NCBI GenBank assembly: GCA_025359205.1
Contig: JANYHD010000033.1
Coordinates: 1-35,877, forward strand
Direction: 5' to 3'
DNA length: 35,877 nt
Origin: Gammaproteobacteria bacterium
GTDB taxonomy: Bacteria > Pseudomonadota > Gammaproteobacteria > Steroidobacterales > Steroidobacteraceae
Positions 1 to 35,877 of this stretch are shown here, one piece after another. The notes below the pieces were generated by a model. It did not search any database and had not been told where the DNA came from. It saw only the letters and a list, made by a program, of their open reading frames with translations. Positions within the stretch are counted from its first letter, which is position 1. Each line of letters begins with the position of its first letter. Both the position numbers and the translations under genes were made by a program.

Positions 1-1947
1 AATCGGAAAGTCGCAGGCAACGCAAACCCGGGCGACACGCTGATCGAGTTGGCCACCCGGGTCAAGGGCCAGGCAAGGGAACAGGTGGTCGATCTCGCCT
101 GGCGCGAATGGCCGGTGGGCAAGCGCCTCGAGCACGCGATGGTCAAGGGCATCACCGAGTTCGTCGTCGCCGACACGGAAGAATGCCGCGCGGCACTGTT
201 CGCCGAAGGCAAGCCGCCGCTGTCGGTGATCGAGGGTCCGCTGATGAACGGCATGAACGTGGTCGGCGACCTGTTCGGCGCCGGCAAGATGTTCCTGCCG
301 CAGGTGGTGAAATCGGCGCGCGTGATGAAGCGCGCGGTCGCGCACCTGGTGCCGTTCATCGAGGCCGGCAAAGCCGCGGGTGCGGCAGCCCACAGCAACG
401 GGCGCATCGTCATGGCCACGGTCAAGGGCGACGTGCATGACATCGGCAAGAACATCGTCGGGGTCGTGCTCCAGTGCAACAGCTTCGAGGTCATCGACCT
501 GGGCGTCATGGTGCCCTGCGAGAAGATCCTGGAGACCGCGCGCCGCGAAGGGGCCGACCTGATCGGCCTGTCGGGGCTGATCACGCCCTCGCTCGATGAG
601 ATGGTGCACGTGGCGAAGGAAATGCAGCGCCAGGGTTTCACGATTCCGCTGCTGATCGGCGGCGCGACCACGTCCCCGGCGCACACCGCGGTGCGCATCG
701 ACCCGCACTACGAGGGCGCCGTGGTTTACGTGAAGGACGCCTCACGTGCCGTGGGCGTGTGCCAGCAACTGCAAACGCCCGATACCCGCGCCGCCTACGT
801 GCGTACGATCAAGGCCGAGCACGCCGCACGGCGCGAGCAGCACGCCGGCCGGCGCGTAAAGGGACCGCAGATATCGCTCGCCCAGGCGCGCGCCGACAAA
901 GTGCGCTGCGACTGGCAGGCCTATGCGCCGCCGCTGCCACGGCAGCTAGGCGTGCGCGTGCTCGAGGACTATCCGCTCGAGGAACTGACGCGTTACATAG
1001 ACTGGACACCGTTCTTCCAGGCCTGGGAACTGCGCGGCCGCTTCCCCGACATCCTCACCGACGCGCAGTACGGTGAGCAGGCCTCGAGCCTGTATGCCGA
1101 CGCGCGCCGCATGCTGCGCAGCGTGATCCGCGAGCAGTGGCTGCGCGCGCGCGGCGTAGTCGGATTGTTTCCCGCCAATGCCGTGGGCGATGACGACGTG
1201 GTCGTTTATGCCGACGCGGATCGCCAGGGCGAGCTGGCGCGGCTGCATTTCCTGCGTCAGCAGAAAGACCTGCCCGAGGGCAAGCGGCATGGTGCGCTGG
1301 CGGACTTCATCGCGCCCGCCGGCGTGCAGCCCGACTATATCGGGGCCTTCGCGGTCACGGCCGGAATCGGCATCGAAGCCCAGCTCGAGCGCTTTGCCAG
1401 CACCCACGACGACTACTCGGCGATCATGCTCAAGGTGCTCGCCGATCGCCTGGCCGAGGCCTTTGCCGAACTGCTGCACCAACGGGTGCGGCGCGAGTTC
1501 TGGGGCTACGCGCCAGAGGAGCAGCTCGGCAATGAGCAGCTGATCCGCGAAGCGTACCGCGGCATCCGCCCGGCGCCCGGCTACCCGGCCTGTCCTGACC
1601 ACACGGAGAAGGCGGCGCTGTGGAAGCTGCTGGATCCGCAGCGGGTCGGCATGGCGCTCACTGAATCGTATGCCATGCATCCAGCCGCGGCAGTGGCCGG
1701 CTGGTACTTCTCGCACCCGGACTCGCGTTACCTGGCGGTCGGCCGCATCGATCGCGACCAAGCCGAGGACTACGCGCGCCGCAAACGATTGCCGCTTGCG
1801 GAAGTGGAACGTTGGCTGGCGCCCAACCTCGGCTACGAGCCCGCACCTGCAACGGACGGCACGGGTGCGCCAGCCGCGGCGTCCGTGGCAGCCGCGGCAG
1901 CAGCGCCGGCCGAGGCGGCCGCACAGCTCGCCGCGGCGGTCGCGTGA
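1..1947 (+). CDS. metH: Cobalamin-dependent methionine synthase, C-terminal part (5' end outside window)
   Basis: The frame is open from the first base, so the gene begins upstream; 648 residues are visible. The enzyme moves a methyl group from methyl-tetrahydrofolate to homocysteine through B12. Visible parts are the end of the pterin domain, the cobalamin cap and Rossmann domains, and the reactivation domain. The B12 motif D-x-H-x-x-G is at residues 144-149 of the visible part, with His146 as the likely lower cobalt ligand, followed by the SGL and IGGATTS loops of the cobalamin fold. The AdoMet-binding signature [18 protein letters not shown] lies near residue 520, showing that the reactivation domain is present. 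The homocysteine and most of the folate domain are not visible. An Ala-rich tail of about 40 residues follows the conserved end. The stop overlaps the start of the ABC exporter. Identity is near certain. Confidence 0.96.
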
Positions 1948-3797
1948 GTTCCCACGGGCCGCCACAGCCGCTGCCGGCCGCGGCGCCGCAGCGCGCGGGC
2001 GAGGCGCTGCGCGGTTTCTTCGGTGTGTTTCGCTACAGCCGCCACGCGGTGCAGCTGGTCTGGGACACCAACCGCAGCCTGCTGTTTGCCGCCGCCGCGC
2101 TGACGTTGGTCGGCGGGCTGCTGCCCGCGGGCGTGGCCTGGGTGGGCGCGCAAATCGTCGACGCGGTGTTGCAGGCCATGCATTCGCCCGCTCACGAGGT
2201 GCAACGCCTGCTGCGCCTGGTGTTGCTCGAAGGGCTGCTGGTGGCAGTGCTGTCGGGCGTGCAGCGTGGGCTGTCGCTGTGCCAGGCGCTGCTGCGCGCG
2301 CAGCTGGGTCAGCGCGTCAACGTGATGATCCTGGAGAAGGCGCTGACGCTGCAGCTGGCGCAGTTCGAGGACTCCGAGTTCTACGACAAGCTGACGCGCG
2401 CACGGCGCGAGGCTTCGAGCCGGCCGTTGAGCCTGGTGATGCGCACCTTCGGTCTGCTGCAGAACGCGATCTCGCTGCTGAGCTTCGCGGTGCTGTTGGT
2501 GCGCTTTTCGCCGTGGTCCGTGGTGGTGCTGCTGCTCGCAGGCGTGCCGGCCTTCCTCGCCGAGACCAAGTTCTCCGGCGACGCGTTCCGGCTGTTCCGC
2601 TGGCGTTCGCCCGAGACGCGCATGCAGATGTACCTGGAGACCGTGCTGGCGCGCGAGGACCACGTCAAGGAAGTGCGGCTGTTCGGGCTGGGCGCGCGCT
2701 TCCTGCAGCGCTATCGTGACATCTTCACGCGGCTGTACGGGCAGGACCGGGCGCTGTCAATCCGCCGCGACACCTGGGGTTTTGCACTCGGGCTCATCAC
2801 CACCGTCACGCTCTATGCCGCCTATGCCTGGATCGCACTGGCCGCGGTGCACGGGGAAATCACGCTCGGGCAGATGACCATGTACCTGCTGCTGTTCCGG
2901 CAGGGGCAGGGCGCCGTGGCGGCGATGCTGAGCGCGGTCGGCGGCATGTACGAGGACAATCTGTACCTCTCGACGCTCTACGACTACCTGGAGACACCCG
3001 TGCCGCCGGTGCGCGGCGCCGCCCGGCGCGGGCCGCAGCCGGGCGCCGGGATAGCCTTCGAGCACGTGAGCTTCAGCTATCCGGGCGCCACCGAGCCGAC
3101 GCTGGTGGACATCAACCTGCAGCTGCCGCCGGGCAGCTCGCTCGCGCTGGTCGGCGAGAACGGCTCGGGCAAGACCACGCTCATCAAGCTGCTGACGCGC
3201 CTGTACGAGCCGACCGCGGGCCGGATCCTGTTCGAGGGCCTGGACATCCGCGACTGGGACGAGGCGGCGTTGCGCGAGCGTGTCGGCGTGATCTTCCAGG
3301 ACTTCGCGCGCTACCAGCTGCGCGTGGGCGAAAATGTCGGCGCGGGCGACGAAGCGCACTTCGAGGATGCGGCACGGTGGCGCGAGGCGGCGGAGAAAGG
3401 CCGGGCCGCCGCTTTCATCGCCGAGCTGCCGCTGGGCTACGAGACGCAGCTGGGCAAGTGGTTTCGCGACGGCCGCGAACTGTCGGGCGGCCAGTGGCAG
3501 AAGATCGCGCTGTCGCGCGCCTTCATGCGCACCGGCGCGGACGTGCTGGTGCTCGACGAGCCCACCGCGGCGATGGATGCGCGCGCCGAGGCGGAAGTGT
3601 TCGAGCACTTCCGCCAGCTCGCCCGCGGCCGCATTACGATCCTGATTTCACATCGCTTTTCGACCGTACGCATGGCCGATCAGATCGCAGTGCTGGATCG
3701 TGGCCGCATCATCGAGCGTGGCACGCACGCGCAGCTGACCGCCGCCGGTGGCCACTATGCGCAGCTGTTCGCGCTACAGGCGCGCGGCTACCAATAG
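1944..3797 (+). CDS. ABC exporter, fused permease and ATPase
   Basis: A 617-residue half-transporter of the type I exporter family, expected to dimerise in the inner membrane. The N-terminal part (about residues 35-330) has several hydrophobic segments. The nucleotide-binding domain (about 365-615) has Walker A around Lys410, signature LSGGQ at 513-517, Walker B ending in Asp538-Glu539, and the switch His570. All catalytic residues look intact. I chose the GTG at 1944 because it overlaps the metH stop in a GTGA arrangement, which suggests translational coupling; upstream in-frame codons would lie inside metH and encode Arg-rich shadow sequence. The substrate cannot be told from sequence; lipids, peptides and drugs are all handled by this family. 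Its pairing with metH has no obvious functional logic. Confidence 0.9.
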
Positions 3798-3825
3798 TTC
3801 GCGGGCGCTGAGGTACAATGCGGCC

Positions 3826-4125
3826 ATGGAAGAAATCGCAGACACGTTTGACTCGGCCTTCACCAAGGCCGTCGATCTTGGCAACCGCCTGGCGGGCAAG
3901 GACAAGGAAGCCGACCTGTGGGACATCGCCGATGGCCTGCTCGCGGGCGCGGTGCAATATTGGTTGTACACGCGCCAGCCCTGCGGCGACGCGCGTTGTG
4001 AAGACTGCCTCGCGGTCAACACGGCGGAGGCGCGACTCACCGAACTCAAGCGCCTGATCGCGCAGCTGGCCGCTGAAAGCGAGTACTTCCACTCGCCGAC
4101 CGACGCCAACGTCGGCCGCGCCTAA
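3826..4125 (+). CDS. Small conserved-looking protein with a Cys cluster, function unknown
   Basis: A 99-residue soluble protein, acidic at its N-terminus. I do not recognise the family. The ATG at 3826 is preceded by GAGG at 3810-3813, and an alternative ATG at 3818 is out of frame. The middle carries a C-x4-C-x2-C cluster (residues 51-59, in PCGDARCEDC), which could bind metal or be redox active, followed by a predicted helix rich in Leu and Ala. There is no signal peptide or membrane segment. It lies 28 bp after the ABC exporter, and its 3' end overlaps the convergent gabT gene by 4 bp. Coding character (start context, codon use, helix-forming composition) supports a real gene, but no role can be assigned. 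Confidence 0.72.
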   Translation: MEEIADTFDSAFTKAVDLGNRLAGKDKEADLWDIADGLLAGAVQYWLYTRQPCGDARCEDCLAVNTAEARLTELKRLIAQLAAESEYFHSPTDANVGRA

Positions 4126-5423
4126 GCCGCAGCCTGGCTCGCGGACGCCGTCACTTCCGCCATTGCCGCTTCGAGCTTGTCGAGCCCCTCGTCGAGCAGG
4201 GCCTCAGGGATAGTCAGTGGCGCGAGAAAGCGGATCACATTCCCGTACACGCCGCAGGAGAGGATCACCAGCCCGTGCCGGGCAGCCGCCTGCACCAGCG
4301 CGCGCGTGACATCGGCGTCAGGCTGATCGGCCTTGCCATTCTTGACCAACTCCATTGCCACCATCGAGCCTAAGGCCCGGATCTCGCCGATTACCGGGAA
4401 GCGCTTCTGCAGTACGCGCAGCCGCGCCTGCAGCCGCTCGCCCAGCCGGAGCGAGCGCTCCAGCAGCTTCTCGCTCTGCATGACCTCGAGCACCGCGAGC
4501 GCCGCGGCGCATCCGAGCGGCGAGCCTGCATAGGTGCCGCCCAGCCCGCCCGGCGGCGGCGCATCCATGATCTCGGCCTTGCCGATCAGACCCGCTAGCG
4601 GCACGCCGCCGGCGATGCTCTTGGCGACCGTCATGAGATCCGGCTCCACGCCGGCGTATTCCACGGCGAACATCTTGCCGGTGCGGCCAAAGCCTGACTG
4701 GATCTCATCGACAATCAGCACGATGCCGTGCTTGTCGCACAAGGCGCGCAGCGCGCGCAGGAACTCCGGCGGCGCGACATAGAAGCCGCCTTCGCCCTGC
4801 ACGGGTTCAATAATGAGGGCGGCGACCTGCGCCGGATCAATGTCACACTTGAACAAGGCGTCGATGGCCGCGAGCGAGTCGGCCACGCTGACGCCGTGGT
4901 AGCCCACCGGGAAGGGCGCGTGAAACACCGACGGCAGCATCGGCCCAAACCCGGCCTTGTACGGCTGCACCTTGCCGGTCAGCGTCATCGCGGCCAGGGT
5001 GCGGCCGTGGAAGCTGCCGCTGAAGGCAATCACGCCGGAGCGCTTCGTGTGATAGCGCGCCACCTTGAGCGCGTTTTCCACGGCTTCCGCGCCGGTCGAA
5101 AACAGCATGGATTTCTTCGGCGTCGGTCCGGGCGCCAGCTTGTTCAGCTGCTCGCACAGTTCGATGTAGTTCGCGTAGGGTGTGATCTGGAAGCAGGTGT
5201 GCACCAGCTTCTCGAGCTGCGCTGCGATGGCCTTGACGACCGTCGGGTGACGGTGGCCCGTGTTGAGCACGGCAATGCCGCTGGCGAAGTCGACGTAGCG
5301 CTTGCCCTCGACGTCCCACAGCTCCGCGTTGCTGGCGCGGTCGGCATACACGGGCAGGGAATTGGCGACCCCGCGCGGCACGGCGGCGACGCGGCGCTGG
5401 TGCAGTTCGGCATTGGTGGTCAT
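4122..5423 (-). CDS. gabT: 4-aminobutyrate aminotransferase (class III, PLP-dependent)
   Basis: A 433-residue class III aminotransferase, the usual length for GabT. It moves the amino group of 4-aminobutyrate (and related omega-amino acids) to 2-oxoglutarate, giving succinate semialdehyde and glutamate. Visible features are the STGAEAVENALK segment that holds the PLP phosphate (residues 109-120), the SFHGRT motif at 137-142, the IIEPVQGEGG segment, Asp239 of VDEIQSGFGRTGK, which contacts the PLP nitrogen, and Lys268 in MTVAKSIAGG as the Schiff-base lysine. The ATG has GAGG seven bases upstream. No succinate-semialdehyde dehydrogenase (gabD) is adjacent, so a related substrate such as 5-aminovalerate cannot be excluded. 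The gene is divergent from the reductase at 5571. Confidence 0.92.
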   Translation of the reverse strand: MTTNAELHQRRVAAVPRGVANSLPVYADRASNAELWDVEGKRYVDFASGIAVLNTGHRHPTVVKAIAAQLEKLVHTCFQITPYANYIELCEQLNKLAPGPTPKKSMLFSTGAEAVENALKVARYHTKRSGVIAFSGSFHGRTLAAMTLTGKVQPYKAGFGPMLPSVFHAPFPVGYHGVSVADSLAAIDALFKCDIDPAQVAALIIEPVQGEGGFYVAPPEFLRALRALCDKHGIVLIVDEIQSGFGRTGKMFAVEYAGVEPDLMTVAKSIAGGVPLAGLIGKAEIMDAPPPGGLGGTYAGSPLGCAAALAVLEVMQSEKLLERSLRLGERLQARLRVLQKRFPVIGEIRALGSMVAMELVKNGKADQPDADVTRALVQAAARHGLVILSCGVYGNVIRFLAPLTIPEALLDEGLDKLEAAMAEVTASASQAAA

Positions 5424-5505
5424 GATCGTCCTCGCAGCTTAAGAACTAAGCCCCGATATGCCTTGCGGCACATAAGGTTTGAATCAATTCTCCCTGTATT
5501 TTTGT

Positions 5506-5534
5506 TTGATGACTAGGGGTGGCGTGGCTAGAAT
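5506..5534 (+). promoter_or_regulatory. Candidate sigma-70 promoter for the reductase-tesB genes
   Basis: TTGATG (5506-5511) and TAGAAT (5529-5534) are separated by exactly 17 bases, matching 4/6 and 5/6 of the consensus. The expected start point near 5541 gives a leader of about 30 bases, with AAGG (5557-5560) ahead of the TTG start at 5571. It sits in the 147-bp divergent spacer between gabT and the reductase gene. Confidence 0.6.
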
Positions 5535-5570
5535 TGCCCGCCCGTCAACTCCCTATAAGGCAACAGTAAA

Positions 5571-6605
5571 TTGAGCGATCCCATTGCGACCGAAGCGGTC
5601 ATCATTGGCGCCGGTCCGGCGGGACTGTTCCAGGTATTCGAACTGGGGCTGCTGGGGATCAAGTCGCATGTGCTTGATTCGCTGGCTGCTCCCGGCGGAC
5701 AGTGCACCGAGCTCTATCCTGACAAGCCCATCTACGACATTCCGGCGCTGCCGATCTGTGGCGCGCAGGAGCTGGTGGATCGCCTGCTCCAGCAGATCAA
5801 GCCCTTCGGGGCCGGGCTGCACATGGGCGAGGAGGCCGTCAGCCTCGAGCCGCAGCAGGGCGGGCGCTTCCGCGTCGTCACCAGTGCCGGCACGGTATTC
5901 GACGCCGGCACGGTGGTGATTGCCGCGGGCGTGGGTTCGTTCCAGCCGCGGCGGCTGGGTGTCGAGGGCGCCGATGGCTTCGAAGGCCGCCAGATCCACT
6001 ACAAGGTGCGCAGCGCCGCCGAACTGCAGGGACGCAAGCTGGTCGTGTTTGGCGGCGGCGATTCCGCGCTCGACTGGGCCATCGATCTGGCGCCCAGGGC
6101 CGCATCGCTCACGCTCGTGCACCGGCGCGCGGAATTTCGCGGCGCGCCGGCCTCGGTGGCACGTATGCGCGAACTCGAAGTCGCTGGCAAGCTCAGCTTC
6201 GTCGAGGGGCTCGCGCATGCACTCCATGGCGCCGCCGGGCAGCTGACTGGCGTCGAGATCAAGCGCACCGATGGCACGCTGCAGTCGATCGAGGCCGAGC
6301 AACTGCTGGTGTTTTTCGGGCTGGCGCCGAAGCTCGGTCCGATCGCCGAGTGGGGACTCGAGCTCGACAAGCGCGCCATCAAGGTCGACACGGAGAAATT
6401 CCAGTCGAACATCCCGGGCGTGTTCGCGATCGGCGATATCAACACCTATCCTGGCAAGAAGAAGCTGATCCTGTCCGCTTTCCACGAGGCAGCGCTTGTG
6501 TCCTTCGCCGTGCAGCACCACCTCTACCCGGCCAAGAAGCAGTTCCTGCAGTACACCACGACCAGCCCGGCGATGCAGAAGCGCCTGGGCGTCGTGGCCG
6601 ACTGA
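5571..6605 (+). CDS. Ferredoxin/flavodoxin--NADP(+) reductase, thioredoxin-reductase-like type
   Basis: A 344-residue two-dinucleotide-domain flavoprotein. The FAD-binding GAGPAG is at residues 13-18, a second nucleotide motif GGGDSALDW lies in the NADPH domain, and the C-terminal FAD motif is GDINTYPGK. The CxxC redox pair of true thioredoxin reductase is absent, and the C-terminus continues with the AxxQKRLG-like end typical of the YumC-type ferredoxin--NADP reductases. Likely role: moving electrons between NADPH and ferredoxin or flavodoxin in the cytoplasm. The start is TTG at 5571, the first codon before the conserved N-terminus, with AAGG about 10 bases upstream. It is followed after 4 bp by tesB, so the two are probably co-transcribed, though no shared pathway is obvious. 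Confidence 0.88.
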   Translation: MSDPIATEAVIIGAGPAGLFQVFELGLLGIKSHVLDSLAAPGGQCTELYPDKPIYDIPALPICGAQELVDRLLQQIKPFGAGLHMGEEAVSLEPQQGGRFRVVTSAGTVFDAGTVVIAAGVGSFQPRRLGVEGADGFEGRQIHYKVRSAAELQGRKLVVFGGGDSALDWAIDLAPRAASLTLVHRRAEFRGAPASVARMRELEVAGKLSFVEGLAHALHGAAGQLTGVEIKRTDGTLQSIEAEQLLVFFGLAPKLGPIAEWGLELDKRAIKVDTEKFQSNIPGVFAIGDINTYPGKKKLILSAFHEAALVSFAVQHHLYPAKKQFLQYTTTSPAMQKRLGVVAD

Positions 6606-6609
6606 CACA

Positions 6610-7476
6610 GTGGATCAGCGGCTCGAAGGCCTGCTACGGCTCCTGGATCTCGAGCGGCTCGAGGTCAACATCTTTCGCGGTGAGAGCCGCGACATCGGCA
6701 GTCCGCAGGTCTACGGCGGCCAGGTGCTGGGCCAGGCGCTGCAGGCCGCTTATGCGACCGTCGACGCCGATCGCGTGGTGCACTCGCTCCACGCCTACTT
6801 CCTGCGACGCGGCGATTTCAACGCGCCGATCGTGTACTTCGTCGACCGCAGCCGCGACGGCCACAGTTTTACCAGCCGGCGTGTCACCGCGATCCAGCAT
6901 GGCGAGCAGATCTTCAACTGTTCAGCGTCATTCCAGGTTCCGGAAGCGGGCTTTGAACACCAGCTCGGCATGCCCGAAGTGCCGCCGCCCGAGGCCCTGC
7001 CCGAGTCGCTCCTGCCCGGGTCGGAATTCCTGGAGGGACTGTCGCCGCGCCTGCGCCAGTTCGTGCACGAGCGTCCGATCGAATTCCGAGTCGTGCCAAA
7101 CTCGGTGACTGCGACCATGGCTGGAGCGCGCCGCCAGTACCTGTGGATCCGCACCGTCGACAAGCTCCCGGACGACGATCGGTTGCACCAGTGCCTGTTG
7201 GCCTACGCCTCGGACTTCCACCTGCTGGGCACGGCGTTGGCGCGCCACCAGCACAGCATCGCGCAGGGCAAGCTCATGGTCGCCAGCATTGACCATGCGA
7301 TGTGGTTTCACCGCAAGGTGCGCATCGATGAGTGGCTGCTGTACGCTGCCGACAGCCCAAGCGCCTCGGGTGCGCGCGGCTTTACGCGCGGCAGCCTGTA
7401 CTCGCGCGCTGGCGTGCTGGTCGCGAGCACGGCGCAGGAAGGCCTGATTCGGGTATTGCCGCCTTCCAAAGCGTAG
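6610..7476 (+). CDS. tesB: Acyl-CoA thioesterase II
   Basis: A 288-residue double-hotdog thioesterase, almost exactly the length of E. coli TesB (286). It hydrolyses medium- and long-chain acyl-CoA to free fatty acid and CoA in the cytoplasm. The N-terminal hotdog includes YGGQVLGQAL and the HSLHAYFLRRGD segment. The C-terminal hotdog carries Asp202 (in YASDFHLL) and Gln276 (in STAQEGLIR), which align in position with the catalytic Asp204 and Gln278 of the E. coli enzyme; a Ser/Thr between them sits in the usual ARGFTRGSLYSR stretch. The start is GTG at 6610; upstream in-frame codons lie inside the reductase gene. It directly follows that gene. Confidence 0.93.
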   Translation: MDQRLEGLLRLLDLERLEVNIFRGESRDIGSPQVYGGQVLGQALQAAYATVDADRVVHSLHAYFLRRGDFNAPIVYFVDRSRDGHSFTSRRVTAIQHGEQIFNCSASFQVPEAGFEHQLGMPEVPPPEALPESLLPGSEFLEGLSPRLRQFVHERPIEFRVVPNSVTATMAGARRQYLWIRTVDKLPDDDRLHQCLLAYASDFHLLGTALARHQHSIAQGKLMVASIDHAMWFHRKVRIDEWLLYAADSPSASGARGFTRGSLYSRAGVLVASTAQEGLIRVLPPSKA

Positions 7477-7504
7477 CCACTGGCTTGCACTAAGGAGTCC
7501 GGCC

Positions 7505-8386
7505 ATGAGTACGACGATTCGCATGTTTGCGCTGTTGCTACTGGCAGGGGCAATCGCATTGCCTGGCCACGCAGCGGCCGCAGCCGCGCCAGCGCCGTCG
7601 CAGCCGGATGAACGGGAAAAGCAGTTCGCCGCGCTCAAATGGGTCAAGGGCCCGGCCACCGAGATGATTGCGGGCAACTCCACGCTGGTCGTGCCCGAGG
7701 GTTACGTCTATCTCGATCGGGCCGACACCAAGAAATTCCTCGAGCTCAACCACAATCTGGGCGACGGCCAGGAAGTGATGGTCGCGCCGATTTATGGTGG
7801 CTGGACCGCCTACCTGGAATTCGATGACGGCGGATACGTTAAGGACGACGGGAAGATCGACGGCGCGGCGCTGCTCAAATCACTCCAGGAAAATACCGAG
7901 GCGGCCAACGAGGCGCGCCAGAAGCGCGGCTGGGAGCCGCTGCACGTCACGGGCTGGGCCACGCCGCCGGCCTACAACGGTACAACCAAGCGACTCGAGT
8001 GGGCCACGGTGCTGTCCAGCAACGGCCACGACAACGTCAACTTCTTCACCAAGATACTGGGCCGCCGCGGCCACACCTCTGTGGTGATGGCGTCGTCGAC
8101 CCAGACGCTCCAGGCCAGCGAAGCCTCGCTGAACCAGCTGCTGGAGGGCTACACGTTCACTGGGGGCGAGACCTACGCCGAATGGAAGCCTGGCGACAAG
8201 GTCGCCGAATACGGTCTCGCCGCGCTCATCCTGGGCGGAGCCGCCGCGGTTGCTACCAAAAAAGGCCTGTGGGGCGTGCTGGCCGGGTTCATCGCGGCAG
8301 CCTGGAAGGCGGTGGCGGCGGCGGCCGTGGCAGTGGTCGCCTGGTTGCGGGCACGCTTCGCGAAAAAGCCTGATGCAGGAAGCTGA
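7505..8386 (+). CDS. DUF2167 family membrane protein
   Basis: A 293-residue exported protein with an N-terminal signal peptide (about residues 1-25, ending in an Ala-rich region). A large extracytoplasmic domain holds the hallmarks of DUF2167: VPEGYVYLD near 60-70, a GWTAYLEFDDGGYVKDD segment, and KRLEWATVL. Hydrophobic helices follow near residues 237-285, with a short basic tail. The family is widespread in proteobacteria and has no established biochemical function. A strong ribosome site AAGGAG (7492-7497) stands 7 bases before the ATG. It overlaps the next gene by 14 bp, so the membrane proteins here are likely made together. Assignment to DUF2167 is from remembered motifs, not a search. 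Confidence 0.85.
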   Translation: MSTTIRMFALLLLAGAIALPGHAAAAAAPAPSQPDEREKQFAALKWVKGPATEMIAGNSTLVVPEGYVYLDRADTKKFLELNHNLGDGQEVMVAPIYGGWTAYLEFDDGGYVKDDGKIDGAALLKSLQENTEAANEARQKRGWEPLHVTGWATPPAYNGTTKRLEWATVLSSNGHDNVNFFTKILGRRGHTSVVMASSTQTLQASEASLNQLLEGYTFTGGETYAEWKPGDKVAEYGLAALILGGAAAVATKKGLWGVLAGFIAAAWKAVAAAAVAVVAWLRARFAKKPDAGS

Positions 8387-9098
8387 ACTCTACCTCGTCG
8401 TCGGCGCGCTGCTCTTCTATCTGCTGGACTCGGTCCTGCTGCTGTACGGTGATGAGTTGCTGTTCGCCACGGGCCCGCGCGGATGGCACAACGTGGCTGC
8501 TGGCGACCTGTTGCTGTTTGGTCGTCGCGTGCTGGTGCCAAACCCGTTGACGCCAGGTGCGCGGCTGCTGCGGGCCTGCTGGTCCGGGGCGTCGGCGCCG
8601 ATGGAGCGGGCCTCGGCGCCCGCATTTCTGCGTGCGCTGTACCCACTGCAATGGGGCGTTGTAGCGCTGCTGCTGCTGATCGCGGTGGCGTTGCCGACCG
8701 TGTTGTACGCGTTCGGACAGGGACTGCCGCTGCTGCTGTTGCTGGCCTCGATCTATGCACTGAACCTGTGCATGACCGCCTGGCTGTGGCGAGTGCGTAC
8801 AGCGCTGGGACTGGGCGCGCGTGCCTGCATTTTCCTCACGGTCGATCTGCTGCTGTGTCCGCCTTTCGCGATCAACCTGGTGCGCAAGATCACGCTGCAG
8901 CAAAAGCAGGCAGGCGATCCGTTGTCGTTCGCAACCGCACATTTTGGCGCATCGCAGTTTGCTGCCTTATGCGTACTGCTGGCAGGGCGCGTGCGCGCCG
9001 AGTTGGCCGCCGCAGAGCCGGGCGGCGCGCACTACCAGCAGCTGCAGGCCCTGTGTCGCCGTCTCGAGGAACTGGCTCCATGTCCACCAACGAACTGA
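8373..9098 (+). CDS. Polytopic membrane protein, function unknown
   Basis: A 241-residue protein that I cannot place in a family. Hydrophobic segments are visible near residues 5-24, 92-111, 114-136 and 148-167, separated by basic loops, so four membrane helices are likely. The C-terminal 70 residues are more polar and predicted helical. The ATG at 8373 lies inside the end of the DUF2167 gene, and the 3' end overlaps the J-domain gene by 19 bp. This continuous overlap on both sides suggests translational coupling of the three genes and a shared membrane role, which is inference only. Confidence 0.75.
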   Translation: MQEAELYLVVGALLFYLLDSVLLLYGDELLFATGPRGWHNVAAGDLLLFGRRVLVPNPLTPGARLLRACWSGASAPMERASAPAFLRALYPLQWGVVALLLLIAVALPTVLYAFGQGLPLLLLLASIYALNLCMTAWLWRVRTALGLGARACIFLTVDLLLCPPFAINLVRKITLQQKQAGDPLSFATAHFGASQFAALCVLLAGRVRAELAAAEPGGAHYQQLQALCRRLEELAPCPPTN

Positions 9099-9448
9099 TT
9101 GTCTCCATCCTGTGCACGGTGGTCGGCTACGCTCTGGTGAGCTGGCTGTTGAATCGCGGCGGGCGCCACGGGCAGGAACCGCGGCCTGAAGCACCGGTGC
9201 CACCATCGTCGGCGCCGCCAACGCCGGCGCCTCGGTCCGGGGAGGCTCCCTGGCACCAGGTGCTCGGCGTATCGCCCAACGCCACGCGCACCGAGATCGC
9301 CAGCGCCTACCGCTCACTGATCAGCCAATACCACCCGGACAAGGTGGCGCGCCTCGGTGCCGAAATCCGCGCCGTGGCTGAGCGAAAGTCCGCGGAGCTT
9401 AACCGCGCCTACGAGCAGGCGCTCAGCTCGCGGCCGGTGTTTCCCTGA
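9080..9448 (+). CDS. Membrane-anchored J-domain (DnaJ-like) protein
   Basis: A 122-residue protein with one N-terminal membrane helix (about residues 5-25), a Pro-rich linker (about 33-55) and a C-terminal J-domain. The J-domain begins at PWHQVLGVSPNATRTEI and carries the diagnostic His-Pro-Asp in QYHPDKVARLG, the motif that stimulates DnaK ATPase. There are no Gly/Phe or zinc-finger regions, so it is a class III J-protein that would recruit DnaK to the inner membrane. The ATG at 9080 overlaps the preceding membrane gene; the 3' end overlaps the convergent FAD oxidase gene by 26 bp. The client is unknown, with the two preceding gene products as candidates. Confidence 0.85.
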   Translation: MSTNELIVSILCTVVGYALVSWLLNRGGRHGQEPRPEAPVPPSSAPPTPAPRSGEAPWHQVLGVSPNATRTEIASAYRSLISQYHPDKVARLGAEIRAVAERKSAELNRAYEQALSSRPVFP

Positions 9449-10859
9449 GTGTGTCCGCCACGGCCAGCAGCTTGCCCGGGTTCATGATGCCGTGCGGGTC
9501 GAGCGAGCGCTTGACCTCGCGCATCATCGCCAGCGTTACCGGCGAGGCGTAGCGCTCCAGCTCCGCGACTTTCAGTCGGCCGATGCCGTGCTCGGCACTG
9601 AAGCTCCCGCCGTGCGCGGCAACCAGGTCGTGTATGGCGCGACGTATGAGCGGTTCTTCCCGCGCCAGAAATTCCGCCGGCGTCTCCTTCGGGAAGCTGA
9701 TGTTGAAATGCAGGTTGCCATCGCCGGCATGGCCGTAGGCCACCAGAGTGCCGCTGGGAACATGTTGGCGTACCCAGGCGGACGCAGCCGCGACGAAATC
9801 GCCCAGTGCGCCGATCGGCACCGAAATATCGTGCTTGAGGCTCGGCCCTGCGCGCCGCTGCGCCTCGGGCACGTTCTCTCGCAGGCGCCACAATTGCGCG
9901 CGCTGCCGTTCGCCGGCGCAGAGTGCGGCGTCCTGCACCAGCCCCACCGCGCTCGCGTCCGCGAGCGCCCCCTCAAGCATTGAGTTGAGCGCTTCGTCGG
10001 CGAAGGAGCTGAGCTCGCACAGCACGTACCAGTCGTGGTTTCCGGGCAGCGGATTGGCGACCCCCTCGATGTGCCGCAGCGCGAGTTCGACTGCGTTGCG
10101 CGGCAGCAGTTCGTAGGAATTGACGCGCTCGCCCACGGCGGCGCGCAGCCGCGCAAGCAGTGTCACGGCCGCGGCGACATCCGCCACCGCCACGAAGGCA
10201 GTGGCCCAGCAGCGCAGCTGCGGCCAGAGTCTCAGCGTGGCCGCTGTGATGATGCCGAGCGTGCCCTCCGAGCCCACCATCAGCCCGGTGAGATCGTAGC
10301 CCGTGTTGTCCTTGCGCAGCGCGCGCAGGTGACTGAACACGCGGCCGTCGGCAAGCACCGCTTCGACGCCGAGCGTCAGCGCGCGCGCCATGCCGAAGCG
10401 CAGCACGTTCAGGCCACCGGCATTGGTGGCGAGGTTGCCGCCGATCTGGCAGCTGCCAGCGGAGCCAAGCTCGAGCGGGAACAAGCGCTCGGCTGCTGAC
10501 GCCGCTTGTTGCACTTCGGCGAGCGTGCAGCCGGCCTCAACGGTCATGGAGAGATTTGCGGCGTCTACTGCGCGCACGCGCCGCAGGCGTTGCAGGCCGA
10601 TGACCAGCTGCGCGCCGGACTCGTCCGGGGTCGCGCCGCCGCAGTAGCTGGTGTTGCCGCCCTGTGGCACCACGCCGACGCGCTGCGCGTTGCACCAGGC
10701 GAGCAGCGTCGAAACCTCTGCGGTGCTGCGTGGCAGCGCCACGGCCAGCGCGCGTCCCTGGTACAGGCGGCGGTGATCGGTCAGGAAGGGCGCGCGGGCC
10801 GCCTCGTCCTCGAGCAGCACGCCGGCGGGAATTGCGGCGCGGAGCGAGCGGAGCGGCAA
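9423..10859 (-). CDS. FAD-linked oxidase/dehydrogenase (D-lactate/D-2-hydroxyglutarate dehydrogenase-like)
   Basis: A 478-residue flavoprotein of the GlcD/D-2-hydroxyacid dehydrogenase superfamily. The FAD PCMH domain (about 35-215) contains the PQGGNTSYCGG pyrophosphate loop, GSAGSCQIGGNLATNAGG and VGSEGTLGIIT. The C-terminal substrate domain has YGHAGDGNLHFNI, with the metal/substrate-binding His residues of this family, and FSAEHGIGRLK. It oxidises a D-2-hydroxy acid; D-2-hydroxyglutarate and D-lactate are the best guesses, and sequence alone does not decide. The start lies 3 bp after the cfa stop, so it is the last gene of the desaturase-cfa run. It converges on the J-domain gene with a 26-bp overlap. 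Confidence 0.85.
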   Translation of the reverse strand: MPLRSLRAAIPAGVLLEDEAARAPFLTDHRRLYQGRALAVALPRSTAEVSTLLAWCNAQRVGVVPQGGNTSYCGGATPDESGAQLVIGLQRLRRVRAVDAANLSMTVEAGCTLAEVQQAASAAERLFPLELGSAGSCQIGGNLATNAGGLNVLRFGMARALTLGVEAVLADGRVFSHLRALRKDNTGYDLTGLMVGSEGTLGIITAATLRLWPQLRCWATAFVAVADVAAAVTLLARLRAAVGERVNSYELLPRNAVELALRHIEGVANPLPGNHDWYVLCELSSFADEALNSMLEGALADASAVGLVQDAALCAGERQRAQLWRLRENVPEAQRRAGPSLKHDISVPIGALGDFVAAASAWVRQHVPSGTLVAYGHAGDGNLHFNISFPKETPAEFLAREEPLIRRAIHDLVAAHGGSFSAEHGIGRLKVAELERYASPVTLAMMREVKRSLDPHGIMNPGKLLAVADTLRETPAAS

Positions 10860-10862
10860 GCG

Positions 10863-12173
10863 TCAGCCCGCGGCGATGACGGCGCGCCGGCAGTCCGGCT
10901 TCGTCAGCAGCATCTGTACGTCGCCAAGCGCGCGCTCGGCGAAGGCGCCCTCGCAGCTGCAGAGGTAGAATTCCCACATGCGGATGAACTGTTCGCTGAA
11001 GCCAAGCTTGCGCACGGCGCCCAGGTGCTCGGTGAAATTGCGGCGCCACAGCGCCAGTGTGCGCGCGTAGTGCGGGCCGATGTCCTCCAGGTGGAAGATC
11101 TTCAGGTCGGTGACGCGGCGGAGCGAGTCGGCGATGGCGCTGACTGAAGGGATGAAGCTGCCGGGGAACACGTAGCGTTGGATGAAATTGATCGAGCGCA
11201 GCTGCGCGCGGTAGTCCTGGTCCTGGATTGTGATGGCCTGCAGCAGCATCGCGCCGCCCGCGCGCAGCAGCGCGGCGCATTTGGCCAGGTAGGTGTCGAG
11301 GTAGGGCGCGCCGACCGCCTCGATCATCTCGACCGAGACCAGCTTGTCGTACCGACCGCGCAGGGCGCGGTAATCCTCGAGCAGCAGCGTGACACGGTCA
11401 CCGAGGCCATGGCGCTCGATCTGCTCGCGCGCAAAGTCGTGCTGTTCGCGCGAGATGGTCGTCGTGGTCACGTGGCAGCCGTAGCGCTGCGCGGCGTGCA
11501 GGGCCAGGCCGCCCCAGCCGGTGCCGATCTCGAGCAGCTGGTCGCCCGGCCGCAGCGCGAGCTTGCGGCAGGCCGCGTCGAACTTGGCGCGCGAGGCCTC
11601 GGCCAGCGTCGTGGTCTCGTCGGCGAATATCCCGCAGGAATAGGCCATGGTCTCATCGAGCATCAGCCGGTAGAACTCGTTGCCGAGGTCGTAGTGCGCG
11701 CGAATGTTGCGCTCGCTCCCGTCCTCGTTATTGCGGTGCAGCCAGTGAAAGACGCGCAGCAGCGGGCGGCTGATGAAGGTCCAGCGCCGGTCCATTTGGT
11801 CCATCAGCGCGCGATTGACGTACATGATGCGCGTCAGCGCGGTCAGGTCGGCGCAGCGCCACAGTCCGTGGATGTAGGCCCCGCCCGCCCCCACGGTGCC
11901 GCCGAACACAGCGTCGGCGTAGAAGCGCGGGTGCAGCACCTCGACGGTGACCGACAGCGGGCAGCGCTCGGTGCGTGCACCAAAGCGCAGTTCCGTGTCT
12001 CCATCAAGGATACGAATCTCGCCATCGCGCAGGCGGCGCAGCTGCGCCTGCAGCAGGCGGCGGCCGAGCGTTGCCAGCGGGCCGGACTCGGCCGCTTCAG
12101 GCAGTTCGAGATCTGCGGGAACGATGCTCGGTTTCACGGCGCCAGTATCCCCCGAACCTGGCGCGGCCGACAA
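10863..12173 (-). CDS. cfa: Cyclopropane-fatty-acyl-phospholipid synthase family methyltransferase
   Basis: A 436-residue SAM-dependent methyltransferase. Such enzymes transfer the SAM methyl carbon to the double bond of an unsaturated phospholipid acyl chain, usually forming a cyclopropane ring. The family's N-terminal lipid-binding region is present (about 30-140), then HYDLGNEFYRLMLDETMAYSCGIF, the SAM motif LEIGTGWGGLALHAA, SVEMIEAVG and YVFPGSFIPS. The HYDLGN and YSCG segments are diagnostic for Cfa and its mycolic-acid-type relatives. It directly follows the desaturase gene that would make the substrate double bond. Methyl-branching or other lipid methylation by the same fold cannot be excluded. 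Confidence 0.9.
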   Translation of the reverse strand: MSAAPGSGDTGAVKPSIVPADLELPEAAESGPLATLGRRLLQAQLRRLRDGEIRILDGDTELRFGARTERCPLSVTVEVLHPRFYADAVFGGTVGAGGAYIHGLWRCADLTALTRIMYVNRALMDQMDRRWTFISRPLLRVFHWLHRNNEDGSERNIRAHYDLGNEFYRLMLDETMAYSCGIFADETTTLAEASRAKFDAACRKLALRPGDQLLEIGTGWGGLALHAAQRYGCHVTTTTISREQHDFAREQIERHGLGDRVTLLLEDYRALRGRYDKLVSVEMIEAVGAPYLDTYLAKCAALLRAGGAMLLQAITIQDQDYRAQLRSINFIQRYVFPGSFIPSVSAIADSLRRVTDLKIFHLEDIGPHYARTLALWRRNFTEHLGAVRKLGFSEQFIRMWEFYLCSCEGAFAERALGDVQMLLTKPDCRRAVIAAG

Positions 12174-12196
12174 ATGCGGCGAATCCCCGGGCGTGA

Positions 12197-12243
12197 TCAG
12201 GCCCTGGGCGGGGTGCGCTCAGGCCCTAGGCGGCCCCTAGGCG
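12197..12243. repeat. Short tandem-like direct repeat between desaturase and cfa
   Basis: TCAGGCCCTGGGCGG at 12197-12211 recurs as TCAGGCCCTAGGCGG at 12219-12233 with one change, and a partial third copy ending CCCTAGGCG runs to 12243 over the desaturase stop codon. It occupies most of the 63-bp spacer. It could reflect local duplication or form weak hairpins; no function is evident. Confidence 0.55.
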
Positions 12244-13229
12244 CGCTTTTGCAGCCGCCGGGCGGGGTTTTCACGCACCGCGACCGGGATGGGCTTGAGG
12301 TCCCAGATGATGCCGCACCAACTCAGCAGCTTGAGCATGTAGAAAGTGATGTCGTATTCCCACCAGTAAAAGCCCTGGCGCACCGTGTTGGGGTAGTAGT
12401 GATGGTTGTTGTGCCAGCCTTCGCCCAAAGTCAGGATCGCCAGCAGCCAGTTGTTGCGGCTGGTGTCCCCGGTCTTGTAGCGCTGCCGGCCGAAGACGTG
12501 CGACAGCGAGTTGATCGTGTACGTGGCATGCCAGCAGAACACGGTCGAGATCACGAAGCCCCACACCAGCATTTGCCAGCCGGTGGTGCCGAGGCCCGGC
12601 GCGACCTTGTGCAGGATCACGCCCAACAGGAACATGCCCACGCCGAGCAGCACCGGTACGATGATGTCGAAGCGGTCGAGCCAGCGCAGTTCAGGGAATT
12701 TCATCAGGTCGCGCACCAGCTGGAAATCCGGCGTGAAACCTTTGATCGTCAGGAACCAGCCGGTGTGCGAGCGCCAGAAGCCATGTTGCGAGGGCGAGTG
12801 CACGTCGGCCGCGCGGTCGGAGTTCGCGTGGTGATGGCGGTGGTGGGCCGCCCACCACACCGGCCCACGCTGCACGGCTGAGGCGCCGAGCAATCCGAAT
12901 ATGAACTGCCCAGCGCGCGAGGTCTTGAAGGTGCGGTGCGAGAAATAGCGGTGGTAGAAACCGGTGATCGCAAACATGCGCACCAGGTAGGCGCCCACGG
13001 CCACGGCCACCGCCACGGGGCTGACGCCCGTCCAGATGGCGGCGAAGCAGGCCAGGTGCATCAGCAGGAAGGGCACGCTGCGCGCCCAGTCGACGCGGTC
13101 GGGCATGTGCTCGCGGGCGTGCTCGCGGGCAGCGGCCAGATTCAGCTTGCTGGTGTCCCAGAACCCCGCCACGACATCCCGGATGCGCGCGGTCAGGCGG
13201 AAGGATTTGTGTTCGGCGGGAGCGGCCAT
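12237..13229 (-). CDS. Membrane acyl-CoA/acyl-lipid desaturase (stearoyl-CoA desaturase type)
   Basis: A 330-residue di-iron membrane desaturase that uses O2 to introduce a cis double bond, commonly at the delta-9 position. The three histidine boxes are visible: HRYFSH, HRHHH and HNNHH, which bind the two irons, together with four hydrophobic segments in the expected layout. I chose the ATG at 13229, which has GAGGA just upstream, over the TTG at 13232. The product would supply unsaturated chains to the Cfa enzyme encoded next. Electron donors for this family are usually ferredoxin or a reductase; none is encoded in the same run, though a ferredoxin--NADP reductase lies at 5571. Confidence 0.92.
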   Translation of the reverse strand: MAAPAEHKSFRLTARIRDVVAGFWDTSKLNLAAAREHAREHMPDRVDWARSVPFLLMHLACFAAIWTGVSPVAVAVAVGAYLVRMFAITGFYHRYFSHRTFKTSRAGQFIFGLLGASAVQRGPVWWAAHHRHHHANSDRAADVHSPSQHGFWRSHTGWFLTIKGFTPDFQLVRDLMKFPELRWLDRFDIIVPVLLGVGMFLLGVILHKVAPGLGTTGWQMLVWGFVISTVFCWHATYTINSLSHVFGRQRYKTGDTSRNNWLLAILTLGEGWHNNHHYYPNTVRQGFYWWEYDITFYMLKLLSWCGIIWDLKPIPVAVRENPARRLQKRA

Positions 13230-13280
13230 CAAGTTCCTCGCGGCCGCGTGCGCGACCTAAGTGTTGTCAAGTAGCACAGA

Positions 13281-13309
13281 ACTGTACCGAAGCGGGCCCC
13301 GGCTTGCAA
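13281..13309 (-). promoter_or_regulatory. Candidate sigma-70 promoter for the desaturase-cfa-oxidase genes
   Basis: Read on the minus strand, TTGCAA (13304-13309) and TACAGT (13281-13286) are 17 bases apart, each matching 4/6 consensus bases. An ACAG-NN-CTGT inverted repeat (13276-13285) overlaps the -10 element and could be an operator. The desaturase ATG lies about 50 bases downstream. Confidence 0.45.
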
Positions 13310-13346
13310 TCGTTCTCTGAAAAATCAATGACTTGGGAGAACCGCG

Positions 13347-14225
13347 TCACACCTGGGATTGGAGCGCCGCGATGCGATCCTCGAGCGGGGGATGGCTCAT
13401 GAACAGCCGCTGCAGACCGGTTCCGGGCCCACCGCCGATGCCGAAGGCCGCGAGCTGCTTGGGCAAGCTCGGCTCGTGCGCCAGCCGCAGGCGTTCGAGG
13501 GCCGCGATCATGTTGTTGCGGCCGGACAGGCGGGCGCCGCCTGCGTCCGCGCGAAACTCGCGCCGCCGCGAGAACCACATGACGATCATGCTGGCGAGGA
13601 TGCCGAGCACCAGTTGCATGAACATGACGGTGACGAAGTAGCCGATTCCGCCACGCCCCTCGCCGTCGCGCGAGATCGCGCGATCGACGATGCCGCCGAC
13701 TATCCGCGAGAGGAAGATCACGAAGGTGTTGACCACGCCCTGGATCAGCGTCAGCGTCACCATGTCGCCGTTGGCGACGTGGGTGATCTCGTGGCCGAGC
13801 ACCGCCTCCACTTCGTTGCGCTTCATGCTCTGCAACAGCCCGCTGCTCACAGCCACCAGCGCCGCGTCGCGACGCGCGCCCGTGGCAAAGGCGTTGGGCT
13901 GCGGCGATTCAAATACACCGACTTCGGGCATGCCTATACCGGCTTGCGTCGCAAGCTGGCGCACCGTACTGACCAGCCATTCCTCGTTCGCGTTCGAGGG
14001 GCGTTCGATGACCCGCACGCCCATCGCGCGCTTGGCCATCCACTTGGACATGGCCAGCGAGATCAACGCGCCGCCGAAACCGAACAGCGCGGCCATGGCG
14101 AGCAGGCCTTCGTAACTGCCGCCGTGCATCGCCACCCAGCGATCGAGCCCCGTCACGCGGGCGACAACCGACAGCACCATGACCACGGCGAGGTTGGTGA
14201 CCAGGAACAGGAATATCCGCTTCAT
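13347..14225 (-). CDS. htpX: Membrane zinc metalloprotease HtpX
   Basis: A 292-residue M48 peptidase of the inner membrane, matching the usual HtpX length of about 290. It degrades misfolded membrane proteins together with FtsH. The first two hydrophobic helices (about 4-24 and 38-58) precede the catalytic domain; the zinc motif HEITH is at residues 145-149, with Glu146 catalytic. Two more hydrophobic segments (about 157-178 and 194-214) follow, then the REFRAD segment supplying the third zinc ligand. The C-terminal [14 protein letters not shown] is characteristic. It is a single-gene unit with the desaturase downstream in the same direction after 117 bp. Confidence 0.96.
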
Positions 14226-14276
14226 GTGAATGACCTGCCTTGCGGGGAGTGATTTCCGGGCAATCGCTACCTTGAG

Positions 14277-14302
14277 ATGATACCGAAGCGCCGGAGTTCA
14301 AG
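14277..14302 (-). promoter_or_regulatory. Weak candidate promoter for htpX
   Basis: On the minus strand CTTGAA (14297-14302), which equals the heat-shock sigma-32 -35 core, is followed 14 bases later by TATCAT (14277-14282). The -10 part resembles sigma-70 rather than the C-rich sigma-32 element, so this is tentative; htpX is heat-shock or envelope-stress controlled in other bacteria. Confidence 0.25.
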
Positions 14303-14345
14303 TCCGCGCAATAACTGCCAGCATTTACAAGGGCTTGGCTATGCC

Positions 14346-15374
14346 CTAGCCGAGCGCGGCGCCGAGGAAATGGCCGACGGCCCAGGTGCAGGCTGCGGCC
14401 GCCGCACCGATCAGCAGCATGCGTGCGCCGCCGTGCAGCGAGTTGCGGCCATTAAAGAGGCTGAGCGCCATGCCCACGACGAACAGCGCGGCCATGGTGG
14501 TGCCCGCCGACCAGTAAAGCACCGTGGCGCTGGCCGCGTGCAGCAGATAGGGGAGCAGCGGCAGGAGCGCGCCGGAGCCAAAGGCGCAGAAGGAGAACAC
14601 GGCCGCGGCCCAGGGCGAGGCCAGCTCGTCCGGGTTGAGCCCCAGCTCCTCGCGCGCGAGCGTATTGAGCGCGTGCTCCGGACTGGACATCAAGCGCGCG
14701 GCGATCGAGCGAGCCTGTTCGAGTTCCACGCCGCGCGCCTGGTAGATCAGCGCCAGCTCTTCGGCTTCCTCGGCCGGGTATTCCGCCAGTTCATCACGCT
14801 CGAGGCCGATCTGGTACTCGTACATCTCGCGCTGCGAGCGTACCGACACGTATTCGCCCGAGGCCATCGACAGCGAGCCTGCGAGCAGCCCCGCCAACCC
14901 GCTGGTGAGGATCACCTGGCTGCTGGCGCCGGCGCCGGCCACACCGAGAATCAGGCTGAGGTTGGAGACCAGGCCATCGTTCACGCCGAACACGGCCGCG
15001 CGCAGGTTGTTGCCGCCGGTGACGCTGCGGTGGCGCTGTCCGACATCCTGCACGGTCACGGGCATCAGGTGGCCATCGATGGCACCCGCACCGCTGTACA
15101 CCGACAGCCCGCGCAGCTTCATCGCGGCGAGCACCGGCTTCAGCGCCCGCGGCCCCAGCCGCCGCACCAGTATGGCCACCAGCCGCGCGCGCGCGCGCGG
15201 GCGAAATTCCCCGGGGTTGGCGAGCCTGGCCCAGTGCGTCGCCTGCTCCTCGGCCGCCTGCGACAACGCGCGGAACAATTGCTGGTGGCGCGGATCGCTT
15301 TCGGCGTTCGCCACTACGCGGTAGAGCCAGGCGGATTCGCGTTCGTGATACCAGCTGTCGTGCGGGTTGCTCAT
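14346..15374 (-). CDS. VIT1/CCC1 family iron/manganese transporter with N-terminal ferritin-like region
   Basis: A 342-residue protein. The N-terminal cytosolic part (about 1-120) contains Glu- and His-rich helices such as ESAWLYRVVANAE and AAEEQATHW, typical of the ferritin-like/rubrerythrin region attached to some VIT1 transporters. The transporter part (about 142-342) begins with the family signature AAVFGVNDGLVSNLSLILGVAG and SMASGEYVSVRSQRE, then has three further hydrophobic helices. This architecture resembles membrane-bound ferritin MbfA, an iron exporter in alphaproteobacteria, so export or sequestration of Fe(II) or Mn(II) is likely. I chose the ATG at 15374 (MSNPHDSW, GGAA five bases upstream); an extension to 15443 would add 23 residues of poor coding character. 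Confidence 0.85.
   Translation of the reverse strand: MSNPHDSWYHERESAWLYRVVANAESDPRHQQLFRALSQAAEEQATHWARLANPGEFRPRARARLVAILVRRLGPRALKPVLAAMKLRGLSVYSGAGAIDGHLMPVTVQDVGQRHRSVTGGNNLRAAVFGVNDGLVSNLSLILGVAGAGASSQVILTSGLAGLLAGSLSMASGEYVSVRSQREMYEYQIGLERDELAEYPAEEAEELALIYQARGVELEQARSIAARLMSSPEHALNTLAREELGLNPDELASPWAAAVFSFCAFGSGALLPLLPYLLHAASATVLYWSAGTTMAALFVVGMALSLFNGRNSLHGGARMLLIGAAAAACTWAVGHFLGAALG
15184..15199. repeat. (CG)8 dinucleotide run inside the VIT1-family gene
   Basis: Sixteen alternating C and G bases, a stretch able to adopt Z-DNA and prone to slippage. On the minus strand it encodes an Arg-Ala repeat just before the transporter domain. Confidence 0.85.
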
Positions 15375-15476
15375 TAAATTCCGGGCAATGGCGATGACAG
15401 GCCCTAGGCTAGCAAACAACGCCAGGCAGCGCTTGCCGGCCAAGCGCGGATGGCCGCGTGCAGCCTCGCGCGGACG

Positions 15477-15887
15477 CTAGCGGGCCCGCAATAGCGGTGC
15501 GAGATGCACCATCAGTCCGGTGCTGAGTATGCGGCTGTCGATCACGGCGTGCGCCCCGGAGCGCATGACCAGGACCGCTTCGCTGACGGCCGGGTTATCG
15601 ACCACCACGAACACCGCCAGTCCGGGCGCAACCTCGTGCAGTGCGCTGATCACTGCGCTGGCATGCATGTCGGGCATCTGCAGCGGCACGACGGCGCAAC
15701 TCAGCGGATCACTGCGCGCCTCAACAATAGCCGCGTGGCCATCGGCGCATTCGCGTATTGGCGCATGCAGGGCGGCCAGCACGCGACGGATCTCCTCGCT
15801 GTCGCGTTGCTGCACGCACAGCACCGCCGGCACGACGCCGGGGCCTTCCGCGCCAGCAGGAACCCCACCGTTGATCAGGATTGGCAC
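15477..15887 (-). CDS. Stand-alone degenerate receiver (pseudo-receiver) domain protein
   Basis: A 136-residue protein whose pattern follows a CheY-like receiver, but every phosphorylation residue appears replaced. The acidic pair after beta-1 is Gln26-Gln27, the phospho-acceptor Asp in the usual LDxxMPxM site is Pro68 (VVPLQMPDM), and the conserved Lys near the end of beta-5 is replaced in VIDSRIL. The fold signature VSEAVLVMRSGAHAVID (about 101-116) lines up well with AVEAMQQGAFDFLQKP of the neighbouring FixJ-like protein. There is no output domain. The start is GTG at 15887, 35 bp after the FixJ-like stop, so it is the last gene of that operon. It may act as a phosphorylation-independent partner of the kinase or regulator; this is inference. 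Confidence 0.72.
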   Translation of the reverse strand: MPILINGGVPAGAEGPGVVPAVLCVQQRDSEEIRRVLAALHAPIRECADGHAAIVEARSDPLSCAVVPLQMPDMHASAVISALHEVAPGLAVFVVVDNPAVSEAVLVMRSGAHAVIDSRILSTGLMVHLAPLLRAR

Positions 15888-15922
15888 CGGGCGAGTCTGG
15901 CCCGGGCTGGCTGCGCCCGAAA

Positions 15923-16549
15923 TCAGGGATTGTGCGTAGGATCCTCGGAATCAAGCACCATGCGCACCAGTTCGGCCAGCGAGCTGGCGTTCATTTTCTC
16001 CATAACGTGGGCACGGTGGATCTCGACGGTGCGCTGGCTCACGCCCAGTTCGGCCCCCACGACCTTGTTGGCCTTGCCGCGCGTGACCAGCTGCAGCACT
16101 TCGGTTTCACGCGGCGTCAGTGTGGCCAGGCGCGCCTGGATCTCGGCGCGCGCCGCCAGCCGCGAGCGCGATTCGGTGTCGCGCGCCAGCGCACGTTGCA
16201 CGCGGTCGAGCAGGTCCTGGTCGCGGAAGGGTTTCTGCAGGAAGTCGAAGGCACCCTGTTGCATGGCCTCCACCGCCATCGGCACGTCGCCGTGACCGGA
16301 GATGAAGACCACGGGAATCGTCGCGCCGCGGCGGTTGAGTTCCTGCTGCAGTTCAAGCCCGCTCATGCCCGGCATGCGCACATCCAGCAGCAGGCAGCCC
16401 GGGTGGCGTGGATCGTAGCCGGCCAGGAAATTCTGTGCCGAAGGGTAGACCTGCGCCTGCAGGCCCACCGAGCGGATCAGAAAGCGCACCGAGCTGCGCA
16501 CCGCTTCGTCGTCATCGACGATGAACACACACGCCGCGGGGGTCTTCAT
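15923..16549 (-). CDS. FixJ-like response regulator (receiver plus LuxR-type HTH)
   Basis: A 208-residue NarL/FixJ-family transcription factor. The receiver (1-120) has the acidic cluster Asp12-Asp14, phospho-acceptor Asp56 in LLLDVRMPGMSGL, the Thr/Ser position as ISGHGDVPMA, and Lys in FLQKPF. The LuxR-type HTH (about 140-205) starts with LTPRETEVLQLVTRGKANKVVGAELGVS and contains RTVEIHRAHVMEKM, the FixJ-type recognition region. The start overlaps the kinase stop by 4 bp (ATGA), so the pair is translationally coupled. Likely targets include the neighbouring cbb3 oxidase genes, but no binding site was identified. Both domains look fully functional. Confidence 0.92.
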   Translation of the reverse strand: MKTPAACVFIVDDDEAVRSSVRFLIRSVGLQAQVYPSAQNFLAGYDPRHPGCLLLDVRMPGMSGLELQQELNRRGATIPVVFISGHGDVPMAVEAMQQGAFDFLQKPFRDQDLLDRVQRALARDTESRSRLAARAEIQARLATLTPRETEVLQLVTRGKANKVVGAELGVSQRTVEIHRAHVMEKMNASSLAELVRMVLDSEDPTHNP

Positions 16550-17670
16550 TCACTCTCTCCATTGTTGACAGCCGGCAGGAAGAAATGGAAGCAGCTGCCG
16601 CGCGGCTCGTTGGCCCGCCAGTTCAGTTGCCCGCCATGAGCCTCGACGATCGAGCGGCTGATCGCCAGCCCGAGCCCGGTGCCGGCCGGTTTCGTGGTTG
16701 CAAAGGCCTCGAACAACCGGTCGCGGATGGCCGCATCGAGTCCGAGTCCGAGATCGCTGACGCTGATGTCGACGCCGGTGCCCGCGCGCGAGGTGCGCAG
16801 CGTCACCAGCCGCTCGCAACCGGCCGCCTGCACGGCCTCGATGGCATTGCGCACCAGGTTCAGCATCACCTGCTGCAGCTGAATTGCATCGCCGAGCACG
16901 GGCGGCAGGCTGGCGGCAAGATCCATCACCAGGCGCACGTCGTTGACGCGCGCGTCCGATTCTGCGAGCACCGCGAGCTCGCGCACCACCGCGTTCAGGT
17001 CGAGCAGTTCCTCGTGGGTCTGGCGATTGCGCACCAGCTCGCGCAGCCGCTTGATGATCTCGCCGGCGCGCAGGGCCTGCGCGCTAATCTGGCGCAGCGC
17101 GACCACAACTTCCTCCAGGTCGGGCGTGGCCTGGCTCGCGATGCGCTCTGCGGCCTGCGCGTAGAGCGTGATGGCGGTGAGCGGCTGGTTGATCTCGTGC
17201 GCGAGCCCGGTGGTCATCTCTCCCATGGTGGAGAGCCGCGCGACGTGCGTGAGCCGTTCGCGCGCCTCGCGCACCGCCTCCTCGGCGGCTTGCCGCTGCG
17301 CTTCCTGCGCGCGCCGGCTGCTCAGGTCATGCAGGAAGCCCACGAAGTGGGGCGGCGTGCGGCCCTCGATCCGGCCGATCGCCAGCGAGGCCGGGAATTC
17401 ACTGCCGTCGCGCCGCCGGCCGGTCACTTCGCGGCCTATGCCGATAACGCGTGCGGTACCGCCTTGCAGGTATCGCGACAGGTACTGGTCGTGTTGTTCC
17501 CGGTCGGGCGAGGGCATCAGCATGCTGACGTTGCGGCCCACGGCCTCTTCGGCCGTATAGCCGAACATGCTGCAGGCGGTGCGGTTGAAGGTCGCGATGC
17601 GGCCCTGGTGATCGATGATGACGACCGCATCGATGCAGGCGTCGAGCAAAGCCTGCAGCTCGCCATTCAC
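16546..17670 (-). CDS. FixL-like PAS-domain sensor histidine kinase
   Basis: A 374-residue cytoplasmic kinase without membrane helices. The PAS domain (about 1-118) is very similar to that of FixL, including MLMPSPDREQHDQYL and VIGIGREVTGRRRDGSEFP. At the position where oxygen-sensing FixL has the heme-ligand His directly before the IIGIGR-type motif, this protein has Arg74, so heme binding is doubtful. A short coiled coil leads to the HisKA segment with phospho-acceptor His158 in GLAHEINQPLTAI, the extended type found in FixL/DctB kinases. The ATPase domain has the N box (NLVRNAIEAV), DLGLGL as G1, and TGLGLAIS. The start is GTG at 17670. It is co-transcribed with the FixJ-like gene and lies next to a cbb3 oxidase locus. 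Confidence 0.9.
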   Translation of the reverse strand: MNGELQALLDACIDAVVIIDHQGRIATFNRTACSMFGYTAEEAVGRNVSMLMPSPDREQHDQYLSRYLQGGTARVIGIGREVTGRRRDGSEFPASLAIGRIEGRTPPHFVGFLHDLSSRRAQEAQRQAAEEAVREARERLTHVARLSTMGEMTTGLAHEINQPLTAITLYAQAAERIASQATPDLEEVVVALRQISAQALRAGEIIKRLRELVRNRQTHEELLDLNAVVRELAVLAESDARVNDVRLVMDLAASLPPVLGDAIQLQQVMLNLVRNAIEAVQAAGCERLVTLRTSRAGTGVDISVSDLGLGLDAAIRDRLFEAFATTKPAGTGLGLAISRSIVEAHGGQLNWRANEPRGSCFHFFLPAVNNGESE

Positions 17671-17682
17671 GGCGCTTTACGC

Positions 17683-18021
17683 TCAGTAGTTTTCGTCGGT
17701 CTCCTCGTCGAGATCGTCTTCGTCTTCATCTTCATCGTCATCCCAGTCCTCGTCCTCGTCTTCGTCTTCGTCCTCTTCCTCGTCGACTTTCTTGGTGATG
17801 TCGGCGCCCGACCAGCCTTCCGGCTGTTCGATCTTCTCGAGGTCGAACTCCGCCCAGGTATCGACATCGATCTCCTCGATGTCGCCGTCGAGATATTCGA
17901 TCTCGATCAGCTCCGCATCCTCGTCCACAGACAGGACTCGGAAGCTGTCGTTCTCGTCGATGTTCTCGTACCACTGGCCCACCACAGGCTCGAATTCTCT
18001 GGCCACCGCTCTGATCCTCAT
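17683..18021 (-). CDS. Small extremely acidic protein (possibly DUF6763 family)
   Basis: A 112-residue protein with two parts. Residues 1-75 form a conserved-looking domain, with VVGQWYEN, EIEYLDGDIEEID and TWAEFDLEKIEQPEGW, resembling small gammaproteobacterial proteins that I tentatively recall as DUF6763. Residues 80-112 are almost only Asp and Glu with a single Trp. No catalytic motif, signal or membrane segment is seen. It lies 33 bp after ccoS and 12 bp before the FixL-like gene, all on the same strand, so it bridges the oxidase and regulator operons. The acidic tail could bind metal or a basic partner. Function unknown. Confidence 0.78.
   Translation of the reverse strand: MRIRAVAREFEPVVGQWYENIDENDSFRVLSVDEDAELIEIEYLDGDIEEIDVDTWAEFDLEKIEQPEGWSGADITKKVDEEEDEDEDEDEDWDDDEDEDEDDLDEETDENY
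17686..17784 (-). repeat. Low-complexity GAG/GAC/GAA codon run (Asp/Glu tail)
   Basis: On the minus strand the last 33 codons of the acidic gene are nearly all GAN, giving a strong purine-rich bias on one strand with a near 3-base period. Such runs are prone to length variation between strains. Confidence 0.8.
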
Positions 18022-18042
18022 GCTCGCCGCCGCCGCGCGGCT

Positions 18043-18065
18043 CCAGACCCGATATTAGGGTCTGG
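18043..18065 (-). terminator. Hairpin at the end of ccoS, possible weak terminator or processing site
   Basis: Perfect 8-bp inverted repeat, CCAGACCC (18043-18050) and GGGTCTGG (18058-18065), with a 7-base loop that contains the ccoS stop codon. There is no T-run after it on the minus strand, so full rho-independent termination is doubtful. It separates the cbb3 operon from the acidic gene and kinase. Confidence 0.4.
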
Positions 18066-18231
18066 GCGGCGTTTTAGGCAACGCGGGAGCAGACGAATCG
18101 TCATCCAGGGCGCGCTCGGCGACATGTTCGAGGTCTTCGAACTGGTCGTTGTTCACTGCCCAGAAGAATGCCCATACTGCAACCGCGAGTAGCAGCAGGC
18201 CCAGCGGAATCAGCAGCAGGGCGATACTCAT
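18055..18231 (-). CDS. ccoS: cbb3-type cytochrome oxidase assembly protein CcoS
   Basis: A 58-residue protein with one N-terminal membrane helix (about 3-25), followed by the CcoS hallmark FFWAVNNDQFEDLE and a short acidic, Pro-containing tail. CcoS is needed to insert cofactors, especially heme and copper, into the cbb3 oxidase. The ATG at 18231 overlaps the ccoI stop by 4 bp. A longer reading to 18348 is open but lies inside ccoI and is rejected. Last gene of the ccoNOQP-GHIS locus. Confidence 0.92.
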   Translation of the reverse strand: MSIALLLIPLGLLLLAVAVWAFFWAVNNDQFEDLEHVAERALDDDSSAPALPKTPPRP

Positions 18232-20417
18232 GCTTCGGCCCTGGCAAAGCGCCGCGCGCGCTCCACCACGTACAGTGAACTGGCGGACATGCCCAACGCC
18301 GCCAGCCACGGCGAGACCAGGCCGGCCGCAGCCAGCGGCACCGCACACAGGTTGTATGCCAGTGCCCAGCGCAGGTTGGCGCGCACCAGCCGTGTGGCGC
18401 CGCGCGCGGTCTGCACGGCGGCGGCCACCGCCAGGAGCGATTCGTTCATCAGCAGCAGGTCGGCCGCGGCATGAGCCAGTGCCGCGCCTCCGCCCATGGC
18501 GCAGGAGGCATGGGCAGAGGCGAGGACCGGACCGTCGTTGATGCCATCCCCCACCATCAGCACCCGCCGCCCCTGTGCCTGCAGGTCGTGGATCAGTGCG
18601 AGCTTGGCCTGCGGGTCCATGCGGCCCTCGGCTGCGGCGATGCCGAGCTCGGAGGCGACCCTGGCGATCGTGGCGCGTCGGTCGCCGCTGGCGATGCGCA
18701 CGTCCAGTCCTAGCGCACGCAGCCGGGCGATGGCCGCGGCCGCGTCCGTGCGCAGTGTGTCCGTCAGGGCAAAAGCCGCGGCACAGCCAGTGGCCGAACC
18801 CAACCAGACGTACTCATCCTCGTCGGGCAGCTTGGTGCCGTGCGCACCGCCAGGTCGCAGCTCAGCCACGTAGTTGGCCTTGCCGATGCGCCAGGTCACG
18901 TCATCGACGACGCCTTCGATTCCGCGGCCTGTGTGCTCACGCAGGTGGTCCACTGCAACTCTGCTATGGGTTGCGGCGGTAAATGCCGCAGCCAGCGGAT
19001 GTGCCGACTGTTGCTCCAGGCTCGCAGCCAGGGCCAGCACCTCCGCGCGTTGTAACGCGCCGAGGCAGCTGACTTCGGCAAGTTGCACGCGGGCATTGGT
19101 CAGCGTCCCGGTCTTGTCGAGGACCACCGTGTCGACGGCTGCCAGCCGCTCGAGTGCGTCCGCGCGGGTGATCAGCATTCCGCGCCGCGCCAGCCGCGTG
19201 GTCGCCGCGGCCAGGGCCGCCGGGGTGGCGAGCGAGAGCGCGCAAGGGCAGGTGACGACCAGCACGGCCAGCGTGGCGCCAAAGGCGCGCGCCGGATCGA
19301 ACCCGTACCAGAACGCCGCGGTGGCTATGGCCAGCAGCACGATCCAGAAGACGAAGTGAGCCGCGGCGCGGTCCGCCGCCTGCGCCTGCGGCGGACGCTC
19401 GGCCTGCGAGCGCTCAATCAGTGCCGCCATCGAGGCCAGCGTGGAATGGTGCGCGTCGGTGCTGGCGCGCACCGTGCAGGCCGCCCCCATGTTAATCGCG
19501 CCGCCAGGCAGGCGCGCACCGGTTGCGCGCCCCACCGGCAGCGCTTCGCCGGTGATGAGCGATTCGTCGATCAGCGTGGCTCCGCTCTCAAGCGTGCAAT
19601 CCACCGGAATCACGGCGCCCAACGGCACGACCAGCCGATCGCCGGCGTTGAGCTGCTGCAGGGGCACGCGCTCGCTTTGTCCGTCGCCGCGCAGACGGGT
19701 GACGGAGGCGGGCAGGCTCCGCACCAGCGCCTCGCCGGCGTCCAGGCTGCTGCGGCGCACGTTCATCTCCACGTAGCGGCCCACCAACAGAAAGAAGACG
19801 AACATGGCCACGGAGTCGAAGTACACCTGGCCGCTGTTGCGCCAGGTGTTGAGCACACTGGCAATGAACGCCAGCAGCAGTGCGGCGGCCACGGGTACGT
19901 CCATCCCGAGCGAGCGGCGCCGCAAATCGTGCCAGGCGCCCGTCAGGAACGGCGCGCCCGAGTAGAGCAGCACCGGCACGGCGATCAGCATCGCCGTGAC
20001 GCGCAGCAGCTGCTCAATCCACGGGTCGATGCCGCTCCAGGCGCCGACGTACAGGCCGACCGTGTACATGGACATCTGCATTGCGGCGAGTCCGGCCAGG
20101 CCGATGCGCTTTTGCATGCGCTGCCGTTCGGCGCGCTGCGCCTTACTGCCAGCCGCACCATTGAGCGGCACGGCGCGGAAGCCCAGTCCCTCGACCGTGT
20201 CGAGCAAGGTGCCGAGACGCGCGCGGGCGGGGTCCCAGGCGACGCTGACGCGCGCGGTGGTGAGATTGACGTCGACCTGCTGCACGCCCGGCAGCGCGCC
20301 CACGCGCGAGCGGATCGAGCGCGCGCAATTGGCGCAGTGCATGCCCTCGGCGAAGAACTCAACCTGCTCGAGTCCGCCCGCGCCGCGCCAATGCAGGTGT
20401 GCCGCGGCCTGGCTCAA
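18228..20417 (-). CDS. ccoI: Cu(+)-exporting P-type ATPase for cbb3 oxidase assembly (CcoI/FixI)
   Basis: A 729-residue P1B-type ATPase. One N-terminal heavy-metal-binding domain has the Cys pair in GMHCANC (Cys28 and Cys31), followed by the eight-helix membrane part with the Cys-Pro-Cys metal site in VVTCPCALSLATP. The phosphorylation motif DKTGTLT, the TGEALPVG loop and the hinge GDGINDGPVLA are intact. It delivers copper across the inner membrane for the CuB centre of CcoN. It lacks the Cys-rich region that many CcoI proteins carry ahead of the heavy-metal domain, so it is shorter than many homologues. It overlaps ccoH and ccoS by 4 bp each (ATGA), indicating tight translational coupling. 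Confidence 0.95.
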   Translation of the reverse strand: MSQAAAHLHWRGAGGLEQVEFFAEGMHCANCARSIRSRVGALPGVQQVDVNLTTARVSVAWDPARARLGTLLDTVEGLGFRAVPLNGAAGSKAQRAERQRMQKRIGLAGLAAMQMSMYTVGLYVGAWSGIDPWIEQLLRVTAMLIAVPVLLYSGAPFLTGAWHDLRRRSLGMDVPVAAALLLAFIASVLNTWRNSGQVYFDSVAMFVFFLLVGRYVEMNVRRSSLDAGEALVRSLPASVTRLRGDGQSERVPLQQLNAGDRLVVPLGAVIPVDCTLESGATLIDESLITGEALPVGRATGARLPGGAINMGAACTVRASTDAHHSTLASMAALIERSQAERPPQAQAADRAAAHFVFWIVLLAIATAAFWYGFDPARAFGATLAVLVVTCPCALSLATPAALAAATTRLARRGMLITRADALERLAAVDTVVLDKTGTLTNARVQLAEVSCLGALQRAEVLALAASLEQQSAHPLAAAFTAATHSRVAVDHLREHTGRGIEGVVDDVTWRIGKANYVAELRPGGAHGTKLPDEDEYVWLGSATGCAAAFALTDTLRTDAAAAIARLRALGLDVRIASGDRRATIARVASELGIAAAEGRMDPQAKLALIHDLQAQGRRVLMVGDGINDGPVLASAHASCAMGGGAALAHAAADLLLMNESLLAVAAAVQTARGATRLVRANLRWALAYNLCAVPLAAAGLVSPWLAALGMSASSLYVVERARRFARAEA

Positions 20418-20902
20418 TGCGCCCCCAAGGCCAGCGCCGTTCCCAGCTGCACCGGTTCATGCAGGTCGCCGTGCAGCCGGCGACGCAGCAGCCAGCCGTC
20501 CTGTTCGTCCGCCAGTTCCAGCCACCAATGCGCAGCCGGCAGCGCGCTGCACGGCGTGCGGTAGCGGTCGCCGCGTAGCTGCAGCAACAGGTGTTGATCG
20601 AGGTTGCTCTCCGTTGGATGCACCAGGGTCAGGTGCAACGCGGCGGGCGCAGCGCCACGCAGCAACAGCGTGCACTGGCCGGTGGCCGGATCGAAGCCGA
20701 GCGTGGCGCCGATGCCCAGCCGCGCCGCGCGCGCCTGTTGTGCGTCGTCGCGATCGAGCGCGCCACCCTCCCAGTGGTAGTTCTTCGGCAGTTCGCTATC
20801 GCCGCGCATGACGGCAAGCGCCAGCGACACGAAGCTGCCGACCACCGCGAGCAGCGGCAAGGCAATGACCAGGGCGAGTACGGGATTGGCGGGTTTGCGC
20901 AT
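20414..20902 (-). CDS. ccoH: FixH/CcoH family cbb3 oxidase maturation protein
   Basis: A 162-residue protein with one N-terminal membrane helix (about 8-30) and a periplasmic domain. The NYHWEGGALDRDDAQQARAA segment and the beta-rich part ending in GDRYRTPC and WWLELAD are typical of FixH. It stabilises assembly intermediates of the cbb3 oxidase. It sits between ccoG (6 bp gap) and ccoI (4-bp overlap), the standard place for this gene. The family is weakly conserved, so assignment rests on both context and pattern. Confidence 0.88.
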   Translation of the reverse strand: MRKPANPVLALVIALPLLAVVGSFVSLALAVMRGDSELPKNYHWEGGALDRDDAQQARAARLGIGATLGFDPATGQCTLLLRGAAPAALHLTLVHPTESNLDQHLLLQLRGDRYRTPCSALPAAHWWLELADEQDGWLLRRRLHGDLHEPVQLGTALALGAH

Positions 20903-20908
20903 GTTTAC

Positions 20909-22297
20909 CTACCGGGAAGGTGCAAGCAGCCGGGCAGCGTGGGAGGCCGCCACGCGCGGATCATCGCGCGCGGCGATGTGAAATTGTATGGTCTCGGAGC
21001 CCAGCGGCCGGTAGGCATCGCGCTGCACGCGCACGACCACCGGATAGACCTCGCCCGGCGCAACGCTGACGGCGGGCCGCGCCGGATCCAGCGTCAGCAG
21101 GCCGGGGCCGCTGACCGATATTGCGAAGCTGCGCGCCAGCTCCGACTTGTTGAGGATCTTGAGCGTGTACACATTCTCGATGCGGCCGTCGTCGAGAATG
21201 CGGAACAGGCTGTTGCGATCGCGGATCACGTCCAGCCCGAGCGGCGTGCGCAGCGCCAGCGCCGCGGCGAAACCAAGCGCGAGGATCGCCAGTATCGTCC
21301 CGTACACCAGGATGCGCGGCCGCACCACGTGCGTTGTGCCGTGATCGAGCGCGTGCTGGGTGGTGTAGCGCACCAGACCGCGCGGATAGCCGATGCGATC
21401 CATGACGCTGTCGCAGGCGTCGATGCAGGCGGCGCAGGCGATGCACTCAATCTGCAGCCCCTTGCGGATGTCGATGCCCGTGGGACAGACCTGCACGCAC
21501 CAGGTGCAGTCGATGCAGTCACCCAAGGCCCCGGTGCCGCGCGGCGCTGCGCGGCGACGCGAACCACGCGGCTCGCCGCGCACCGCATCGTAGGTAATTA
21601 TCAAGGTGTCGGGGTCGAACATGGCGCTCTGGAAACGCGCATAGGGGCACATGTACTTGCACACCTGCTCACGCAGGTACCCGGCGTTGCCGTAGGTGGC
21701 GAACCCGTAGAACAGGATCCAGAACAGTTCCCAGGGGCTGAGTGAAAGCGAGCGCGCGTCCGCGACCAGCGCGCGGATCGGCGTGAAGAAACCTACGAAG
21801 GCGAATCCAGTCCAGGCGGCGAAGCCTATCCACAGTACCTGCTTCGAGGCCTTGCGCAGGAGCTTGCCCGCTCCCCAGGGCGCGGCATCGAGCCTGATGC
21901 GCGCCTGGCGCGTACCCTCGGTGAGCCGCTCGAGCCACATGAAGGCCTCGGTCCAGACCGTCTGCGGGCAGGCATAGGCACACCACAGGCGGCCCGCGAG
22001 CGCCGTGAAGAAGAACAGCGACAGCGCGGCCAGCACCAGCAGCCAGGTCAGGAAGATGAAGTCCTGCGGCCACATGACCAGCGTAAAGATATAGAACTTG
22101 CGCTCGGCCAGATCGAAGAGCACGGCCTGGCGGCCGTGCAGGTCGAGCCAGGGCAGCAGGTAGTACAGGCCGAGCAGCACCCAGACCGCCAGCACGCGCA
22201 GGCGCGCGAAGCGGCCGTGGATCTCGCGTGGATAGATCTTCTGGTGCGCCTGGTAGTAGGAGTCACCGGCGGCCGCGGCCGCCATATCGGCCTTCAT
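20909..22297 (-). CDS. ccoG: cbb3 oxidase accessory iron-sulfur membrane protein CcoG (FixG/RdxA)
   Basis: A 462-residue membrane protein with about five helices. Two 4Fe-4S clusters are indicated by DCIDCTWCVQVCP and ECIACAACIDAC, and further Cys pairs occur in CAYACP and CKYMCPYAR. A C-terminal Ig-like extracytoplasmic domain (about 340-450) follows the last helix. CcoG homologues have been shown to reduce Cu(II) to Cu(I), which feeds the CcoI copper pump. The start overlaps the stop of the small gene before it (ATGA). Length and motif layout are normal. Confidence 0.95.
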   Translation of the reverse strand: MKADMAAAAAGDSYYQAHQKIYPREIHGRFARLRVLAVWVLLGLYYLLPWLDLHGRQAVLFDLAERKFYIFTLVMWPQDFIFLTWLLVLAALSLFFFTALAGRLWCAYACPQTVWTEAFMWLERLTEGTRQARIRLDAAPWGAGKLLRKASKQVLWIGFAAWTGFAFVGFFTPIRALVADARSLSLSPWELFWILFYGFATYGNAGYLREQVCKYMCPYARFQSAMFDPDTLIITYDAVRGEPRGSRRRAAPRGTGALGDCIDCTWCVQVCPTGIDIRKGLQIECIACAACIDACDSVMDRIGYPRGLVRYTTQHALDHGTTHVVRPRILVYGTILAILALGFAAALALRTPLGLDVIRDRNSLFRILDDGRIENVYTLKILNKSELARSFAISVSGPGLLTLDPARPAVSVAPGEVYPVVVRVQRDAYRPLGSETIQFHIAARDDPRVAASHAARLLAPSR

Positions 22298-22629
22298 AAC
22301 GACGCTCGCGGCCTGCCGCCATGCCGGTCATTGCCGCTGATCTGGCGGTGCACGTAGAGCGCCAGCGCACTGGCCAGCGCGCTCAGGCACCACAGGCCGA
22401 AGAATCCGAGCGTATAGACACCGAGGCGATCGGGGTGATCGCTATCCGCATAGGTGCCGACCAAATCTTCTGGCGCCACAAAGGCGAAGAAGAACATCGT
22501 GCCCGCACAGGCCGCGAGGAACGAAGCCCACAGCACTGCGCCAACCGCGAGCGCACGCCGCCGCCGCTCGCTTAAGGGTTCACCGGGCGGCGGCGCCACT
22601 GCTTCCGCCCGCGCCCAGCGACAGGACAT
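22294..22629 (-). CDS. Small membrane protein within the cco locus, function unknown
   Basis: A protein of up to 111 residues with two hydrophobic helices (about 28-52 and 71-92 from the first ATG) separated by a short acidic loop containing EDLVGTYADSDHPDR. I do not recognise a named family. It is inserted between ccoP and ccoG, where many loci have nothing. The ATG at 22629 overlaps ccoP by 50 bp; a GTG at 22599 with GGAA just upstream overlaps by only 20 bp and is the likelier start. The stop overlaps ccoG by 4 bp, so it is translated with the oxidase accessory genes. It may help assembly or act as an added small subunit. Confidence 0.72.
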   Translation of the reverse strand: MSCRWARAEAVAPPPGEPLSERRRRALAVGAVLWASFLAACAGTMFFFAFVAPEDLVGTYADSDHPDRLGVYTLGFFGLWCLSALASALALYVHRQISGNDRHGGRPRASL

Positions 22630-23497
22630 AGGCGGCCAGGAGTTTCACGCGCTGCGGCCCGAGCCGCTCGAGCTGCGCCGGCATCTGGCCCTGGCGGCCG
22701 TTGGCGATCGATGCGCGCACCGCGTCCACTGAGCCGCCGTAGAGCCAGGTGTGGTCCGTGAGGTTCGGAGCGCCGATCGCCTGGTTGCCCTTGCCATCCT
22801 CGCCGTGGCAAGCGACGCAATTGGTCGCAAACAGCTGCTTGCCCGCCGCGACATCGCCGGCCGGAACGCTGCGCCCGGACAGCGACAGCACGTAGGCCAT
22901 CACATTCTCGACGCCGTCATTGCCGAGCGCAACCTGCCAGGGAATCATCATACCGCTCCGCCCGCCAGCGATAGTCGCCTCGAGCTGCTCGGGCGTACCG
23001 CCGTAGAGCCAGTCCTGGTCGCTGAGATTGGGGAAACCGGGATTGCCGTGACCGTCGGAACCGTGGCACACGGCGCAGTTGTTGGCGAACAGGTTGCGGC
23101 CGATGACCAGTGCCGCCGGATCGTTGCGCAACTCCGCGACCGACTTGCCCGCGAAGTGCGCCAGCAATTGCTCCGCCTGCGTCGCGCTCACGCGCTGCTG
23201 CTCCTGGTGCTGGCCGACGGAACTCCAGCCGAGGCGCCCGGCGTAGTTGCCGAGTCCCGGGTACAGGAACAGGTACGCGATCGCAAAGGCCACCGATATG
23301 AAGAACAGCCACAGCCACCAGCGCGGCAGCGGATTGTTGTACTCGCCCAGATCGCCGTCCCACACATGTCCGGTCGTCTCGGAACTCGGCCCTGGTTCCT
23401 CGCCGCTGCGCTTGCGCATCGACAACATCAGCCATACGGCGCCGGCTATGTTGAGGCTGGTCAGGACGATGATGAATGCGCTCAATGCGGGTGTCAC
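22580..23497 (-). CDS. ccoP: cbb3-type cytochrome c oxidase subunit III, diheme cytochrome c CcoP
   Basis: A 305-residue protein anchored by two N-terminal membrane helices (about 4-26 and 60-80) with two periplasmic cytochrome c domains. Heme-binding motifs are CAVCH (141-145) and CVACH (227-231); sixth-ligand Met candidates occur in GRSGMMIPW and GRQGQMPAQ. It passes electrons from soluble cytochromes c to CcoO. It overlaps ccoQ by 4 bp. Everything looks intact and of normal length. Confidence 0.97.
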   Translation of the reverse strand: MTPALSAFIIVLTSLNIAGAVWLMLSMRKRSGEEPGPSSETTGHVWDGDLGEYNNPLPRWWLWLFFISVAFAIAYLFLYPGLGNYAGRLGWSSVGQHQEQQRVSATQAEQLLAHFAGKSVAELRNDPAALVIGRNLFANNCAVCHGSDGHGNPGFPNLSDQDWLYGGTPEQLEATIAGGRSGMMIPWQVALGNDGVENVMAYVLSLSGRSVPAGDVAAGKQLFATNCVACHGEDGKGNQAIGAPNLTDHTWLYGGSVDAVRASIANGRQGQMPAQLERLGPQRVKLLAAYVLSLGAGGSSGAAAR

Positions 23498-23685
23498 GGC
23501 ACGCGCTCCAGTTTGTCTTGCGTGGCGAGGGCGAAGTCTTCCTCAAGCGGTGCGCGCGCCGCTGCATCGAAGGCCTCGGCTCGCTTGCCGCTCCAGGCCC
23601 AGGCGGCGATGCCCGCCAGCAGCACGATCAGCACGGCGGTGAAGATGCCGCTCAGGGTCCCGAACAGTTCCTGCATGTTGTGCAT
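23494..23685 (-). CDS. ccoQ: cbb3-type cytochrome c oxidase subunit CcoQ
   Basis: A 63-residue protein with one membrane helix (about 12-32) followed by WSGKRAEAFDAAARAPLEED, the typical CcoQ form. CcoQ stabilises the assembled oxidase, particularly the link to CcoP. The gene lies 13 bp after ccoO and overlaps ccoP by 4 bp. Confidence 0.9.
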   Translation of the reverse strand: MHNMQELFGTLSGIFTAVLIVLLAGIAAWAWSGKRAEAFDAAARAPLEEDFALATQDKLERVP

Positions 23686-23698
23686 GGCGCAGCCCCTG

Positions 23699-24307
<609 letters not shown>

Positions 24308-24321
24308 GTGCAACGCTCTCC

Positions 24322-25761
24322 CTATGCCGGTGCCATGACGGGCTGGTCGATCCCGGCGCCGCGCTCCTGCAGCGTGCGGCGCACGTTGTAGATCATCAGG
24401 AACATGCCGGCGAGCACCAGTGCGCCGCCACACAGGCGCACGATGTAGAAGGGATGCGTGGCCTGCAGTGCCTCGACGAAGGTGTAGGTCAGCGTGCCGT
24501 CCGGATTGGTCGAGCGCCACATCAGGCCCTGCATCACGCCCGCGATCCACATGGCGGCGATGTACAGCACGATGCCGATGGTGGTGGTCCAGAAATGCCA
24601 GTCGATCAGCCGCGTGCTCCACATGCTGGTGCGGCCGTACAGCCGCGGGATCAGCGCATAGAGGCAGCCGATCGTGACCATCGCCACCCAGCCGAGCGCG
24701 CCGGAATGCACGTGGCCGATCGTCCAGTCGGTGTAGTGCGAGAGTGCGTTGACAGTCTTGATCGACATCATCGGCCCTTCGAAGGTCGACATGCCGTAGA
24801 AGGACAGCGAGACGATCAGGAACTTGAGGATCGGATCGGTGCGCAGCTTATGCCACGCGCCCGAGAGTGTCATGATGCCGTTGATCATGCCGCCCCAGGA
24901 GGGCGCGAGCAGCATCAGGCTGAAGACCATGCCGAGCGACTGCGCCCAGTCAGGGAGCGTCGTGTAGTGCAGGTGGTGCGGGCCGGCCCACATATATATG
25001 GAGATCAGCGACCAGAAATGCACCACCGAAAGCCGGTAGGAATACACCGGCCGGCCGGCCTGCTTCGGCACGAAGTAGTACATCATCCCCAGGAACCCGG
25101 CCGTCAGGAAAAATCCCACGGCGTTGTGGCCGTACCACCACTCCACCATCGCATCGACCGTGCCGGCATAGACCGGGTACGACTTGGTTAGCGTCACCGG
25201 GATTTCGGCGCTGTTGACGATGTGCAGCACCGCGACGGTGATGATGAAGGCCGCAAAGAACCAGTTGGCCACGTAGATGTGCTTGACGCGGCGGATCGCC
25301 AGCGTCCCGATGAACACGAACGCGTAGACCACCCACACGATCGCGATCAGGATGTCGATCGGCCACTCGAGCTCGGCGTATTCCTTGCCGCTGGTGATGC
25401 CGAGCGGCAGCGTGATCGCGGCGAGTACGATGATCAGCTGCCAGCCCCAGAAGGTGAAGCCGGCCAGCTTGTCGGAGATCAGGCGCACATGGCAGGTACG
25501 CTGCACGATGTAATAGGAGGTCGCGAACAGCGCCGAACCGCCGAAGGCGAAGATCACCGCGTTGGTGTGGAGCGGGCGCAGCCGGCTATAGGTCAGCCAC
25601 GGCGTATCGAAGTTAAGGGCCGGCCAGATCAGCTGTGCGGCGAGCAGCAGTCCCACGCTCATGCCGACCACGCCCCAGACGATCGTCATCAGGGCAAACT
25701 GGCGCACGACCCGATCGTTGTAATTCGTGCCGGCCAGTGCTGCTTGGGTTCCCTCAGCCAT
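24322..25761 (-). CDS. ccoN: cbb3-type cytochrome c oxidase subunit I, catalytic CcoN
   Basis: A 479-residue heme-copper oxidase with about twelve membrane helices. It reduces O2 to water with high affinity. The CuB and heme histidines are visible: [19 protein letters not shown] and [25 protein letters not shown] holds a low-spin heme ligand. I chose the ATG at 25761, with GGAG eight bases upstream, giving the typical length; an open extension to 25851 adds 30 atypical residues. It is the first gene of the ccoNOQP-x-GHIS series. No FNR/Anr-type TTGAT-N4-ATCAA box is seen upstream. Confidence 0.97.
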
Positions 25762-25893
25762 TGGGTGGTCTCCGCCGCTGTGGTTGACGCGTTGCTTGCG
25801 GGCCGGGAAATGTTCCGCGAAAGCTGTGCCCGCGCGAATCCGTAGGTACACTTAAGTTCCGGCGATGCCGCTACGTACAAGCCACAATTGACA
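25762..25893. promoter_or_regulatory. Divergent spacer between ccoN and proB with a palindrome
   Basis: The 132-bp spacer must hold promoters for both directions, but no convincing -35/-10 pair was found. It contains the perfect 8-bp palindrome ACTTAAGT (25850-25857). Rightwards, TACAAG (25876-25881) lies 12 bases before the proB ATG and would give a leaderless or nearly leaderless message. No FNR-type box is present. Confidence 0.35.
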
Positions 25894-27063
25894 ATGAATC
25901 CCACCAAGCCCGGAAACACCAAGCCTGGCAACAGCCGGGCGCGCGGCCCCCTGGCCGGCGCCCGGCGCGTGGTCGTCAAGGTGGGCTCCGCCCTGCTGGT
26001 CGACCCGCGCAGCGGCCGATTGAACCGCGCCTGGCTGGAAACGCTGGTCGAAGACCTGCTGCGGCTGCGCCGCCGCGGCCAGCAGTTGGTGCTGGTCTCC
26101 TCGGGCGCCATCGCCCTCGGGCGCCGGCACCTGGGCCTGGCCGCGGGCGCGCTGCGGCTGGAGGAAAGCCAGGCCGCCGCCGCGGTGGGCCAGATTCGCC
26201 TGGCCCATGCGTACAAGGAACTGCTGGAGGCGCACGAAGTGACGGTTGCGCAGGTGCTGCTTACGCTGGAGGACAGCGAGCAGCGCACGCGCTACCTCAA
26301 TGCGCGTGCAACGCTCGAAGCGCTCCTGGCGCTGGGCGCGATCCCGGTGATCAACGAGAACGATACAGTCGCGACCGCCGAGATCCGCTACGGCGACAAC
26401 GATCGGCTGGCGGCGCGGGTGGCGCAGATGACCAGCGCCGATTGCCTGGTGCTGCTGTCGGACGTCGACGGACTTTATACGGCCGATCCCAATCGGCACG
26501 GCGACGCGCGCTTCATCGACCAGGTGGCGCAGATCACGCCCGAGATCGAGGCCATGGCCGGCGGGTCGGCATCCAACATGGGGTCGGGTGGCATGGCCAC
26601 CAAGATCGCGGCGGCGCGCATCGCCGTGGGTGCGGGTTGCCACATGTGCATCGCCCCGGGCAGGCACTCGCATCCGCTCAAGCGCATCGAGTCCGGCGCG
26701 CGCTGCACCTGGTTCGTGCCCGCTTCGACTCCGGTCGCGGCCCGCAAGCAGTGGATTGCAGGCACGCTGCGCCCGGCCGGCGCCTTACACATTGATGACG
26801 GCGCTATGCGCGCGCTGCTCGCGGGCAAGAGCCTGCTGCCGGCGGGCGTCACCGGCGCGCTGGGCCGCTTCGAGTCGGGCGACACCGTCAGCGTCATGGA
26901 CAAGGACGGCCGCGAAGTGGCACGCGGCATTGCTGGTTACTCGGACGCCGAAACGGCCAGGATACTGGGCCGACAGAGCGGCGAGATCGAGGCCCTGCTC
27001 GGCTACCGCGGGCGCGAGGAACTGATCCACCGCGATGACCTGGTGATACTGCGGCATGAATGA
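25894..27063 (+). CDS. proB: Glutamate 5-kinase with C-terminal PUA domain
   Basis: A 389-residue enzyme of proline synthesis that phosphorylates glutamate to gamma-glutamyl phosphate. The amino-acid kinase domain (about 25-280) has [35 protein letters not shown] and the [14 protein letters not shown] loop, then [12 protein letters not shown]. The PUA domain (about 295-385) follows, as in the E. coli enzyme (367 residues). The N-terminus carries about 20 extra residues rich in Pro, Gly and Arg. The start is ATG 25894 or TTG 25888; neither has a clear Shine-Dalgarno sequence. It overlaps proA by 8 bp. Confidence 0.94.
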
Positions 27064-28327
27064 AATCGCGGCTTTGATGCAGACCATGGGCCGCGCCGCA
27101 GTGGCGGCGGCGGCGCTACTGGCGCGCGCTGACGCGGCTACGAAGAATCGGGCGCTGCGGGCGGCCGCCACGGCAATCCGCGCCCAGCGCCCGCAGCTCA
27201 TCGAGGCCAACGCAGCCGACCTGGCCGCCGCGCGCGCGGCCGGGCTGGGCGCGGCGCTCCTCGACCGCCTGCAGCTCAATGAGCAACGCATCGAGGCAAT
27301 GGCCGCCGGTCTCGAGGACGTCGCAAAGCTGCCCGATCCGATCGGCGCCGTCGTCGCCGAGTGGACCCGGCCAAATATGCTGCACATACAACGCGTGCTA
27401 GTGCCGTTGGGAGTAGTGGGCATCATCTACGAGAGCCGCCCGAACGTTACCGCAGACGCCGGCGCGCTCTGCCTCAAGTCGGGCAATGCCTCGATCCTGC
27501 GCGGCGGCTCGGAGAGCGGCCGCTCGAACGCGGCGATCCATGCCTGCCTGCGCGCGGGACTTGCAGCCGCCGGCCTGGGTGCCGACTGCATTCAACTGGT
27601 GCCTACCGCTGACCGCGCCGCGGTCGGCGAAATGCTCGGCGGCATGCAGGACTACATCGACGTGCTGGTGCCGCGCGGCGGCAGGAGCCTGGTAGCGCGG
27701 GTGCAGGCCGAGGCGCGCGTGCCGGTCATCGGCCATCTTGAGGGCAATTGCCATGTCTATGTCGACCGCGACGCCGACGCGCAGATGGCGCTCAGCATCG
27801 TGCTCAATTCGAAGCTGCGCCGCACCGGCGTGTGCGGCGCGGCCGAGACGCTGCTGATCGATCGTGCCGCGCCGCCCGCCATGGTGCAGTCATTGGTCAG
27901 CGCGCTGCTGGAGGCCGGCTGTGAAGTGCGCGCCGACGCGGGTGTGCGTTCACTGCTCAACAATGCGCGGGTCCGCGAGGCCGTCGAACAGGACTGGTAC
28001 ACCGAATTTCTCGACGCGATCATCGCCGTGGGCCTGGTCGACGGGGTCGACGGCGCGATCGCGCACATTGCGCGCTACGGCTCGGCGCACACGGAATCGA
28101 TCGTCACGGCGAATGCCGCGACCGCCGAGCGTTTCCTGGCGCGCGTCGACAGCGCGATCGTGCTGCACAACGCCTCGACGCAATTTGCGGACGGCGGCGA
28201 GTTTGGCATGGGCGCGGAAATAGGCATATCCACGGACCGCTTCCACGCGCGCGGCCCGGTCGGCGTCGAGCAGCTCACCAGCTACAAGTACGTGGTACGC
28301 GGATCGGGCCAGGTCAGGCCGGGCTGA
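27056..28327 (+). CDS. proA: Gamma-glutamyl phosphate reductase
   Basis: A 423-residue member of the aldehyde dehydrogenase superfamily that reduces gamma-glutamyl phosphate with NADPH to glutamate semialdehyde, the second step of proline synthesis. Visible signatures are [39 protein letters not shown] and the catalytic Cys in [36 protein letters not shown] near the C-terminus is the ProA family signature. It overlaps proB by 8 bp, so the kinase and reductase are produced together, as suits their unstable shared intermediate. The 3' end overlaps the convergent apbE-like gene by 14 bp. Confidence 0.96.
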
Positions 28328-29087
28328 GCGCCCGCGCCCGATACCGCGCCAGCAGTGCAGCGGCGCGTGCCGGTGCCGCAAACATCTGCACCTTCGTGAG
28401 CGCGTCAGCCAGCGCGGCGCTCGGGGCGATGACCGTCGCCGCGCGTGGCGGCGCGCGGTGCGCAGCTTCGCCGCGCCGGTAATAGCCGCGATGTTCGCGC
28501 GGCATTGAATCGCCGCAGTCGGCGCTGGCGGCAAGCGCCAGGTCCCGCAGCGGCAGCTCCTGCAATGCTCCGGTCTGGGCCCGCACCGAAATTCGCCAGT
28601 CATTTGAACCGTAGACCCGCAGGTCGCCGCCGGCATTAACGAGCCCGGCATGGGCGCCGGTGCGCTGCAACGCCGTTATGGCCAGGTCGATGGCGTAGCC
28701 CTTCGCAATGCCTCCCAGGTCGACGACGGCGCGCCGCCGCACGTACACACTGCGCAGCCCGATGAGCTCCCAGTTCATGACCGAGCCCTGGCCGGGCAGT
28801 GCCGGTTCGAAAAGGCCATCCGAACGCGCACACAGTTCGCGACTCAGGCGCAGCACCGCCGCTGTCCACGGATGCACCCGCCTGCGCGCGCCCGGCGCCA
28901 AACGGTTCAGCAACGCCAAGTCGCTGCCGCGGCGGGTAGGGTGCAGCAGCCATTCAACATAATTAATGACCGCGAAGGCGGCATTCACTGCCCGCTCTGC
29001 TGTCTCGATACAAGGTGAGCGCGCCTCTACCGCGACCAGCGTGCCCATGGCAGGGCGCAATCTTGCTACGGCCTGTTCTTGACACAT
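28314..29087 (-). CDS. ApbE-family FAD:protein FMN transferase (divergent type)
   Basis: A 257-residue flavin transferase. ApbE proteins use FAD and Mg to attach FMN covalently to a Thr in the motif of extracytoplasmic FMN-binding proteins. Recognisable parts are [10 protein letters not shown] near the N-terminus, [26 protein letters not shown] and [10 protein letters not shown]. The HxxDPxTG loop of classical ApbE is absent; the corresponding region reads [17 protein letters not shown], so this is a shorter, divergent variant. No clear lipoprotein or Sec signal is seen, raising the question of where it acts. A predicted target, the FMN-binding protein at 30511, is encoded on the other side of the shared Fur-like box. 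Convergent 14-bp overlap with proA. Confidence 0.85.
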
Positions 29088-29098
29088 GCCTTGATCTT

Positions 29099-29117
29099 AG
29101 TAAGAATCATTCTCATT
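29099..29117. promoter_or_regulatory. Fur-box-like operator between apbE-like and porin genes
   Basis: AGTAAGAATCATTCTCATT contains a perfect inverted repeat AGAAT-C-ATTCT (29103-29113), and its reverse strand closely follows the AATGAGAATGATTCT form of Fur sites in proteobacteria. It lies 11 bp from the apbE-like ATG and 15 bp from the porin ATG in a 45-bp divergent spacer, so Fur binding could repress both directions when iron is plentiful. Confidence 0.65.
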
Positions 29118-29132
29118 CGCAATAACGTCTGA

Positions 29133-30521
29133 ATGAAACGTACGCTCATGCCCGATTTGCCGCGCAACCCCATGACTCGTCGGAACTTCGGCCTGGTGCT
29201 CAGCCTGTTGCTTGGGCTATTTCCAGCGGCTATGCCCGTCCAGGCTGCGGCCAGTGCTCCGGATCTTGAAGCGAGAGTGGCTGCACTGGAAGCCGAGCTG
29301 CAAGCGCTCAAAGCGCAACTGGCGCTGATCCAGGCCGGCGGTGCGGCGCGCTCAACTGCAACACCGGTGACTGGCGTTGCGGCTGCGTCGCCCGTGGCCG
29401 CAGCCGCGGCCGCGGCGGCGCCGCTCGCGCCCATGGTAGCGACGGCTGATGTGCCGGCGTCGCGACCGGCGCTCAGCTGGTTTGGCTACGGCGAACTCAA
29501 CTACACGCGGCCGACGGACAATCCAGCCGACGCACGCGCCGATCTCGGGCGCTTCGTCATTGGCGCAGGTTACCGCTTCGACGAACGTACGCGGCTGCAA
29601 AGCGAACTGGAAATCGAGCACGCGGTGTCATCGGCGAGCGATCCGGGCGAAGTCGAAATCGAGCAGGCCTACATTGAGCGCGAACTCAACGGCGCTGCGC
29701 GCCTGCATGCCGGGCTGTTCCTGATACCGAGCGGCTTGCTCAACGAGAATCACGAGCCGACGCGCTACTACGGCGTGTTCCGCAATATCGTCGAGACCGC
29801 AATCATTCCGAGCACCTGGCGCGAAGGTGGCGTGGGCTTCCAGGGCAACACTGCCGGCGGCCTGCGCTGGGACGCCGGGCTGACCACGGGCTTCGACCTG
29901 TCCAAATGGGACGCCACCTCTGGCAAAGGAGTCGAATCGCCGCTCGGCTCCATACATCAGGAGCTGGCGCTGGCACGTGCCGCGCAACTCTCGGTCTACA
30001 TGGCGGCGAACTACACTGGCATCGCTGGCCTGCGCCTCGGCGCGTCGATATTCAGCGGCGGCGCCTCGCAACGCCAGGCTGGCCTGGCCGGCAGTCACCT
30101 GAGCTTGTGGGAAGGGCACGTGCGCTGGCAGCCGGGCGCATGGGAGCTGTCGGCTTTGTACGCGCGCGGACACATTGCGGGCACGAGCGCATTGAACAGT
30201 GCCCTGGCCGCGCAAGTGGCCGACGCCACGCTGGTGCCCGAGGATTTCTACGGCGCCTACATCGAAGCGGCCTGGCGCGCGCGTGCGGGACGCTCGTGGC
30301 CGTTCACGCCTTTCGCGCGCGTCGAGCGCTTCAACACCGCTGCCAGTTACGCCGACCTCGGCGCCGGCCTCAGGCCACTCGCACGCGCCGACCAGACGGC
30401 CTATACCGCCGGAGTGCAGCTGGAGTTTGCACCCGGCGTGATCTTCAAGACAGACTACGTGGATCTTTCTGGCGGAAGCTCCGCCGACCGCTTCGATCTG
30501 GGTCTGGGCTATGAATTCTGA
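29133..30521 (+). CDS. Outer-membrane porin-like protein with N-terminal coiled coil
   Basis: A 462-residue protein with a signal peptide (cleavage probably after PVQAAA, near residue 40) and a short coiled coil (LEARVAALEAELQALKAQLALI, about 45-66). An Ala-rich linker follows, then a beta-barrel-like part from about 115 to the end with alternating hydrophobic strands and a terminal Phe (GLGYEF), the usual outer-membrane insertion signal. It resembles phosphate-selective porins O/P and similar porins found beside redox or metal genes; the substrate is unknown. The first ATG at 29133 has no clear ribosome site, and ATG 29172 (MTRRNFG) would give a more typical signal peptide. It overlaps the FMN-binding gene by 11 bp. 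Confidence 0.8.
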   Translation: MKRTLMPDLPRNPMTRRNFGLVLSLLLGLFPAAMPVQAAASAPDLEARVAALEAELQALKAQLALIQAGGAARSTATPVTGVAAASPVAAAAAAAAPLAPMVATADVPASRPALSWFGYGELNYTRPTDNPADARADLGRFVIGAGYRFDERTRLQSELEIEHAVSSASDPGEVEIEQAYIERELNGAARLHAGLFLIPSGLLNENHEPTRYYGVFRNIVETAIIPSTWREGGVGFQGNTAGGLRWDAGLTTGFDLSKWDATSGKGVESPLGSIHQELALARAAQLSVYMAANYTGIAGLRLGASIFSGGASQRQAGLAGSHLSLWEGHVRWQPGAWELSALYARGHIAGTSALNSALAAQVADATLVPEDFYGAYIEAAWRARAGRSWPFTPFARVERFNTAASYADLGAGLRPLARADQTAYTAGVQLEFAPGVIFKTDYVDLSGGSSADRFDLGLGYEF

Positions 30522-31083
30522 AGCGCGTCCCTGGCGGCTCATGGGTGGTTGTGCGCTGGCGCTGCTCGCGCCCGCGCCCGCGCTCATAGCCGCTGACTAC
30601 CTTTCGCTGGCCGACGCGCAGCGGGCAATCTTCCCGGAAGCTCTGAGATTCGAGCCGGTGATGCTGCAGCTGACCGGCGCGCAGCGCCAGGCCATTGCCG
30701 CGCTCGCTGGCGTGCAGCCACTGCGCGGACGTCTCGCCGCGTGGCGCGTGCAGGGCAGCGCGGGCGAGCTGGGATTCTTCTTCAGCGACGAAGTGGTCGG
30801 CCGGCAGGATTTCATCGACTACGCTCTCGGCATCAACCAGGATGGCACGCTGCGCGCGCCGGAGATCATGAGTTACCGCGAGAGCCACGGCGGCGAGATC
30901 CGCAATTCCGCCTGGCGCGCGCAGTTTGCCCGCCGGAGCAACGGCGCGGCGCTCCGTCCGACCATAGACATCCGCAACATTGCCGGCGCCACGCTCTCGT
31001 GCGAGCACCTGACCGCGGGCGTGCGTTACCTGTCCGCACTGTGGCAGGTGTTGCTGCGCGACGGCGCGGGAGCAGCCAGATGA
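30511..31083 (+). CDS. Periplasmic FMN-binding domain protein (flavinylation substrate)
   Basis: A 190-residue exported protein with a signal peptide (about 1-27). The C-terminal part matches the FMN-binding domain of NqrC/RnfG-like proteins: GINQDGTLRAPEIMSYRESHGGEI, then the attachment motif DIRNIAGATLS with Asp153 and acceptor Thr161, followed by a short helix. The Thr would carry FMN linked by phosphoester, installed by an ApbE enzyme such as the one at 28314. The first half (about 30-100), with ADAQRAIFPEALRFEP, is typical of small FMN-binding proteins outside Nqr/Rnf complexes. It overlaps both the porin gene and the following membrane gene (ATGA). Probable role: moving electrons in the periplasm. 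Confidence 0.85.
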   Translation: MNSEARPWRLMGGCALALLAPAPALIAADYLSLADAQRAIFPEALRFEPVMLQLTGAQRQAIAALAGVQPLRGRLAAWRVQGSAGELGFFFSDEVVGRQDFIDYALGINQDGTLRAPEIMSYRESHGGEIRNSAWRAQFARRSNGAALRPTIDIRNIAGATLSCEHLTAGVRYLSALWQVLLRDGAGAAR

Positions 31084-31649
31084 TCGGCCGCGTCGGCCGG
31101 CTGTCCGCCGAATTCGCTGGTGAATACGGCGCCCGCCTGTCACGCCGTATCAGCGCAGCGCTGCTGGCGACACTGGCGGCGCTGTGGCTGACGGGGGCCG
31201 CCTGGCTATTGCTGCACTACATCCTGGCGAAGCCAGATGAGTTTGGCGTCATCCGCCATCCGCTCGAGTCGCCGACGGTGTTGGCGCACGGCGTCCTGGC
31301 ATTGGCGGCGCTGTTTCTGCTGGGCTGGTTCGCCGGCCGCCACGCCGGCGCGGCGAGCAGCGGGCGCCGCGTCGCGAGCGGCTGGCTGCTGACGCTCCCG
31401 CTCGCGGTGCTGGTGGTGGCCGGCTGTGCGCAGTTGTTCGTGACGAGCGCGCCGTTGCAGTCAGCGCTCGCCGCCGTGCACTGGGTGCTTGGATTGGCGT
31501 TGCTGCTGCCGCTGCTGGTGCACGCGCGCCGTGCTAGCGCGGCTTCCCGTGAAGGTGCTGCGCACCATGGGGAGCGTGGCCCTGGGCCGCTGCCGTTTCG
31601 CCATGGTGCTCGCCGTGGAGCGGGGCGGCGGCACAACGTTCGCAGTTGA
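31080..31649 (+). CDS. Four-helix membrane protein with b-type-cytochrome-like histidines
   Basis: A 189-residue inner-membrane protein with helices near residues 24-49, 66-85, 101-121 and 129-148. Four histidines lie in or at the ends of helices: His46, His70, His134 and His148, the last two separated by 13 residues, a spacing used to hold stacked hemes in b-type cytochromes. DUF4405-like cytochrome b folds are the closest idea, not a confirmed match. It starts in an ATGA overlap with the FMN-binding gene, so it would be made with it and could pass quinol electrons to the bound FMN. The last 116 bp run antisense to moaE, and the tail after residue 152 is low-complexity. Confidence 0.75.
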   Translation: MIGRVGRLSAEFAGEYGARLSRRISAALLATLAALWLTGAAWLLLHYILAKPDEFGVIRHPLESPTVLAHGVLALAALFLLGWFAGRHAGAASSGRRVASGWLLTLPLAVLVVAGCAQLFVTSAPLQSALAAVHWVLGLALLLPLLVHARRASAASREGAAHHGERGPGPLPFRHGARRGAGRRHNVRS

Positions 31650-32052
31650 CCCAGCCGGAATCGCCGTTCGCGTAGTGCTCTTTCTTCCAGATCGGCAGCC
31701 GATGCTTTACTTCATCGATGATGTAGCGGCAGCCACGGAAAGCCTCGTCGCGGTGCGGCGCCGCAACACCGACCCACACTGCGATCTCGCCAAGTTCGAG
31801 CGCTCCGACCCGGTGCACGCACAGTGCGCCGCGCAGGCCGAAGTGCGCGCGCGCCTCGGCGATGATGCGCTCGCCCTCGCGCAGCGCCAGGGGCGCGAAC
31901 GCCTCGTATTCGAGCCGCGTGACGCGCTGGCCTTCATTGTGATCGCGCACCCAGCCCTCGAAGGCGGCATAGCCGCCACAGGTGGGATCGGCGAGCTCGG
32001 CGCGTAGCGACGCGACATCGAACGCGGCGCCGCTGAGGCGAAAGGCGCTCAT
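31534..32052 (-). CDS. moaE: Molybdopterin synthase catalytic subunit MoaE with His-rich tail
   Basis: A 172-residue protein; the usual length is about 150. MoaE adds dithiolene sulfur, carried on the MoaD C-terminus, to cyclic pyranopterin monophosphate, giving molybdopterin. Conserved parts are YAAFEGWVRDHNEG, LEYEAFAPLA, the VHRVGALELGE segment, VGVAAPHRDEAF and the active-site region VKHRLPIWKKEHY. A C-terminal extension of about 30 residues is rich in His and Gly (HGEHHGE and HGAQHLHGK) and overlaps the opposite-strand membrane gene by 116 bp. It overlaps the mobA-moaD fusion gene by 4 bp. Confidence 0.95.
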   Translation of the reverse strand: MSAFRLSGAAFDVASLRAELADPTCGGYAAFEGWVRDHNEGQRVTRLEYEAFAPLALREGERIIAEARAHFGLRGALCVHRVGALELGEIAVWVGVAAPHRDEAFRGCRYIIDEVKHRLPIWKKEHYANGDSGWVNCERCAAAPLHGEHHGETAAAQGHAPHGAQHLHGKPR

Positions 32053-32921
32053 CCGCCAGCCACTGGCGGCAGGAATACGACGCTGTCACCTTCGCGGAGC
32101 AGCTGCGACCAGTCGGCGAATTCCTCGTTGACGGCGACGCGCAGCTGCTCAGGTTCCAGCAGCAGGCCATGGCGCACGCGCAGTTCCTCATACAGCGCGC
32201 GCGCATCGCGTGCCCGGCTGGACACCGTCTCGCTGTTCCGCCCAGCCTGCTCGCGCAGCAGCGCGAAATATTGGATCTGCAGCGTGTGCGACTCGGCGGG
32301 CGCAGCCGCGCCGCCGCCCGGGAGGCCGTGCGCACCCTCGCCGAGGTGGCCGCGGGCGACGCGGTATTCGTCGCTGGTGTTGATGTTGTCGAGCGCTTGT
32401 GGAGTACGGAGCGTCAGCAGCGCGACATCCGCGGCGGCCAGGAAGCCGCGCGGGCATAGCTGTCCGCTCGCGATCCACACATCAATCGGCCCGCGGCTGG
32501 CCGGCTCGTAGATCGCGCACAGCGGCTCGGGTTTGCCGTCATGGCTGCTGCGGAAGGCGGTCGCGAGCCGCTGCGCATCGCGTGCCGCGATCAACTGCTG
32601 CAGCGTCGCGGCGTCGAGAAATGGCAGATCGCAGGCGAGTACCAACCAGGCGGCCTCGGGGTAGGCATGGAGTGCCGCATGGATGCCGGCGATGGGCCCG
32701 AGCTCCGGCAGGACATCAGCGATGCAAGCATGTGCGGCGCGCTGCGGCTCGCCGAGCTGATCCGCTCGCACTGACACGAAGGCGCGTGCGACCAAGGGCT
32801 CGAGCAGCGCCAGCGCGCGCGCCAACTGCGTCCGGCCTGCGTATTCCAGGTTGGCCTTGTCGCGCTGCATGCGCCGGCTCCTGCCGCCGGTCAGCAGCAA
32901 GCCGTGGAGCGGTGCGCTCAT
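32049..32921 (-). CDS. Fused MobA (molybdenum cofactor guanylyltransferase) - MoaD (sulfur carrier)
   Basis: A 290-residue fusion. Residues 1 to about 190 are MobA, which adds GMP to Mo-molybdopterin: the nucleotide loop LLLTGGRSRRMQRDKANL, the metal-site LACDLPFLD, GKPEPLCAIYEP, and NINTSDEY at the domain end. A Gly/Ala/Pro linker (about 198-212) leads to a complete MoaD domain (about 213-290), which starts QIQYFALLREQAGRN and ends in Gly-Gly at the very C-terminus, as needed for thiocarboxylate formation. No start codon in a suitable context separates the two domains, so one polypeptide is expected. I chose the ATG at 32921, which overlaps the moaC stop by 4 bp; a longer open frame upstream lies within moaC. 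It overlaps moaE in the same way. Confidence 0.9.
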   Translation of the reverse strand: MSAPLHGLLLTGGRSRRMQRDKANLEYAGRTQLARALALLEPLVARAFVSVRADQLGEPQRAAHACIADVLPELGPIAGIHAALHAYPEAAWLVLACDLPFLDAATLQQLIAARDAQRLATAFRSSHDGKPEPLCAIYEPASRGPIDVWIASGQLCPRGFLAAADVALLTLRTPQALDNINTSDEYRVARGHLGEGAHGLPGGGAAAPAESHTLQIQYFALLREQAGRNSETVSSRARDARALYEELRVRHGLLLEPEQLRVAVNEEFADWSQLLREGDSVVFLPPVAGG

Positions 32922-33448
32922 CGCGACCGGCCCGCCGCACGGCGGCGACCCACCACGCGCCGGCCCACGCTGCGCCGGCCACCCGACTTGAGCAGCAGCC
33001 GGACATCCGCGATGCGGATCTCGTGTGACAGCGCCTTGCACATATCGTAGATCGTGAGCGCGGCGACACAGGCGCCGGTCAGGGCCTCCATTTCGACGCC
33101 GGTCTTGTGATGCGTCTCGACGCGGCAGCGGATCCGCAGCTGGTTGCGCGACCCGGCGGCGATGTCGATGCTGCAATGCTCAATGGGCAGCGGGTGGCAG
33201 AAGGGAATGAACTCGGCCGTGCGCTTGACGGCCATGACTCCGGCAATGATCGCGGTGTCGAACACCGGGCCCTTGGCGGTGCGATGACCCGTCGCACGCA
33301 GCGCGCGCGCCACTTCAGCAGGCAGCACCATGCGTGCCTCAGCCTCGGCGACGCGATGCGTGACCGGCTTGGCACCGACCGCGACCATGGTGGGGCGGCG
33401 CGCTGCATCGAGATGGCTGAGCCCGGCATTGCCGCGTCGTTTGGCCAT
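32918..33448 (-). CDS. moaC: Cyclic pyranopterin monophosphate synthase MoaC
   Basis: A 176-residue protein. MoaC turns the MoaA product into cyclic pyranopterin monophosphate. Typical segments: LSHLDAARRPTMVAVGAKPVT, KGPVFDTAIIAGVMAVKRT, the active-site stretch FIPFCHPLPIEH, and THHKTGVEMEALTGACVAALTIYDMCKAL with the catalytic Asp and Lys in YDMCK. After the conserved KSGG the protein ends in an Arg-rich tail of about 20 residues that is not conserved in the family. It is 14 bp from moaA and overlaps the mobA-moaD gene by 4 bp. Confidence 0.95.
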   Translation of the reverse strand: MAKRRGNAGLSHLDAARRPTMVAVGAKPVTHRVAEAEARMVLPAEVARALRATGHRTAKGPVFDTAIIAGVMAVKRTAEFIPFCHPLPIEHCSIDIAAGSRNQLRIRCRVETHHKTGVEMEALTGACVAALTIYDMCKALSHEIRIADVRLLLKSGGRRSVGRRVVGRRRAAGRSR

Positions 33449-33462
33449 GTTCGCTCCGCGCC

Positions 33463-34515
33463 CTAGCCGCCGACGTGGTTCATTTCGACGCGCGGCGCGG
33501 CCGGCGCTTCGGCCTGGCCGCGCAGCTCGCTGTAGCGGTCAGCACGCGCGCTCCAGCAACCGCGGATCACCGCCAGCAGTTCTTCGTCGCTGGCGCCAGC
33601 ACGCAGTGGCGCGCGTAAGTCCAGCCCGTGGTTGGCGAACAGACAGGTGTAGAGCACGCCGTCGGAGGACAAGCGCGCGCGCGAGCAGTCGCCGCAGAAG
33701 GGCTGGGACACTGAGGAGATGAGGCCGATCTCGCCCGCGCCGTCGGCGTAAGCGTGACGCTCGGCCACTTCGGCCACGTGCGCGCGCGCAAGCGGCACGA
33801 GCGGCCAGCGGGCGCCGATGAGCGCCAGCAGTTCTTTTGATGGCACGACCTGGGCGCGCTGCCAATCGTTGCGGTTGCCGACATCCATGTACTCGATCAA
33901 ACGCACCGTGATGCCGGTGCCGCGGAAATGCTCGAGCAACGGCAGCACTGTGTGTTCGTTGATGCCGCGCTGCACGACCGCGTTGATCTTGATGGGCGCA
34001 AGCCCGGCACGCTGCGCGGCGGCGATGCCGGCCAGCACCTCATCGGGGCTGCCCAGGTCGCCGGCCATGCGCGCGAACACCTGCGGGTCGAGGCTGTCGA
34101 GGCTGACGGTGACGCGCTGGAGTCCCGCGGCGCGCAATTCCGCCGCATGCTGCGGCAGCAACACGCCGTTGGTGGTCAGCGCCACGTCGTCCACGCCCGG
34201 CAGTGTCGTCAGGTCGCCGATCAATTCGGCGAGGCCGGCGCGCAGCAGCGGCTCGCCGCCCGTGATGCGGAGTTTCCGTGCGCCCAGTTGCAAGAACAGG
34301 CGCGTGAGCTGGACGATCTCCTCGAAACTCAGTCGCTCGCTCGACTTCAGGAAGCGATAGTGCTCGTGGTAACGCTCGCGCGGCATGCAATACGGGCAGC
34401 GAAAATTACAGCGGTCGGTTACCGAGATGCGCAGGTCCGAGAGCGGCCGGCCGAGCGTGTCGCGCGGACGGCGGGGCTGGAACGGGGCCAAGGAGGCGGT
34501 GTGTGCGGAACCCAT
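33463..34515 (-). CDS. moaA: GTP 3',8-cyclase MoaA (radical SAM)
   Basis: A 350-residue radical SAM enzyme that starts molybdenum cofactor synthesis by rearranging GTP. The N-terminal cluster motif is C-x3-C-x2-C (Cys36, Cys40, Cys43) in DRCNFRCPYCMP. ITGGEPLLR is the SAM-binding motif. The second cluster is formed by the C-terminal Cys residues in FCGDCSRARL and LYTCLF. The protein ends in Gly-Gly, required for activity in this family. It lies 10 bp after moeA and 14 bp before moaC. All catalytic elements are present. Confidence 0.97.
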   Translation of the reverse strand: MGSAHTASLAPFQPRRPRDTLGRPLSDLRISVTDRCNFRCPYCMPRERYHEHYRFLKSSERLSFEEIVQLTRLFLQLGARKLRITGGEPLLRAGLAELIGDLTTLPGVDDVALTTNGVLLPQHAAELRAAGLQRVTVSLDSLDPQVFARMAGDLGSPDEVLAGIAAAQRAGLAPIKINAVVQRGINEHTVLPLLEHFRGTGITVRLIEYMDVGNRNDWQRAQVVPSKELLALIGARWPLVPLARAHVAEVAERHAYADGAGEIGLISSVSQPFCGDCSRARLSSDGVLYTCLFANHGLDLRAPLRAGASDEELLAVIRGCWSARADRYSELRGQAEAPAAPRVEMNHVGG

Positions 34516-34525
34516 GGTTCCTAGG

Positions 34526-35731
34526 CTACCAGCGATACAGTCGCGTGAGGAAACCCTTGGGCAAACTGGCCGGGCCGACCGGCAATTCGACGAAGCCGTC
34601 GGTGTGCGCCAGGGCGGTGAAGTCGCCCGAGCCGTTGGTGGGGCAGGGCGTGGCCCAGGGCCGGCCCCAATCGTCGTGATTGACTTTCACCGGCATGAAG
34701 CCGGTGAGCGATGGCGCCCACTCGAGGGGAGTGGCCAGTGCGATGCGCTCGGAACTCTCGCCACGCACGCCCATCGCGGCGAACAGCGCCGGCAGCACGT
34801 AGCGTGACAGGCACACCAGCGTGGAGACAGGATTGCCTGGCAGCGCGAACACGGCGCGGCCTTCGGGCGTGGTGCCGAACCACATCGGCCGGCCGGGCCG
34901 CTGCGCCACGCCGTGGAACAGGCACTGCACGCCCAGCGCTTCGAGCGCTTTAGGCACCAGGTCGAACTTGCCCATGGAAACGCCGCCCGAGAGCACCAGC
35001 ACTTCGTGCGTGCGTAGGTGCCGTCCCAGCCGCTCGTGCAACGCCGCGGCGTCGTCATCGACATGGTCTTCTGCGACGCGCTGGAAGCCGCGCTCGCGCA
35101 GCGCCGCTGCCACGGCGTAGGCGTTGGAGCGGCGAATCTGGTGGGGCGCGATCGGATCACCGGGCTCCACCAGCTCGCTGCCGGTGGAGATGACGATGAT
35201 CGAGGGCTGCCCACTGACGCGCAGTCGCGCCATGCCGGCCGAGGCAGCCACCGCGATTTCCGGCGCATGCAACACGGTGCCCGTCGCCAGCAACAGCGCG
35301 CCCTGGCGTTGGTCGCTCGCGCGCCGGTGCACGTTCTTCCACGGCGTGGCCAGAGAAAGACTCTCGATTTCAGCGACGCCTGCCTCGAGGCGGACACGTT
35401 CCACTGGCACCACGCAGTCGCAGCCTGAGGGCAGCACGGCGCCGGTCATGATCTCGATGCAGTGTCCGCTATCGCGCAGCGTGAGCGGTGGCTCGCCGGC
35501 TGCCTGCGTCGCCTGGATGCGAAAGCGCCGCTTGTTGGCGACCGCAGCAGCCGAAGCCAGCGCGATGCCGTCCATGCTGACCCGATCGAAGGGCGGCTGG
35601 TCGCGCTCCGCGTAGACGTTCTCGCGCAGCACCGCGCCGGCGCATTGCGCCACTGGGAGCGACTCGATTGGCAAGCACACGAGGTGCTCGCCGATCAGCC
35701 GGCCGGCGGCATTCGGATCCAGCTCTGCCAC
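34526..35731 (-). CDS. moeA: Molybdopterin molybdenumtransferase MoeA
   Basis: A 401-residue protein, the usual MoeA length. It inserts molybdate into adenylylated molybdopterin. Visible motifs are PPFDRVSMDGIAL, IMTGAVLPSGCDCVVPVE, the MoaB/Mog-like core VISTGSELVEPGD and VLSGGVSMGKFDLV, and FALPGNPVSTLVC. The start is GTG at 35731, directly after an in-frame stop; no strong ribosome site precedes it. It heads the moeA-moaA-moaC-mobA/moaD-moaE operon. The operon has no moaB/mogA adenylyltransferase or moeB, so those must be elsewhere on the genome. Confidence 0.95.
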   Translation of the reverse strand: MAELDPNAAGRLIGEHLVCLPIESLPVAQCAGAVLRENVYAERDQPPFDRVSMDGIALASAAAVANKRRFRIQATQAAGEPPLTLRDSGHCIEIMTGAVLPSGCDCVVPVERVRLEAGVAEIESLSLATPWKNVHRRASDQRQGALLLATGTVLHAPEIAVAASAGMARLRVSGQPSIIVISTGSELVEPGDPIAPHQIRRSNAYAVAAALRERGFQRVAEDHVDDDAAALHERLGRHLRTHEVLVLSGGVSMGKFDLVPKALEALGVQCLFHGVAQRPGRPMWFGTTPEGRAVFALPGNPVSTLVCLSRYVLPALFAAMGVRGESSERIALATPLEWAPSLTGFMPVKVNHDDWGRPWATPCPTNGSGDFTALAHTDGFVELPVGPASLPKGFLTRLYRW

Positions 35732-35767
35732 GTTTCAGACCCGTATGAAATGAGGTCCGGAATAGTA

Positions 35768-35787
35768 CATCGGAGCGCTCGCCGATG
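35768..35787. repeat. Inverted repeat upstream of moeA
   Basis: CATCGG (35768-35773) and CCGATG (35782-35787) flank an 8-base centre. It lies in the 95-bp divergent spacer between moeA and the tRNA gene and abuts TACTAT (35762-35767 on the minus strand), a possible moeA -10 element, so it could be an operator. It does not match the ModE consensus as I know it. Confidence 0.4.
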
Positions 35788-35826
35788 GTGCTTGCCGCCG
35801 GATCATGACAACATAACCGCTTGTCA

Positions 35827-35877
35827 GCGCCCGTAGCTCAGTTGGATAGAGCACCTGGCTTCGAACCAGGTGGTCGG
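35827..35877 (+). tRNA. tRNA-Arg (anticodon UCG), 3' end outside window
   Basis: The first 51 bases fold as a tRNA: acceptor strand GCGCCCG (35827-35833), TA, D arm from GCTC to GAGC, and an anticodon stem CCTGG/CCAGG (35854-35858 and 35866-35870) around loop CTTCGAA. The anticodon TCG is at 35861-35863 and reads CGA arginine codons. The variable region begins and the T arm lies beyond the window. Confidence 0.93.

Follow-up and report, generated by a model that had tools for sequence, protein, structure and literature searches.

A flavinylation gene set with a Fur-like box in a Steroidobacteraceae genome and its possible role in periplasmic iron reduction

Introduction

Flavinylation systems of the PepSY-like/FoxB kind (with DUF2271 and ApbE; Caulobacter CC_3060-3063) are described, in the available passages of three papers (PMC8238504, PMC11334425, PMC3751524), with Fur control, ApbE, an exported flavinylation substrate, a haem-binding membrane protein and a proposed role in iron reduction. 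All of these are shared by the locus described here, in which the haem-binding membrane protein, the flavinylation and the control by Fur are predicted. Passages of PMC8238504 further present PepSY/DUF2271/ApbE clusters as Fur-repressed and tied to iron transporters, and cite the PepSY protein VciB as reported to reduce iron. DUF4405 cytochromes and FezC, as far as passages of PMC11334425 describe them, are small membrane proteins that have four conserved His and are encoded near apbE, a combination that is also found here.

The present locus lies in a stretch of 35,877 nt (the window) on contig JANYHD010000033.1 of a Gammaproteobacteria bacterium (Steroidobacteraceae; GCA_025359205.1; genome 2.98 Mb). 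We consider it fairly probable, from the sequence analysis below, that it encodes a Fur-controlled, flavin-based periplasmic ferric reductase line that partners FeoAB. FeoB imports Fe(II); what makes periplasmic Fe(II) for it is, to our knowledge, not known in many Gram-negative bacteria.

Material and methods

An FMN_bind profile gave 414 matches, of which the best 80 were taken as loci; L028-L032 share their contigs with L012-L016, the lengths being equal. Gene counts close to contig ends are lower bounds, and each open reading frame in the loci was begun at the earliest start codon following a stop, which is often too far upstream. Hydrophobic leaders were scored as a 10-residue N-terminal stretch with a mean hydropathy of at least 1.8. 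The membrane family comprised 77 matches reduced to 64 unlike sequences, from which L048 and L056 were omitted in the 63-row alignment (A3). Iteration of the porin profile began with sequences of both barrel kinds, so that a 'barrel' count mixes two families.

The Fur-box consensus GATAATGATAATCATTATC matched nowhere in the window at up to three mismatches, and TGAGAATNATTCTCA, the 7-1-7 form of the consensus, was used instead; the choice of consensus thus postdates inspection of the site.

Results

Layout and conservation of the gene set

The features of the locus are as follows.

28314-29087, minus strand: apbE-type FAD:protein FMN transferase (P0001), 257 aa; PF02424, 1.2e-32
29079-29107, plus strand: promoter-like hexamers with the -10 element overlapping the Fur-like box; consensus scan only, 10/12 matches
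29101-29115 (19-bp version 29099-29117), unstranded: Fur-box-like palindrome TAAGAATCATTCTCA, one mismatch to TGAGAATNATTCTCA
29133-30521, plus strand: outer-membrane barrel or porin-like protein (P0002), 462 aa; PF13505, 1.2e-5, under the cut-off
30511-31083, plus strand: exported FMN_bind protein (P0003), 190 aa; PF04205, 22.4 bits; predicted FMN-Thr161
31080-31649, plus strand: four-helix membrane protein (P0004), 189 aa; 63-sequence alignment, charge pattern and AlphaFold2 model

An earlier note on this DNA had placed a divergent apbE beside a rightward trio with overlaps of 11 and 4 bp; the open reading frames were found at exactly those positions, and their coordinates bear out both overlaps. 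The Fur-like box is flanked by apbE on one side and by the overlapping barrel, FMN_bind and membrane genes on the other.

Conservation of the set, which that note had proposed as a check, was readily seen. Of the loci of the best 80 of the 414 matches, 75 had FMN_bind, ApbE and membrane genes together, 57 had all four genes including a barrel, and 78 had an apbE accompanying the FMN_bind gene. Cultured bacteria with the set include Undibacterium curvum (L075), Limnobacter litoralis (L074), Cellvibrio sp. OA-2007 (L103) and Duganella sp. Root1480D1 (L107). Across 369 genomes sampled from the whole class, each of the eight strong FMN_bind matches (the own genome counted) had a membrane-gene match close by in the same orientation. 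Judged by sequence similarity, the gene set is common to a range of bacteria; no description of it was found in the titles, abstract starts and passages of the open-licence literature that were searched.

Fur-like box and promoter-like site

The palindrome that the earlier note had seen between apbE and the trio is the best match to TGAGAATNATTCTCA in the window and the sole site with at most one mismatch in the 2.98-Mb genome. Only two sites with at most two mismatches were found genome-wide, at this module and at feoAB. The reversed pattern, used as a control, gave one such place in the own genome and at most one in any of six relatives, so a single two-mismatch site is not beyond chance; the evidential weight of the feoAB site is its recurrence at the same place, feoAB, in relatives. 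One promoter-like site was found in 28950-29250 (0.1 expected in shuffles), and its -10 hexamer overlaps the box. The genome has two matches to the Fur family PF01475 (best 156 bits), so that a box at a promoter and a Fur protein are both present, Fur binding itself being predicted.

The box was present with one or two mismatches at the same place in all five syntenic relatives. Its conservation, likewise anticipated, extended to 39 of 79 loci at up to three mismatches, against 1.0 expected from dinucleotide shuffles (best 80 of 414; L063 was too short to scan, and the boundaries differ from those of the first count); the first count, with mononucleotide shuffles, gave 39 of the same best 80 against 0.55 expected. 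In the nearest clade 25 of 26 loci carried such a box, and the 26th (L031) had a two-mismatch site in the first count. The scanned stretch of the other 40 of the 79 loci (best 80 of 414) had no box at this threshold, including six of seven scanned from a Verrucomicrobia group (L053, L055-L060).

Link to feoAB and iron

The connection with iron that had been suggested for the locus is supported by Fur-like sites and by gene adjacency at feoAB. Fur-like sites with at most two mismatches were found at feoAB in six of six related genomes (G001, G002, G007, G013, G014, G016) and at the module in five of these, the exception being G007. The feoB gene directly follows the module on the same strand, 20-362 bp downstream, in five of the best 80 loci of 414 (L062, L084, L088, L096, L097) and lies about 2.2-2.5 kb downstream in L042, L048 and L052, giving 8 of 80 with feoB near or adjoining; none was seen near the module in the other 72, many of which end early. 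An HMM search found feoB in 9 of 10 module-bearing genomes (Fisher p 0.067), or in 10 of 10 when a tblastn fragment in G014 was counted (p 0.011), both values ignoring kinship; among module-free relatives it was present in 30 of 50. The excess is weak, and the presence of feoB in these relatives means that Feo can do without the module. A genome lacking TonB receptors, and hence dependent on a porin for iron, was ruled out by 28 TonB Plug matches, which make other iron routes possible. At L020 (G053; weak FMN_bind match, 3e-4), a PepSY_TM protein (PF03929, 3.2e-10) fills the slot after the barrel and FMN_bind genes, and this locus sits behind a Fur-like box with one mismatch.

Some loci raise the alternative that the electron line ends at an acceptor other than iron, such as a di-haem peroxidase of the periplasm (CCP_MauG), with Fur control reflecting oxidative stress brought on by iron starvation. 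In 14 of the best 80 loci of 414 and in L018 the module is preceded on its own strand by a CCP_MauG-like gene, as judged by similarity to four such genes, of which two have a Pfam CCP_MauG call (L069, 2.9e-35; L018, 2e-33). However, the close clade and the other 66 loci of the 80, many of which end early, showed none next to the module; a haem-rich enzyme would be an odd choice under low iron; and the second Fur-like site that recurs in seven close-set genomes is at feoAB, not at a peroxidase gene, although some other sites there have no assigned gene. We regard this alternative as improbable.

Membrane protein

P0004 matched no Pfam family at E<=1. H70, H88, H134 and H148 were invariant in all 63 sequences (P0004 and 62 relatives), and in the 64-row set the four were present in 64, 64, 63 and 63, both misses being gaps. 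Of the histidines named earlier (46, 70, 134 and 148), the last three therefore stand, whereas position 46 is His in just 39 of 63 and was ruled out as a haem ligand, H88 being invariant instead. Four long membrane helices, as had been proposed, were found in the AlphaFold2 model (pLDDT 84.2, pTM 0.71; an earlier model from eight sequences was weaker, pLDDT 71.4). Loop charges in the 63-sequence alignment were +3.9, -1.2 and -0.8, with +2.9 at the C-end.

Foldseek gave nothing at E<=0.001 with the eight-sequence model, nor with the better model against the PDB, where a focal-adhesion four-helix bundle ranked first and the list included HyaC (4gd3_A; probability 0.91, TMq 0.47, E 0.35). Only two PDB sequence matches appeared at E<=10, FdnI (0.75) and cytochrome b6 (5.8). 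PF01292 was matched by 32 of 63 family members and DUF4405 (PF14358), weakly, by 31 of 63 (E<=0.05; best DUF4405 match 3.3e-5). PF14358 matches at E<=0.001, in the module gene or elsewhere, occurred in 9 of 20 module-bearing genomes; none of the 20 passed the curated cut-off, and P0004 itself had no match. The model also lacks the six-helix part of the four-His/six-helix pattern of DUF4405. Membership of DUF4405 was thus rejected at the curated cut-off and distant kinship retained. PepSY, MsrQ, NapH, DsbD and Nqr/Rnf-like domains were absent from the 25 families listed as matching the 63 members (E<=0.05). Weak matches of membrane proteins are noisy, and 17 of the 63 members also matched an acyltransferase model.

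The b-cytochrome-like character first proposed for this protein gains support from four invariant His in a four-helix family, and the alignment, charge pattern and model indicate that P0004 is likely a two-haem b-type cytochrome.

A predicted haem protein as membrane partner also bears on the idea that the flavoprotein is a low-iron stand-in for iron-rich periplasmic cytochromes in respiration or envelope upkeep, with no role in iron uptake. Interchange of flavinylation and cytochromes is described in passages of PMC8238504, and Fur control would fit a substitute carrier; but P0004 would itself require haem, and the module is repeatedly tied to feoAB both physically and by regulation. We regard this idea as improbable.

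FMN_bind protein and its predicted flavin site

P0003 scored 22.4 bits against PF04205 (cut-off 22), and its family profile matched RnfG (9eri_G) at 4.6e-9 with the flavin motif aligned. A hydrophobic leader was evident by eye and in the hydropathy test. Thr161, given earlier as the attachment residue, is correctly placed in the sequence within D153-IRNIAGAT161, where covalent FMN is predicted. The canonical motif D-x-x-[S/T]-G-A-[S/T] is not followed, G-A-T being present. Of 90 FMN_bind matches (five genomes present twice), two were off-pattern (GATY, GATM); in the remaining 88 the flavin position was Thr in 87 and Ser in 1, the motif Asp lay at -8 in 74 and at -6 in 1, and Ala at -3, as in P0003, occurred in 25. 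A review states that changing the motif Asp to Ala has only a minor effect.

ApbE and the place of flavinylation

P0001 matched PF02424 with 114 bits (cut-off 25.6), a clear family match. No signal peptide or lipobox was found in it, and its ATG is the first start after an in-frame TAA four codons upstream. None of the 75 module ApbEs with a long enough open reading frame, among the best 80 loci of 414, had a hydrophobic leader in the hydropathy test (the nearest was L037, at 1.72); FMN_bind proteins were positive in 73 of the same 80. The unspoken premise that the module ApbE acts in the periplasm is not supported by these results. It is an oddity that this ApbE lacks a leader although its presumed substrate is exported. 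Extracytosolic location is a typical, not a universal, trait of ApbE, and cytosolic ApbEs exist.

A second ApbE in the genome, C38, starts with a signal-peptide-like stretch and could modify P0003. The module ApbE might then have another, cytoplasmic target, as does a cytoplasmic ApbE of Klebsiella described in passages of PMC12052999; the uniform lack of leaders and the exported-looking C38 would both fit. Against such a division of labour, apbE shares the locus with the FMN_bind gene in 78 of the best 80 loci of 414, and P0003 is the single PF04205 match in the genome. We hold it to be possible but rather unlikely; it is compatible with any other reading of the locus.

Barrel

P0002 scored 26 bits against PF13505 (cut-off 28.7), with a weak Porin_O_P match; by eye it has a coiled-coil-like stretch near the N-terminus and a barrel end with a C-terminal Phe. 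An alignment of 17 members of its family, counting P0002, has 47 invariant columns. The open-licence literature search gave nothing on DUF6662. Across the best 80 loci of 414 the slot varies, holding one of two barrel kinds, with none found in 18. Since the barrel is not fixed, entry of a ferric chelate through this porin, as the earlier note had it, is the weakest step of the reading.

Discussion

The ferric reductase reading builds on the gene set, the Fur-like boxes of the module and of feoAB, the conserved His and Thr, the leaderless ApbE and a topology derived from charges, all read from the DNA and its relatives. From these we infer the following route. An inner-membrane donor, probably quinol, would hand electrons to P0004, which may hold two b haems, ligated by H88 and H148 on the cytoplasmic side and by H70 and H134 on the periplasmic side. 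From the haems, electrons would pass to the covalent FMN on Thr161 of exported P0003, and P0003 would in turn reduce Fe(III), either as such or in a small chelate, that has arrived through an outer-membrane barrel (here P0002), after which FeoB would import the resulting Fe(II). The FMN-Thr bond would be formed by the module ApbE, probably before export, as this enzyme has no signal peptide. Under sufficient iron, Fe-Fur would cover the -10 element and switch the module off, and feoAB likewise.

A more specific version, in which the module is a ferric reductase dedicated to the FeoAB route, its cytochrome belongs to a class for which no published link to flavinylation was found, and FMN is added in the cytoplasm before export, we judge unlikely. 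Flavinylation before export, if true, would contradict the prevailing view, in which exported targets acquire their flavin in the periplasm, and would raise the question of where and when an exported protein receives its covalent flavin. If the general reading is true, the module could be one missing partner of FeoB, a common ferrous-iron importer; the Fur-like box shared with feoAB and the adjoining feoB in some lineages make it a concrete candidate source of Fe(II). It would also extend the known membrane partners of flavinylation by a class of small four-helix proteins.

Compared with PepSY-like/FoxB systems, the substrate here is FMN_bind, whereas theirs is DUF2271; P0004 matches no PepSY model; and P0001 has no signal peptide, whereas the tested A. 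ursilacus ApbE carried one according to passages of PMC8238504. With DUF4405 the P0004 family has weak sequence kinship, but four helices in place of six; the clusters described in passages of PMC11334425 often have a Flavodoxin_4 substrate, whereas the present loci have FMN_bind, mostly a barrel and often a Fur-like box. P0003 shares the FMN_bind domain with RnfG and NqrC, but it has a leader and only one domain, lacks an Rnf or Nqr partner in the set and carries its motif Asp at -8. P0004 shares the His-x13-His of TM4 with cytochrome b561 and the cytochrome b of hydrogenase and formate dehydrogenase, but its other two His (70 and 88) are both on TM2, and the PDB matches are not significant. 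On these comparisons, the module is best read as an apparently undescribed variant of the known flavinylation systems.

Gene content and family assignment

The four open reading frames of the module, with their overlaps, were confirmed as the earlier note had described them. They and neighbouring features lie in the window as follows.

28314-29087, minus: apbE (product P0001)
29101-29115: Fur-like box, TAAGAATCATTCTCA, one mismatch against TGAGAATNATTCTCA
29133-30521, plus: barrel protein gene (P0002)
30511-31083, plus: FMN_bind protein gene (P0003)
31080-31649, plus: membrane protein gene (P0004)
31534-32052, minus: putative MoaE-like gene, named by eye, overlapping the membrane gene tail to tail by 116 bp (31534-31649)
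32049-33176, minus: possible fusion ORF, resembling a MobA-type protein that continues into a MoaD-type C-terminus (identified by eye)

In Pfam searches P0001 was a clear member of PF02424, P0003 scored 22.4 bits against the FMN_bind model, barely above the cut-off of 22, and all matches of P0002 were sub-threshold. A family profile of P0003 retrieved RnfG structures (best 4.6e-9) with the flavin motif in register. For P0004, no Pfam family was matched at E<=1, and NCBIfam gave nothing better than a chance-level E of 0.23.

Conservation of the gene set

The FMN_bind protein was matched in 10 of 60 relatives (own genome counted) and in 3 of 40 genera, and its distribution is thus patchy. The set reported in the earlier note proved to be conserved in related genomes: the order divergent apbE, barrel, FMN_bind, membrane gene was kept in five of the nine other FMN_bind-bearing relatives, each with a Fur-like box at one or two mismatches. 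The remaining relatives were G004 (barrel-FMN_bind-ApbE-membrane), G007 (smaller barrel, FMN_bind, ApbE and a sequence-distant, profile-detected membrane gene; best box at four mismatches), G010 (ApbE overlapping the membrane gene, FMN_bind close by on the opposite strand) and G053 (barrel, FMN_bind and a PepSY protein).

A scan of named-species genomes yielded 414 FMN_bind relatives, and the best 80 were examined; by record title these came from Gammaproteobacteria, Burkholderiales and other Betaproteobacteria, Verrucomicrobia, Bdellovibrio, Omnitrophota, Sphingomonas and others. Among these best 80 of 414 loci, ApbE was found in 78, the membrane gene in 76, a barrel in 62 and the complete set in 57; where the membrane gene was missing (four loci), the piece was short or end-cut. 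Since the 80 loci had been selected via the FMN_bind protein, 369 genomes of the class were searched with FMN_bind and membrane profiles. Strong FMN_bind matches (E<1e-50) were obtained in eight, own genome included, and in all eight a match to the membrane gene shared their contig and strand; the two genes overlap in the own genome and are separated by 844-904 bp in the other seven, space enough for a putative apbE. In G178 and G240 the membrane gene was matched and FMN_bind was not at E<=1e-10; G144 had, in another place, a second and better-scoring match to the membrane gene. RnfG and similar proteins probably account for the 40 genomes in which all FMN_bind matches were weaker.

Several loci were variant. 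An expanded version contained a tandem FMN_bind pair (L078:5986-6537 and 6601-7152) followed by two long barrels, and in two Verrucomicrobia the apbE match was divided between two ORFs (L056:6455-7365, L063:1016-1937), perhaps through a broken gene or an assembly error. The barrel slot was taken by a shorter protein in many loci; in the two scanned with Pfam (L064:5011-5910 and L053:5017-5946) this was DUF6662 (PF20367; 340.7 and 65.4 bits, respectively), for which gene context suggests a place in the outer membrane as one component of an iron or electron system. In two loci a gene for a MASE1 histidine kinase (L042:3756-5903, identified by Pfam, and L043:3788-5878) separated the divergent apbE from the FMN_bind gene, hinting at extra control.

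ApbE leader and flavin motif

The module ApbEs showed no signal peptide, and several began MLKRMRPLLGT or similar, right at the enzyme core. In a simple hydropathy test, a hydrophobic stretch of >=1.8 preceded the core in 0 of 75 ApbEs (one reached 1.72) versus 73 of 80 FMN_bind partners. Known ApbEs are mostly secreted. Cytoplasmic ApbEs with cytoplasmic targets also exist (PMC12052999). ApbE is described as accepting a 7-residue peptide motif, so modification ahead of export would be chemically possible. A second ApbE of the own genome (contig G000:C38, L127:3256-4599) has a leader-like stretch at its start and could be an alternative modifier of P0003, the genome's sole PF04205 match. The FMN_bind motif was D-[IV]-x-x-[IL]-[SA]-G-A-T, with Asp at -8 in 74 of 88 sequences and at -6 in one.

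Membrane protein family

In an alignment of P0004 with 62 relatives (n=63), H70, H88, H134 and H148 were invariant, as were G39 and G101. Of the histidines singled out in the earlier note, 70, 134 and 148 were thus upheld; position 46 was His in 39 of 63 only. The basic C-terminal tail of P0004 was confined to its closest relatives. The helix 2-3 loop (+3.9) and the C-terminal stretch (+2.9) were positive and the two remaining loops negative, so both ends should be inside. H70 and H134 should lie near the periplasm and H88 and H148 near the cytoplasm, an arrangement that would fit a stack of two haems held by helices 2 and 4.

Weak matches to DUF4405, a known cytochrome family, and to prokaryotic cytochrome b561 were given by 31 and 32 of the 63 members, respectively, and are noisy, because 17 members also matched an acyltransferase model; the DUF4405 cut-off was passed in none of 20 genomes examined. 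Only two PDB sequences matched at E<=10, both b-type cytochromes aligned on His-x13-His, not significantly. The structure model was confident in its helices (block means 88-97 for residues 21-80 and 101-150; 86 and 73 across 81-100), and Foldseek returned no significant match to it. That the family is a cytochrome is therefore strongly inferred rather than demonstrated.

Fur-like box and feoAB

The box at 29101-29115 overlaps the -10 element of the sole promoter-like site found in the region. When the 2.98 Mb own genome was scanned, it was the only site at <=1 mismatch, and one more was found at two mismatches; a reversed-pattern control likewise gave one place at <=2, so a two-mismatch site taken by itself is not beyond chance. 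This second site sits where a feoA-like ORF begins, with feoB next in line (4-bp overlap). Six related genomes contained 3-7 Fur-like sites apiece versus 0-1 for the reversed control, with a site immediately upstream of feoAB (the ferrous-iron importer genes) in all six and, by coordinates, at the module in all except G007.

Proposed function

The earlier note had raised iron reduction, and we consider it fairly probable that the module is a low-iron ferric reductase line serving FeoAB. This reading is favoured because Fur-like boxes occur at feoAB in 7/7 genomes examined, 6 of which have one at the module as well, because feoB directly adjoins the module in five loci from at least two lineages, because a PepSY protein substitutes in L020 (the G053 locus), and because Fur-controlled flavinylation clusters have been published (PMC8238504, PMC3751524). 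Against it, feoB was not seen near the module in 72 of the 80 loci, a recognisable box was absent from the scanned stretch in half of the loci, the module is missing from many Feo-bearing relatives, and 14 of the 80 loci have a CCP_MauG-like gene ahead of the barrel. The last, di-haem peroxidase-like, was found mostly in Betaproteobacteria by record title (L069:3341-4588, L071, L074, L075, L076, L080, L089, L102 and others).

Comparison with known systems

In the open-licence literature, mainly titles and abstract starts, no description was found of the four-gene set, of its membrane family, which falls short of the DUF4405 cut-off, of its leaderless ApbE or of the module's Fur/Feo link; such clusters may nonetheless appear in supplementary tables. 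The general kind is known: published systems already combine extracytosolic electron transfer through flavinylated proteins, a membrane partner of haem type and links to iron (PMC8238504, PMC11334425).
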